From: Plasmodium brasilianum
Lineage: Eukaryota > Apicomplexa > Aconoidasida > Haemosporida > Plasmodiidae
Assembly (NCBI RefSeq): GCF_023973825.1
Contig: NC_090114.1
Span: forward strand, 248,001 to 312,000
Length of the DNA stretch: 64,000 nt
Direction of reading: 5' to 3'
In this document: in pieces, positions 1-64,000 of the stretch
How positions within the stretch are numbered: position 1 is the first letter of the stretch
Layout of the letters: each line of letters starts with the position of its first letter
Translations under genes and position numbers: made by a program
Notes under the pieces: model-generated
Seen by the model: only the letters and a program-made list of their open reading frames with translations
Databases searched by the model: none
What the model was told of the DNA's origin: nothing

Positions 1-3000
1 TTATATTGATCTTTTTTATTATTTTAATTTTTCACATGATTAAAATAATGACAATATATGCTAATTTTTTTCAAATTAATATTTTACTTAATAAATAATA
101 AAAATATATTAAATGTGTTTTATTAAAATTTTATTAATAATTTTTATTTACCAGTAATAGATTAATTTCCCTATTACAGGTTTATGATATATTGTAACTA
201 CACTTATTAGTAATTAATTTATTAATTCATGCGTGTAAAATTATATTTTTTTTTAATTAATGAACTAATTGTAGAATCTTATCATTTTTATAATTTCTAC
301 TTTTTTCATAATAATATATTATTTAGATATATAATACCCCTTATTGATATTTTTTTTTAGATAATTCATAATTATACAAGAATGCATTAATAATATTTAT
401 TTATACATTTTTAATCAAGTTCATATAACATAAGGGTTAAATAATAATAGAAGAAGAATTTTATATTATTCTTCTAAGTATGATTATTGCAAAATTACAC
501 ATTTCTTAAAAAATATCATTTATTAATACACATTTATAAATTATAATATTTTGTATTACACAATTCATTCATATATGTACGATTACTTCCTTATTTCCGA
601 TAGTACATATATAAATTAATCTACATATTATGAGAGCAATTCTTCATATATTATACATACAACATAACTTTCTCCTTTAATTATGATATTGCTTTAAAAT
701 CTTCTTAATATTCATTATATTAACATTTGAACTCTGTAAATAATTTTAAAAAGAATACATAAACTTTCATTTGAATGCACTTTTTCCTAATAATGTTTAA
801 TTACCATTATATAAAATTTTAAATTTATAATGTGTACGATATATTAACAAACAATTATTAATTCATTATTGAATACATCTGTTTTATTGTATTAATTAGA
901 AAATATTTTTATAAATTTTATACTCCTTTTTACTTTTTAACATACAAACTTGTAATATATATATAATTTTTACTTCTCAAATGTATATTAATTTCAATTT
1001 ATTGATTTGTTCTATAGGTTCTTGATATCTTCCTATTAATGTATTGATCCTAAGTTTTGTTATTCTTTTATTATTATTTTACTATTAATTTAATTTAAAT
1101 CTATTTTTTGTTCTACATTATAATTCTATTCTAAATTATATTTTATTAAATATATTTTGCGCATGCAAAAAATTTAACTTTTTTATTACAATATTTTAAT
1201 TTGTACCTCTTTTATCTCTTTAATTCAATAACTTTTTCGTTGATATATTTATAATATTGAATTAAAAATTTTAAATATTCTTTATTTTATGTTCTTTTTT
1301 CTTTCATTTTTTTTTTTTTTTTTTTGTTTTTTATTGAATAGAATTTTATGTATAATCATATTTGTATATATTAAATATTGTAGTTATCAGTCTTTAGATA
1401 TTCTATAGGCCATAATCCAGAGGTATAACATTCACTACAATAGTTTATATTTAATAATATTTATCTAAATTTTGTATATCCATAAGATAAAAAATGCTTA
1501 AATAACACATTTTTATGATCTTCATTAACATTATTATAGATATTTTTTTCATTTAAGCTTTCTTATAGGATGAGGCCTCAGAGTGAGTTAATAAATACAT
1601 AAATGAAAAATGTCCTATATAATTAATACATTTAATTTATAATTGTAACATTTTAAGAGAAGAAATTATATAATTTAATGTATTAATATTTAAAATTCAA
1701 TTTATTTTTATATTATATAAAAGAAAGTATATAAAAAATATTCCAATAATCGTAGAAACATTTAAGTGAGCAACTTAAAACGTATCACATGTTAACATGT
1801 TACATGTATCTAATGAAATAGTATAATTATTATTAACCACAACTAATGTTATACACTTTTCACTTACTTTTAAAAGATATTATTACAAAATAATGGATAT
1901 ATTTAAGTTTGATTATCTTTTTAAGTTCATTATTAAATTCGTTAAAGTGAGAACATTTTAATTTTGGATATGTTAAATCAGGGTAATATATTTAATAACA
2001 CTTAAAAAAGTCCTTATCAATATATTCACAAGTGTCAAAATTATATTATATATACCTCTCATATGTATAGTTCTTATATAATTTATTAATAAAAATAATA
2101 TATTGAAAGTGCATTATCATTTAATTATGCATAGCTTTAGCTTTAATTTCCAATAAAATTGAAACATTAAAAATAATTATGTAAATCTTTCTCTTCTCTA
2201 CATTATCCAGGATAAACCATAATAACAACATTGTGCAATACTTAAATTTTTTAAATTAACACTGTTCACTACATAAAAAATATTATTAGTAACACCTCTA
2301 TCACTGTCATTATTCCTATGAGTATTTAACTTTTTACTTACCTTATCATAGATCCACTATTGTGAACAATAATAAAGTATGTTCTATCTTTTTATTATTA
2401 CCACTAATTTAATTAATTTCTTTGATAAAGTTTTACAAATATTTTTTACTCCATTATCATATAATGAATTGCACTAACCTTTTATATAGCTTATAATTTC
2501 CTTAGAAACTAATTATTTATATTTTTTTATGGGTTTATATTCCTTTTAACGTACTATCAAGAAAATTAAACAGGTATAATAAAATATATAAATACATGCT
2601 TTCATTCATTAATGAATTTTTTATTGCACTTAAGTATATATATAACAGATAAACAAAGAACTATTTATAATTTCTAAAAACGATATCAGTTTTTCCTATG
2701 CATTTCCCCCTAAAAATACCATTATATTACAAATTATGTTAATTAAATCGATGGCAACACTTGTGACAGCATAATATCTGCATATCAAATATAACGACAT
2801 ATATTTTGTATATATATTGTGTATGTCTTTATATTTATTATAAGAACTAACTAAATATTTATGAGTGCTAAGAGATCATTAATTTTCCTTCAATAATATA
2901 TTATAGTAGTTATTTCATTCTTGACAAAATAAGTATTATTAATAATGAAAAAAATTAAATGAATACCAGAAGTGTAATATCGATATAAAGTGAATCATAA

Positions 3001-6000
3001 TACGACAAACTGTAACTTTTTAAATAATTAATTTATAAACATTCTATATGGAACTATTAATAATACGTAATAAATCAAGTGTTACTTATGTAATATAATT
3101 ATAAACCATACTTTGTGTTAAAATATTTATCTAATAATCTTATTTATCTATCTTAAAAAGTGATGTTATCGATATCTATCATAATACAGTAATATTATTG
3201 TCTATTTTATTTAGAACTAATAACTATCCCCTGAATTTTAAATGCATAGATTATTAATTCTACAATTTTCTTTTAAAATTAATAAAACTTTACATGCCTT
3301 TATTATTATTTCAGACTTAAAGCTTACTAATAAATTTAAAGTCCAAATTATTTAAAAAAAAACACTGTAAAAAAATAAAAATAATAAAAAAAATATAAAT
3401 ACTATTTAATTATATAAATTATAAAAACAAAAAATATCTTATAACATTTGAAATTAATTTGAATTGAAATATAAGCTAATATTGCCTTAAAAAGTTGCAA
3501 AAAGGAGTATGTACTTCTCACTAAAAAAACATAACAAAATAACGATATTACTAAATTCATTAGATAATAATATAAAAAAACTAAATAACAATTAAAAAGA
3601 TCAATATATGTAAAAAAAAAATATAATATAATGTGTATTGTCGCCAATTAAATGGTGACATCATCCCATGAACAAAAGCATTCAAATCGTTGTTTAAGTT
3701 TGAATGATATATCTCCCCAAAAAAAAATATATATTTAAAGGAACATATATCATGTTATCCCAAAAAAAAAAATTAGATATCATTAACAGTTATAATTTTT
3801 ATGACTTAAATATACATTAATACTTATTTTTTTTTTTTTTTTAAGTCAATAATATAGATATCATAAGACAATTCACGCTATAAATTATGTTAAAAAATAA
3901 AAAGAACAAAAAAAAAATCATATTTTAGCAGTAAAAATAATACATAAATTACACTTGAACAGAAAAATAAAAAGCGAAAACATTAAAAAATTAATTCCTA
4001 GAACATAACAAAATATAATATATTGAAAAAAAATATAATATAAAGTGTTATTATATAAATATATAAACGTTTAATATATTTATCCATTCTCATTTTAAAT
4101 TATCCTATAAATTGTCTTCAATAAAAAAATTAATAAATTTAATTCTTTTTATTCGAAGATAACAAAATAATAAGAGCACATTGATATATTTATTATAATT
4201 TTAAACTTTTTCTCCAATAAGTTACGATTACACTTTCAAAAAGCCATAGTAAATAAAATTTGATATATGTATTATATTAGAGCGTACACAGATAAATCAG
4301 AAAAATAAAAATTGGGTAATTTTACATTTTTCACTATTTGTTCTATAACAATATAAAAAGGTATGTTCTTACCTTTGACTATCTATATAAAAACATTATA
4401 TTAATCTGTAGATATATTATATATACATATTTTCACATACATTCATTAAAATTCACACATAATAAAAAATCATATGACATTTATTAGATAAATTAATAAT
4501 TTATTACATATCAAAATAAAATTTTTTGTTAATGTGATTTATTAAAAAGTGGGTATTCTACTTTTACTATTAATTCATAAGTATATTTGAATCATTTTTT
4601 ATTCGTTACAATTAAAAATGTTTTAAAATTTTATGTTAAAATAATATAATAAAAACAATTGCATAACACCAATGTTCACTTTATTTGTGAAAAATAAACA
4701 AAATGAAATAAATAAAGATAAAAGAACAAATAAATTATTTTAATAGTATACATATTTACCATATAAAACATAAAATATAAAATTATATATTTCACATATA
4801 TATATACAACTTTAAAATAATAAATATCCTCTTTGCTGAAAAACTTAAAGTCCCGTATAAAGAAAATAACCATTATAATTTTCTTAATTACTTATCATAC
4901 TTTTCTTACCATTAGGACATTTGTCATTTTGTGTAGCAAATTAACAAAAATATATATGCATACGAATTATACTAATGCTTTTAATAAGCATATTGTAAGC
5001 ATAGTTTTTTTCATATACTATGGTTACCATTGATGTATTTTAATGTTAAAACAAAAATATTTAAATTACCTTATTTACTTTAATCTTTCCCTTTTCTTAC
5101 CTTTCATTCATTTTTTCTTAATAACCACTTTTTTACTTAATATCACGGTTGTCATTAATGTGTTTCCATTTATTTATACTTCATATATTTGTTTTTGCAA
5201 AATATATTTTCATATATATATCAAAATGAAAATCTGAAATATTTATGAAATGTTTACAAAAATATAGTGTCTTTATTTTCACTCTAAAAACATGAAATTC
5301 ATTTTTTTTTTTCAGTTTACACATAATAATTTTTTTTCTACTACAATAATATATTATTTAACTAATACCTATTAACATGTAAAAGATGACTGTGAGGTTT
5401 TTTATATATGTCAATTATATTTTATTAATATTTCATTAAAATATATTTTATTATAAAGCAAAATATTTGAATATATGAATGAGAATAAACTTATTAAAGA
5501 ATAAAAATTCAAAGATTATATACTTTCCATAAGAATAAAGTGATTAAATACCATTTATACCATGTCTTTTCCTTGTTGCTTATATGCTTGTGTTCATTTA
5601 GAAGTATATATAAACATTTAAATTTATTAATTTTTATTTAGATTCAGCTTATAATGGTGTATATTTCCAATTAGTGCTATAATTAATAACTATTTAAATA
5701 TTAAATAAATTTATTAAATACTATGTTTGTTATATGTATTTTTTAGATTTATCGTATAATATGGTATTTTTTTTATTATATTATTATGTTCCTTACTTTT
5801 TTTTTTAATGAGATATATACACATTATTTATCATTTCATTAACATTATTAATTAATTTAAATGTTACTTGTCAATAATTTATCATTTTTTATTTAAGTCT
5901 TAAGAATTTTTATCACAAATATAATTAATTCTTTTAAAGGCATTTTGCATATATTTAGACCATATTTTAATTTCATTAAAATGACAATTATTTTACAATA

Positions 6001-7289
6001 TTCATTATTCTGTTTAGACTCTTTTTTTATCATTTCTTGTACATACCTGTCGGATAAGCAAATATATTTAATAACAATAATAAAAATAATAATATATAAT
6101 TTTTATAATATTAATAGTAATAGTATCTAATCATTTGTCCTTATACAATTATAAATATTTATTTACCCTTTCTTGCTCTTTATGTTGCAAATAATAATGT
6201 ATTATATTAATGATATACTTATTTTTCAAAACTCATAACCTTTATTCATTTCATAACATTCCAGTAACTGTTGGATTATATACGTAATGTATTACTACAA
6301 ATTATTGCATTCATACAAAATAGTTATATTTAAGAAGAAAAAAATGTTAAACATATAATATGACAATCTAAAAAATTTTCGTCAACCTTAAGAGGGACCA
6401 CTCACTATTTTACCCTGGATTCTAAAATAGGGTGAAACGTATTATTTTTTTTTTTATATAATGAATAGGAAAAATATGAAGATACATTATTTTTATTAAC
6501 ATATATTTATCCCTATCTTTTATTTGTTTTTCCTCGAATATGAATTTAATCCTTTATATTAAAGAATTTGTACTTGTAAATGTAAATATATATATATATG
6601 TATATCACTAAAATTCGTTTCCAACGATCTTAAAAAAATACATAATAATAATAGCAATAAATTATATATAAATACTTGTTAATTCTAGTATTCAGTAAAG
6701 AACATACGTAAAAATATGATATTTTGATCATGTGAGATGGTGCATCCGTTTTAACTTATATATTTTATAAGGCAATAAATGTCCATGCTTTGTTAAAATG
6801 TGCTATGAATTTGTACCTATAATCTTTCGATAATCCAATTTTTTAACAAAATAAGGTGCATAATACAAAACGAATATTAAACTTTTATACAACATTAACA
6901 GAATGCACCTATAAAAATGCTACATTTTGACTTTCGTAGCATTGATTGCATATAATTGTAACTTATAAATACTCCACAAAAAATTAAATAATAAGGAATT
7001 TAATCTTCAAACATATAAATAACTAAAAAGAGCATATATATACACCATATTTAATTTCTCCATTACTTCTATGAAATGATGTTTCTTGTATCCATTTACA
7101 AAACAAGAAATAAAAAATTTTAATTTTTTAAAATCTCTAAAATTATTAAATTGTAATATAAATTCGTAAGCAAAATAAAAAAAATAAAAACACCTAAAAT
7201 ATATATTATAGGTTAATATTTTTGTAAATATACGTATAGATACAATATTTTAAATTTTCGAAAACGTATATATGAATTCAGAGTCATAC
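1..7289. other. Subtelomeric gene desert
   Basis: About 7.3 kb of very AT-rich DNA with no supportable gene on either strand. The longer open frames here (for example 3402-3647 on the minus strand and 5043-5237 on the plus strand) are rich in Phe, Tyr, Ile and Leu, as expected from translating A/T-rich DNA, and have no family motif. I saw no telomere-type heptamer array, so the chromosome end itself is not in the window. The only local oddity is a small GC-richer inverted repeat near 6403-6434, listed separately. Confidence 0.6.
6403..6434. repeat. Short inverted repeat in a GC-richer patch
   Basis: The arms CTATTTTA (6405-6412) and TAAAATAG (6423-6430) flank a 10-nt loop. The stem can be extended by two pairs (CA with TG) across a two-base bulge. 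An alternative pairing is ACCCT (6412-6416) with AGGGT (6429-6433). The surrounding 50 bases are noticeably richer in G and C than the desert around them. It could be a hairpin in a transcript, a protein site or chance. No gene lies within 800 bases. Confidence 0.3.
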
Positions 7290-7610
7290 TCATTTTTGTT
7301 TATAAAGAGAACTTACTAATGATACATAACATAATAAAATAAAAGGATCTATTAAGTTGAGAATTAAGAATAAAATCATAATTATATAGAAATTTCTTTT
7401 AGTACTTCTTATTTTACTTTCTATTTTTATTTTTTTCGGTAAATTTTTCTTAAAATTGTAGGTAATTTTATTCTTTTTTAAATATCCATAAGTATAAGCG
7501 AAAAAAAGGAAAATATTTAAAAAAAATACATCGGAAATTAATATATTTCTTTTTTTATTGAAGATATATAGAATATGTATATGATACCAACTAATTTTTT
7601 TATTATTCAT
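7290..7610 (-). pseudogene. Possible decayed exported-protein fragment
   Basis: An open frame of 106 codons with a lysine-rich middle and a hydrophobic stretch near its C-terminus, followed by a short polar tail. That resembles the tail of small exported two-TM Plasmodium proteins. Upstream, around 7690-7770 on the same strand, short coding-like pieces occur in frame with stop codons. No PEXEL motif or signal exon can be joined to it. The family is not recognisable, and the frame could be a chance product of AT-rich DNA. Treat it as a weak hint of a dead fam-l/fam-m-like gene. Confidence 0.22.
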
Positions 7611-9161
7611 TTTTAGAATGAATATATATATATATCAGAATTTACTACTGGAAAAATAAAGAATACAATAAATATATTCTATCTATTCATTTCTTATCTT
7701 CATTCTCTTCTAACTTTTCTAAATTGTACGTTTTCATTTGTTTCATACATTTTATATGTCATATACAAGAACATTCAACACTAATATCATTACTATATAT
7801 TGCTTTTGTTAAAGGCATTTCCTGTTTACACACTATAAAGATTATATCAATAAAATATATTATAAAAATATAAAAACGCTAAACCCATGGTAAGGATAAT
7901 AAATTTTTAGAACAACATTTTCATTCGTTGCTCTACTCTCAAAATACTCAATTAAATGATAAAAAGTTTTATAATATAAAAACCTTGCTCACGTGGAGCA
8001 TATCAACAGTCTATTTATAATAATTCCAGAGATAAAAACAGGTATTATATTATGTATATATATGCGTGTTACATTCATTTTTACGTTCTAAGGAAAAATG
8101 TAAATAATTCTTAATTTTCTTTTTTAAACATTTGTTTCATTATTATACTATTATATATTTTTCCTTATTTTTGTACATATGTTTTTCTGTTAGGATTATT
8201 ATTATAATTTTCATAAAAATAAAGCTTGACGAGATAAAAGATTCAGTTTTAATGATATATTTTTAAACAACTTATTAGATTTCATATTGTTATTTATATT
8301 AAATTATATAATACCCCATAATTTTATATTAAATTACATTATATTAATAAATATTTTAAAATATATGTATAATAAAACTACACTATTTTTTAGTTTATAT
8401 TATATAAAAATTTTTGTATCAACTAAATAATTTATTATTATTATTAACGAAACTTTCATTACTTTTTTTACCCTAAAAAATATTATATTTATAGTAAATG
8501 TTAATATAAATGGATATTAAAATAATAAAATTATAAAATTATTCCGTTCTTGTATAATTTTTTCTTATTTTATAGATTTTATCCCAAAAAATAATATAAA
8601 AACCTTCTTATATATATGATAAAAGCGTTAAATAATTTTTAAAAATTTATATTATTTTAATTTATAGAAAAATAAATCTTAAAAAAAAAATATATATAAT
8701 TTTCCTTTTTTTTATTTATTCAAATAAAATAAAATATGATATAATATTTTACTTATATTTTTACATAAAAACATTAACAAAAAACCTCCTTGTTAACATA
8801 TTTATAAATATATGTATAAAAAAGTATATATTTATATCATAAATTTTTTCGAATACAAATTTATTTGAAGAACATTCTGAATTTTTAAAAATTACGTGTA
8901 TAATGTTATATAATTATTTAATATTTATTCAAGTCACTTTTTACGAAAATTTGTTATAATTAATAGTATTCATCTAAGCAAAAAAAAAAAAAAAAATAAT
9001 ATATATATATATGCCTAAATTCCACTCTAATGAAAAAGAATTAAAGAAAAAAAATATATAAAGCATATCTATTTTTGAACATACTATAGAATAATCTTAA
9101 TCTAGATAAAAATCTTGTTATTACTCAAAGTTTTCCTTGATAAGTTTAAAAAATTTTCAGA

Positions 9162-9355
9162 ATGAAGAAAACTAATGCTACTAGTATAGTTCTCCTTTTT
9201 TGCAAAGTTTTTACTTTCACCCTTTTAATATGGGTACCACAACATGAGGTATAGAGTCAAAAATTGGAAATTTAAGAAATTTATATATATTTTTTTTTGT
9301 TATTATGTATTTTTACATTAAAAAGGAAAATTTTATTACAATATTGAAATAAAAA

Positions 9356-9395
<40 letters not shown>

Positions 9396-10321
9396 TTTTT
9401 CTAAACATCGAATATTTAACTTAATTATTTTTATTTTAGAATAACTATGAAGAATCATTTAGTAAAAATTCCGATCTGATCAACTCCTTAGGTTTAAGAA
9501 ATTGTAGATTGTTAAAGTCAGAAAAAGAAGTACAAGCAATCTATCCACCACATGATGATTTACTTTTAAAAAAAGGATCAATTGATTCATTAATTGATGA
9601 TGATATTATCTTAAAAAACCGAATAAATTATTTAATTAAGGATAGCTCATTTAAAAGTGGATATGATTCATTAATGCAGGGTAACGCCTTTCAAAAACAA
9701 TTTAATGAAATTATAAAAAAAGGAAATTCAAAAATAGATGGTGGTGTAATGAAAAATTTAAACCTTAACGAATTTTATGAATCAATGGAAACTATTAATG
9801 ATTTAAAAAAAAACAACAAAAAAAATAAAAAACTATCACATGTAGCAAAAAATAAAAATCATGATAATTTAAACGGATCAGAAATGCTTCAAAAAATGGT
9901 TCACCGAGCTCTTCAACAAGAAAAACCTAAAAAAGGGTTTATGAAACAATTATATGATTTAGACAAAAAATTTGAGGCTGAAATGTTACGTGCAATGAAA
10001 AACAATACATCAGATACTGGTTTCCATGAATGTAGATTTAAAACTGGGTACGAAAAATTCCTAGCGTTTTTGGACAAAGCTAAAATATTTATACCTCCAA
10101 CGGTAAACATGATGATTTTAATGTTAATGTTGCCTATTGTTTCATATATAGGACCGATTTTTGGATTAGCTGCTTTTACGTTTAGTGTTATGACGATTTA
10201 CTATGTATACAAATTTTGTAAGATGAAGAAGGTGCATAGGGATTACAAAATAATGAACAAAAGCAAAAACTTTAAAGTAAAAGCATTAAAACAAAAACTT
10301 CACAGAAAAAAAAATATATAA
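9162..10321 (+). CDS. Plasmodium exported protein, two exons, C-terminal hydrophobic domain
   Basis: Exon 1 (9162-9248) encodes 29 residues with a hydrophobic core, as in exported-protein signal exons. It ends at a GTATAG donor. The intron contains a long TA microsatellite and ends in TTTTAG at 9439. Exon 2 (9440-10321) continues in phase 0, giving about 322 residues. A PEXEL-like R-L-L-K-S-E (R52, L54) lies about 20 residues after the splice. The acidic residue normally at position 5 is displaced by one. The middle is Lys/Asn-rich and charged. From about residue 245 there is a long hydrophobic double segment containing IPP and GPIFGLAAF, then a basic tail. This architecture is typical of subtelomeric exported families of vivax/malariae/ovale parasites (Pv-fam-d-like is my best guess). 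In such families the PEXEL leads to cleavage in the ER and export into the red cell. Exact function unknown. It appears intact. Confidence 0.8.
9364..9392. repeat. TA dinucleotide microsatellite in intron
   Basis: An uninterrupted TA tract inside the single intron of the exported-protein gene, between the donor at 9249 and the acceptor at 9438-9439. Similar TA tracts occur at about 25249-25277, 25493-25517, 34529-34558, 35193-35221, 50821-50846 and 59341-59364. They are useful as length-polymorphic markers and are otherwise unremarkable in this genome type. Confidence 0.85.
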
Positions 10322-12665
10322 AAAATTATTATTGGTATAAATTACTAATATTTATTTTTGAATACACTCCAGACTTTATATAATTCAAGAGGAAAAATAT
10401 ATATGAATATGCATATATATATACATATATTTAATAATAGGTTGACGTTTGTTTTTCATCATTTGTTATTTTAAGGAATCACCCATATATAATTAATATT
10501 TTGTGTTTTTACTAATACGATTCTTTGATTTATGTTTTAACCTATTGTTTTAATGGAGTTATAATGTTTTATTTTTTTACGTAATAAAAAAATTGAACTT
10601 TTCTAGCGATCTTTTTTTTTTTTCTTTACATTTATGTGTGTTCCTATATATATGTAAACTATATAAATATATGTATATATTTATTTACTATTTGATGATG
10701 TTGTATTTTGTGTATTTATGTTTATAAAATTATTTATTTTATTCTCAAGAAATTTTAACTGTTGTTTATGTTCTTAATCAATTAAGATCTTATTTTAATT
10801 GCATCATCCTATTAATCATAATTTTCGTTAAATGTAACTGAATAGCTACTATCTAAAAGATGTAAAACTAAAACGAAGTTTATTTGTTTTATTTTATTCT
10901 TTATTTTTAATTAGAATGATCATTTTTTCAAAAAATTATACATTGAACTACAATTAAATATCAAAAAAATACAGATGAACTACCACATCTCTATTGTTGC
11001 ATTCGTTTATGATGAATTGGTGATTTAAAGAAAAAAGAACCATGCAGAAATTATATTCGTTTTTTAATTATAGCTTGTTCTATGAAGAGGTAAAATACTG
11101 TAATGTTAACTTAATGATATTATTAGTTCTCCTGAAAAAATTCGTTTTTATATACTTTTAATTATTACTGCTACATAATTTGTTTCTTATATTTTTTATT
11201 ATATAACAATACTATATGCATCCACTTTATTTTTTTTTACAAAAATAATTATCCCTCACAAATTCGAAATATTACAGTTTAAGTTATAACTTTTTTTTTT
11301 ATAATTTTTCTAATTATTTTCCCACAATTTTCAATGGAAAAAATGATCAGTTCAGAATCATATATGCACATTTAGAAATATGTTATACGTATATAAAAAT
11401 TAATTCTTAATATTTTAGCGTCCCATCCATTAAATATTTTATATATAGAAAAAACCTTATACTCCAAATATTATTTCATAAAAATGAAAAAAATCATACC
11501 TTAAATAAATACTCAATAAGCTCATAAAGTTAGAAGCTATATATAGATTTATATACATCTGATCATATATAAGGTTTTGTTGAAAATGATATCCTTATGG
11601 AGAATAAAAAAAATTAAATTAAAAAGAACATATATATATATATTAATGTGATTATTTTCGTAATTATTTTCTCCCCCTATTTTTTTTCTTACCTTTTCTT
11701 TTAAAAAAATATAAAAAACTATTATTTTTATAAAATTTAACATTTATTAATAATTAAAATTATGTTTATACACCAATTTGAAAATACTAGTTGTTTCGTA
11801 ATTTATATAACCATTAATGAGTAACAATACAAAAATATGAATTTTTCTCTATGTTTTACAACAAAAAAATCAAAAATAATAAGTATAAAAATTACACCTT
11901 TCTTAATGCAAATATATTTTTATACATTATATTTTAATTCTGGATTTATTAATTTTAATTTTTATTTTTTTATTTATTTATTATACCACCATTTATACGT
12001 ATATTGTTTACAGTTACATAAAAAACAGTACTACGACATATATGTTGTAAATAAAAGACAAATATAATAAAGAAAATATAATAATGTATTTTAACCTTAT
12101 TATTTATGTTATACAATAATTATTAATATTTTACAATGTTATTATTCTGTTTAATTTTTCTTTTTTTTTAATTTATTTAGAATACAAATTATAATTTTTT
12201 AATTTCATTTATTAAAGAATTAATTCTATTATAAAAATTAAAGTATAACGAACAGAAATTTTTTTGTATATTTATAACATTTATTATTTTATTTTTTTTT
12301 AAATAATATATTTATACTGTTTTTTTCATCCATTTTATAGTCTTTTTAAAAACGTCCGTTTTTAGATATTAAAATTAACTGGTATATTAATGAAATGAAT
12401 TTTTTTCTTTTCTTCATTATCTTTTATTTTGTCTATATATCTTTTAAAAATTAACGAAAACATTCTTATTTATCATAATATAGTATTTTTTATATTACTC
12501 TATATTATTTCTCTTTTTAGAAGGCTTTAATGTTTTTATTTATATGAAATAATATAGAATAATTGCTTCTTTTTTTTTTTACCTTTTCATTATAAACTTA
12601 CATGTAAAATTTTTTTTCTTATAATTATTATTAGTAATAACACGTATACTAATCTACTCTTTTCT
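10322..12665. other. Intergenic region
   Basis: No supportable gene. The first few hundred bases are presumably 3' UTR of the exported-protein gene. One short plus-strand reading frame from the ATG at 11042 encodes 16 residues with an aromatic core and stops at a possible GTAAAA donor. It might be a relic signal exon, but nothing downstream can be joined to it. Confidence 0.5.
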
Positions 12666-13755
12666 TTAGAAAAGTGAATTGCAACCAGGATAATAAGCAA
12701 CATTTAGTTTTCTTCTCTGCAAATTCGATTTTTCATGTTCAGATCATTCTTCTATTAATTCATATCTATCTGTATCATCTGAATTACTACTAGTTAACTT
12801 TTTCGTTACTAAATTAGTACGTATCCAAGATGCAAGAGTAGTAAACTATTATATAAGTGATATATATAAGATGTTGGTATAATAAATAATTCTGTAATTA
12901 TTTTTTTTTTTTTAAAGAAAAATAAATATTACTAAATTAAATTATTTATATTTATAAGTTTTATTTGTAAATACCTTATATAAAATGAACCAAATAAAAA
13001 ACATTCCTGCCAGGGAAATAGCAACCGATATGACAATTTGAGAAAAATTAAAGATAGACTGATTTTCTGTTGTTTCTGATCCATTTATCAATACAGAATG
13101 TACTTCATCCATATTCCTGAATTCTATAGCACTTCCCTTTTTTTACACATCAAAGTAGGTAACTTTTTACTAAAACAATCAGAAACATGATTTCTAAATT
13201 CAGCACAATATTTTTCAGGGTTACGAAAATTACAATTATGAAGCATTTTATCATATATTTTAACAGCTTCTTCAAGGTAATTTTCAAATACACTATAACA
13301 CAAATTCCCATTCATACTTAGGTTTTGCTTAATGGTTTCGTAATATTTACAATAATTATGAACAATCTTCATTTTTTTAAATTCTTCCTCTTTAACATCT
13401 CCCAAAAATTTACACCTGCAATTCTTAGACGAACCAAATTTACTTGAAAAAACATTTAGTATATTAATAACCCTTGAAACTGATTTTCCATTTTTTAACT
13501 AATCAAATAACATTTTTACTATCCATTAGTATACATAATTACACTGCTCCTTACAAGCATTATCTTCACTACTAAAAAAGTTAATGAAACAAAAAGCCTT
13601 CAAAATATCATCTTCAACACTTTTGATATCAATATAACTATGTAATTGAGATTTTGCTGAAAGTGCTTTATCCTCTTAATGATTGTAATATTCATGAATG
13701 ATTTATATTTTGTACTATAATAAATTTTTGAAGGCAACGATTCTAAAAAACCTTC
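12666..13755 (-). pseudogene. pir family pseudogene
   Basis: Read on the minus strand, fragments of a pir protein appear in order: an N-terminal LPSKIYYST piece after an acceptor at about 13756; a shifted frame with EYYN; a cysteine segment NACKEQCNYVY; the central block 13124-13405 with NYCKYYETIK and CYSVFENYLEEA; then in another frame a TM segment (about 13000-13050) ending in LYK before a GT donor. A final exon carries FTTLASWIRTN and the C-terminal NVAYYPG typical of the family. It is broken by a frameshift near 13715, stops in the N-terminal third (two TAA and one TAG), a frameshift near 13120, and a TGA in the last exon. pir genes encode large variant families of exported or surface proteins. 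This copy is dead, though fragments could serve as donor sequence in recombination. Confidence 0.85.
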
Positions 13756-16700
13756 CTTATAATTAATAAAAAAAAAATAATAAATTACATATAGTGAGCA
13801 AATTATTTCTTTTCAGAATTTTTCTATGAATACATATTATAAGAAAAACAGTATTACAAAGAATATGTATAAATAACAATTTTACGAAATTGTGAACCTG
13901 CATAATACAGGGCATTTTAAAAACTGTCCTAAACATTAGATTATTCAAAATAAGAATATTAAAAATATATTAAAAATATATTTATATATTAAATAAAAAT
14001 ATATATAAAATATTCATAATTTTTATATATATTATTAAAAACATGCAAGAAAAAATAATTAATATTTAAAAAGAACGACTTCTTAATTTTTCCTGGATAA
14101 TAAATTATAATAATACATAATTATTAACATGTAAGTGTAACATCTACAACTATGAAGTGACAAGTACAACAGATAATATAATAAGAAGGAATAATAATAT
14201 TTAAAAAATTGATCACTTATATCAATATCTGATAATATAATTATATATCATCAATAGAACATTTCCTTAAATTTTCATTCATATAAGTTATTTCATATAT
14301 AAATACATTTATTTTTATCACATATCGTTATTAATTATATATTATTGATGAAAATGTTTTTATTATTATTATTGTAAGAAGTTCTTATTTAAAATACACT
14401 CCTATGTGTACATATATATATAATTATCATAATAAAATAAATTACATCGTTTAATTACATAATATATCTTTATAAATTTAAAAATGAAGTAATTATTAAT
14501 TATAAGTAAATTCTTGTTATATTATACATTAAAACATATATAATAAAATAATTTTATATTATATAATAGTAAAATGGGAAATAAATTATTAGAGAATAAT
14601 AATATCAAAATATCTCTAATACATTTAACAAATAAAAACTCATTTACCTGATATATCCTATGTATCTTCAATATTTCTCTATTTTATCCTTTGATAGTTT
14701 TGTGTCTATATATTTTGTAATGTTCACTTATTAAATTTCTTATTAAAATTTTTAAATTAATATTGTTAATTTATGTGCTATAATATGAATACTTATGTTA
14801 AAGGTTAATTATTAATATTCTGATAAACATAGGATAAATCCTTGAAATAATAAAACAATAATAATTTTCTTTATATTCATGAAAATATTATCTGCTTACG
14901 TGTTATTTATTATTTAAATATATATTTATTTAAATTATTCTTAATTTCTTCTTATTAAATGACATTTAAAAAGATGGATATAAAAGTAGTAAACACAAAA
15001 TGTGGATAAACTAGATTTTACATATTTGGTATATTTCAAAAGAAAATATATAACAGACAAATTATTTAAATATAAATAATAATATATTTTTAATTTATTA
15101 TCTCATTTTGAATAAAGAGACTATTCCTATTTTTTTATATTAATAAAATTTCGAAATTATTAATATAGATTATTAAATAATTCTTTATCTTCTGTGTCTA
15201 TTTACAAAAAGAGGAAAACTGCTTTAACTGTAATTATAATAAGAATTAAATTAAATATATTATTAATTATTTGTATTAATATGTTCTTTTTTTTTAAGTT
15301 TTTACTATGTAATTTTATTTTGTATGTATACTATTCAATAAGTAAATACAATTTTCATATTTCATAATTATCATTACTGATTATTCCTAATATTAAATAT
15401 ATTTAATATATTACTAGAAATACATTTATTTTTGTGTATCTGCGTAACTACTCTGTTAACATATATAATTATATTTCATTTATTTATCTGTACTATTCTG
15501 TGCATGTTCAATGATCACTCCTAATAATTATAATATTAACTAGCGTATTTATTATTTGAAATACATAATTATATAGAACCATACATTATTGCATTTACAA
15601 ATTCCTAAGTTTACATGTAAAAAAATTTTTTCTTTTTATAAAAAATTAAATATCAGTTACTTATCATGTTATAGGCATAATTACATTAGCAATAGAAAAA
15701 ATTTGAAAATATACTAAAATTCTTTATCATGAGTGCAAAAAGTTAAATTCACTAATACTTCACTAAATAAATATCATGTTTTATTAAATGAAACTCTTTT
15801 ATTTTATTATTTTTCTTTTCATATATATCCATTATTATTTGTAGCCATGCATTAATAACTATAATGATATATTTATAAATTAATTTTTTCAATTTCATTT
15901 ATTATTGTGCATTTAGATACAATTATCTATATATTCTATAAACTCAGGCATATTATTATATGTATAATAAAATTATGTGTAATTAATATGTAATATTTAC
16001 CATGCTTGAAAATAATATATCCTATATTATATATAATTAAAAGAGTAGAAAATAAGTATATAACATTCAAATTACATTTAGTTTTTTCTTATATTAAGTA
16101 GAGAAAAAACAAATAAATTTTATAATATTGTTTTTATTAAAGCGAAAATTGTGTGTTTTAATTATAATATACTACTGTTATTGTTACTCTATGCCATTAT
16201 TAGTAGTTGTATTTATGTCCAATCTTTTTTTCTTGATTTTATGAGTTACGTATATTAGAAATTGCATTTTGTTTCCTATATATATATAATATTGTGATAT
16301 ATCTAAAAGATTGATATTACCCAATATCTTTAGAATAAATAGAGATCATTTAAAAATATGAAATGTATAGTTAAACATATCTATTTTTTCAACATATTTT
16401 TATTTATGATTTTCATTATCACTTTTATATCATAATTCATTTCATATGTTATAAAAGCATGTAAAATAAAATATTAAATTTATTTACAAATATAAATATA
16501 AATTTTTATATTTTATTTATTATTATTTGAGTTATTAATTTTATATTATTTTAATTTCTATAATAAATACGGACACTTTATCAAAATAAACAAATTTATA
16601 TATTTATTAGTAGATTTGACAATATAATAAAAAAAATAATCAATGTATTTTTATAAATTATTTTACAATAAAAAAAAATTCTCAAAACTTAATTATCTTC

Positions 16701-19700
16701 ATTATATTTTAATTCCCAAATAAGATAATTAATAAATTTATTTTATAAAAGATAACTTGTTCCATAGGTAGTAAATTATTGAAAAATAATCACTATAAAA
16801 AAAAATAGTAATACATAGAAGTAAAAAATTTCAGCAATTATTTGTAATTTTCAAAAAAATAAGGATATAAATCTTATAATAAAAATTCAAAGTAAAATTT
16901 TTTACATTTTACTAATCGGATTCATAAACAATGCTCAGGTATTATGTTATGAAGGAGATACTTATTTTGCAGTAAGTGTATATATCTATGATTTTCTGGT
17001 TATATTCTTTCTACAAATTACTTATTTTATTACTGCTTAAGTTTTTCTTTTCTTTATTATTCTTCTTTTTAATTACATTCTATATAAACATATTTTTTAT
17101 TGAAAAATTTTGTATATATATTTCATATTTATTAAAATAACAGAAATTACCTTGTTCATTATGTATAATACATACATAAAAAAAATATATATATCGGAGC
17201 ATAATATTTTTGACAAATGTATTACAAATTAACATTTAATAATTATTTAATTAGTCCTACACTTATATCACTTTATAGCAAATAATTTTTATAATAAGTA
17301 CTATACACCAAAGCATAAAAGAAGAATTTTTATAATATTTTATATTAATATATATACAATAAAACTATTTATTAAGAATAAATATGGTAAAGATTTATGT
17401 TTAATAAATAAGATCCGTACATAAAACTAGTATAATTAATGAAATTAATTTTATGGAATAAGACACTCTTACATAACACGTAGTAACTGAATATCTGTAT
17501 GAGATGATAATATATCAGTCCAAAAATTCATAATAGTACTTTGTTAATAATATAACTTTTCATTGTTAATAAAATATTAAATAAAAAATAAAATCAAAAT
17601 AGATAAAATAAGATAAAAAAAAGTAAAATAATAAATATAATAACAAAAATGATTTATTCTACTTGACGTATAAGAATAAGATATGATTAATTATTTTTAA
17701 AAGATTGAAATATCTATTATCATTATTGTCCACATTCTCTGAAACATCATATCCATTCCACATAACATATATTTTAATATAATATTTTTTGTCTCCCTTT
17801 CATCTTGTGATAATAATATATTAGTTCTTTAGTATTATGTGATATTTGCAACGATTTTATTATCTGAATATTTATAAAAGGTATATAAACAGAAAAAGAA
17901 CTTTTTTTTTATAATTTGATAAATTTATTTATTCATTAAGAAACTTTCCTTAATATTATATATATATATATGTATGAAACACGAAGTAGAAAAAAATATG
18001 AAGAAACTATTCCTCTATGTTACTATTCCACGTTATTGAAATGAAACTATTTTCAAAAAAAAAAGCATAAATATAGGAGTGCTAACTAAAGTAAAAGATT
18101 ATTTTTTCCCATCAAAGGTGCAATAATTTAATGCCATAACATCTTTAAATATGTAAAAAAATCGTTATATGTGCTCAAAACTGTCATGAATAGATACATT
18201 TATTTAGTTGATTATTTTATTATTATTTTTTTTTCTATAAAGTATTTTTTTTTATATGTAAAATACAAATATGAAACATAAAATTGGAAAGAGCAGTTTT
18301 AAATATATTTTAGTAAAAATATCCGATGAAGTTATTTATAAAAAAGACAAACATCTTTTAAAATTATATCTGGTTCAAATAATTCTACTTATAATTACTC
18401 AAAATATATATAAATATTAAATGTCTAACTGTACAATTTTAAATTTTTGTTAATAATACTTTTCCAAAAAAAAAATAAAACAAAACGGATTCTTTGGTTC
18501 TTAATGTTTTTATTTTATATGTGGATTAAAGGAAAATATGTAAGCAGAATAGATAATCAAGCTTATATTACTAATATAGTAATTAGTTTTTTCATAATCA
18601 TTTTATCATTAATACTGTAATCTCGTTTGTTATACTTTTTAAACATTATTTAATAATTAAAAAACATAATCTATAATATGTATTATTTAACAGCAGTGAA
18701 TATGATAAAAAAAAAAAATAATAAAATAAATTTTATTTTATTATACAAATTATAATTTAACAAATGATACACACAAAATATGTAAAACTTTTATATACTA
18801 ATATTCTTAAAGTTTCATTTTAGGAATGAAAAAAATTTATATATTTCAAAAAGTACATTCCAAATTAATGGATTTATTATTATTCCTCCATATTACTAAA
18901 AATAGAATATTGTAATTCTTGTATAATTAAAAAAAAAAATTATATTATTATTACTTAAATTTATTAAATATAAGAGTATAATTAAATTTCTTTTTTTTTT
19001 TTTTTTGTTAAATATAATATAAATTTATAAGTTCGATAGATATAATATTTTTAAGATAAGAAAAAAATATGAAAGTAAATTTAAAAAAAAACATTTTTAG
19101 TAATTATAATTAAAAAAAAAAATACAGTAATATATAATACCAAATAAAATAATTTTCAATATAAAATAATGTATTTATGATATTGCAAGAAAGAATATAT
19201 AAAATATTGTACTTCGGAAAATTTGTGAATATATTAGTTTTTTTCTTGAAAATATAATACATTCCGAAACATCGAATTTATTTTTTATTGATCCATAAGT
19301 AAATACTAGCACAAAATAATGTATATAATAATAACTTTTATACAACTAATATAAATGAATTAAATTATATTTTTATATGAAATATACCTATAAAGCAGAG
19401 ATATTTATATTTCTAAATATTTATTCCTCGCTGCTTGTTGCACTTATTGAATGCACACACAATTAGAAAAATATTATATATATTCAATATATTATTTAAA
19501 TTGATACTAATTCGTATCTGAAAATTATATTTCGAAAAATTAATTATAAAGAAAAATATAAACAAAATTATTAAAATTTTAATCGGTTTCATAAATCATA
19601 TTACTTCGGAGCATTGCACAAACATAAAATAGCTATTTTTTTAAATCTTGTCATCATATGTATATATATTTATATATATAGTTAATATAAACATATTTTA

Positions 19701-21589
19701 AAATATTCTCGGTTCTAAACCTATAAATATTTCTTTTATTTGGAAGTTTCTTACATTGAAAAATATTACAAATGTTTATTTACATAAATAAGTATAACGC
19801 AAATTAATAAACAGTACTATGTTTTATGAATAATATATAGTGGTACAAATTATAAAAACTTAAAAGAGCAGAATTTGTAAATATTTTTTAAATTCTCTAT
19901 AGAATAACAATGTTGGAATTTTTTATGTTTATTTACTTTTCATTGAATATGTTTAGAATGTGATATTTATTAAATATTCTTGTATGAGTGTAAATTAATT
20001 ATTCATATTCAGCCAAATATGAATATCAAATATAAATAATTTTTATTTTTTCCCGAAATATATAATTTGTACTTGAGGAAATATTCACATTATAAATAAA
20101 TACATTTATTGAATTACATATATATATATATATATTTTTATTGACCCCTTAATATTATTTGAATTGCTGGGTATATTATGTCACTTATAATAGTAACATC
20201 TTCCGAATAATTTTTTTATAATAATATAGTTTATATTTCTGCTGTTAAGTGATGTTATTAATGTTATAATAAATATGGTTTATATAATTTTTTTCATTCA
20301 CAGATTTCTTAAAAATAAAGAACAGTACACAATATATATTTTCAATGAATCCATCATTAAGTATAACATCATGCCGTTAAATCAAAATCTTTTACTGTAT
20401 CGTCGGAACTAAACTAACATAAACACACATTTCCATCATTAATCAAGTCCGTATTACAAAAAATATAATAAAATAAATGAAAGATTATTACTTCAAAAGA
20501 GTACAAATGAAATATAATAAATAATAGCATTTAAATATAATAAAAAATATTTCTTAAATTATATTTTTATTACAGTTCTATTATCTTTTCGGTATGCTAT
20601 TTAACATCACTATAAATTCTTCAGATATATTATTGCCCACTTTAAGTTATACATCAAAATTTTATTTTATTTTTTCTTATCACCGTTACTTAGTGTAATC
20701 TCTTTCATACATTAGTGTATTTTTACATAATTTAAACAATGGGACGAGTTATTTTTACTATAACTTTTTAAGAAAAAATCAAAATTTTAATTGTGTTAAA
20801 AAAAAAGAATAAAAATATTTTTATTTAATCAGTATAATAGAAATTGTACTTCAAATTTAACTGAAAACGAATTAAATAATCTGCATACTATATGTTAAAT
20901 TTGGAAAACATATTTACAAAGTCTATTTAATATTTCATTGATAATGAAATAACGTTGAAAGGTAACTTTATATAGTTGAACAATTTTTCCATTTTTTAAT
21001 ATATTACATAATTTTTCTTTTTAATCATAAATGAATTATAATATAATTTGAATATCCATAATATATTTTTAAACAATATATTATTTTCTATATATAATCC
21101 TTTACGAAATTTAAAAGTGCACACATAAAAAATATTGTAATTGCTATATGATGTGATTATCATGGTTTACTAAAAAAATTATACGTGAAAATAAAAAAAA
21201 TTTTAAACTTTACATGTATATATATATTGTATAAATACTTAATTTTTTTTCATTGTAAAGAACGTATACATGAAAAGAAATAAGATATATATTTTTTTTT
21301 TTTTTTTTGAATATTTTCTTAAAATTATTAGAATAGTACTTTTTAAAATACACATTTAGAGATTCTAAAATTTACATAAAAAAATTAAAATAAATTTGTT
21401 ACTTATTAAGAATGTAATAAAACAAAAACACTCGAAAACAATGCTTTCAGTAAATACATTTAGATTAAAAAATATTACAACAGTACAAAGATTATATATT
21501 ACATTGAATACGTGGAAATTTTTCAGTTTTTTCAAAGCTAAAATTATTATCATACTTCATAAAACTTATAATAATTTTATTATTTAAGA
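13756..21589. other. Long gene desert
   Basis: Almost 8 kb without a supportable intact gene on either strand. It is dominated by A/T runs, and reading frames are short and low-complexity. The only coding-like remnant is the signal-peptide-like piece around 16858-16971 (separate entry). No recognisable mobile element or tandem array was seen. Confidence 0.55.
16858..16971 (+). pseudogene. Orphan signal-peptide-like exon ending at a GTAAGT donor
   Basis: An open frame on the plus strand encodes a hydrophobic run (IFYILLIGFINNA) followed by a polar segment with Cys (VLCYEGDTYFA). It ends at a perfect GTAAGT donor at 16972. This is the usual look of the short first exon of a secreted Plasmodium protein, with a cleavable signal followed by the start of the mature chain. 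However, no ATG is in frame between the hydrophobic run and the upstream stop at 16822. No downstream exon could be recognised either. Most likely a decayed first exon. Chance is possible. Confidence 0.3.
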
Positions 21590-22228
21590 TTATTAATCAC
21601 AATTTTTCTGATATCTTTTACTATATCTGTCGAACTGTTCATATTCATATAATAATTAAGTCCTAATGCACATTTGATCCATATATATTTTCCACTAGGA
21701 CTGTTCATTTGTATTCTTTCATTTTTATCTTTAATTAAATTTAATTTTTACTTCATATTTATTACCTCATTGAAACGTAAATTTTAAAATATATTATTTA
21801 TTAAAAAAAATAAAATCAATAACTGAAAATTACCTCTTTCTTTTAATATTAAATTATTTTACCATGAAATAAAAAATTTAATTCAATGTTTTTATTATCA
21901 TTTAATTTTCTTATCACAATTTAACATCTTAAATATTATATATGTATATATTTTAATAGGATATATGACCTACTACATAGTATTGGATTAAAATTAAATT
22001 AACTCTTATATACTTTTTAATAAATTCATTTATATTATTAAGATTTATTAAAAAATGTTACTTAAAACATACAAAAAATCCTCTTCATTTTGGAGTACTT
22101 ATATTAATTACAGTGACATCATTTCTTTAACTACTACTCTGAAAGGTAAAATCCTGAATTATGAACCCTAAATAATTTCCTTCGTAATAATTTTGATCTG
22201 ATTTTTCCTCTTTAAATCTATTGTTCAT
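21590..22228 (-). pseudogene. Unrecognised decayed gene
   Basis: Two minus-strand stretches look like real coding sequence in an otherwise silent region. The first runs from the ATG at 22228 and reads NRFKEEKSDQNYYEGN then a mixed segment LGFIIQDFTF, then continues past stops through DVTVINISTP. The second, about 21590-21755, reads NERIQMNSPSGKYIW then CALGLNYYMN and SSTDIVKDI, and ends at a TAA at 21590. Codon choice and the balance of polar and aromatic residues resemble a structured protein, unlike random AT translation. At least three in-frame stops and an unresolved 300-base middle make it a pseudogene. I do not recognise the family. It lies upstream in the same orientation as no intact gene. 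Confidence 0.4.
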
Positions 22229-23013
22229 ATTATAAAATTATTCATATTTATACGTTTAATTTTTATATAATGACTTATAATGGATAATGTCTACAATTTT
22301 CATATTCTGAATTTATTCTATTGAATTTCATAGTCTACAAAATTTAAGAATTTTTGTGTTTTACCTTATGTATTCATTAATCAACTATAACTCATTTGTT
22401 GTTTATTTTAATTTTTCTTTTTTTAAAGTTTATTAGATCTATTTATGAATAAAGATCATTATTTTATTCAAATTTTATCCATTTACAATGTCGATTTTAC
22501 ACTATATTTTAATAACGCATACTTTAATATTTGTGAAGTATGTTGTTATACTGTAAAATATATTCTTACTAATTCTTTTTTTTTTTTTTCTGTTTCGTTA
22601 TATGATTGTACCTTCATTTATTTTTCCATAACTTCGTATTACTTGCATAAAATGAACTTTTAATAGATAAAGATATTTTAATTAGAGAAAATGTGCAGAC
22701 TGTAGCTTACATTTTACGGTATGTTATCCCCTTTTATCTCATTTTCACTACAATTATTTGAATGCAAATGTTCTCCTTCATTTACTATATTTTTCCTATA
22801 TTTTTTTTAAATATTACAGTTTTTATCCAAGAATCAATAGGAGTAAAATAATGTGAAAAAAAACAAAACAATAAATAAATTATATATATATATATATATA
22901 TGTATGTATATGTATAAATTAAATTCTGCTCGTATATATATGTGCATAAGTATGGATTTTCGTTTATGTAAAATTATTCGCACAAAAATAGTACGCCTTA
23001 GAATAATAAAATT

Positions 23014-23960
23014 TTATAAATATGGAATAAAAAACTGTTCAAGAATAAAGGATTTTAAAAAAATATATGTATTAACCTTATACAAAGTAAACAAAAGGAG
23101 GAATAATCGGAACATGAAAACAAAAACTCCCATCGCAATTGTAGGTACTATTCTACTATAACCCTCTAGCACCAGTTCAGAACTACGTACAACCATATCA
23201 TTATTCTTTTTAATTTCAAGAAACAATGCATTAGAACGAGAATCTTTATGTTGCAACTGACTAGCTATGCTTTTTAATTGTCCTATTTCATTAACACATT
23301 TTATATTATATAGTTTATTTTTCATATATTCATTAAGAAAAAATTGAATATTACTAGCGTACTTACTATATTTACCACTGAAATCGTAATTTTTTATAAA
23401 GTGATCATACAATTCAAAAATTTTCCTAACATTCGTACAATCATATTTATTGTATATATCATTGTTATTATTTACACCATAATTTTTAATATTATTAAAA
23501 TTTTCATCAAAATCATATAACATTTGCATTAAGTCGAATATTTCATTATGTTTGGCATTAATTCCAGCAATACCATTTTGATAGCCCATTAAACTATATA
23601 AATTTCCTTTACACATTGTATTAAATGTAGAAATCATCGACTTAAAATTTCCTTCTTCCAAAGCAATTACTGTATATTTATTTTCATTATCATTTAATTC
23701 ATTTCCATTTTCTAAGTTATATTTATTTCTTAATTCTTCAAATGTCTTATATAAAGAAAAATTTTTCAAAAAGTAAAGCTAAAAATATAAAAAAGGAAAA
23801 ATATATAAAGTTCAAAAAATATTATTATAGTATAATTAATTTCCCATTAAAGTTAAATATGAAGTGGAATACACATATAAAGGGCAACAAATAATTATTT
23901 TAATAAAATTTAAAACTGTACCGAAAAATTAGCCAAATCTTTCATATTTAAATGATCCAT
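23014..23960 (-). CDS. pir family protein with very short third exon
   Basis: Exon 1 (23960-23922) encodes 13 residues starting MDHLNMKDL and ends at a GTACAG donor. Exon 2 (23778-23077) follows a TTTTTAG acceptor in phase 0 and carries the family layout: LYKTFEELRNKYN near the start, spaced cysteines, and a C-terminal TM segment (IAMGVFVFMF...) ending LYK at the conserved GTTAAT donor position. The usual third exon encodes a cytoplasmic FTP-type tail of about 50 residues. Here the next acceptor (ACAG) is only 42 nt away and opens FFIPYL followed at once by a stop, so the protein is about 253 residues. Reading straight through the putative intron reaches the same stop. After that stop, the same frame still shows tail-like residues (LRRTIF). 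The gene is therefore either a tail-truncated pir or a recently damaged one. Confidence 0.75.
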
Positions 23961-25245
23961 AGTGCTTTAGGATAGGTATAATACATGAAATAATATAATT
24001 TGCAATTTTATAGTATATTCGCTTTAAAGTAATAACACCATTTGATTTATTTAACATCGATTTTTGTATTATTTTTTATTAACTACAAAAAATAAATAAA
24101 AATCTTTAAATAAAAATTTTGTTTACCTAAAAGATCCTTTCAGATTATATTAGGAATTAACGCCTTTAAAATAATTTTATATTATATAGAATTTATAATT
24201 ATAAAAATAAAATGAAATAAAATAGAACTAAAATTTGGACTATGACATTTCAAGTAAAATATAATTTAATTTTATAAAATATCATTTCTATATGCTTACT
24301 AATTTATAGATGTCGTTATGGTACAAAATAAAAATTTATGTTACACATGAAAAAATAAAAATTATTTCTAACATTCACAATATATTTAAACCTAATCTTG
24401 TAACAAAATATTTTGTGTATATACTCCTTTTTGTAACCTTAAAATAGTGATTGTACATGAATGGACTATATTTAAAAAAAAAAATTTCGAAGTAATCTAA
24501 TTTTTATTCTTAATTTTTCATAATTATAAAGTATTAATTTTTTTAAATGAATACATGTTAAATTATTCTCTATTTAATTTGCGTTATGAAGTTAAAAAAT
24601 TAAATAATTAGATACAATCCTAAACATATCTTATAACTAAAAATAAATAAACTAATAAAAGATACAAATATTATAAAAACTTAAAAATTATTAAAATAGG
24701 TACCTTTTTATTACATATACCAAAAATTTGATGTTACATTTCTTTTTTATTTATAAATGTATTCTTTAAAAAATCATGTAGACTTATTTATTATAAAGGT
24801 GTATCTTTATCATATTTCTGCGTATTATAAATTACAAAACTATTACATGAAGTTGTATATTATTAGCAATTATATACATGGAATAATATATGTATTATTT
24901 AGTTAAAATCTAATTAAGAATGCACACAAGTGAAAAAGATATGTTAAATTATTTTTCACAAACTGAAAAATAATTATTTTAATGAAGCAAACAATGAGCA
25001 ATACAAGTACCTTTTTAATTTTAATATAATAAAAATGTAATTGTGAATCGTAATATATATTAACTAAAACAGTTTTTATAATACACATAAAATGATGGCT
25101 ATGTAATTATAGCATTTAATTTGTTAATCTAGATACTAAAATAATATATAAAAGTGAATTTATGTCATATTAATGCATTTTATACAAGTCATTTATATGT
25201 TGATTATTTGTCGAACATATAATAATTCATGTAAATACCAATATG

Positions 25246-25282
<37 letters not shown>

Positions 25283-25492
25283 CAATATTATTTCTTCATT
25301 TCTTGTTCATATATTTTTGTAAAAGGACTTCTCTGATATTATTCAAATTAAATATTAAATACACAACCTACGGATATAATCATCTTGTTTAAATAATTTG
25401 CGGGTAGAACTAATTACTAATTATAAGGGTTTAATAAATTCTTTTGCGGCGAAATACATTATTATTATTATATAAATAATTTTTGAACGTGC

Positions 25493-25529
<37 letters not shown>

Positions 25530-27220
25530 ATATATATAACAGCCGTAATAAGTTATATTTGCATTATTATTAGTCGTGAGGAGCAGAAAAGAAAATATAA
25601 TTAAACATATTTCTTTTGAATATCTTATGAGTTAATAGATTTTTTCTAAATTTACATATCTCAAGGGATTTCATATTTTCATATTTGTATAATCTGTTCG
25701 ATATCTTCATTCCTATCAAATATGATGACATGTTTTACAAGCAACCTCACATACTTATTATAATATGGAAATACACAACTTGAACAATGATGATATATTA
25801 AAGATTTGAAAAAATTATTATATTACATTTGTCTTTTTATTTTTTTAATACATATATTTTATTTATTTGTTTTCTTAAAAAAAAGTTAAAGATAAGACTT
25901 TATGATAAAAGATATTATATACATATATATATATTATTTATCACAGCCGTTATCTTAATGAAGATATAATGATATTTAAATTATACATTAGTTCGTACAT
26001 ATGAATACTTATATTAAATTTTTTTTAATTTTTTTCTTATATATATATGTATAATACGTAAACGTAAAATATCCCATCAATGTATATTACTAAAAAGTGC
26101 ATAGTTTCAGTTAATATTTGGATAATATAATATTATGAAAGGGCTTAATTACTAGAATATCTTTATATTTCATTTTTCTTAACATTAATAAACTACTTAT
26201 ATCTTGTATTTTTTCCATGTGCTTTCATTATAAAATTTAATTGGTCCTATACTCTTTCTTGTACTATATCTCTAAATATCATTGTCCTATCTTCCTTATA
26301 TATATATATATACATTCTACTTGAATGTTTAATGAATTCTTGGTCCAAATTATCCTCTATAGTTCAATTTAGTTTCATTTTCTCAGCGTACCTTAATTTA
26401 TTTGTTAATTTTATAATTATACTTAATAACACATTTAGTAGCAATATGGAAAAAAAATCAAAACTAATTCTTCCCTTTTTTTATTAGATTATTATTGTAC
26501 CACAAAAAATTTCGTAGCTGTTTTATATAATTTGAAATTAGATAATTATCTAAATATAGTGCCTTAGTAAATCTTATAGAATCATCTATTTTTTGCATAT
26601 AACACGTCAACAAAATTGCGTGCTACATAAAGAGTAATAAAACACACTATGGAAAATACATCGTAATAATGTGAACTCTAAACAATGGAATTAAAGATAA
26701 GAACTTTTAAAATATAAAATAAAAAGGCAATAATATTTCCTTTTTGAAACAATTCAGAATTAATTTTTTCAGTATAATTATATTTTCATTAAAATTTAAA
26801 TTTTAGTTGTATATTTTAGTAAAATTAATTTTATATCGGGGGGGGGTGTTTTTTTTTTTTTTAAGGTTCATTTTGCAATATGCATCACTAATATAAATAA
26901 AAATATATACATATACATATATAAAAAAAATAATAAACCAAATAAAAATATTTTAAGAAAACAAGCTTTCCCCCCTCAACAAGGAATGAATTCATTAATA
27001 CATAATTAAAAAAGGGTACATACATATAAAATTATTGTCAAAAATACATAAAATATAAAAGTAATGGAAAATTATATATGAAGTTTTAGTACTTGTCCTA
27101 TTAGCCTATCTTCCGCAAATCATTTCAAATATATGTGTATTAAATATAAAATGTAAACTTTTAAAAATTATACAAACAATTAAATCAAGACAAGTTCCAT
27201 CAGGTAAACTGATATTTTCT
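23961..27220. other. Intergenic region between pir and EBL pseudogene
   Basis: About 3.3 kb with no supportable gene. It holds two TA microsatellites (25249-25277 and 25493-25517) and a run of nine G at 26838-26846 directly before a T-rich run. That G run is exceptional in this composition. Confidence 0.55.
26838..26846. repeat. G9 homopolymer
   Basis: Nine consecutive G residues followed by TGTT and then a 12-base T run. In DNA where G is roughly one base in ten, such a run is very unlikely by chance and probably arose by slippage. It lies about 370 bases beyond the last exon of the EBL pseudogene on its 3' side, so a role in its 3' UTR is conceivable. A single G run cannot form an intramolecular quadruplex. 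Confidence 0.8.
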
Positions 27221-30200
27221 CTAATTGTAAACTTTTGGATCCTGATTTTGCTCCTTATCTAATAAAGAAATAAAAAAAAGAAGATAACAATAAATAAAAA
27301 AATATAATATTTTTTATATAATTTTTTTTTTTTTTAAAAAGCATTTTTGTCTTTTAATTTATTATTACATATCACTGGTAACTTAAAATCAGTCCCTCCA
27401 TTTTGTATAAATTCGGTGAACGTAGCGTCTTCACATCTACATTGATGAGAAAATATAAAAATAATGCTTTATTCATATATTTCATTAATTCTTTTTACTC
27501 AAAAATATTTTTATTTTTAAAATGAAATATAAATGAACATAATATTTCATTTATTCCTTTTTTTCTTACGAATTATCTGTAGTTTTTAATGCAAAAACTA
27601 CGAATAAAATTACCAGAAATGCACCTCCTCCAGCAAAATAAGATAATTCTGTAAAAAAAAAAAAAAAAAGTAAATTAATAAAAATATTCATAGTGTTCTT
27701 AAAATAAAATTGGTAATAACTTATATATTTATTTTTTATTCATTTAATATATACATATATATACGCACTTGAAAAATTATATTTTTTTGAATTTTCGAAT
27801 AATGTAATAGAATATGCACTTTTTACACAAGCATAATGTTCACTCGAATGTTTAGGATAAAAATTTAAACAATAATCTGAAAATGATTTAAAAAATTTTC
27901 TTTTATCATCATTAAGATTAGATTTTGATGATAAGCTATCCTCAATATATTTACACTGATCTGATGAAAAATATTTAAGACACATTTCATTTCCTGATAA
28001 ATTTAAGTTTCCATCATTTACAGTTTTAAAGTTTGCATTTTCATATTCTTTTAAATAAAAATTTCCAGAATTCATATTATTCTTACTATCTAAATTATAA
28101 TTGTTTGAACCTTTCGTATCATTATTTTCACCATCAATTTGATCTCCTTGTTTTTTCTCTGTTTTCAATGCTTCTCCTTCTAATGATTGTGAATGTACAT
28201 TATTTAAAGAACTTTCCTCTTCAGTAGAAGCATGAAGTGTGTTGAAATCATGTATTTGAACGTTTTTTTCTTTATCTGAATTGATCTCTGTTGAACTTGC
28301 AGTTTCGGCTTTTGATACATCATTCAATTTATCTATGTTTTCTGAAATTCCAGTTTCGGTAGTTAGAGATGTCACATCATTGTGTTTAATATTAGACAAT
28401 GAATCTAGAACCTCAATAGATTCAAGATCTTCCCTGTTTTCGTCCCTATTACCAGTACTAGCGTCACTCTGATCATTTATAACACCATCCCTATCAGTTC
28501 TAAGATCGTGTTCGTTACGTTCCTTATCAAAACTACCAATAACTTCATGGCTCAGTACACCATTTAATGCACCCGTAGTAATTTCTCTAGAACTTGGAAT
28601 TTCTTGTAAATTTCCAGGAACATTAGAGATGTCACTGTTATCTGTTCTAATATTTTCACTTCTAGCTTTTCTACTATGATCATCTGTACTTTGACCACTT
28701 TAACTATTATCTCCAACTTCTTTACTGTTTCCACTCTGAGAGATATCTCTCTGTTGATCCATACCACTATTATGACTATTAGCACTGTCACATGGTTTTT
28801 TATGATCATTACATAAGGATCTTTCACCATCACTACCACTTTTTTCAAGAGTATTATATGAAAGGCTAAGGTTTGAACTTACGTCTCTATCGCCTTCGGC
28901 ACTTTTATCAATTTTCTTCTCAGGTTTACCTCTATCTCCCGTATTCCCAGAAACAGCTTCACTGTCCAGAGATTTTGAAGAAGCACTTAAATAGTTCAAA
29001 CTTTCAGTATCACCATTACCAATATTGTCATTTGCGTCATCAGAACTACTACTAATCCTAGCTCGGTCGTCACGTGGGAGACTTCTATAACTATTATCTT
29101 GAGCATTTCTTCCACTATCTGAAGTATTCAATACCCCTCTCGTATCTATAGGTTCAAGTCTTATACCTTCATGTTTTACTTCTTCTACCTTTCCTGGAGC
29201 AGGTTTTGCCATAATAGATGCTTTACAATTACAACGATTATTATATTCATTATCTCCTATATTTATTTCTTTTTCAAAAGATATCCTATCAAATCCTTTG
29301 TATTCTTTCGTTATTAAATCAATAGCAGTCCCTCCGTGTCCAATTTTGACATACTTAACCCTATTGAATTTGTCTGTTAGTATATCCAATTGCTTTTTTT
29401 TTTCTCTTATCCATGATTCATACTCTGAACATTTTTTTTTACATTCTGGTTCAACATTGCATCTATCTTTACCAATAGAAACATTTTTTTCCTTACATAC
29501 AGATTTTATATTATCAAAGTGTTTAGATATTTCATCTCCAAAGTCCCTAGCCCATTCTAGGAGCCATCGCTGAAACTGCGGAATTTCCTCAAAAATAAAA
29601 TCCTTTGAACATTGCATATTTTCTGTATTCCTTAATTTCTTATTAGCTGTAGACATTAACTCATTCCAAAGAGCATTTTTGTTCTCTTTCCACCATTTCT
29701 CGCGCTCCCTTTTTGCATTTTCATCGCTGCCAAATATTTATTACAAGATTTTCTCTACTATCATAGAATGACCATGCCCCTTTATATCGGTTCCTTTAAT
29801 AACATTTCCAATATCAGCAAAATCATATTTTAAATCATTACAAAATTCTTTATAGTTAAGTCGGTTATCCTCTTTCCATTTCTGCAATAATAAGTATGCT
29901 TCTGTGTTTAGTGAAGCAAGAAGCTGTTTTTTTAGATCTGTTACATCATTTCCATTCCGTACATCCTTTATTTTATGAATACACAATTGTACTCTCCTAT
30001 CAGGAACACATAACCCTTTATCATTAATGTCCTGTATATTGCAAATCCATCTTCCATGTTTTCTCTTTAAGATACATCCAATAATTAAAGTGCAATCAAA
30101 AAAAGAATATTTTACAGTATGATTCATATACATTTTATGATTATCAACTCCAGAAGTAAAACGACCTATAGAGCTAGTTATATTGGTACTTATGCTAGAT

Positions 30201-30841
30201 CCAGTATCATCTACATTAGTATTAGTTGAAGCATTTGAAGAAAATTCGCTATTAAATATTTCATCATAGCCTTTTTAGACACTAATTTTACCATTTTTTC
30301 TGCTACTACCTCCTTTATGTACATTTAAATTTGCAACACCTTCATAATCTATATAATTTCCCTTGTCCACAACTTTTACCTTACCTTCAACAAATGCCTC
30401 CAAACTTTCACTACTTCCTCCAAGATTATTTTCATTATTAGATATTATTTCTCCTATATTTCCTTCTAATTTTTTTTTTGTCATCTGTTATAGTTTCTTT
30501 AGTTTCATGGAATGCTTTTTTTGTTTTATTTCCTACATCTCTTTCACTCGCATCTTTGTTGTGTTCCTTAGATGAGGTGCTACTAACTTCTTCTATGCAT
30601 TCATTTTTGTTTTTTTGGAAACTACTATTTTTCTTTTTTAATAACTCATTTTTTGCATGAATATATGAGAAAAACTATTTGATTCATAATTATTTACACT
30701 CTCTAACTTTTTATTTAATGAATCTAAAGATTCTTTTCCTTTATAATGATTTATTTGATTAATAAATGATTCGATTTTACATTGTATACAATGCAACAAA
30801 TATAATTTTATGAAAAAAAAAATATATTTTTTTGTTTTCAT
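27221..30841 (-). pseudogene. Erythrocyte-binding-like (EBL/DBP) gene, broken
   Basis: EBL proteins are micronemal type I membrane ligands that bind red-cell receptors during invasion. Here the start codon at 30841 opens a signal peptide (KKYIFFFIKLYLLHC) and a charged linker. A single Duffy-binding-like domain spans about 30110-29200, with CVPDRRVQLC, FCNDLKYDFADIGNVIKGTD, EREKWWKENK, IPQFQRWLLEWARDF and CSEYESW. A Ser/Asp/Asn-rich middle follows. The C-terminal cysteine domain (about 27980-27790) has YFSSDQCKYI and HYACVK. The 3' end keeps the family's exon pattern: TM exon 27648-27570 (YFAGGGAFLVILFVV), tail exons 27436-27369 and 27258-27221, all in phase. Damage: frameshifts near 30663 (A6) and 30476 (A10) that cancel, a TAA at 30275-30277, tandem TAA at 29738-29743 inside the DBL domain, and a TAA at 28700-28702. 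A multi-hit pseudogene, or a bad assembly at the homopolymers; the stops argue for true decay. Confidence 0.9.
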
Positions 30842-33386
30842 TGTATTTTATAAATAAAGTACACATAATACTATTAAATACAAAAAAATTACTTCAAAAT
30901 TATTAATTTTTAGTAGCTATACATAAGAAAAAAAATAATAAAAATGAGCATTGACGTATATTTACATAACCAGATAAATATAAGTTGCAAGGATAAAAAT
31001 TATAGTAGAATCAAAATTTAAACAGATTATTTCTATAACATTTTTCTTTATATCGAAGTGCTTTCATTAATAAATATTATACCATCTTTTCTGATTAGAA
31101 CCTAATACACACATATATATATATATTTTTTTTAGGGAAAAATAAAATATATTAAAAGTTACATATTACAAAAAAAAAAAAATCCCCCTTCTTTTTATTT
31201 TTGTTTATCTTATTATTCATTCAAGATAAAATATATAAACTCTTGTAAGTTGCAAAATTTAAATGAGTTAAGCACATAAAAAATATATTTTGTTAAGAAA
31301 CGTTTTGATACATCTTGCGTGCAAAAAAATAAAAAAAAAAATTCTAAAATTTTAAAAACTTCATAATATATTCATACTTCAAAATCGTAGTTATTCCAAA
31401 AGTTGGCTTAATAACATATAATAATTTAAAGAAAACCATGTTTGTTTTAAAATTTTAGTTAATTGAAAAATTACTTAATTTTTATTTTCAAGTTTACTAT
31501 TTCTGTAGTTTTATATATGTAATATATAGATTAGACTATTTAGGACCTCGAAAAAAATATTTACTTTTAATGCTCTTATTACAAAAAAAAAGTGAAGTTC
31601 TCTGCTTCAATACACAAATATATATATTTGTATATATATACATACACTCAGATTTATATTGATATGTGTATGAACTAACAAAGCAAAAAATGATATGTAC
31701 ATTAAAATTATAAGTTTTATTTCTTCTGACAAAATATTCGTAATGAAGAGGAGAATCAACACTATGCAGTGCTCTTATTTCTGACAATAATTTTTTCAAT
31801 ATTTTAATTTTAAAAATATTGTTTTAAATATAATTATCCACATTTAATTATATCCAGGTGAAAAAAATATTATAATTACAACCCGATTATATTTTACAAA
31901 TAATATGAAATGTTCCAACTTTTTTTATAAGTTCTACTTCTAAAACAAATCTACAAAAAATATAAGAATTATTCTATATTATTTTATTATCTTATTTGAA
32001 TTATATATAATTATTCTTAATAAAATAATTGATATTAAATAAGAAGCTAAAAAAAAAAAAAAATTTAACTCGAATATGTTCAGAATTTACTAAATTTTTA
32101 TTATGTTAGGTATATTATGCATATACACAATTTGTAATGTAAATGTTTTAATGTAACATTACTCGTTTATGAACATGTTACAGCATGTCAAATATAAGAA
32201 TATTAATACGTTACATAATGCATAGTGGAAGAAGAAACAAAATTAAAGTTTTTATTTAAATTACAAGTGAAAATACAATAAAATAGTAGTAGAGCAAATA
32301 TTTCATTAAAACGTAAGTACAAAATGATAACAGTTATTATTGGTAAAAAAGAAAGAATTGCATAACAAACATTTTTTATATCTTAAAAGTAATTTTCGAT
32401 TTATTTATTATTACTATTTATTTTTTTAGTAACAATAATTGCCTCCTTTATTTAAATTTTTATTATTTTAAATTAATTTAGGAAAGGGATATAAAAAACT
32501 TATACATTATTTTAATTCTCAAAAAAGAAAAGGCCATTAAAATAATGTAAAACCTGTAATTTTATAATTCAAAACCTAAATGAAAATTGTTCATCACTTA
32601 GCATCACATACATAATGTATCTGCATAGATATATATATATATTTTTTTTTTTTGTATTATTTTCTTTGCTTTAAATGCTTTTTTATCTATAAAAAATAAT
32701 TAAAATATAACAGAATGGATAAGCTGAAAAATTATTTTAATCGAATTTATTATTTTTTTTTTTCCCCCTATATAGATTAAAAATAGTTTGTTTTACAATG
32801 TAACACTTAAATCCTGTTAAACGATGAAGTAACACTTAGCCCCAAGTGTATTTTGTGTTGTTCTATATAGAATTGTATTATATAAAATAGGTGTAGGTAA
32901 AATTGTTCTAATTTGTTTTATATTATTTTTTAATTGTCTTTTTGGATATTATGTTTTTCTCATTTTTCTTTTTTCATTTTTTTTTTTGGGTATTATTTCT
33001 CATCTTTTCTTTTATCTTTTTTCACTTTTTTATGGGTACTATTTTTTTTTTCTATTTATCATTTCTTTTTTTTATGGGTATTATTTTTTGCTCATATATC
33101 TTTTCTTTTTTCTTTTTTTTTTGGATATTATTTTTTTCTCTTCCTTTTTTTTTGTATTTTTTTATTTTTTTTTTTGATAACGTATTCTATAAACAATGTA
33201 TTTTTAGCGATACTATTAGATTTTTAGTCCTATTCCATAATTATGTAGAACATTCATTTTAGTATATATTATATACTGTTTGCAGTTAATAAAATAAAGA
33301 ATAATGTAATATATCTTTTCATATCAATATTTTTTAATATTTAGTATATAATTGTACATATAAATAATAAGATTCCTGAATTTACA
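30842..33386. other. Intergenic region between divergent EBL pseudogene and pir
   Basis: This is the shared upstream region of two divergent genes. Apart from the pyrimidine-rich minisatellite at 32934-33178 I see no gene. A minus-strand frame at 31536-31799 begins with a coding-like 25 residues, then degenerates into AT-driven Tyr/Ile translation. It has no family motif. Confidence 0.5.
32934..33178 (+). repeat. Imperfect pyrimidine-rich minisatellite
   Basis: About five degenerate units of roughly 45-50 bases. Each starts with a TGG(G/A)TA(T/C)TAT core and continues into a T/C-only tract. The plus strand is almost pure pyrimidine between the cores. Core starts are near 32943, 32986, 33033, 33076 and 33121. 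Open frames over it encode only Phe-rich repeats and are not genes. It lies about 200 bases upstream of the intact pir start at 33387, so it sits in that gene's likely promoter or 5' UTR. Confidence 0.75.
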
Positions 33387-34524
33387 ATGAACCCAAAAGT
33401 GTTAGAACAAGTATATTTGCAATTTCTATTAAAAGCATTAATTATAACAGAGCTTCATTTAAATGTTGTCTAATATATTTAAAATATCATTAAAACTGAT
33501 TCTTAAAAATACGAATTTATGGATTTATATCTCTACATAGTTTAATTTTAATATTTATTTTTACTTATATTATTACATTATCCCCGTTTGAAGGATTTAC
33601 CTTTATATAAGCTTTACGAGGAATTTGATAGTTATAAAAATGGTTATACGAAGGACAATAGCATTTGTACAAATTTCATTAATGACAAATATCTTAAATC
33701 ACATGATTTAACCAAGCTTTGCCAACATCTTTCTGCAGTGTTATCATCATTCAACAATATCAAACAAACGCATACTGAAGTTTCATCTAACATTTGCAAT
33801 CATTTAAACATATGGTTATATAACAAATTAACAAATCTGGTTTATGATCCTGCCACTCTTGATAATGTTCACTATGCATTTATGGAGGTTTTTAAATACA
33901 AAAAAGTATTCAAAGATTGTAATTATCTAAATTATAATAAATGTAATAAGGATGAGTTTAACATAATAAAAAAGTTTCATGATTATTCTGAAAATTTTGT
34001 TGGCATTCAAAATAAAATTAAAGAGAATGGTTATTCTGTGATTAAGAATTATTGCTCATACATCGCAGAATCTGTTAATTTTTATAACGACATTGTTTTA
34101 AAGTATGCTAATTCTGATACAGATTATATTTATGATAGTGAATTGAAAACTTTTAGAGATAATTTTAAAAAAATATATAAGGCTACATTGAGTTGTAATT
34201 CTCATATACCTCATTTACAACCTGCTTATAATGATAATATTGAATTATCACATGTCTTTAATTATAATACGTTAAATAGTGAGCCTGTGAATTTAAGAAG
34301 TGTAGCCAAAAATCTTTTAACATTTTTTGGAATATTTTTAATTTTTTTTTGTGTATATAAGGTTAATAAATATTCCAATTAAAAATACATGTATTTTTGG
34401 AACATTTTCAATTACATATTTAAATAAAAAAACTACTGTTATATAGCTTTATTATATTAAGTGAAAATATATTTTTTTTATGCGTGTATATTCTTTTTAT
34501 GAGTATATATTTTTGTATGTATAC

Positions 34525-34558
<34 letters not shown>

Positions 34559-34764
34559 TTTTTACATATATATATATATTTCTCTTACATTAGTTTACTC
34601 CACTGGGAAACCTGTTAAATCTTAAATTGAGAAGAAAAAAAAGAAGAATATGGAGAAACATAAAACAAGAATATGAGAAACAATTGCTTTCAGGTATTGA
34701 CGAACATGAATATTCATCACATTCGGATGATATGTTATATTATATAGGATTTCAGAACAAATAA
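33387..34764 (+). CDS. pir family protein, intact three-exon gene
   Basis: Exon 1 (33387-33410) encodes MNPKVLEQ and ends at a GTATAT donor. Exon 2 (33594-34361) starts DLPLYKLYEEFD, the family's conserved N-terminal motif. It carries cysteines in CTNFI, KLCQHL, NICNHL, KDCNYLNYNKC and NYCSY, and ends with a TM segment (LTFFGIFLIFFCVYK) at the conserved GTTAAT donor. Exon 3 (34594-34764) follows a TTACATTAG acceptor and encodes the typical cytoplasmic tail: FTPLGNLL, a K/R cluster, IWRNIKQEYEKQLL, then HEYSSHSDD, ending YYIGFQNK. All junctions are phase 0, giving 320 residues. pir proteins are variant antigens thought to be exported to or through the infected-cell surface. Their functions are mostly unresolved. 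This is the only copy of three in the window with a complete tail and no damage. Confidence 0.92.
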
Positions 34765-35185
34765 TATTAATAATTCGAATATGTTTTCTTAACACTCCTC
34801 TTTGCTCAGTGAATATCAAGTGATGAAAAAAATCACATGAGTTTTATTTACTTTAAGATATAAAAGGAACAAAAATAGTAATTTCCGATAATTACACAGC
34901 TTATTATTGTTTTGAAGTTGCAAAAATAATGAGCAAAAGACATTTTAAATACAACGGATAAATGAAATAGTAGCAGTGACTTATGTCATCATGATTATGG
35001 ACTGTGTAAGTACAGCGAAAAAAAATACATAGAAAAATAAAACACATTTTTCATTAATTATAACTTATGAAAAATGGATAGAGAAAAAACAAAAGGGCAT
35101 AATTCCCCATGTGACTAATGTATGTTATTATTAAAGTTCAGTGTGCAGAGTAAATACAGGATCAGCCATTGACAATACATAAATA

Positions 35186-35222
<37 letters not shown>

Positions 35223-38200
35223 AAAAACGTCTAACAAACTATAACTCATTAAATGTATATACTGTAAAATTTGGAAAACTGTAGTAATGAATGAATTAAC
35301 AAAAACAAATTATGAAAAAAGTGTTCTTTTGAAAAAATAAACTTGTACTCATAATATGGGGAACATGATAAATACTATGCAAACTGAATATTAAAAAATA
35401 TTAGTATTCGTATAACAATGAATTAAAATTTTGATAACACAAAAAGAAAATTAAGTGAAATGACTCAGTTTAAAATGTTCATCCTTATTCTATGGGAAGT
35501 TATCATGCATGGTCCATCTGAATGATGATATCATGGAATTCTCGATCCAATTAAGTATTATCCTTAATTTAATTATTTTGAATGAAAAAATAAAAAAAAT
35601 ATCATTTTCATCATATATTATCAATTCGTTTATTTTTTTGTATAGAAGAAAAATCAGTTGGAAGTAAAATTATATGTTTCCTAATAAATAAAGTGTTTAT
35701 TTGAACTAAATATCTGCAAAATATTGTTTTGGGATAATTATAAAGGGAGAATTGTTGCAACTAATGCTTAAGGAACGTATAAAAAGTATAAGGAATTAAA
35801 ATATGGTATATCATATTATCACACGGTTAATGAATATACACTAAATGTAAAAATTAAAAAAAAAAAATTTTAATGGTAGGAAACCTATTACTTTTCATTT
35901 AAATATATCTTTTAAATATATATTATTTTGTATAAATTTTGATATATTTATAATATATCTAAATACTTTTATTACTCATTATGTGCAAGACATATAACTG
36001 AACTACTGTAATACACTAAAATCCTTGATATAAATAAAAAATATATATATGATGACGATGGTGCGAACAAGATAAATTGTGAAATATAAATATAGAACCA
36101 CAAAAAAATATGTATAAGTTTCGAAGGGAAATGGAATTGTTCGTTAACATAAAGTAATTTTTTCTGCAATACTTATATTGCTCAGAAATTCGATAAAGAG
36201 TTCAGAAGATACTATTTATATGTATTAATATGTAAAAAGGTATAATTTCTCACATTTCTTAATATAAGCATCGTAGTAATATCAAAATATATATAGTTAT
36301 ATTTGTGGGGAAATCATAACATGTTAAAACATATGAGAACATGATTAATTTACGTATAACAATAATATATTAATTAATGGTATCTACAAGAAAATTAAAT
36401 TTCGATAATAAAATTAAAGAGTTCGTATTAAAGGAAATAATTAAAATAAGAAATGTATGTTCTCTAATCATTAAATGATATAATTAAAACGTTATTGTAT
36501 AATTTGATTATTAATCCATTTCTTATGAATATAGTGTAACGCATCTTTTGTGAAGGAGTATTTTATTATAACCGAAGTGAAATATACTAAATTTTATACA
36601 AAACAACTGAACATGTAAATATATATATAAGAAATATATATATGTGAACATAATAAAATAATATTCTCTTAATAAAGCACCTGAAATAAGTATTCCTATG
36701 AATGAACAACATTTGATCCAAGTGTATTCACTGTTATAATAAATCATAACATCAAAAAATATGAAGAAGTATTTGCTTAATATGAATATTTAAAGATTTT
36801 ATATAATAATAGAAAAAATTATATATATCATCAAAGTACAAAATATATGTACAACTGATACAGATAAATAACGTTTACTAAAAGAAATAAGCAATATCAA
36901 AGTTCAAAGTGTGTTCTCGTAAAAAAAATTTTTTCTCTGTATTACACAATTTATAAAATGAGCCAATATTTTTACACAATATTACACAATTGTAGAAGTA
37001 ACAAAATTTATGGTTTTATAAAAATGGAATTATGAAATTATTAATATTTGCTCCTGCTTAAGTAAAATTGAAATTTCCACAAAAAAAGTAAGCACTTTTG
37101 AACGTATTTAATTCTGTAAATGTAATTAAAGCATTATGATTCATTATATAGCAATATATAACTGCGTTGACTTATGCATTATCAATAAAAAAATAATGCA
37201 ACCACGTGATTAATTACATTTGGAGAAAAATAAAATATAAGATATCAAACGTGCACAAAAACGAAGTAATTACAATATTAACATACGTATTGTTGTGTGG
37301 TTTTAATATAAATGTTTTATTAACAAGTATTTTTTTTTTTTTTTTTTGTAATTTTTTTATATTAAAAGTAACATTTATTATTTAGTTACTGGATATATTT
37401 TTTTTTTTTTTAAGTTATTACCAGATTTACATTTAAAAAATTATATAAAATTCAAGAACTTTACATTTTTTCACTCATTCATCGTAGCTGTTCAAATTAT
37501 TTAGATCAGCTGGTTGCCCTCATTAATAATAAAATATTAATAAAAATCCCATTAAACCTAATTTAAATAATTTATTTAATTTTTAAATATATATATTTTA
37601 TATTATTTCTTTTACTTTCCTTTTTAATCGTTATATATATTTGAAAAGACAAATATATTATTAACATTAAAAATTTTTATATGGTTAACCTTTGTTTCTA
37701 TTATTATTTTAACGTATTCAATAGAAAAAACCACATAATGGGAATTGAAATGTTCTAAGATAAATATAAAAAAAATATAATACGGGGATAGATATATAAA
37801 TAATATAATGAATAGCAAGAGAAAAGAAAAAATAAAAAATCTTAATGATATTTTCTATTTTTTTTTTTTTTTTAAAAAGCCTTTAAGTTACCTTTAAAAA
37901 TTCATTAATATATTTTTTCTTTTTTTTTTAGAAAAATTCTCTCCTATTTGTGCTTTTCTAAAACACTTTCGATAAAATTTTATTAAAATTTTTTTATCTT
38001 CTTTACATATATATAATATATTTTTTTTTTTCTTTAATAATAAAATTAGTTGTGAAATTTCAGATAGCACAAAATAATTTGGTTAATTGCTTTATATTGG
38101 AATTCAATTGATATATAATATGAAGTTCATATCAATTCTTATTACCTCATATTTAACACCTTGGGGTTTAGATATTTATATATAGATATATATATTTAAG

Positions 38201-38893
38201 AGCAAAAATGAAACATAGATTTAGAAAAAAACTAACCATATAAAAAAAAAAAAACACTAAATATTACGGTTATAAATTTTGTTATATATATTTACATTTA
38301 ATGCAGATTAATATATAAAAAAATTAATGTTTGCTACTTTTTTAAGATTTTTATAGAATATAAAGAATGCAATTTTAAAAATATTAAATCTCATTTGCTT
38401 ATTTGTATTTTGCACTATTGTGAAATTTTCAGTTATTTATTTTGATTATTCCTAATGATATTATATATATATACATCCAAGTTTTTTTAGTTCTTTAAAA
38501 AATGTTAATATAAATATTATGTAACCCTTTGTTTTTTTTTTAATGCATGTTGTTGTTACACTATAGTTTATTATAAAATATATGATTTAATTACATAAGT
38601 AAAAATTCTTTATTATACTACTTTTTATAAAAGGACACATCTTTAAATAGAAACTAATTTATTATTTGTTACTATAAAAAATTTTTAGAAAAAAAAAGTT
38701 AATAACTTTTTATTAATTCAATAAAATCTATTATTTCCTTTGTTTAGTCTCTTTTTTATTTCTTTCGAGTTATATATAATAATTATATATATATATATAT
38801 TAATTTAGTGCCAAAAAAAAAAAATAGTATTTTACGACGAATGACTTTAAGTAACAGTAAATTAAATGTTAAATATTCCTCAATACGTTATTC
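34765..38893. other. Intergenic region
   Basis: About 4.1 kb between the intact pir and the PHIST gene. It contains a TA microsatellite (35193-35221) and several T homopolymers (37330-37345, 37858-37873). No gene can be supported on either strand. Frames at 35972-36169, 36523-36747 and 37624-37818 on the minus strand are low-complexity aromatic translations. Confidence 0.55.
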
Positions 38894-41074
38894 ATGTTAT
38901 GGAATAAAAGAAAATTGAAAGATGGGAACTTTAGGAAGTTCGTCTTTTCTAAGCTTCATACTGTAACACTTTTTTTTGTGTTGTATCTTTTATTATTAGT
39001 AAGAAATAAAATTAAATTTTTTAAATTAAAAAAATAAATGTATATATATATATGTATATTTTTTTTATTCATTTTAAACCCACAAATCATATAAAATTTT
39101 ATATTTACCCATATTTTTAACTTTAACAAATAATTAATTACTACTTAGGATATACACCTGTCAAAATGTAACAATGTCTTTGGATATCAATCTTGTAAGA
39201 CATTCTCTCGTAATTTAGCCCACAAAAGCAATGATGAAAGTAGAAAAATGCAAACAGGATGGCAAGGTATAAGGGTGAAAGAGGATGAAAAAAATAAAGA
39301 AATAGTAAAGTGCAATATGCATAAAAAAAAACGTGCATCTATTGCGCACGAAATGCTTGAAAAAAAAAAATTAATAATGGAGGAGAAAATGAAAAAAAAT
39401 TGGCGTGCAGATAAGGAAAGAAAAACGAATGAAAATGAGCATACAACAATGAGGACAGAAATAAGTAATAAAAATCAAAAAATTACAAGGGCAACAAAAG
39501 AAGATACAATAGAGGGAAAAAATCAAGAATTAATGGAGAGGAAAAAAGGAGAAACGATGCAAGAAAAAAAGCAAGGAACAATAGAGGGTAAATCAGAAAA
39601 AATGATGCAAGAAGAAAAGCAAGATGTAATGAAAACCAGAAAAGTAAAAGAGGAAGAAGACGATGAGGAAGAAGACGATGAGGAAGAAGACGAAGAGGAA
39701 GAAGACGATGAGGAAGAGGAAGATGATGAGGAAGAAGAAGATGATGAAACGATGGAAGATAAAATTCGTGAAAAAAAGGAAGTAGGGCAGAATTGCTTGA
39801 CTGTAAATAAGCAGGAAACAATGGGAAAAAAAGAAGATAAGATTGTGGAAAAAATGGAAGAAACGTTGAAGAAGAAAAAGGAAGAACATATTGGAGAAAG
39901 AAAAGAGGAAACTATCGAGGAAAAGACTCCTGAAAAAAAGGAAGAAACAATTGAAGAAAAAGAGCAAGAAGTAATGTGGGAAGAAGTGATGGAAAGAATA
40001 GGAATAAAAATGGATGATATAAAAGAAAAAACAATAAAAAAAAAAAAAGAAGAAACAATGGAAGAAAACAAAGAAGAAACGATGAAAGAAAAAGAAGAAA
40101 TAATGGAAGAAAAAAAAGAAGAAATAATGGAGGGAAAAAAAGAAGAAACAGTAGAAGAGAGAAAGGAAGAAAACGCGGAAGAGAAAAAGGAAGAAAACGT
40201 GGAAGAGAAAAAGGAAGAAAATGTGGACGAGAAAAAGGAAGAAAACGTGGAAGAGAAAAAGGAAGAAAACGTGAAAGAGAAAAAGGAAGAAAACGTAGAA
40301 GAGAAAAAAGAAGAAACTATAGAGGAGAAAAAACCTGAAAAAAAGGAAAAAACAGTGAGTAAAAATAAAGAGGATACCTCGTTAAGAAAATTCCTTCGTA
40401 ATATAGATGAAAGTAAGTTAGATGATATAATAGATAAGATATTGGGGAAAATGAATGACAAAATGACAGAGAAGAATGAAATACAAACAAATAATGGAAA
40501 TTATCTAAGAATGTTATCAAAGTATAATGTTCCTGATATTTCACAAGATACCGATGATGGTGGTTGTTATGTTATAGATAATAATTTGAAGGGTGGATCT
40601 GTTGCAATAAATGATCTAACTAATAAGATGTTCAGTTATCCTTATTTTTCTAATAATTTTTCATCTCCAATGCATTTAAACGACAAAAAATTGTGTAGAA
40701 CGATAATTACATTAAGTAAAGATACAGCAAAGGAAGATTTATTTCCTATTTGGAAACTATTTTGTTGGAATAAGAGAAATAAATATGTTATTATATTAGA
40801 TGAACTAATGAGTGAATATGATGGATTAAGAAGAAACTATAGCAAGTATGAACATTTAACAAAACGTCGTTGGAAAAAATGTTATAAAAAATTTAAAAAA
40901 ATTGTAAATGCGGAAGAAGCTTCTCTTAACAAGGAATTTATTTCTTTGATTAATAACAAATCAGTATCATTAGATCAATGTAAAGAATTTTTGCTTAAAA
41001 GTATAAAAACAGCTAATAAATTCCTTGAAAATACCAAAGTTTACTGCAGAAATATTTTACAAAAAGATATATAG
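38894..41074 (+). CDS. PHIST-domain exported protein with acidic and K/E-rich repeats
   Basis: Exon 1 (38894-38998) encodes 35 residues with a recessed hydrophobic core (VTLFFVLYLLLL) after a charged N-terminus, the usual export-type signal. It ends at a GTAAGA donor. Exon 2 (39149-41074) follows an acceptor TTAG in phase 0, giving about 676 residues. A PEXEL-like R-N-L-A-H (R56, L58) sits 20 residues in. The usual E/Q/D at position 5 is His. Residues about 200-240 are almost pure Glu/Asp (39651-39749). About 40020-40340 is K/E-rich, including 24-bp units encoding KKEENVEE. The C-terminus (about residues 560-676) is a PHIST-type helical domain with LFPIWKLFCW, then ILDELMSEYDGLRRNY, W.K.YKKF and a final CKEFL..I helix. 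PHIST proteins act in host-cell remodelling, often at the membrane skeleton. The charged repeats recall KAHRP/MESA-like binding regions, which is inference. Confidence 0.88.
40152..40320 (+). repeat. 24-bp in-frame tandem repeat
   Basis: About seven tandem copies of a 24-base unit (consensus GAAGAGAAAAAGGAAGAAAA plus CGTG) within the PHIST gene, encoding EEKKEENV. Copies differ by single bases that mostly keep the charge pattern. The copy number is likely to vary between isolates. Confidence 0.85.
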
Positions 41075-42211
41075 ATAATATTCAAAATTCGAATTTATTG
41101 CTTGAACGAAACAAAAACATATATTTCAGCAAAATTAAGAAATAAAACAAATAATACTTAAATTAAGCACCCAAAGATTGTTTCATAGAAGACGAATTGT
41201 GTATATATATGTGTGTACATATATGTTATATATAGATATAAATCCTTGTTCATAATAACTTTTACTTGTTTATACATTTATTCGAAATAGATACTTATTG
41301 TGAACTACTGGAAATACCCAATTCACATTTCCGTTATATATGACTCACACAGTCTTCCTTGAAGGAAAAAATCCAACATAAAAAATGCACATAGAATATA
41401 TAAAAGGTGTTATATTATAACATTTTGTAATTATTTTTTTTTGTTATACCATGTTATAGTTTATATGTATACTTACATACATATACATATATACATATAT
41501 ACACACATATATATATGTAGTTAGATATATATAGATATGTGTATTTATTTGTTTTCGTGTTTTTTTTTGTATATTTATAACCATATTTTAATAATTTCAT
41601 TATTATTATGTATAAATTAAAATAATTTTGAAAGCACAATAACTGTGCTATTTTAATTAAGAAAATAAATATATATATTCTGATTAATTCATAAAATACA
41701 TTATACATAAAATATTTTTTTTTCCTTTTATATACAATCTTTCATTTTGTATTTTGCAAATATAATTTAACAATGATTTGTAATATTTTGTCTTTTTATA
41801 TTATATCCTTTTCATTCGTTAATAATATATTACATAACTACTTATCTCTTTTTTAAAATATATATATTTTTTTATTTTCATATGAAAAATTATATTGTAA
41901 TCGTATTTGAATATACCTTTGTAAATAATCGTAGATAATATAAAAATAGAAGTAATATTCCAGCGGGAAATTATTAAAGATTATTCTTAGATTATTTTAT
42001 CAAATATATCTTATACAATTTTTCTTTTATTCTTTTATTCTTTCTTTTTTTTTTTTTTTTAAGTTTATTCCATTTTAATCTTCGTGTACTGCATTTAACA
42101 AGGAAAAGTAAAACTATTATATAAAATTTTTTAAAGCATGAAATAACAATATCTTATAAATGTAAAAATATAGTTGTATATGAAAGCTTGTTTCTATATA
42201 CCCCCATATAT
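41075..42211. other. Intergenic region after PHIST gene
   Basis: This is the 3' flank of the PHIST gene. Nothing beyond TA-rich runs could be supported. It marks the change from subtelomeric gene families to small non-family genes. Confidence 0.5.
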
Positions 42212-42479
42212 ATGGCCATTTTTTTAACAGAAGCATACATATTTGTATTTGTTTTTCTTATAATATATAATATCTTTAAAATGGGGAAACAATTTACAGT
42301 AAGTTCTTTACTAATATTTAAAATGTACTTAACAATAATAATATAACGTTGATGAATATATAAATTGAACTGCTATGTCCAATTTGATGTAACTTTTAAG
42401 AATATTTTATACTTCATTAACGTATAATATATTGTCACATATAATATACAACTGCATTCATTAGGCTAAAACAAACTAA
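42212..42479 (+). CDS. Candidate micro membrane protein, two exons
   Basis: Exon 1 (42212-42298) encodes 29 residues: a short acidic-polar N-terminus (MAIFLTEA), one hydrophobic segment (YIFVFVFLIIY), then a basic end (KMGKQFT). It ends exactly at a consensus GTAAGT donor. The first phase-compatible acceptor (CATTAG at 42461-42464) opens a four-residue exon AKTN with a stop (42465-42479), for a 33-residue protein. A single TM with a basic tail is the form of small subunits of membrane complexes such as OST4-like or respiratory-chain mini-subunits, but I recognise no specific family. A later basic coding-like exon at about 42747-42859 is an alternative 3' end whose phase does not fit directly. 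Confidence 0.38.
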
Positions 42480-45400
42480 CGATATAGAACGATACGTTGT
42501 CTTTTTGATCCTTTTACTTATCAAATAATAACTATAATATAAAAAAACTTTTTTTAATTAAGTTTTAACTTTTGGTGTTATTTTCACTCCTTTACGTCTT
42601 TGTAGAAAATAAAAGGGTAAAACTACTTAATATATTTTTAAGTTGTTATTTTTTCTAAAAAAAAAAAGAAAAAAATGTGGTAAAAAGAAGCATAACTCAC
42701 CTTTATCTAATAATTTTTTATTGTAATATTTTACATAATAATAATAGGAATACAATCATCAGTGAGACATTCTTTTTTTCAAAATAAAAATAAATTAAAA
42801 GAACAAAGAAAACACCGACAAAAAATTATAAAAAAAAAAGAGTCCTTAGGAATGTGGTGAATTGAAATATAATGTAGATAAAAAAAGCAAAATTATTTAT
42901 CAAAATAATAATTCTAGATGGATCCTTATACTATAATTATAAAATAATTAATTATAACGGTATAGAAATAAACTTAAAAAAATAAAAAATGAATAATGTA
43001 TTAATTTTTACATGTACTTTTTTTGCTTCCATTTTCTTCTTTTTTTCTTTACCTTATCAATTAAGTATAATTTATATAGTAGGTTATTATACACTAAATA
43101 TGTTTATATTGTTATATATATAAAAAAAAAAAAATTCAACTATAAAAAACTTTAATTTATATAATCGTTTCCTGTAATCAAATATTTAAAAAAGATGTAA
43201 AAAGTTTACTTATACATTAATGTATTTCGTACATAAAAGAAAATATATCAAATATATTATAAAAATAACAATTCTTTTTAGATTCTTGTATAATCTATGT
43301 TGTTAGTTTATTCTTTAAAATTTAATAAAATAAGATTTATTTCAACAGAACAAAAAAATAAATTTACCTATTTTTTTAAAACTGTTTTCACCATTAATTA
43401 AATTCTATTTGTTTATTAGCACATTCAATTTATATTCCTTTTTATATTATATAATAATAATTATTATTAATTTTAAAAAACAAAATCAAATGTGTATATT
43501 CAAGTTTTAAATCCACGGAAAACGAAATTTTAATAGTCTACCCAGCAGTTAAAATATTTTAAAAGTATCTAAATAATATTCATATAAATTTAAAAGGGAA
43601 TGAATTTTCATGTTATACACAAATACAAATAATTAAGACATACATATATGGTATCATATATTATTAACAGAATAACTTATGTTGTAGTTAAATGAATTAA
43701 ATATTCTTTAATTAATTTGAATAGTCCTAATATACAGTAGTGGTGCACACGATAGAAGAACATTATTGTAGCATATTATACACATATAGAAGATGCATGC
43801 CATAAAAAAAGAGGCTATTTAACTTTCTTTAAAGCATTCAATTATATATACTTAAAATTTTTGTTTTTTTTTCTTTAAAAGATTTTGTTTTTTCCTTTTA
43901 CATCACAATAGGATAACTTTTTATTATTGTATATATATATATATATATGTATTCATTAAAAATATTAAAATTTAAATGGAAATTATCTAGCATATTTCAA
44001 TGTAAAATAATAGTAGAAGAAAAAAAGATAAATAATAAATTAACGAAAAATATAAAAAATAAAATTAAAAGAAAACAAAAAATATTATATATATAATTTA
44101 CATAAAATAAAAATTATGTAGAAAAAATATATTATTCAAAATTTTCCTTAAAAGGCGGATTTTTATATTTATCCGAAAAAGATTAAATAACAAAATATGT
44201 ATATAGATCCATAAGAATATGTAAATAAAATATATTCTCCATTAGAATGTGTACATATATATTATATATTATGAAAGTAAACATGATACACTTTAAGAAA
44301 TATTTCTATGGGAATAATATTTATATATATATTTTTTTTTTTTCATAGAAAATAGGAAAAAAGGATATATAAAATGATAAATGGATAAGTATTCAAATTA
44401 ACACCCTTTGGGGTTATATATTATTCAACTCATTTACATACCTTTCCTTAAATATTTTATGTAAATTAATAAAATCACGGAAATACTAATTAAATAAAAA
44501 ATATATTTTTAAATATTTTTCATATTAATTAGAGATTATCAAAAAATTGTAAAACTAAAATTAATTATAAAATTATTTTATTATTAATTTATAATTTTTT
44601 TAAAATTTTTTAGTTGTTAATAATTATATTTTTATTGGTGTAATAAAAAAAAAGTATTTTTCAATATAAAATAAAAATCATTATATAATTTTTTTTTTAG
44701 TGAGTTCTAAATCATAAAAAAAATTATACAAATTTATATATATTTTCTATTTTAAATATACAAATGAAATAAAATTAATTTATTCATTTTTTATATATAG
44801 GATAATATATGAAAAAAAGTATTCTATTTTTTAATATATTTTTTTAATTTTTTTTTAAACTATTTTAATGTAATTATATTTGAAAGTACATTTTGTCAAT
44901 TTAAATTTTGGATTACCAAATCTTTTCACAAAATCTTCTTAAATCCTAAATTATTTTGAAAATTACAGAACACTACATTATATGTTATTACAAAAATATA
45001 TTTTTGTAGTTGTTTTTTGTATTTAAAATATAGTATACTAAGCAGACACGTAAAAGTGAATAGTAGGTATAATAAAACCTATTAACATTATTAATCTTAA
45101 TAGATAATTAAATTTCTGTAAAAAGGTGAGCCACCATATTAGTATTTATTTTCGAATAGGTACGATAATATTTGTTTTATATATATATATTCATTTATCA
45201 ACACAATGTATGCAACGTTTTTTGTTGTTTTTAAAGAATGAAAATACATTAGTAATCAATGTTTTTAAGACATACTGTTTATATAACGAATACATTTCTT
45301 TGTACCTTTTGTATATCTTATATTTTTTATACACATAAATTAGTTTCCGAATTTTAATTATTTACATATATGCTATATTTTACATATAATACAGTAAGAC

Positions 45401-45562
45401 CCAATTTTTTTTTTTTTTTTTTTTTAATTTCATTCATGTAGAATAACATAGTAAGTAGTACTAATGTGTGTAATGTTCTTATTTAATTATCAAGAACAAA
45501 AAGTAAGTGTAACAAATTTGCAAAAATAACTTTATATATACATATATAAATAAATAACAAAC
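42480..45562. other. Intergenic region
   Basis: About 3 kb with no supportable gene. The coding-like basic stretch at 42747-42859 (plus strand, SSVRHSFFQNK then KEQRKHRQK) may be an exon of the preceding gene that I cannot connect in phase. The frame at 45126-45338 is aromatic-rich and lacks an ATG start. Confidence 0.45.
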
Positions 45563-45915
45563 ATGATTCCTAATGAAAATAATTTTGAAAACCCCGAGGA
45601 TACCATTCCCAATTTGACGCAAAATGAAGATTCATATGAAAAGAATCAAGGGTTTAAACCAGAAATGCCACAAAATACAACCTTGTTGAATCGTACAGAT
45701 AGTTCTGATCAGTTTGGAAATTTAATTCAAAACCTTGAAGTAAACAAAAAGACGTTAATACAATTTTTTTGAACGTGCTCATATATGTTGCAGCCATATA
45801 TATTAGCTTAAAACTATATGATTACACGACTTATAAAAAATGTGATTATTACAAAGATTTGTTATTAAGAATTGTAAGATATCAATCTCATATGAATCAT
45901 AGTAAGATGGTATAA
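45563..45915 (+). pseudogene. Small single-TM protein interrupted by a T7 frameshift
   Basis: The ATG at 45563 opens a 69-residue polar, Asn/Glu-rich segment (NENNFENPED, NLTQNEDSYEK) that stops right after a run of seven T at 45764-45770. In the adjacent frame across that run, the sequence continues for about 48 codons. It gives a clean TM segment (LNVLIYVAAIYISL) and a tail with KKCDYYKDLLLR, ending at TAA 45913-45915. A one-base difference in the homopolymer is the simplest explanation. The gene is either a small N-cytoplasmic membrane protein with an assembly error or a recently inactivated one. No family recognised. It is one of several small single-TM genes between 42 and 60 kb. Confidence 0.5.
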
Positions 45916-47822
45916 TTACAATATAATAAACAGAGTAAATATTTTATATATTAGTTGTATCGTTAGAAGAAAGTACGAGGTGAGAATCCCGATCCATACA
46001 GAAGATGAAAAGGTCACTCTTATTTATATGTATTATTTTTTGAATATTATATGCGTTATTTATATATAATACTTGTTTAATATATATTCGCATTTACCTA
46101 CACCAAATATACCTATTTCCTTATATGTTTGTGTATATGTAATTGTACATTTAATTTATATATATACAATTCGTATAATATATGAAACATTTAATTTTGT
46201 ATAAAATAATACAATTTTCATATATTTTTTTTTTTTTTTTGTGTTTTTTTTTAAATTAAAATATATATTTTATTGTGTAATTCGTTTATATATTTATGTG
46301 AATAGGCATTTTTATTTAAAACAAATACCCCTTTTTTGTTAAACAAAAAAGTGTGCTGTAATGATTTCAACATTTTCCAACTATTTTATTTTTCCCTAAA
46401 AAAAAATAGTTTTTATGTTTATTTTTTTTTTTTTTTTTGCTATATAAGTTAACAATGATAATGCTAATTTGTTATTGATGATGATGGGATCAATGCATGA
46501 AATTATGTTAAAATAAAATTTGGTTTTCTATATAATTAAATTTGCTATTTTGGTACAGTATGAAATATAAACCTTTTCAAAAAAAAACATTGAAAACAGA
46601 AATTTCATCAAAATAGATAAAATAATTACATTCATTCAGTAGAAGTGGTTCAGTTAATAACATTATTTTTTTTATTTTTTGTATTTATAAATAAATCAAC
46701 TTTAACTTTACCCCTTAAAGAAAAACAATCTACTTACTTTTTCCGATTAAATTTATGTCCTGATTAGCACTTTTTTTAAAATTTAAAATTTCTTCTTACT
46801 ATCTGTGCTATAAAATTATTAATTCTATTTCCCTATTTACTGTAAATAATAAAAGTTAAAAATAACAGTCATATTACAATTATACAAAGTGTTCAGTTGC
46901 AATAATTTTTTTTTTTAACTATTATCATAGTGCACTCTTATATATATATATAATATACATATATATGAAATTTTTACATATTATTTTGTGCACAGGAGTC
47001 TCAAATTCCACGTTTTTGTCTTTTTTTATTGCTTCTATGTACTCACATACTTTGTGGTAATTTTTTTTACTCTGTTTTATTAAAATTATCATACCTGAAT
47101 TTTAAAACATATAATATAGAGAAACTTCCTGACTACGTTTATATTCCTATTTGATTATTAATTTTGTATATATACTTATAGTTGCATGTCACTAATTTTA
47201 TATTTTTTTTAATTTTTATTTATTTTTATACATTTTATTTATGTATAGAAAAAGTAGTAAATGCTTCTTTTTCATTAACTTTTCCCGCATACGTGCAGAA
47301 TTATTAAACCTCGCAGTAGTATAAAAAATGGAACATATAAGAATTTATTCTATATGAAAAACTTATATCTATGTTTTTAAAATTAAATTATTTGTATTAT
47401 TTTCACGTATTTTTGTTTATAATAACTGAGTGGGTATATTTAATATAATTTTCACTGTATAACCTATTTTGCATATCATACATCCGCTCACTTTTATTCT
47501 TCTCTATAAATATGTATATATGTGTATGTATAAATCTGTATACCAGTCTTATCTTATTAATGTAATATAGAAAAATCATAGTGCAACAAGCCTTATTCTA
47601 CTGTATATATTTCTATGTTAATAATTTGGATGTAGGTATAAATGTTCACAAATAAGAACAATATGCATTATTATTTTGCCACAATTGTGCTATTTAATTT
47701 TGTATTGGTTTTATTGTTGTCACCATAGTGGGCATTTGTTTATTTTACTTCGTTATATAATTTCTCATACTTTGTAATTATATTTACTTCTCCTTTTTAA
47801 AAATTGAAAGTGATATACACTT
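45916..47822. other. Intergenic region with possible unassigned small exons
   Basis: No complete gene. A 63-base stretch at 46996-47058 (plus strand) lies between a CACAG acceptor and a GTAATT donor and is open in all three frames, each hydrophobic. A second piece begins after GTGCAG at about 47303 and reads IIKPRSSIKNGTYKNLFYM. I could not join them into one phase-consistent gene. Confidence 0.35.
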
Positions 47823-48123
47823 TTATGCATAATCCCGGGTGTGCACACGAGCCACATACATAGATTTGCGTTCATTTCTTTAAATCAAGTGATATATTTT
47901 TTCCCGTACATATATTTAGGGTTAATGTTAGATATCTTTTTTTTAACTTACTCTCTTTTATACACGATAAAAAAAATAAAAACGATAAAATTAAGTATTT
48001 TTATTATTAAAAACAATTCGATAGCTTATTTATATTAAATCATTTTTCTTTTATCTTTCTATACCCTATTATCTCTGCGCACCTTTTGTCATAAAAGATC
48101 ATGTAAATATAGCCGCAGTCCAT
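47823..48123 (-). CDS. Candidate very small two-exon gene
   Basis: Exon A (48123-48083) encodes MDCGYIYMIFYDK plus part of Arg. Exon B (47877-47823) completes it and encodes NERKSMYVARVHTRDYA then a stop, 31 residues in all. The two pieces are clearly GC-richer than their surroundings and their phases match. Doubts: the donor (GTGCGC) and acceptor (TTTAAAG) are poor, the ATG itself follows a TAG that could be an acceptor, and a possible upstream exon starts at 48464. It may be the 3' end of a larger gene or only a coding-like island. Function unknown. Confidence 0.28.
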
Positions 48124-49582
48124 CTACCATTCAAGGTTAAAAAAATTAATTCATTTTTAAAAAGTGACATATATATACAACATTCTTTTTTGAACATTTG
48201 CATTAACACAAGATTTATTTTAATATAGATGCTATGACATATACAATGTGATAGACACACTCTATGGTAATTATATTTAATGCATTATTAAGAAGTATTT
48301 TTTCCTGAAAATTATTTATATTTTTTTTTTTATTATATACGCATTATATAAAGGACTGTATTATATATATTTTTTTTTTTTAATCTTTTTTTCTTCTTGA
48401 AAAATAATGATTTTTCTTTCTTATATTAACTTTTTAAATTATTATTGAAGGAGCTGCGTTCCATAAACTCTATTAGTATGTGTTTATACACATTACCATA
48501 ACATATTATGTCACAAAGAAACTTTAATAAAAATATTAAATTGTAAAACTATATATATATATAAATATACGCGCATATTCATTTGATAATTTATCGTCAA
48601 AACTAAAAAATTCCATTTTTGAAACATACTCTTTTTAACTGGAACAAAAAAATTAAAGTCCATAAAATAAGGATGTTGTCCTTCCTTACTTTAATAAAAG
48701 AGGGATACAACGAGCAGACTTTTGTTATTATTTGTAAATGCAAAGAAAATAGGCATACTATTATTATTAAATAGTACTTATTGTATTCTTTTTCTATATA
48801 ACCAATGCAGTTGTTGCATATATCTTTAAACTTTTTTTTTTTTCAATTTGTTTTTTCTTTTTTTTAATAAAATTACGTTTTCATATTGAACAAAAATTAA
48901 CAAATTTAATTATACATATGTATATTTAAGTAAATATACATACAGCAAAATTTCAAATTTAATATTTTCTACGCAACTGATCCATTATCATAGACACATT
49001 AACATTATTAACATCATCATACAAAAAATAAAACAAAATTTTAATTTACAAAATATTATTTTTTTTGGAAAAAAATTAAATATAAAAAAATTTTAAGAAA
49101 CATTACAGCTATATGCCATTTTCCAAAAACGGAATAAATCTTATAAAAATATTACTTTGTTTAATAATTTTTCACAATTAAAATTTTAATTGAAAAAAAA
49201 AAAAAAAAAAGCACATACATAATATATATATATACATCTATATATGACAGTGTTAAACATTAAGTATACAATTATACATGATTTAAATTATAATAATACA
49301 GATATTCCAAAAATTATGGTAATCAATAACGTAAAAAAAAAGCTAATACGTATATATGTATATATAAACGTACATTGATCCAAATATTTTAACGCATGAC
49401 AAATATAGACTTAATATATACATTTACATATATACGGATAAATGTTATAAACTTACTAACATTCCTTTCTAGCAAAAATTTTCTACCTACAACAGATTCC
49501 AATTATAATTTACGTACATCCACCTATCGTATGCACAATAGGTATTATAATATTAACGGTACATCTTTTTTCACCCATCTTC

Positions 49583-50040
49583 TTAACAGTACGTTCTACC
49601 ATCATTCGTAAATGACATTTGTGCATTTGACGTAGCATAGGTAAATGTATTATCATTTGGAGGAATTATTACCTAATATATATAAAATAAATAAGTTTGA
49701 ATTGGTACATAAAATTTGACAAATATATATGAGGTACACATAAGGGTAAATACGTGGGGTGTATACATAAGTTCACAAAGAAGTACATAAATATGTAATT
49801 AAAATAAATAATTAAATGGTGACTATATAAATTGTTTTAAAATATTCCTATTTATCTTACTCTATTCTTATAACGGCGAGTGTAATATAATACTACATAA
49901 AACAGTATAATACCAGCCAACACACCCTGTAAAAATCTATTGTCTAAAAAAAACCAAGTACTACGAGGACATCCACTAAAAGCCGTCTTTATCACTTGAA
50001 GATCTTCATGAACATGAGGATACGAAGATAATTCACTCAT
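49583..50040 (-). CDS. Small single-TM protein, two exons
   Basis: Exon 1 (50040-49861) encodes 60 residues: a soluble N-terminus with HVHEDLQVIKTAFSGCPRST, an aromatic stretch WFFLDNRFLQ, a TM segment (GVLAGIILFYVVLYY) and the basic anchor TRRYKNR. It ends at a GTAAGA donor. Exon 2 (49672-49583) follows a TATATTAG acceptor in phase 0 and encodes VIIPPNDNTFTY, then TSNAQMSFTNDGRTYC and a stop, making 89 residues. Both exons are GC-richer than the flanks. The ORF would run only two codons past the donor if unspliced. Topology suggests a signal-less, C-terminally anchored or mid-anchored protein of an internal membrane (ER or mitochondrion). I do not recognise the family. Probably a conserved Plasmodium gene. 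Confidence 0.72.
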
Positions 50041-50821
50041 CTTAACAATATATATAATTCTTAAATTTTTAGTTTAGTGTTTTGTAAAAAATTTTTAAAT
50101 AGGTAAATAATATATTATGTTCCTATATATTCAAAAATCGAAGATAACGTTATAATATTACTACTACATGGAAAATTTCTCAACGAAAATATGACAAAAA
50201 ATGTATAAGTTACATGCATATGTATATATATAATATGTAAACGTTTAGTACGTAAATACATAATACATAAACATATAATGAGTAACACATAATATATAAA
50301 CATATACACTATATCAAGAAAAACAAAGAGTTCTAGAAACTTTCTAACTTCTTTTTTCTTTTACAATGTAAAGTAACAATATTATGCATACATTATAAAA
50401 TGAGTAATATACCTATTTATTTTGTATAACATATAATCTATAACTCCTTTAAAATTTCGTTAGCACTGTTTTTGTCTTTAAATATACATAATATATGTTT
50501 ATTTAATTAAACTTATTATTTTATAAGTACAATCTTGTCCAATATATATTTAAAATAAAAAAAAAAATGGTTCAGGAATAAAAATAATTGGATAACAAAT
50601 TAATTTTATAATTCAAAAATAAATTTTATTTAAGCGAATTTCAAATGTCTCAAAAAATCTATAAAAATGTAAATGAAAATGTATTCATCAAAATTTATTC
50701 ACATTAAAATTAAAACAATATTACAATAAATATATATATTTGGTTTAATTTAAAAATATGAATTTTTATTAATATGTTTAATAACAATTTTTAGAACTTC
50801 TAAATAAATGCATTATTAAGC

Positions 50822-50852
<31 letters not shown>

Positions 50853-53799
50853 GCAGTTAAAAAATAATGTATAATTAATAATAAATTTTTAATAATAATT
50901 ACCTCTAAAAATCCTTCTATAATTATATTACTATTATTTATAAAATAACTAAAATTAACTTCAAAAAATTTCTATAATTTTTGAGAAAAATTCTTGTAAA
51001 AATACAATTAGAAAACTTCATAAAAATGTTATTTCTTTTTTTTCTCAATTATAATAAAAAGAGTAAAATTTTTTAATTTTTTTAAAAAATGAATTAGTGT
51101 ATGTTGTACTTAATATTTTAAACAAAATAAATTTACAAAAAGTATTTTTAAATTTTTTTAAAATATTACTATTTATAATTGTTTTCCGTTATTCTTTTTA
51201 TTATAAATTTGTTTATATTATTATAAATTTTTTTTTGTTCTTTTTTTCTTTTTGTACTAATAAAGTAAATTTTTAAAAATTTTACCCATTTTTTTTACTT
51301 TCACATTTTTGAACATTCATTTTTTTTTGTTTGAATAAATTTTGCATAATAAACACACTAATATTTTTATTTAATTTTAAAATGCTTCAAATTTTTGAAT
51401 TCTTAATTTAACATAAAAAAGTTACGTTGTAAATTATAATAATATTAATATAAATATGTATATTATATATATTTAAACCTAATGTTTAACGATGAATAAT
51501 GAAATATACTAGTTGACCGAATTTATTTTTAAAATTTTAAAGGAAATCACTTTAAGAACAATTTTATATACTTTCATAAATAATACATATATATATAATT
51601 TTAGATATATTAAGCTATAATATCCTTTTTCCCCGTTTTCAAATTAATCACTTTATTTTTTAAATGACCGGGAATACCAAAGTATTTTCGTTTTTAGTTA
51701 TATTTACCAATATGTTTTGCTTAAAAAAAATAAATTTATGGTGCTAAATATATATATATTATATAATAATATTAGTAATACTAAGAATAATAACTTTTAC
51801 TGTTTTATTATTAATAAGTTGATATATATAAAATAAAACAATATATTTTTAATTCAATTTATGGTATTGTCTTAATAATTATGGAATATTAATTTAATCG
51901 AAGCTTTAAATTGTTAATATTTATGCCATAATTTATTCTTTATTAAATTAAATACATTAACTTTTATTTATTAATATAAACCAAAAAATATAAAAACAAA
52001 AATCTGTTTTTCTTAAGGGGTAAAAAATAACAAGAATTTTATTTTAAACAAAATTCAAAATTCATATATTTTATTATTCCTTTCCGTATAAATTTATTAT
52101 GTTGTAATAATATTTGAAAAATAGTGTACTTGGAGTTTAGTTTTTTAAGCAAAGAAAAGAATATAAATTAAATTTTATTTTTGTATCTTATTTATTATAA
52201 TTATTTAATAACAAACAAGATTGTAATTATGATCGTGGATTATCTTAGGATATAGTATAAATTAAATAACTTCTTATCGGAGTTATTATATGATACTGTT
52301 AACTTTTTTTCTTATTTTAACACCGTTTTTTTTATTTATATAAAATTTATTGTTTTTTATGACTTTTATTATGAAATGCACATTCGTCATCGTTGTTTAA
52401 ATTTTATACGAATAAATTGAAGCAGCGAAAGAACCGCTCCTTCCAAATATTAAATTTAAACAAAAAATTACTTGAAAAGAACTTAAAATAAAGACGCATA
52501 AGATAGCATGTTAGTTTTATATTGGCTACTAAAAGAACTCAATTTTGTATTAAGTGTTAAAATGAGGTATAAAAATAACCGTAAATTTTTATATATTATA
52601 ATTTTGTATAAAAGTTGAATAATTTTGAAAATTAAAGGACATTATTATAATATTAGATATTTATTATTATCGTTTTAAGTAAATTCATTTACATAATTTT
52701 TTAAAAACGCTTAACAACAAATTCACATTTATACCAAACAATATATATATTCCATTATTTACAAAAAAATGTCTTTAAGAATTTATATTTTTTTCCTTTT
52801 ACATTAGTGCAGATATTACTGTTTTATGTATTCTTCTATTTATATATGTTTATATTTCTATGACATTACAACTATATAAAACTTTATTTTTTGTTCTACC
52901 TTATTTAATAATTCTTTTCCATGTGGCAATTAATTTGTGTGCATGGCGTTGTTGACATAAAATAAAAGTTGTTTATACATTGATCAAATTGGCTAATAAC
53001 TTTATAACAAATTTAATAAATTCCTCAAATTTTTAAATTGGTATGTACATACATATATATATGTGTTATACTGGAATGTTATATGTACAAATGAAAAAAA
53101 AAATGAATGCACTTATTTGATATACTTGCAAAATCTCATATATGCACAGTATTGGTAAAAAATTAATTAAACCAAAAAGTTCTTGTTATTTTCATCAATT
53201 TTACAAATAAAGTTGTTGCTTCCTAATTACATTGTACAAAAATCCGTTATATAAAAATATAACAGATAGAAGCATAATTTTACCTTCTAAATTAATAAGT
53301 TTTTATTATAATTGAAAACTTTATATAAAAAGAAATTAATTCTTTTTTTTTAATTTTCTTACATAATCATTTAGAACTTACAGTATTTTTTGTATCAATT
53401 TTTTTCTTTTTTTAAATTATATTCATGTTCGCAAAAAAAAATGAAAGTTTTAATTATAACTAAAACTATATTAATATGTTTGTAATTCATACGCCCAAAG
53501 CATCATCATACACAAGCTCAATGTAAAAATGTAAATTAAAACAATAAAAATAAAAAATAAATTTAATTCAATATGCATTTTATTTGTCTAAAAAAAAAAA
53601 AATAAAAAAAAAAAGACGTAAATATATATATACTTTTTTATTACAAAAACGTATTTCCTTTGGATAACCGAAAATAAAAATATATTTGTATTAATTACAG
53701 AGATAACAAGAAAAAAAAAAAAAAAAAAAAGACAGATAAAAAAAACAAGTTAATTCCCCCAAATCGAATGATACTGCGTTTATATGGAAAATAAAACAA
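50041..53799. other. Intergenic region
   Basis: About 3.7 kb, extremely AT-rich, with a TA tract at 50821-50846. The only coding-like island is about 52376-52495 (plus strand), open for 39 codons with QRKNRSFQILNLN and a much higher GC content, but without an ATG and with no partner exon found. Confidence 0.45.
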
Positions 53800-53979
53800 T
53801 TATGAGTTTTCATAAGAGTATATGAATATAAAAAAAAAAATTACGCACATAGATAATAGGTACCACTTTTTTAAAGCAACAAACACCAACTTTTTATAAC
53901 ACAAAAAATATATATGGTCTCTTTGGTGCATATTAATTTCTATGATCTTGGGTTTATAAGTTATATGGGATCTCTTCAT
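53800..53979 (-). CDS. Candidate small membrane protein or second exon
   Basis: The ATG at 53979 opens 59 codons: a basic N-terminal half (MKRSHITYKPKIIEI, MHQRDHIYF) and a hydrophobic end (LLSMCVIFFFIFIYSY). The frame is open upstream to an AG at about 54006, so it could instead be a downstream exon. No donor of the right phase was found in the 54154-54330 gene. Unrecognised; moderate chance of being real. Confidence 0.3.
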   Translation of the reverse strand: MKRSHITYKPKIIEINMHQRDHIYFLCYKKLVFVALKKWYLLSMCVIFFFIFIYSYENS

Positions 53980-54153
53980 ATAGACATTAAAAATGACCAC
54001 AATACCTAATTTTGTACATACATTTCTACAGTTAAAAGAAAGAAAAGTAAATAAAAATTTAAATTATTAGTATACAAAATGTAAAGATAAATATGTACAT
54101 AAGCGTAGCAACCAAACAATATAACATTATACTTTTTTAACATTGTGTCTTAA

Positions 54154-54330
54154 TTATGGTACTCTTTTTTCCATGTAGTATCCTATTATAAAGAAAATAC
54201 TAAAAAGTAAAAAACCGTAATAAGTGTTCTGTTTGTAATTTATCGGATATATATTTTGTTCTTCATGAACATACACAGATTTAGAGCTCTGCTGATAGCT
54301 TTTAATACCTCCGTCCTTATAAGTGTACAT
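54154..54330 (-). CDS. Small tail-anchored-like protein (58 residues)
   Basis: The ATG at 54330 opens MYTYKDGGIKSYQQSSKS, then VYVHEEQNIYPINYK, and a single hydrophobic segment (YGFLLFSIFFIIGYY) close to the C-terminus, followed by MEKRVP and a stop. Polar N-terminus plus one C-terminal TM is the tail-anchored layout, inserted after translation into the ER or mitochondrial outer membrane. Composition is far from the Phe/Ile-only pattern of chance frames. If the weak GTACCA donor near the end is used, the last residues would be replaced by a nine-codon exon at about 54005. Family unknown. Confidence 0.55.
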   Translation of the reverse strand: MYTYKDGGIKSYQQSSKSVYVHEEQNIYPINYKQNTYYGFLLFSIFFIIGYYMEKRVP

Positions 54331-55776
54331 TGTTGCACATTCTTATTAAATAAAGTATATATTTCAACCCTTTAACCAAAATTTTAAAAGTCTTATTATT
54401 ATTGCTTAGGTTCAACATCCCCATGGTTCCTAAGAGAACAACTTAAATTCTATATAATAAGTAACAGTGACATTAGAACAAAATGTTACATCATATGGTA
54501 CATGTAACATAAACTAAAATATTCAAAAAAAATTAAAAAAATACTTTAAAAAGTATTTTATAGTATTACTTCTACTATATATTTTATCATAATCTTCTTC
54601 CCTTATATTTTAATAAATGATAAATATTATCTATATAAATATAATGAAAATATTAATGGATTCCTTTTTGAAACTTTAATATTTAATACTTTCATAATAT
54701 TCCTACACTATTTTTTTTTTTTTCAGTTGTTGCATTTTATGAAAGACTTTTGGTAAAAAGTTTTTTAACAAAAAAAAAAAAAAAAAAAGTGCTAACATTT
54801 TTTACTGTGTATCTAGGTTTTTCAAATATAAACATTTTAAACAGGATAAAAATTAAAAATATATATGTATAATATATGATTACAGAAGTACAAATCACAA
54901 TGTATTTTGCCAATTGATTATAAAAATACTTTATTCATTATAAACTTTTTATATAACACATATTTATATATAAAGACATATAGATAGTATTTTTCTTTAT
55001 TCGCTTACTCACGTATCTATTTTTACATATAAACGTTTTCTTCTATATACATATGTATGCCATTCTTTTATTCACACGTTTTTTTATTTGTTTTTTGACC
55101 TATACCATTTCTATATTTACATACATATATATTTATTTATTTAATCTTATTTGTATATATCATTTTTCCTTTGATGAATAGATTATGATTTACTATGATT
55201 ATGCAGAGTAAAGGAACCCTGAACATTAATTTACACTAATTGTGCTACTACAAAACATTGGTTAATAACATTTTTATTAAAGGTTTCTAACGTTCTTTTA
55301 ATTTTTAAAGTGTGTAAAATTTTTTACTAAATTGTTATATATTTTTTATATAAAATAAATGATTTGTAGAATGAGGTGATACTTATTTAGTTCAAAAAAA
55401 AAAAAAAAAAAAAAAGTTAGAAATTTTATTTGTTAAACAATATTTAATAATAACTATATGTGCTTAAGAATATTTTTATAATTTAAACATAAAGGTATCC
55501 TTAAAATATTATTTTATTTTTTTGTTAAACGCAACTTTTCTTTAAATTGCTCGAACGATCAATCACAATTTACATTGAAACGCTTTTTTCATAATAAGTG
55601 AACTCAAGGAGAAATATTTGTACACTAGAAAAGTAAGTATAAAAAGGATTGTTCTAATGGATCACTAACATATATGAGAGAATTATATCACATATTTAGT
55701 TTTTTTAAATAAAAATTTACATAAATGTAAACAATTTTTTTTTTTTTTTTTTTTGGACAGGTGTATAAATTTTATT
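54331..55776. other. Intergenic region upstream of chitinase
   Basis: No gene found on either strand. Long A and T homopolymers (54772-54788, 55397-55415, 55738-55754) are typical of Plasmodium promoters. The regulatory-looking part begins at 55777 (next entry). Confidence 0.5.
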
Positions 55777-55946
55777 TAGCTATATAGCCAGGTGACAACA
55801 GCTATATATTTTTTATATACACATTTATACAGCTTTTTTTTTTTTTTTTTTTTTCATTTATAGTTATTTGTAATATATTGGTACCTATTCTATATTTTGT
55901 ATCCTAAATAGCCATTCTTACACAATTTTTTTATTTTTTACAGCTA
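55777..55946 (+). promoter_or_regulatory. Cluster of YRGCYR hexamers (AP2-O type) upstream of chitinase
   Basis: Five copies of YRGCYR, the sequence known for the ookinete transcription factor AP2-O, occur in 170 bases: TAGCTA 55777-55782, TAGCCA 55785-55790, CAGCTA 55799-55804, TAGCCA 55909-55914 and CAGCTA 55941-55946. They lie 350-520 bases before the chitinase ATG. The motif reads the same on both strands. In DNA with about 20% GC I would expect roughly 0.1 by chance in this length. Chitinase is an ookinete gene, so the placement makes biological sense. The functional claim is inference. Confidence 0.55.
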
Positions 55947-56293
55947 AATATTACATCGCAATAAAAAAAAAAAATTTTTTTCTTTATTGTTGCTGGTTGC
56001 ATAAACAGATCCTTATCAATCTTATTGTTTTTAAATTCCTATTCTTAATCTCATTTTTAAATTTATTTTTATTTTTTTATATATTTTATTTTTTAAATTT
56101 TAATTATATTTTATTTCTTATTTAGTATTCATTTCTTCTTTTTTTTTTTTATGTCTTTAATTTTTTTTTTCCTGTTTTTATATTTTCCTATTTTTAGTTA
56201 ATTTTTTCCGTAATATTTTTTTTTTGTATGTTATATTAATATCTTAACATTTTCATTTCTTTTATTATCATCAACTTGTTACTTTTTGAAAAG

Positions 56294-58252
56294 ATGAATT
56301 TTTACTTGTCACTATTTTTTATTCTGTCTTCGTTGCTGTATTATACATATGCTATAGGTCTTAAGGGTAGCAGTAGCAAAAATAATGCATTGAATACGGT
56401 TTGGAATGGTAAAAATAAAAAAGACCTATTAAATGGACGTAAATCTTCGTCATATATAAAATCACACCGTCATAATCCTAAAGAGTTTGAATGTGAATGC
56501 AAATGTAAATGCAGTAATGACACCGAAGGAAACTGCTCCGAAGGATGTCATGGACATGGACCTGAGGGAGGAATTGAAACAGGAGGAAACGAAACAGAAG
56601 GGGGAAACGAAACAGAAGGTGGAAACGAAACAGAAGGTGGAAACGAAACAGAAGGTGGAAACGAAACAGAAGGTGGAAACGAAACAGAAGGTGGAAACGA
56701 AACGGAGGGAGGGCAAGGAACAGAAGGTGGACCTACAACAGGTGGAAGCCATGGTAGAAAACCTCCAAGAGAAATTTTAGAGGAATATAAAAAAAGAAAA
56801 CAAGGTTTAATAGCCGGGTATTACGGCTCATGGAATAGTCAAGGTGATAGAGCAAAACACATGACTGATTCCAATCCAATGGTGTCCATACTTTACATTG
56901 CTTTTGCTCGTATAGATATTCTTTATGATGTGAATAGGCCATTTAATGGGAAACAAAAGTTCTTATTAAGAAAACACGGTTTAGAATATGAAACTTATGC
57001 AGTGATGCTTAATGAAATGAGACGTATAAGGAAAGCTCGCCCAGATATTATTTTACTTTTATCATTAGGAGGAGAAACATATATGATAGACATTAAAAAA
57101 GATATTGAATATGTAGACAGTATAGCAAAGTTTGTAAGTGACTTTGATTTAGACGGTGTAGATATTGATTGGGAACCACATGGTAGTTTTAACAATTTAA
57201 ATGAGTTAGAGTATTCCAATTATTATATAAAATTAGTTAACTTAATAAGAAGTAATATTCCAAAAGAAAAATTACTTTCTATATCTGGATCATCAAATGC
57301 AGCATTATCATGTGTATCAGTTGGTGAAACATTCTGTAAAGACGAAGGATCAACATATAATACTAAATATTTATCTGAGCAAATGGGCAAAAATGAAGAA
57401 TTATACAAAGCAGCAACTATGTTATCTTCAGGAACTTTCGTTAATATCTTTAACACAGCAAAGGACAATATCGATCTTGTATTTATTCAAACATATAATT
57501 TAGACACAACAAATCCAAGTATTATGCTAGATATGTATTTATCCCATCTATATTTTGGATTAAAATACGATATCACAGTTTTATTAGGCTTTTCTTTGGA
57601 GCATAATAGAGGTGGATTCAGCCCAGATAATAAAGAATTAGTAGAATTAGTAGCAAAAAGAATACATGATGAAAATCATAAGCATAACAGAGCGGACGGA
57701 GCAGGAATATGGCACTTATTTTTGAAAGAACAATTACCAAATGCAACATATGACATAGAAACATTCATTACAAATTTCTGGAAACATTTAAATCCTGATG
57801 TTCACCCTCCAAAGGATGTAGAAATAACACAAAATCCAGATGATTGTAGTACTATAGATGAATACATTTCAGGACTTGTTATACCTAAAGCAGGAGAATA
57901 TTACAAACACAATGGAGCTATATGGAAAACTGCATACTATTCAACTAATGCACCTGGTGTTGATAGATATGAATGGGTTTTGGTCAAAACCTGCTATGAA
58001 AAAACATGCAATGGTAAAGCAACTCATTATTATAACACGAATTATGATAATGGATCTATTGTTATTTGGAAAGGAGAACCATACACTATTAAATGGTGGC
58101 AATCAGGACCTCCCGAAGGTGCAGCCTTAGAGGCATATGAAAAAATGGATGCTTCTGAATGCCCAGGATTAGAAGAATGGAACAAAAAATACCCTCATAA
58201 GTCAATTGAAGAAGATGTCCCATATGAACAAGAACAAGACGTATCTATATAA
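56294..58252 (+). CDS. CHT1: Ookinete chitinase, GH18, long form with chitin-binding domain
   Basis: Secreted endochitinase that lets the ookinete cross the chitin-containing peritrophic matrix of the mosquito midgut. It has 652 residues in one exon. The ATG at 56294 directly opens a signal peptide (residues 1-20, YLSLFFILSSLLYYTYA). An N-terminal region has a cysteine/charge-rich segment (ECECKCKC, residues 66-73) and seven copies of NETEGG (99-140). The GH18 barrel runs about 172-500, with YYGSWNSQGDR at its start, LLLSLGGE as the second conserved strand, and the catalytic D287-G-V-D-I-D-W-E294, in which E294 is the acid/base. The C-terminal region (about 520-628) has paired W/Y-rich stretches, ending with VIWKGEPYTIKWWQSGPP, matching a CBM5/12-like chitin-binding module. 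This is the long form known from P. gallinaceum and P. vivax, unlike the short P. falciparum CHT1 that lacks the binding domain. All catalytic residues are present. Confidence 0.96.
   Translation: MNFYLSLFFILSSLLYYTYAIGLKGSSSKNNALNTVWNGKNKKDLLNGRKSSSYIKSHRHNPKEFECECKCKCSNDTEGNCSEGCHGHGPEGGIETGGNETEGGNETEGGNETEGGNETEGGNETEGGNETEGGNETEGGQGTEGGPTTGGSHGRKPPREILEEYKKRKQGLIAGYYGSWNSQGDRAKHMTDSNPMVSILYIAFARIDILYDVNRPFNGKQKFLLRKHGLEYETYAVMLNEMRRIRKARPDIILLLSLGGETYMIDIKKDIEYVDSIAKFVSDFDLDGVDIDWEPHGSFNNLNELEYSNYYIKLVNLIRSNIPKEKLLSISGSSNAALSCVSVGETFCKDEGSTYNTKYLSEQMGKNEELYKAATMLSSGTFVNIFNTAKDNIDLVFIQTYNLDTTNPSIMLDMYLSHLYFGLKYDITVLLGFSLEHNRGGFSPDNKELVELVAKRIHDENHKHNRADGAGIWHLFLKEQLPNATYDIETFITNFWKHLNPDVHPPKDVEITQNPDDCSTIDEYISGLVIPKAGEYYKHNGAIWKTAYYSTNAPGVDRYEWVLVKTCYEKTCNGKATHYYNTNYDNGSIVIWKGEPYTIKWWQSGPPEGAALEAYEKMDASECPGLEEWNKKYPHKSIEEDVPYEQEQDVSI
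56588..56713 (+). repeat. 18-bp in-frame tandem repeat in chitinase
   Basis: Seven copies of an 18-base unit (AACGAAACAGAAGGTGGA) encode NETEGG. The first and last copies carry single-base changes; the middle five are identical. Each unit contains an N-E-T sequon, so the linker could be a dense glycosylation site if the parasite's minimal N-glycosylation reaches it. The identity of the middle copies suggests recent expansion. Confidence 0.95.
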
Positions 58253-59136
58253 ACGCAAATTAACTGCAACAATTATGAGCTATTTGCACAGGAAAGAAGT
58301 ATATACCCACATCATGCACATGTGCATACATTAACATATATATATCCCAAACTAATTTATCGAATACTCCTAGGAAAAGAAAGAAGACTAAACTATATGA
58401 GAATCTTAAAATTAAAAGTGATTACAGTTATTTTAGCATAGAATATATATATACGTTTCTATAAAAGTTCTACAACTTTTAAAGAATCAAAAACAGGAAT
58501 AGAGTAATGTTCTCAGGAGTACGCTATATATGAACAATGAACATGTTCCATAATAATTTGTAATTTTCTTTTCTTTTTTTTTTGTTGTATTAATTTTTAA
58601 GTTAACTAATTTTACTTCTTTTTGCCTTTTATTACACCATATTATATTATACATTTTTGTTTTGTTTTGTTTTTTTTTTGTACGTATTAAATTGAAGGAA
58701 AAAATGTAAAATAAAAAAAATAATACAATAATATAAACTCATTATTACAGAACCATCCAATAAAAAAATACATATCTATATGTAAATTCGTATACGTCTA
58801 TATTTTTATACGTAGATATACACAAATTTCTTTAAAACAATAGGAGAAACTATAAATCCAAAATATCCTGCTCTCTCATTGCATAAAATAGATTAAAGAA
58901 TAAATATATGAACAATAGAATAATACGTACAAGCAAACGTTTTTCTGTGTTATCGAAAAGATATAATACATATTCCATAAATTTGCTCTTCTACCTCTAA
59001 ATCTTTGTAATTTTTGTATATTTCTTATTAATAAAAAACAAATATACATATATATATGTATGGGAAACGAAAAATAAATGCAAGTCCTTTTATACTGTGT
59101 AGAATATGGTATTTACAAAATATATATTTTCTAAAT
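58253..59136. other. Intergenic region between convergent chitinase and small TM gene
   Basis: This is the 3' region shared by two convergent genes. I see no further gene. It contains TA runs and several T homopolymers. Confidence 0.5.
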
Positions 59137-59639
59137 TTATATTAAACAACGATGCCTTTTATCTTTGTTATATTCTTGCGCACCAGCCAAGAGTCCAAAC
59201 TTGGTCCTTTTTCTTTTTTTATGTTTTATAGTATTCTATAGAAGAAATAAAAAGTAACATTTTTATAAAAAAATCCCCTTTTTATAATTTATTATAATTC
59301 CTTTAAAATTATGTATATATGTGTACATAAATAAATAAATACATATATATATATATATATATATCCGAAAAAATATTCATATAAATGGAATCTTTATATT
59401 ACCATCATTTGAACATGTATACCAAACATGTTAAGTAAAAAAAATATTAACATTAATAACAGTAACATGATAAATATAATATAGATCATAAAAAATAAGT
59501 AATTAGCCTTAGTATTAGGAGATAATGTAGTATCATTATGACAAGATTTTATAATGCTTTGTAAGTCCTTGTTATCTATTAATAATTCACGAAGTTCTGC
59601 AACAGGTGATAAATTTGTATTTAAATTTATCTTTTCCAT
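59137..59639 (-). CDS. Small single-TM protein with basic tail, two exons
   Basis: Exon 1 (59639-59403) encodes 79 residues: a soluble N-terminus (NLSPVAELRELLIDNKDLQS, then IIKSCHNDTTLSPN) and one strong TM segment (FFMIYIIFIMLLLLMLIFFLL). It ends MFGIHVQMM at a GTAATA donor. Exon 2 (59235-59137) follows a pyrimidine tract and CTATAG acceptor in phase 0. It encodes a strongly basic tail (NTIKHKKRKRTKFG, LLAGAQEYNKDKRHRCLI), making 111 residues. Exon 2 is much GC-richer than its flanks. The alternative frame of exon 2 is also open, so the join needs transcript support. No signal peptide. The KKRKR-type stretch after the TM could hold the tail in the cytosol or bind acidic lipids or nucleic acid. 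Family not recognised. Confidence 0.65.
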
Positions 59640-61805
59640 TATAACTATCCAAATATAAAATTATAAATAATTACTCTTATTTTGTTTCTTCAATATTGTG
59701 TATATTATATACTCTTTTAATGAGAACATGCTTATATAATTCAATAAAAAAAAAAAAAATGGTAATGATAATTAAGATCTGGCAAGCACGTTCTAATATA
59801 GTTGTCCAATGGGAGCAAGACTAAATTGCTAAAAAGATACTTCAAGAAATTGTATGTATCTTTTAAATTCGAGAATATAAATAAATATATATGTATTTAT
59901 TTGATCTTTTTACACTCAACGATTGCGTAATGTCGAATGTATTACTATGCTGATGAATCTAATACATCATATATCAAACACAAAAATACGCATATTTCTT
60001 TTTTTTTTTTGTTTCCTCTTTCATTATTTCTTTTAAAAAAATGGTACAACTAAACTATTTTAAAAATTATTATGATTATTTAACTATTCTTTTTAAAATG
60101 CACAACCATCCAAAGAATAAGAATTGTTCTATAAATCTGCAAAGAAAAAAAGTAAAGAAATATTCTTAAAAATTATAAAAAGCCTTATTACAACACTTAA
60201 TTTAATAAAATTTTAATTTATTTTACGCATATAAAATAAATAAATTAAAAAATAAGAAAAAATTTAAACATGTTTTGTGTTATTATCTTTTTGTAATTGT
60301 TGTCTTTTATTTAAAAATTTTATTCTCTTCTATTAAAAATTTTTTTTTTTCATACTTTATACATATAAATAGAGAAAAAGAATAAAATAAAACTACATAA
60401 TCAAAAATCCATTTAAGCGATTTTTTTATTAATTCTGCTCTTGTAAATATTATAGTGTAGCTAAAAATAAATATAAAAGAACCAGCAATTAAATCTTTTA
60501 ATTTACTTCTGTTATGGTGTTCTAAGCATCTTTAATAAACTATTTAATGTTATTTTATTTTAAATTTTTATATTTTTTATAATTTTTACAGAAAAAAAAA
60601 ATAATAAAATAAAATATATTTTTTTTTAGTAGAAAACAAAATATATATATATATATATCCTTTTGTAACCACGTTAATGTATTGTTAATATTTGTTTGAC
60701 TATTTCTGTTTAAATATTTTTACACATTAATGTGGTATCTCCATTTTTTTTCCTTTTTCGAATAAGAATTCTTTAATATCATAAAATGATACCTTATTAA
60801 AAATAAAAAAATTTACCTGTTCTACACATAATAGAGTGCTTTTTGTTTTGTTTTGTTTTTTTTTTTTTTTGTGGCATTTATATAAAGATTTTACATGTTC
60901 TGGATTCAAACTTTATAAATATGTTAAAGGGGGTGAAATGAAAAGGGGGAAAATTTTTTTTTTTAATACATTATTTGAATTATATTTTTTATTCTTACTG
61001 TACTATTTAAGGTTATATCATTGACTTCTGAACTATTCATACTTGTGCTTTACTTTTTGTATACATAATTCTTTTTTATTATGACTTTTCTCGCAGCTTG
61101 TAATTTTAATTAATGGGATGATAGACCATTAAAAAAAGCAAAAATACATTTATTATAAAAGGAGAATTTTTTTTGAATTGCGTCTCAGGTAAAAGAAGAC
61201 CATTAAATATCAAAAAAAAAAAAAAAAAAATCGAGAAACCAAGAGACACAGCCAGATAATATAATACAACGTATTCATTTAAACGTAGGACACAAACATG
61301 ATTCTTTTTGAAGTTATATAAAAACTTTAAATACACAATAAAATTTAAATGGTTATATTTTTAAGTTGTTCCCTAGAATCATTTAATTACGTTGAAGTTA
61401 CAGTATTACGTAAGTATTTTTTCATTTTATTTTTTTTAATTTTCTTTTCTTTTTGGGTGAACATGTTTTGTATTCCTCTTAGACTTTGCATACATGCTTC
61501 AGTCTAATATTTTCCCCATCTACAAGTGTAATTATAATAAATCATTTTTTAAATATCCTTTTTTTTTTAATTATTATTAAAAATATTATATTTATGGATA
61601 TATATATATTTTAATTTCAAAGCTTTTGAATTTTCAAAATATAAAAGATGCTAGTACAAAGTATTTTTTTTAAAGTATTTATTTAAAAAATTCCTTCGCA
61701 GCTTATGCATTTTTTGTTCTACCTAAATTTATGATACAAATCTATATATATTATTGTAATGATATCATAAAACAGGAATACAAATAAAACACTAAAGTAG
61801 TACAT
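59640..61805. other. Intergenic region with unassigned coding-like islands
   Basis: Three islands are GC-richer and coding-like but not assignable. At 59759-59824 both strands are open (plus: IWQARSNIVVQWEQD; minus: LVLLPLDNYIRTCLPDLN). At 60041-60169 there is an ATG-led plus-strand frame of 42 codons (separate entry). At about 61490-61720 on the minus strand there are two pieces, MHKLRRNFLNKYFKKN and DGENIRLKHVCKV, each after an AG. They may be small spliced genes or untranslated exons. Confidence 0.35.
60041..60169 (+). CDS. Candidate 42-residue basic protein
   Basis: An ATG after an A-run opens MVQLNYFKNYYDYLTILF, then KMHNHPKNKNCSINLQRKK, ending KKYS at TAA 60167-60169. A GTAAAG after the RKK codons could be a donor, making this a first exon. 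Composition (His, Pro, Cys, Gln, Asn, Lys) is more balanced than chance frames, but length is short and no family is recognisable. Confidence 0.28.
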   Translation: MVQLNYFKNYYDYLTILFKMHNHPKNKNCSINLQRKKVKKYS

Positions 61806-62238
61806 ATGAATGATGAAGCATTACAATGGAGTAACCCATTTGAGGAGCATATAAAATATCATACGTTACCCAAAAAATCATACATGTATATATATATTAC
61901 TTCTAGAAATACTTGAAACAATGATGATAATTGAAAATGTGTGTAATACGCAATACAAATAGTAACATGGGCATCTTTGGTAACAATTAGTACATTCATC
62001 CAAATATATGTATATGTATGTACATACATGTTTGCATAAACACGCATAGCAAATCCGAGGCGTATACTGCTTTTATGAGGTAAATGAAAAATTATAATTA
62101 TACATATTGGCTAGGAAATAAATGGAAAAACAAATATGAAATCGTAATTTATTTCCCATTCAATTTTACAGAAACTATTTTACAGTGGAAAACAAATGTG
62201 AACTGCGGGAAAACAAAGATATAATCAAAAAACCTTAA
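61806..62238 (+). CDS. Small three-exon soluble protein (58 residues)
   Basis: Exon 1 (61806-61885) encodes MNDEALQWSNPFEEHIKYHT, then LPKKSY, and ends in phase 2 at a GTATAT donor. Exon 2 (62050-62079) is a 30-base GC-rich exon between a GCATAG acceptor and a GTAAAT donor, encoding KSEAYTAFM. Exon 3 (62172-62238) follows a TTTTACAG acceptor and encodes NYFTVENKCELRENKDIIKK, then Pro and TAA. All three phases agree, and each exon is clearly richer in G and C than its introns. This is strong evidence for a real gene despite its size. The protein is soluble, has no TM, and has one Cys. The aromatic/acidic N-terminus and final basic helix recall small mitochondrial or complex-assembly subunits, but I recognise no family. 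Confidence 0.7.
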
Positions 62239-63211
62239 AAGGAGTAACATATTAACATCAGTGAAAAAAAAAAATAAAATAATTTCCACACATATTATAA
62301 AAAAAAAAGTAGAGAAAAAAGATCATTTTTTAGAACTTCATAAAATTAAATTATTTTTTATTATAGTTCGTACTACTGAAGTATTATTTTTATTAGCTGA
62401 GAGCTCTGAAAGAATATGTTAAAACGAATTTTGAGCTTTTTTCAAAAAGATAAAAAAAATTAATAAAACATTTTCCAACTTGACTTATTGTTTATTATTC
62501 GTTAATACTAATTTAGTTTCATAATTTCAAAAATGATGAATAAATAATATATTAATCTCCTGAAGTAATTCATACGTAAAAAAAATTCTGAAAATATTGT
62601 GTATGGATAATTTTTAATAAAACGCAGCATATACAGAATATTATGAAAAGAAAAAAAAATAGAAAGCGCAGCAGCAAATTTTTTCTTAAGTGTTTTTTTT
62701 TTTTTTTTGTATCTTAATGCGAAGAAAATCGAAGGAATTAATCATCAATTTTAAATGTTTTAATTTAATTTCATGTAAAATTGTTTACACATACATTTAT
62801 AAAAATCAAAATGTTCTGTTAGCTAAGAGTATATATATAAACACGGGAAACTATTAACGTGCCTTATCCTTAGAGTAAAGGATTTTCTTTTAAGTTTCAT
62901 ATGTATATATAAATATTATAAACATAATTTATAAGAGGTATGATGCTTAATCTTTTATTTTAAAAATAAGAATTTTTTAATTTTTTTTACAATATTTATG
63001 GTATTTATTTTATAAATAATATTAGTGATAAATATATATAAGAAATAATAGAAATATTTTATAATGTGTTGTTCATATTATATATATTCTTTTAGATATA
63101 TATATTAATATTAAATAATTTACTATTTACTGTTTGTTTACATAAATATAATGGTGAATGGTGATTCAATATTTATAAATGAAACTTATTTTTAATTTTA
63201 CTTCTTAATGT
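62239..63211. other. Intergenic region upstream of tRNAs
   Basis: No gene supported. T and A homopolymers are frequent. Nothing conserved-looking was seen on either strand. Confidence 0.5.
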
Positions 63212-63284
63212 TGGACGACCGGGGTATCGATCCCCGTACCTCTCGCATGCTAAGCGAGCGCTCTACCACTTGAGCTAGCCGCCC
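63212..63284 (-). tRNA. tRNA-Ala (AGC)
   Basis: The reverse complement folds into a full 73-nt cloverleaf. Acceptor GGGCGGC pairs with GTCGTCC (two G-U pairs), discriminator A at 63212. The D arm contains TAGCTCAAGTGGTAGAGC. The anticodon stem holds loop TTAGCAT, anticodon AGC at 63251-63249. The T arm is GGGGATCGATACCCC. The internal A and B boxes for RNA polymerase III are intact. No CCA is encoded, as usual in eukaryotes. No intron. Confidence 0.97.
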
Positions 63285-63392
63285 TTAATCATTAAAAAGT
63301 GAATGAAAAATTAAAATGAAGATAATAAACGTCTTAAAATATATATGTATTAATTCCAATCTTTCATTATAATTTTTCTTACTTTTTTTATG

Positions 63393-63437
63393 TAAACCTT
63401 GTAAACCTTGTAAACCTTGTAAACCTTGTAAACCTTG
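63393..63437 (+). repeat. 9-bp tandem repeat, five perfect copies
   Basis: Five identical copies of TAAACCTTG between the two tRNA genes. On the minus strand they lie in an open frame (63482-63285) as five Leu-Gln-Gly units, but that frame overlaps the tRNA-Ala flank and is otherwise low-complexity, so coding is doubtful. Perfect identity suggests recent slippage. Confidence 0.9.
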
Positions 63438-63758
63438 AATTATCATCATAAAACATTCCATTAACAACAGTGTTTTTACCATTTTTTTTTTGTAAAGAAA
63501 TTAATCTTCAAATTTTTACATGTAAAAAAAATAAAAATATAAATAAAAGGTGAAATTTTCATTTATATATTTTTTTTTTATTTAAATTTTGATGTGTTGA
63601 CAAATACACTTAAAAATAATTAACTTTTTTTTTTTTTTTAAATTAATATTAAATCAATTTGGAATATGTAAGTATAACAATTTGTAAAAAAAATTTCCCT
63701 AGAGTAAAAATATTATTTTTAATATATATATATACTTTTACATAGAAAAGAAAGTATA

Positions 63759-63842
63759 CCGATGATAGCTCAGTTGGTAGAGCGGCAGACTGTAGTTGTA
63801 ATGGTTATCTGTTGGTCACCGGTTCGATTCCGGTTCATCGGA
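63759..63842 (+). tRNA. tRNA-Tyr (GTA) with 11-nt intron
   Basis: 84 nt: acceptor CCGATGA pairs with TCATCGG, discriminator A at 63842. The D arm is GCTCAGTTGGTAGAGC. Anticodon stem GCAGA/TCTGT. Anticodon GTA at 63792-63794. T arm ACCGGTTCGATTCCGGT. An 11-nt insertion (63796-63806, TTGTAATGGTT) lies one base after the anticodon, the canonical tRNA intron position, and needs tRNA splicing endonuclease and ligase. A single intron-containing tRNA, tRNA-Tyr, is known in Plasmodium, which supports both the call and the genus. Confidence 0.97.
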
Positions 63843-64000
63843 AAATTTTTTAAACTTAAAAATAAATACTGTTGCTGTTCACTATTATTATTTTTTAAGT
63901 ATATACAAATTATATATATATATATTATAATATTACAATATGAAAATTATTTTCTATTTTTTAAAATATACCATCTTAATATTCTTCACACTTTTACATG

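What the first reader, a model, noticed from the sequence alone, without database searches (positions are those of the whole stretch)
27221..30841. EBL/DBP invasion-ligand gene that is recognisable end to end but broken by at least five lesions
Seen: signal peptide, one DBL domain, C-terminal cysteine domain, TM exon and two tail exons, all in the expected order, with TAA codons at 30275, 29738-29743 (tandem, inside the DBL domain) and 28700. Known: EBL proteins mediate junction formation and their repertoire helps set host range and receptor choice. Inference: this lineage lost a whole EBL ligand recently enough that every domain is still readable.
Basis: partly seen in the sequence, partly recalled or inferred. 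Interest (0 to 1): 0.82.

Follow-up and report, generated by a model that had tools for sequence, protein, structure and literature searches.

The report
Broken red-cell invasion gene, quartan malaria
This stretch of a quartan malaria parasite genome (most likely Plasmodium brasilianum, the monkey form of P. malariae) holds a recognisable but disabled gene for a red-blood-cell invasion protein, and the one other gene of that kind found in the assembly ends before its membrane anchor.

Summary
On the minus strand, 30841-27221 is a single-DBL EBL gene: signal-like start, DBL with all 12 conserved cysteine columns, low-complexity middle, region VI, a TM exon and two tail exons with splice motifs. 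It is broken by four TAA codons at three places (a tandem pair inside the DBL) and two inferred 5' frame breaks. Over 832 codons its frame holds 3 stops; the other five frames hold 27-155. The genome matches the published P. brasilianum assembly in size and contig number. By identity, best-match score and probable chromosome the gene is the orthologue of P. vivax DBP2/EBP; trees did not resolve it. The only other DBL gene found (contig C22; 99.6% identical to P. malariae 'DBP2') is open for 850 codons but stops before region VI and TM, as does the P. malariae record. MAEBL is open. So no complete membrane-anchored DBL ligand was found in this assembly, which fits a 2025 report of no EBL/DBP orthologue in P. 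malariae. Best reading: an EBL pseudogene, unconstrained for roughly 0.013-0.024 substitutions per site (range 0.003-0.06), in a lineage that may have lost canonical EBL invasion. A known kind (compare PfEBA165).

The parts
30668..30841 (-). start codon, signal-like hydrophobic stretch and first 5' coding piece (open down to 30638 in this frame)
   Evidence: ATG checked; 71% DNA identity over 215 bases to the 5' end of the C22 paralogue; weak match to PvDBP2 1-62, E 0.02
30655..30680 (-). frame break 1 (approximate place)
   Evidence: coding frame changes; frame change against the open paralogue in the alignment of 30627-30841
30489..30674 (-). second 5' coding piece
   Evidence: open frame 30674-30438; 62 codons, no stop
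30470..30492 (-). frame break 2 (approximate place, at a homopolymer run)
   Evidence: coding frame passes to 30487-30275; could be a sequencing error, not independently confirmed
30278..30487 (-). third 5' coding piece
   Evidence: open frame, 70 codons
30275..30277 (-). in-frame TAA
29744..30274 (-). N-terminal part of the DBL domain (homology begins near 30160)
   Evidence: PF05424 E 1.2e-13; 50.4% identity to PvDBP2 over 139; 5 of 5 near-invariant cysteine columns kept
29738..29743 (-). tandem in-frame TAA TAA inside the DBL domain, in register with two residues of PvDBP2
   Evidence: flanking pieces end and resume at PvDBP2 298 and 301
28703..29737 (-). C-terminal part of the DBL domain and start of the low-complexity middle
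   Evidence: PDB matches, best E 2.6e-32; 46.7% to PvDBP2 over 180; 7 of 7 near-invariant cysteine columns kept
28700..28702 (-). in-frame TAA in the low-complexity middle
27769..28699 (-). rest of the middle and region VI (PF11556 at 28006-27812); exon end proposed at a GT donor
   Evidence: Cys-Cys pair of region VI absent
27570..27648 (-). transmembrane exon between AG and GT
27376..27436 (-). first cytoplasmic-tail exon (3' border approximate)
   Evidence: PvDBP2 805-836 against 27432-27337, 37.5%, E 0.002; splice motifs
27221..27258 (-). last tail exon with terminal TAG
   Evidence: AG acceptor and TAG; exon read by eye, no significant protein match of its own

Best explanation
A pseudogene of a DBP2/EBP-type EBL invasion ligand in the quartan lineage (P. 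brasilianum/P. malariae). The ancestor encoded a micronemal type I membrane protein whose DBL domain bound a red-cell receptor (inferred from the family). Here three nonsense sites, two inferred frame breaks and loss of a region VI cysteine pair stop any full protein; a product from the original start would end before the DBL. Shown: gene anatomy, stop codons, single copy in this assembly, greatest identity to PvDBP2 among the sequences compared. Inferred: former function, fixation in the species, and that merozoites now invade through RBPs, MAEBL or other ligands.
For: Stops and domains in order. The tandem stops fit exactly between PvDBP2 298 and 301, so an intron could not remove them without removing conserved DBL sequence. 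PvDBP2 scores best in this genome against this locus (318 bits, 4 TAA inside) rather than the C22 gene (270 bits); identity 50/47% to PvDBP2, 44/39% to C22 and 35/34% to PvDBP1 for the two DBL halves. The locus is on contig C1; contig numbers agree with P. vivax chromosomes in the cases checked (MSP1 on C7, AMA1 and MAEBL on C9; the P. vivax chromosomes of those three are recalled), and PvDBP2 is on chromosome 1 (PMC6130868 passages). Only two PF05424 places at E 0.001 in 31.4 Mb. Open frames of 1789 and 1307 codons on the same contig and 1790 in MAEBL argue against a generally poor assembly. Size and contig count match the hybrid Illumina/PacBio, Pilon-polished P. brasilianum assembly, 31.4 Mb and 14+29 (PMC9671904 passages).
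Against: No reads, second isolate or RNA were available. Frame break 2 sits in a homopolymer and frame break 1 in a short run. The DBL-half trees gave 0 starred branches, so DBP2 orthology rests on identity, scores and probable chromosome. The cysteine columns of the DBL and the splice motifs remain, which could also fit a very young or polymorphic null.
Confidence: 0.88

Rival explanations
1. Assembly or sequencing error: the gene is intact and the lesions are artefacts.
For: The two 5' frame breaks are at homopolymer runs, where long reads err.
Against: Four stop codons at three places need several independent base errors; the published assembly was hybrid and Pilon-polished (PMC9671904 passages); other frames examined are open over 1307, 1789 and 1790 codons; the C22 gene agrees with the P. 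malariae record at 99.6% over 819 residues, including its end.
Confidence: 0.06
2. A polymorphic null: the lesions are private to this isolate and other quartan parasites keep a working gene.
For: 12 of 12 DBL cysteine columns kept; no second isolate checked.
Against: Three or four nonsense events imply 0.013-0.024 substitutions per site without constraint (95% ranges together 0.003-0.06), against a P. malariae nucleotide diversity of 0.00032 (PMC5326575 table). No P. malariae protein for this locus was found, although those searches also failed to return well-known DBPs, so this is weak.
Confidence: 0.1
3. A functional truncated or alternatively spliced gene (a secreted fragment, or introns removing the stops).
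For: Splice motifs at the 3' exons are kept; long open pieces remain.
Against: An intron over the tandem stops would delete conserved DBL residues, since homology is continuous on both sides. The frame from the ATG ends at 30638 and the TAA at 30277-30275 also precedes the DBL.
Confidence: 0.04

Closest known systems
P. vivax DBP2/EBP (P0003, 845 aa)
   Same: Same order of parts, one DBL, region VI, TM and tail; 50.4% and 46.7% identity in the two DBL halves; probably the same chromosome (1)
   Different: The P. vivax record is an open protein; this locus has four stop codons, two inferred frame breaks and lacks the region VI Cys-Cys pair
P. malariae 'Duffy binding protein 2' (P0001) and its copy on C22 here
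   Same: EBL family, one DBL, similar 5' end (71% DNA over 215 bases)
   Different: Open for 819-850 codons but stops before region VI, TM and tail; 43.5/38.7% identity to the window gene; extra copy of a late DBL segment
PfEBA165 (P. falciparum) pseudogene
   Same: An EBL ligand disabled in one lineage while the domains remain readable; linked by its authors to host range (PMC6778099, abstract and section 6 read)
   Different: Two DBL domains, frameshifts; the 5' frameshift was in all 2517 isolates examined there and ape relatives were intact. No such data here
P. ovale wallikeri DBP pseudogene
   Same: A DBP-family gene stated to be a pseudogene in a human malaria parasite (PMC8704803 passages)
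   Different: Other lineage; sequence not compared here
MAEBL
   Same: Region VI; 66% DNA identity over 27624-28005 and 70% over 27247-27381, the latter mostly intron; weak matches of the PvDBP2 tail at similar places (E 0.02)
   Different: Has AMA1-like domains instead of a DBL; open 1790-codon frame here

Membership tests
EBL/DBP family | Duffy-binding (DBL) domain | tested here: met
   PF05424 E 1.2e-13 in the N-terminal piece; PDB DBL matches for both pieces
EBL/DBP family | 12 conserved DBL cysteines | tested here: met
   5 of 5 and 7 of 7 near-invariant cysteine columns kept
EBL/DBP family | C-terminal cysteine region VI | tested here: inconclusive
   PF11556 E 6.1e-8, but the Cys-Cys pair present in PvDBP2, PyEBL and MAEBL is missing
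EBL/DBP family | Signal peptide | tested here: inconclusive
   Hydrophobic stretch (12-residue mean 1.9); PvDBP2 1-62 match only E 0.02; no signal-peptide predictor available
EBL/DBP family | TM exon and short tail exons | tested here: met
   Hydropathy 2.2 and splice motifs; first tail exon E 0.002; last tail exon by eye
EBL/DBP family | Continuous coding frame | tested here: not met
   Four TAA codons and two inferred frame breaks
EBL/DBP family | Micronemal expression and receptor binding | not testable with these tools
   No RNA or protein data
DBP2/EBP orthologue group | Closest to PvDBP2 and best match of PvDBP2 in the genome | tested here: met
   Highest identity to PvDBP2 among 6 (N half) and 7 (C half) sequences compared; best-scoring place of PvDBP2
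DBP2/EBP orthologue group | Supported clade with PvDBP2 | tested here: inconclusive
   7- and 8-row trees of the two DBL halves, 0 starred branches
DBP2/EBP orthologue group | Same chromosome as PvDBP2 | tested here: inconclusive
   C1 taken as chromosome 1 from contig order; MSP1 on C7, AMA1 and MAEBL on C9 fit. Neighbouring genes not matched

The most novel reading that the evidence does not exclude
The quartan parasites have no complete EBL ligand at all: DBP2/EBP is a pseudogene and the remaining DBL gene has lost its region VI and membrane anchor, so merozoite attachment runs without the EBL arm that other primate malaria parasites use, through RBPs, MAEBL or unknown ligands.
Probability: 0.45. 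Interest if true: 0.65.

Novelty: new member of a known kind. Interest (0 to 1): 0.45.

Why it matters
EBL ligands help set red-cell receptor choice and host range. A dead DBP2/EBP and an anchor-less second DBL gene would give a history to the report that no EBL orthologue is found in P. malariae (PMC11735006): the ligands were present and decayed. It makes the order and timing of loss testable against P. malariae isolates and the ape P. malariae-like parasites, and bears on how a parasite that infects both humans and New World monkeys enters cells.

Tried and rejected
Introns as an explanation of the tandem stops: rejected, because the PvDBP2 alignment is continuous on both sides with exactly two residues between. 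A hidden intact copy: not found at the sensitivity used. Searches of the whole assembly gave: PF05424, 2 places, this locus and C22; the C-terminal DBL piece, 7 matches, of which this locus 1, C22 2 and four weak ones on C10, C2, C1 and C43 at E 0.007-0.075, not followed up; PvDBP2, 7 matches, this locus 2, C22 3, and two weak ones on C11 and C23 at E 0.04 and 0.12; locus DNA, 11 matches, itself 1, C22 3, C9 (MAEBL) 2 and five short ones; PmDBP2, C22 and this locus only. Orthology by tree: not resolved. Protein-database search for a P. malariae counterpart: nothing for the middle piece among 660 candidates; with the C22 protein only P. malariae DBP2 and P. yoelii EBL, and with its DBL region P. 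malariae DBP2 and two P. vivax proteins. These searches did not return well-known DBPs, so their silence is weak. Neighbouring genes as chromosome markers: Pfam named only two pir-type frames, a GH18 chitinase and a helicase-like frame among 10 frames scanned, besides one sub-threshold hit; not enough for synteny. In the first dating script one 5' piece was read in a wrong frame; one search repeats it in the right frame and its numbers are used.

Full report
WHAT WAS CHECKED. The minus strand of 27221-30841 was read directly. The long frames between them were searched apart. The 30274-29741 piece carries PF05424 Duffy_binding (E 1.2e-13) and the 28699-27740 piece PF11556 EBA-175_VI (E 6.1e-8); the middle piece has no Pfam match at 0.01 but matches 34 distinct PDB sequences at 0.001, first a Duffy binding protein (5x6n, E 2.6e-32) and otherwise Duffy receptors, EBA-140/175, DBLMSP2 and PfEMP1. 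The N-terminal piece matches 30 PDB sequences of the same families.

LESIONS. The tandem TAA pair lies exactly where two residues of P. vivax DBP2 would be: the piece before it aligns up to residue 298, the piece after it from 301. The upstream coding sequence passes through three open frames (30847-30638, 30674-30438, 30487-30275). The first switch is backed by a frame change against the open paralogue on contig C22; the second rests on a homopolymer only and could be an error. I add one lesion that is not a stop: the Cys-Cys pair of region VI, present in PvDBP2, P. yoelii EBL and MAEBL (3 of 3 compared), is absent.

MORE THAN CHANCE. Over 27779-30274 the gene's frame has 3 stops in 832 codons (the tandem pair and 28702-28700; the fourth TAA lies just outside this span). 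The other five frames have 27 to 155, and 2000 mononucleotide shuffles have a mean of 76 and a minimum of 49. GC is 0.325 in 28001-30000 and 0.157-0.306 in the other 2-kb steps of the window. GC by codon position in the pieces resembles that of open genes, except in the short signal piece.

WHERE IT IS. The window is 248001-312000 of contig C1 (1,570,935 bases) in an assembly of 31,374,054 bases in 43 contigs. The published P. brasilianum genome is 31.4 Mb with 14 chromosomes and 29 unplaced contigs besides two organelle genomes, assembled from Illumina and PacBio reads and polished with Pilon (PMC9671904, passages). The C22 gene is 99.6% identical over 819 residues to P. malariae 'duffy binding protein 2'. 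The species name is therefore an inference, but a strong one; P. malariae itself is reported at 33.6 Mb (PMC5326575, table).

WHICH EBL GENE. P. vivax DBP2 finds this locus best in the genome (318 bits over residues 63-684, plus region VI at 53 bits), ahead of C22 (270, 61 and 17 bits). Identity of the two DBL halves (N, C) is 50.4% (70 of 139) and 46.7% (84 of 180) to PvDBP2; 43.5% and 38.7% to P. malariae DBP2; 35.0% and 33.5% to the Duffy receptor of 4yfs (P. vivax DBP1; species recalled); 36.3% to the Duffy binding protein of 5x6n (C half only); 29.1% and 28.3% to P. yoelii EBL; 32.1% and 26.8% to EBA-175 F1; 27.4% and 35.4% to EBA-175 F2. The C22 gene is also nearest to PvDBP2 (47.9% and 40.7%), so identity alone does not say which of the two is the orthologue. 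The small trees left the gene unplaced, with 0 starred branches. PvDBP2 is on chromosome 1 and PvDBP1 on chromosome 6 (PMC6130868, passages). MSP1 falls on C7 and AMA1 and MAEBL on C9, which fits the P. vivax chromosomes as I recall them and suggests that C1 is chromosome 1; the two PF05424 places are on C1 and C22, none on C6.

THE OTHER EBL GENES. In six frames the assembly has two PF05424 places at E 0.001: this one and C22:5349-5771. Weaker hits elsewhere (E 0.007-0.12) were not followed up. The C22 gene is open for 854 codons from stop to stop with a PF05424 match and no PF11556 match within that frame, and a second copy of a late DBL segment. Downstream of its end, a PF11556 match of 34.3 bits, over the family cut-off, contains 1 TGA and 2 TAA; PvDBP2 has no tblastn match there at E 1, and P. 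yoelii EBL two short ones at E 0.13. P. malariae DBP2 differs at 3 of 819 residues and ends at the same one, so the end is not an error of this assembly alone. MAEBL is open over 1790 codons with AMA1-like and region VI domains. Hence no complete membrane-anchored DBL ligand was found in this assembly. Unassembled subtelomeric sequence could hold one.

AGE. Counting the ways in which the pieces could acquire a stop, three or four nonsense events correspond to 0.013-0.024 substitutions per site under three mutation biases, with 95% ranges together spanning 0.003-0.06. P. malariae nucleotide diversity is 0.00032 (PMC5326575, table). So I expect the lesions to be fixed and shared between P. malariae and P. 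brasilianum; this was not tested. Whether they predate the split from the ape P. malariae-like parasite cannot be told.

LITERATURE. A 2025 study states that database searches find no orthologue of the major EBL ligands nor of DBP in P. malariae (PMC11735006, passages and section 22); yet a P. malariae 'DBP2' record exists. A review counts three full-length and two pseudo RBPs in P. malariae (PMC8308728, passages). The P. malariae genome paper has 0 occurrences of DBP, Duffy and EBL in the held main text, and its table of pseudogenised core genes lists none (PMC5326575, passages and part 6 of section 2). The complete P. brasilianum paper has 0 occurrences of Duffy and DBP in its main text. Six searches listed 30 different papers by my count; I opened passages of 8 of them and saw no description of this locus. 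The locus may well be annotated as a pseudogene there.

VERDICT. An ordinary kind of thing, an EBL pseudogene, well supported; made more interesting by the truncated state of the only other DBL gene found. Genotyping in P. malariae and P. malariae-like isolates would decide the larger claim.

Noticed in passing
L006 (G000:C22:1-10000), 4038-6587 minus: The C22 'DBP2' gene is open through the DBL, carries a second copy of a late DBL segment, and stops before region VI and TM; region VI remains downstream with three stops.
   Followed up: yes
window 28006-27812: Region VI lacks the Cys-Cys pair present in PvDBP2, PyEBL and MAEBL, a likely mark of relaxed constraint.
   Followed up: partly
window 56240-58252 plus: Open 670-codon GH18 chitinase-like frame with a GGNETE repeat near its N terminus.
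   Followed up: no
window 13124-13498 minus and 33552-34382 plus: Two Plasmodium_Vir (pir) frames on either side of the locus, as expected near a subtelomere; the first is short and may be a fragment.
   Followed up: no
window 39149-41074 plus: Open 641-codon Glu/Lys-rich repeat frame in a purine-skewed stretch, no Pfam match at 0.01.
   Followed up: no
L030 (G000:C22:20001-30000), 7552-8788 plus: Two adjacent coiled-coil-like frames that look by eye like remains of a reticulocyte-binding protein; no convincing Pfam match.
   Followed up: partly
G000 C10:73611, C2:74854, C1:230231, C43:206942: Weak matches (E 0.007-0.075, 27-38% identity) of the C-terminal DBL piece elsewhere in the genome; chance or distant DBL-like segments.
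   Followed up: no
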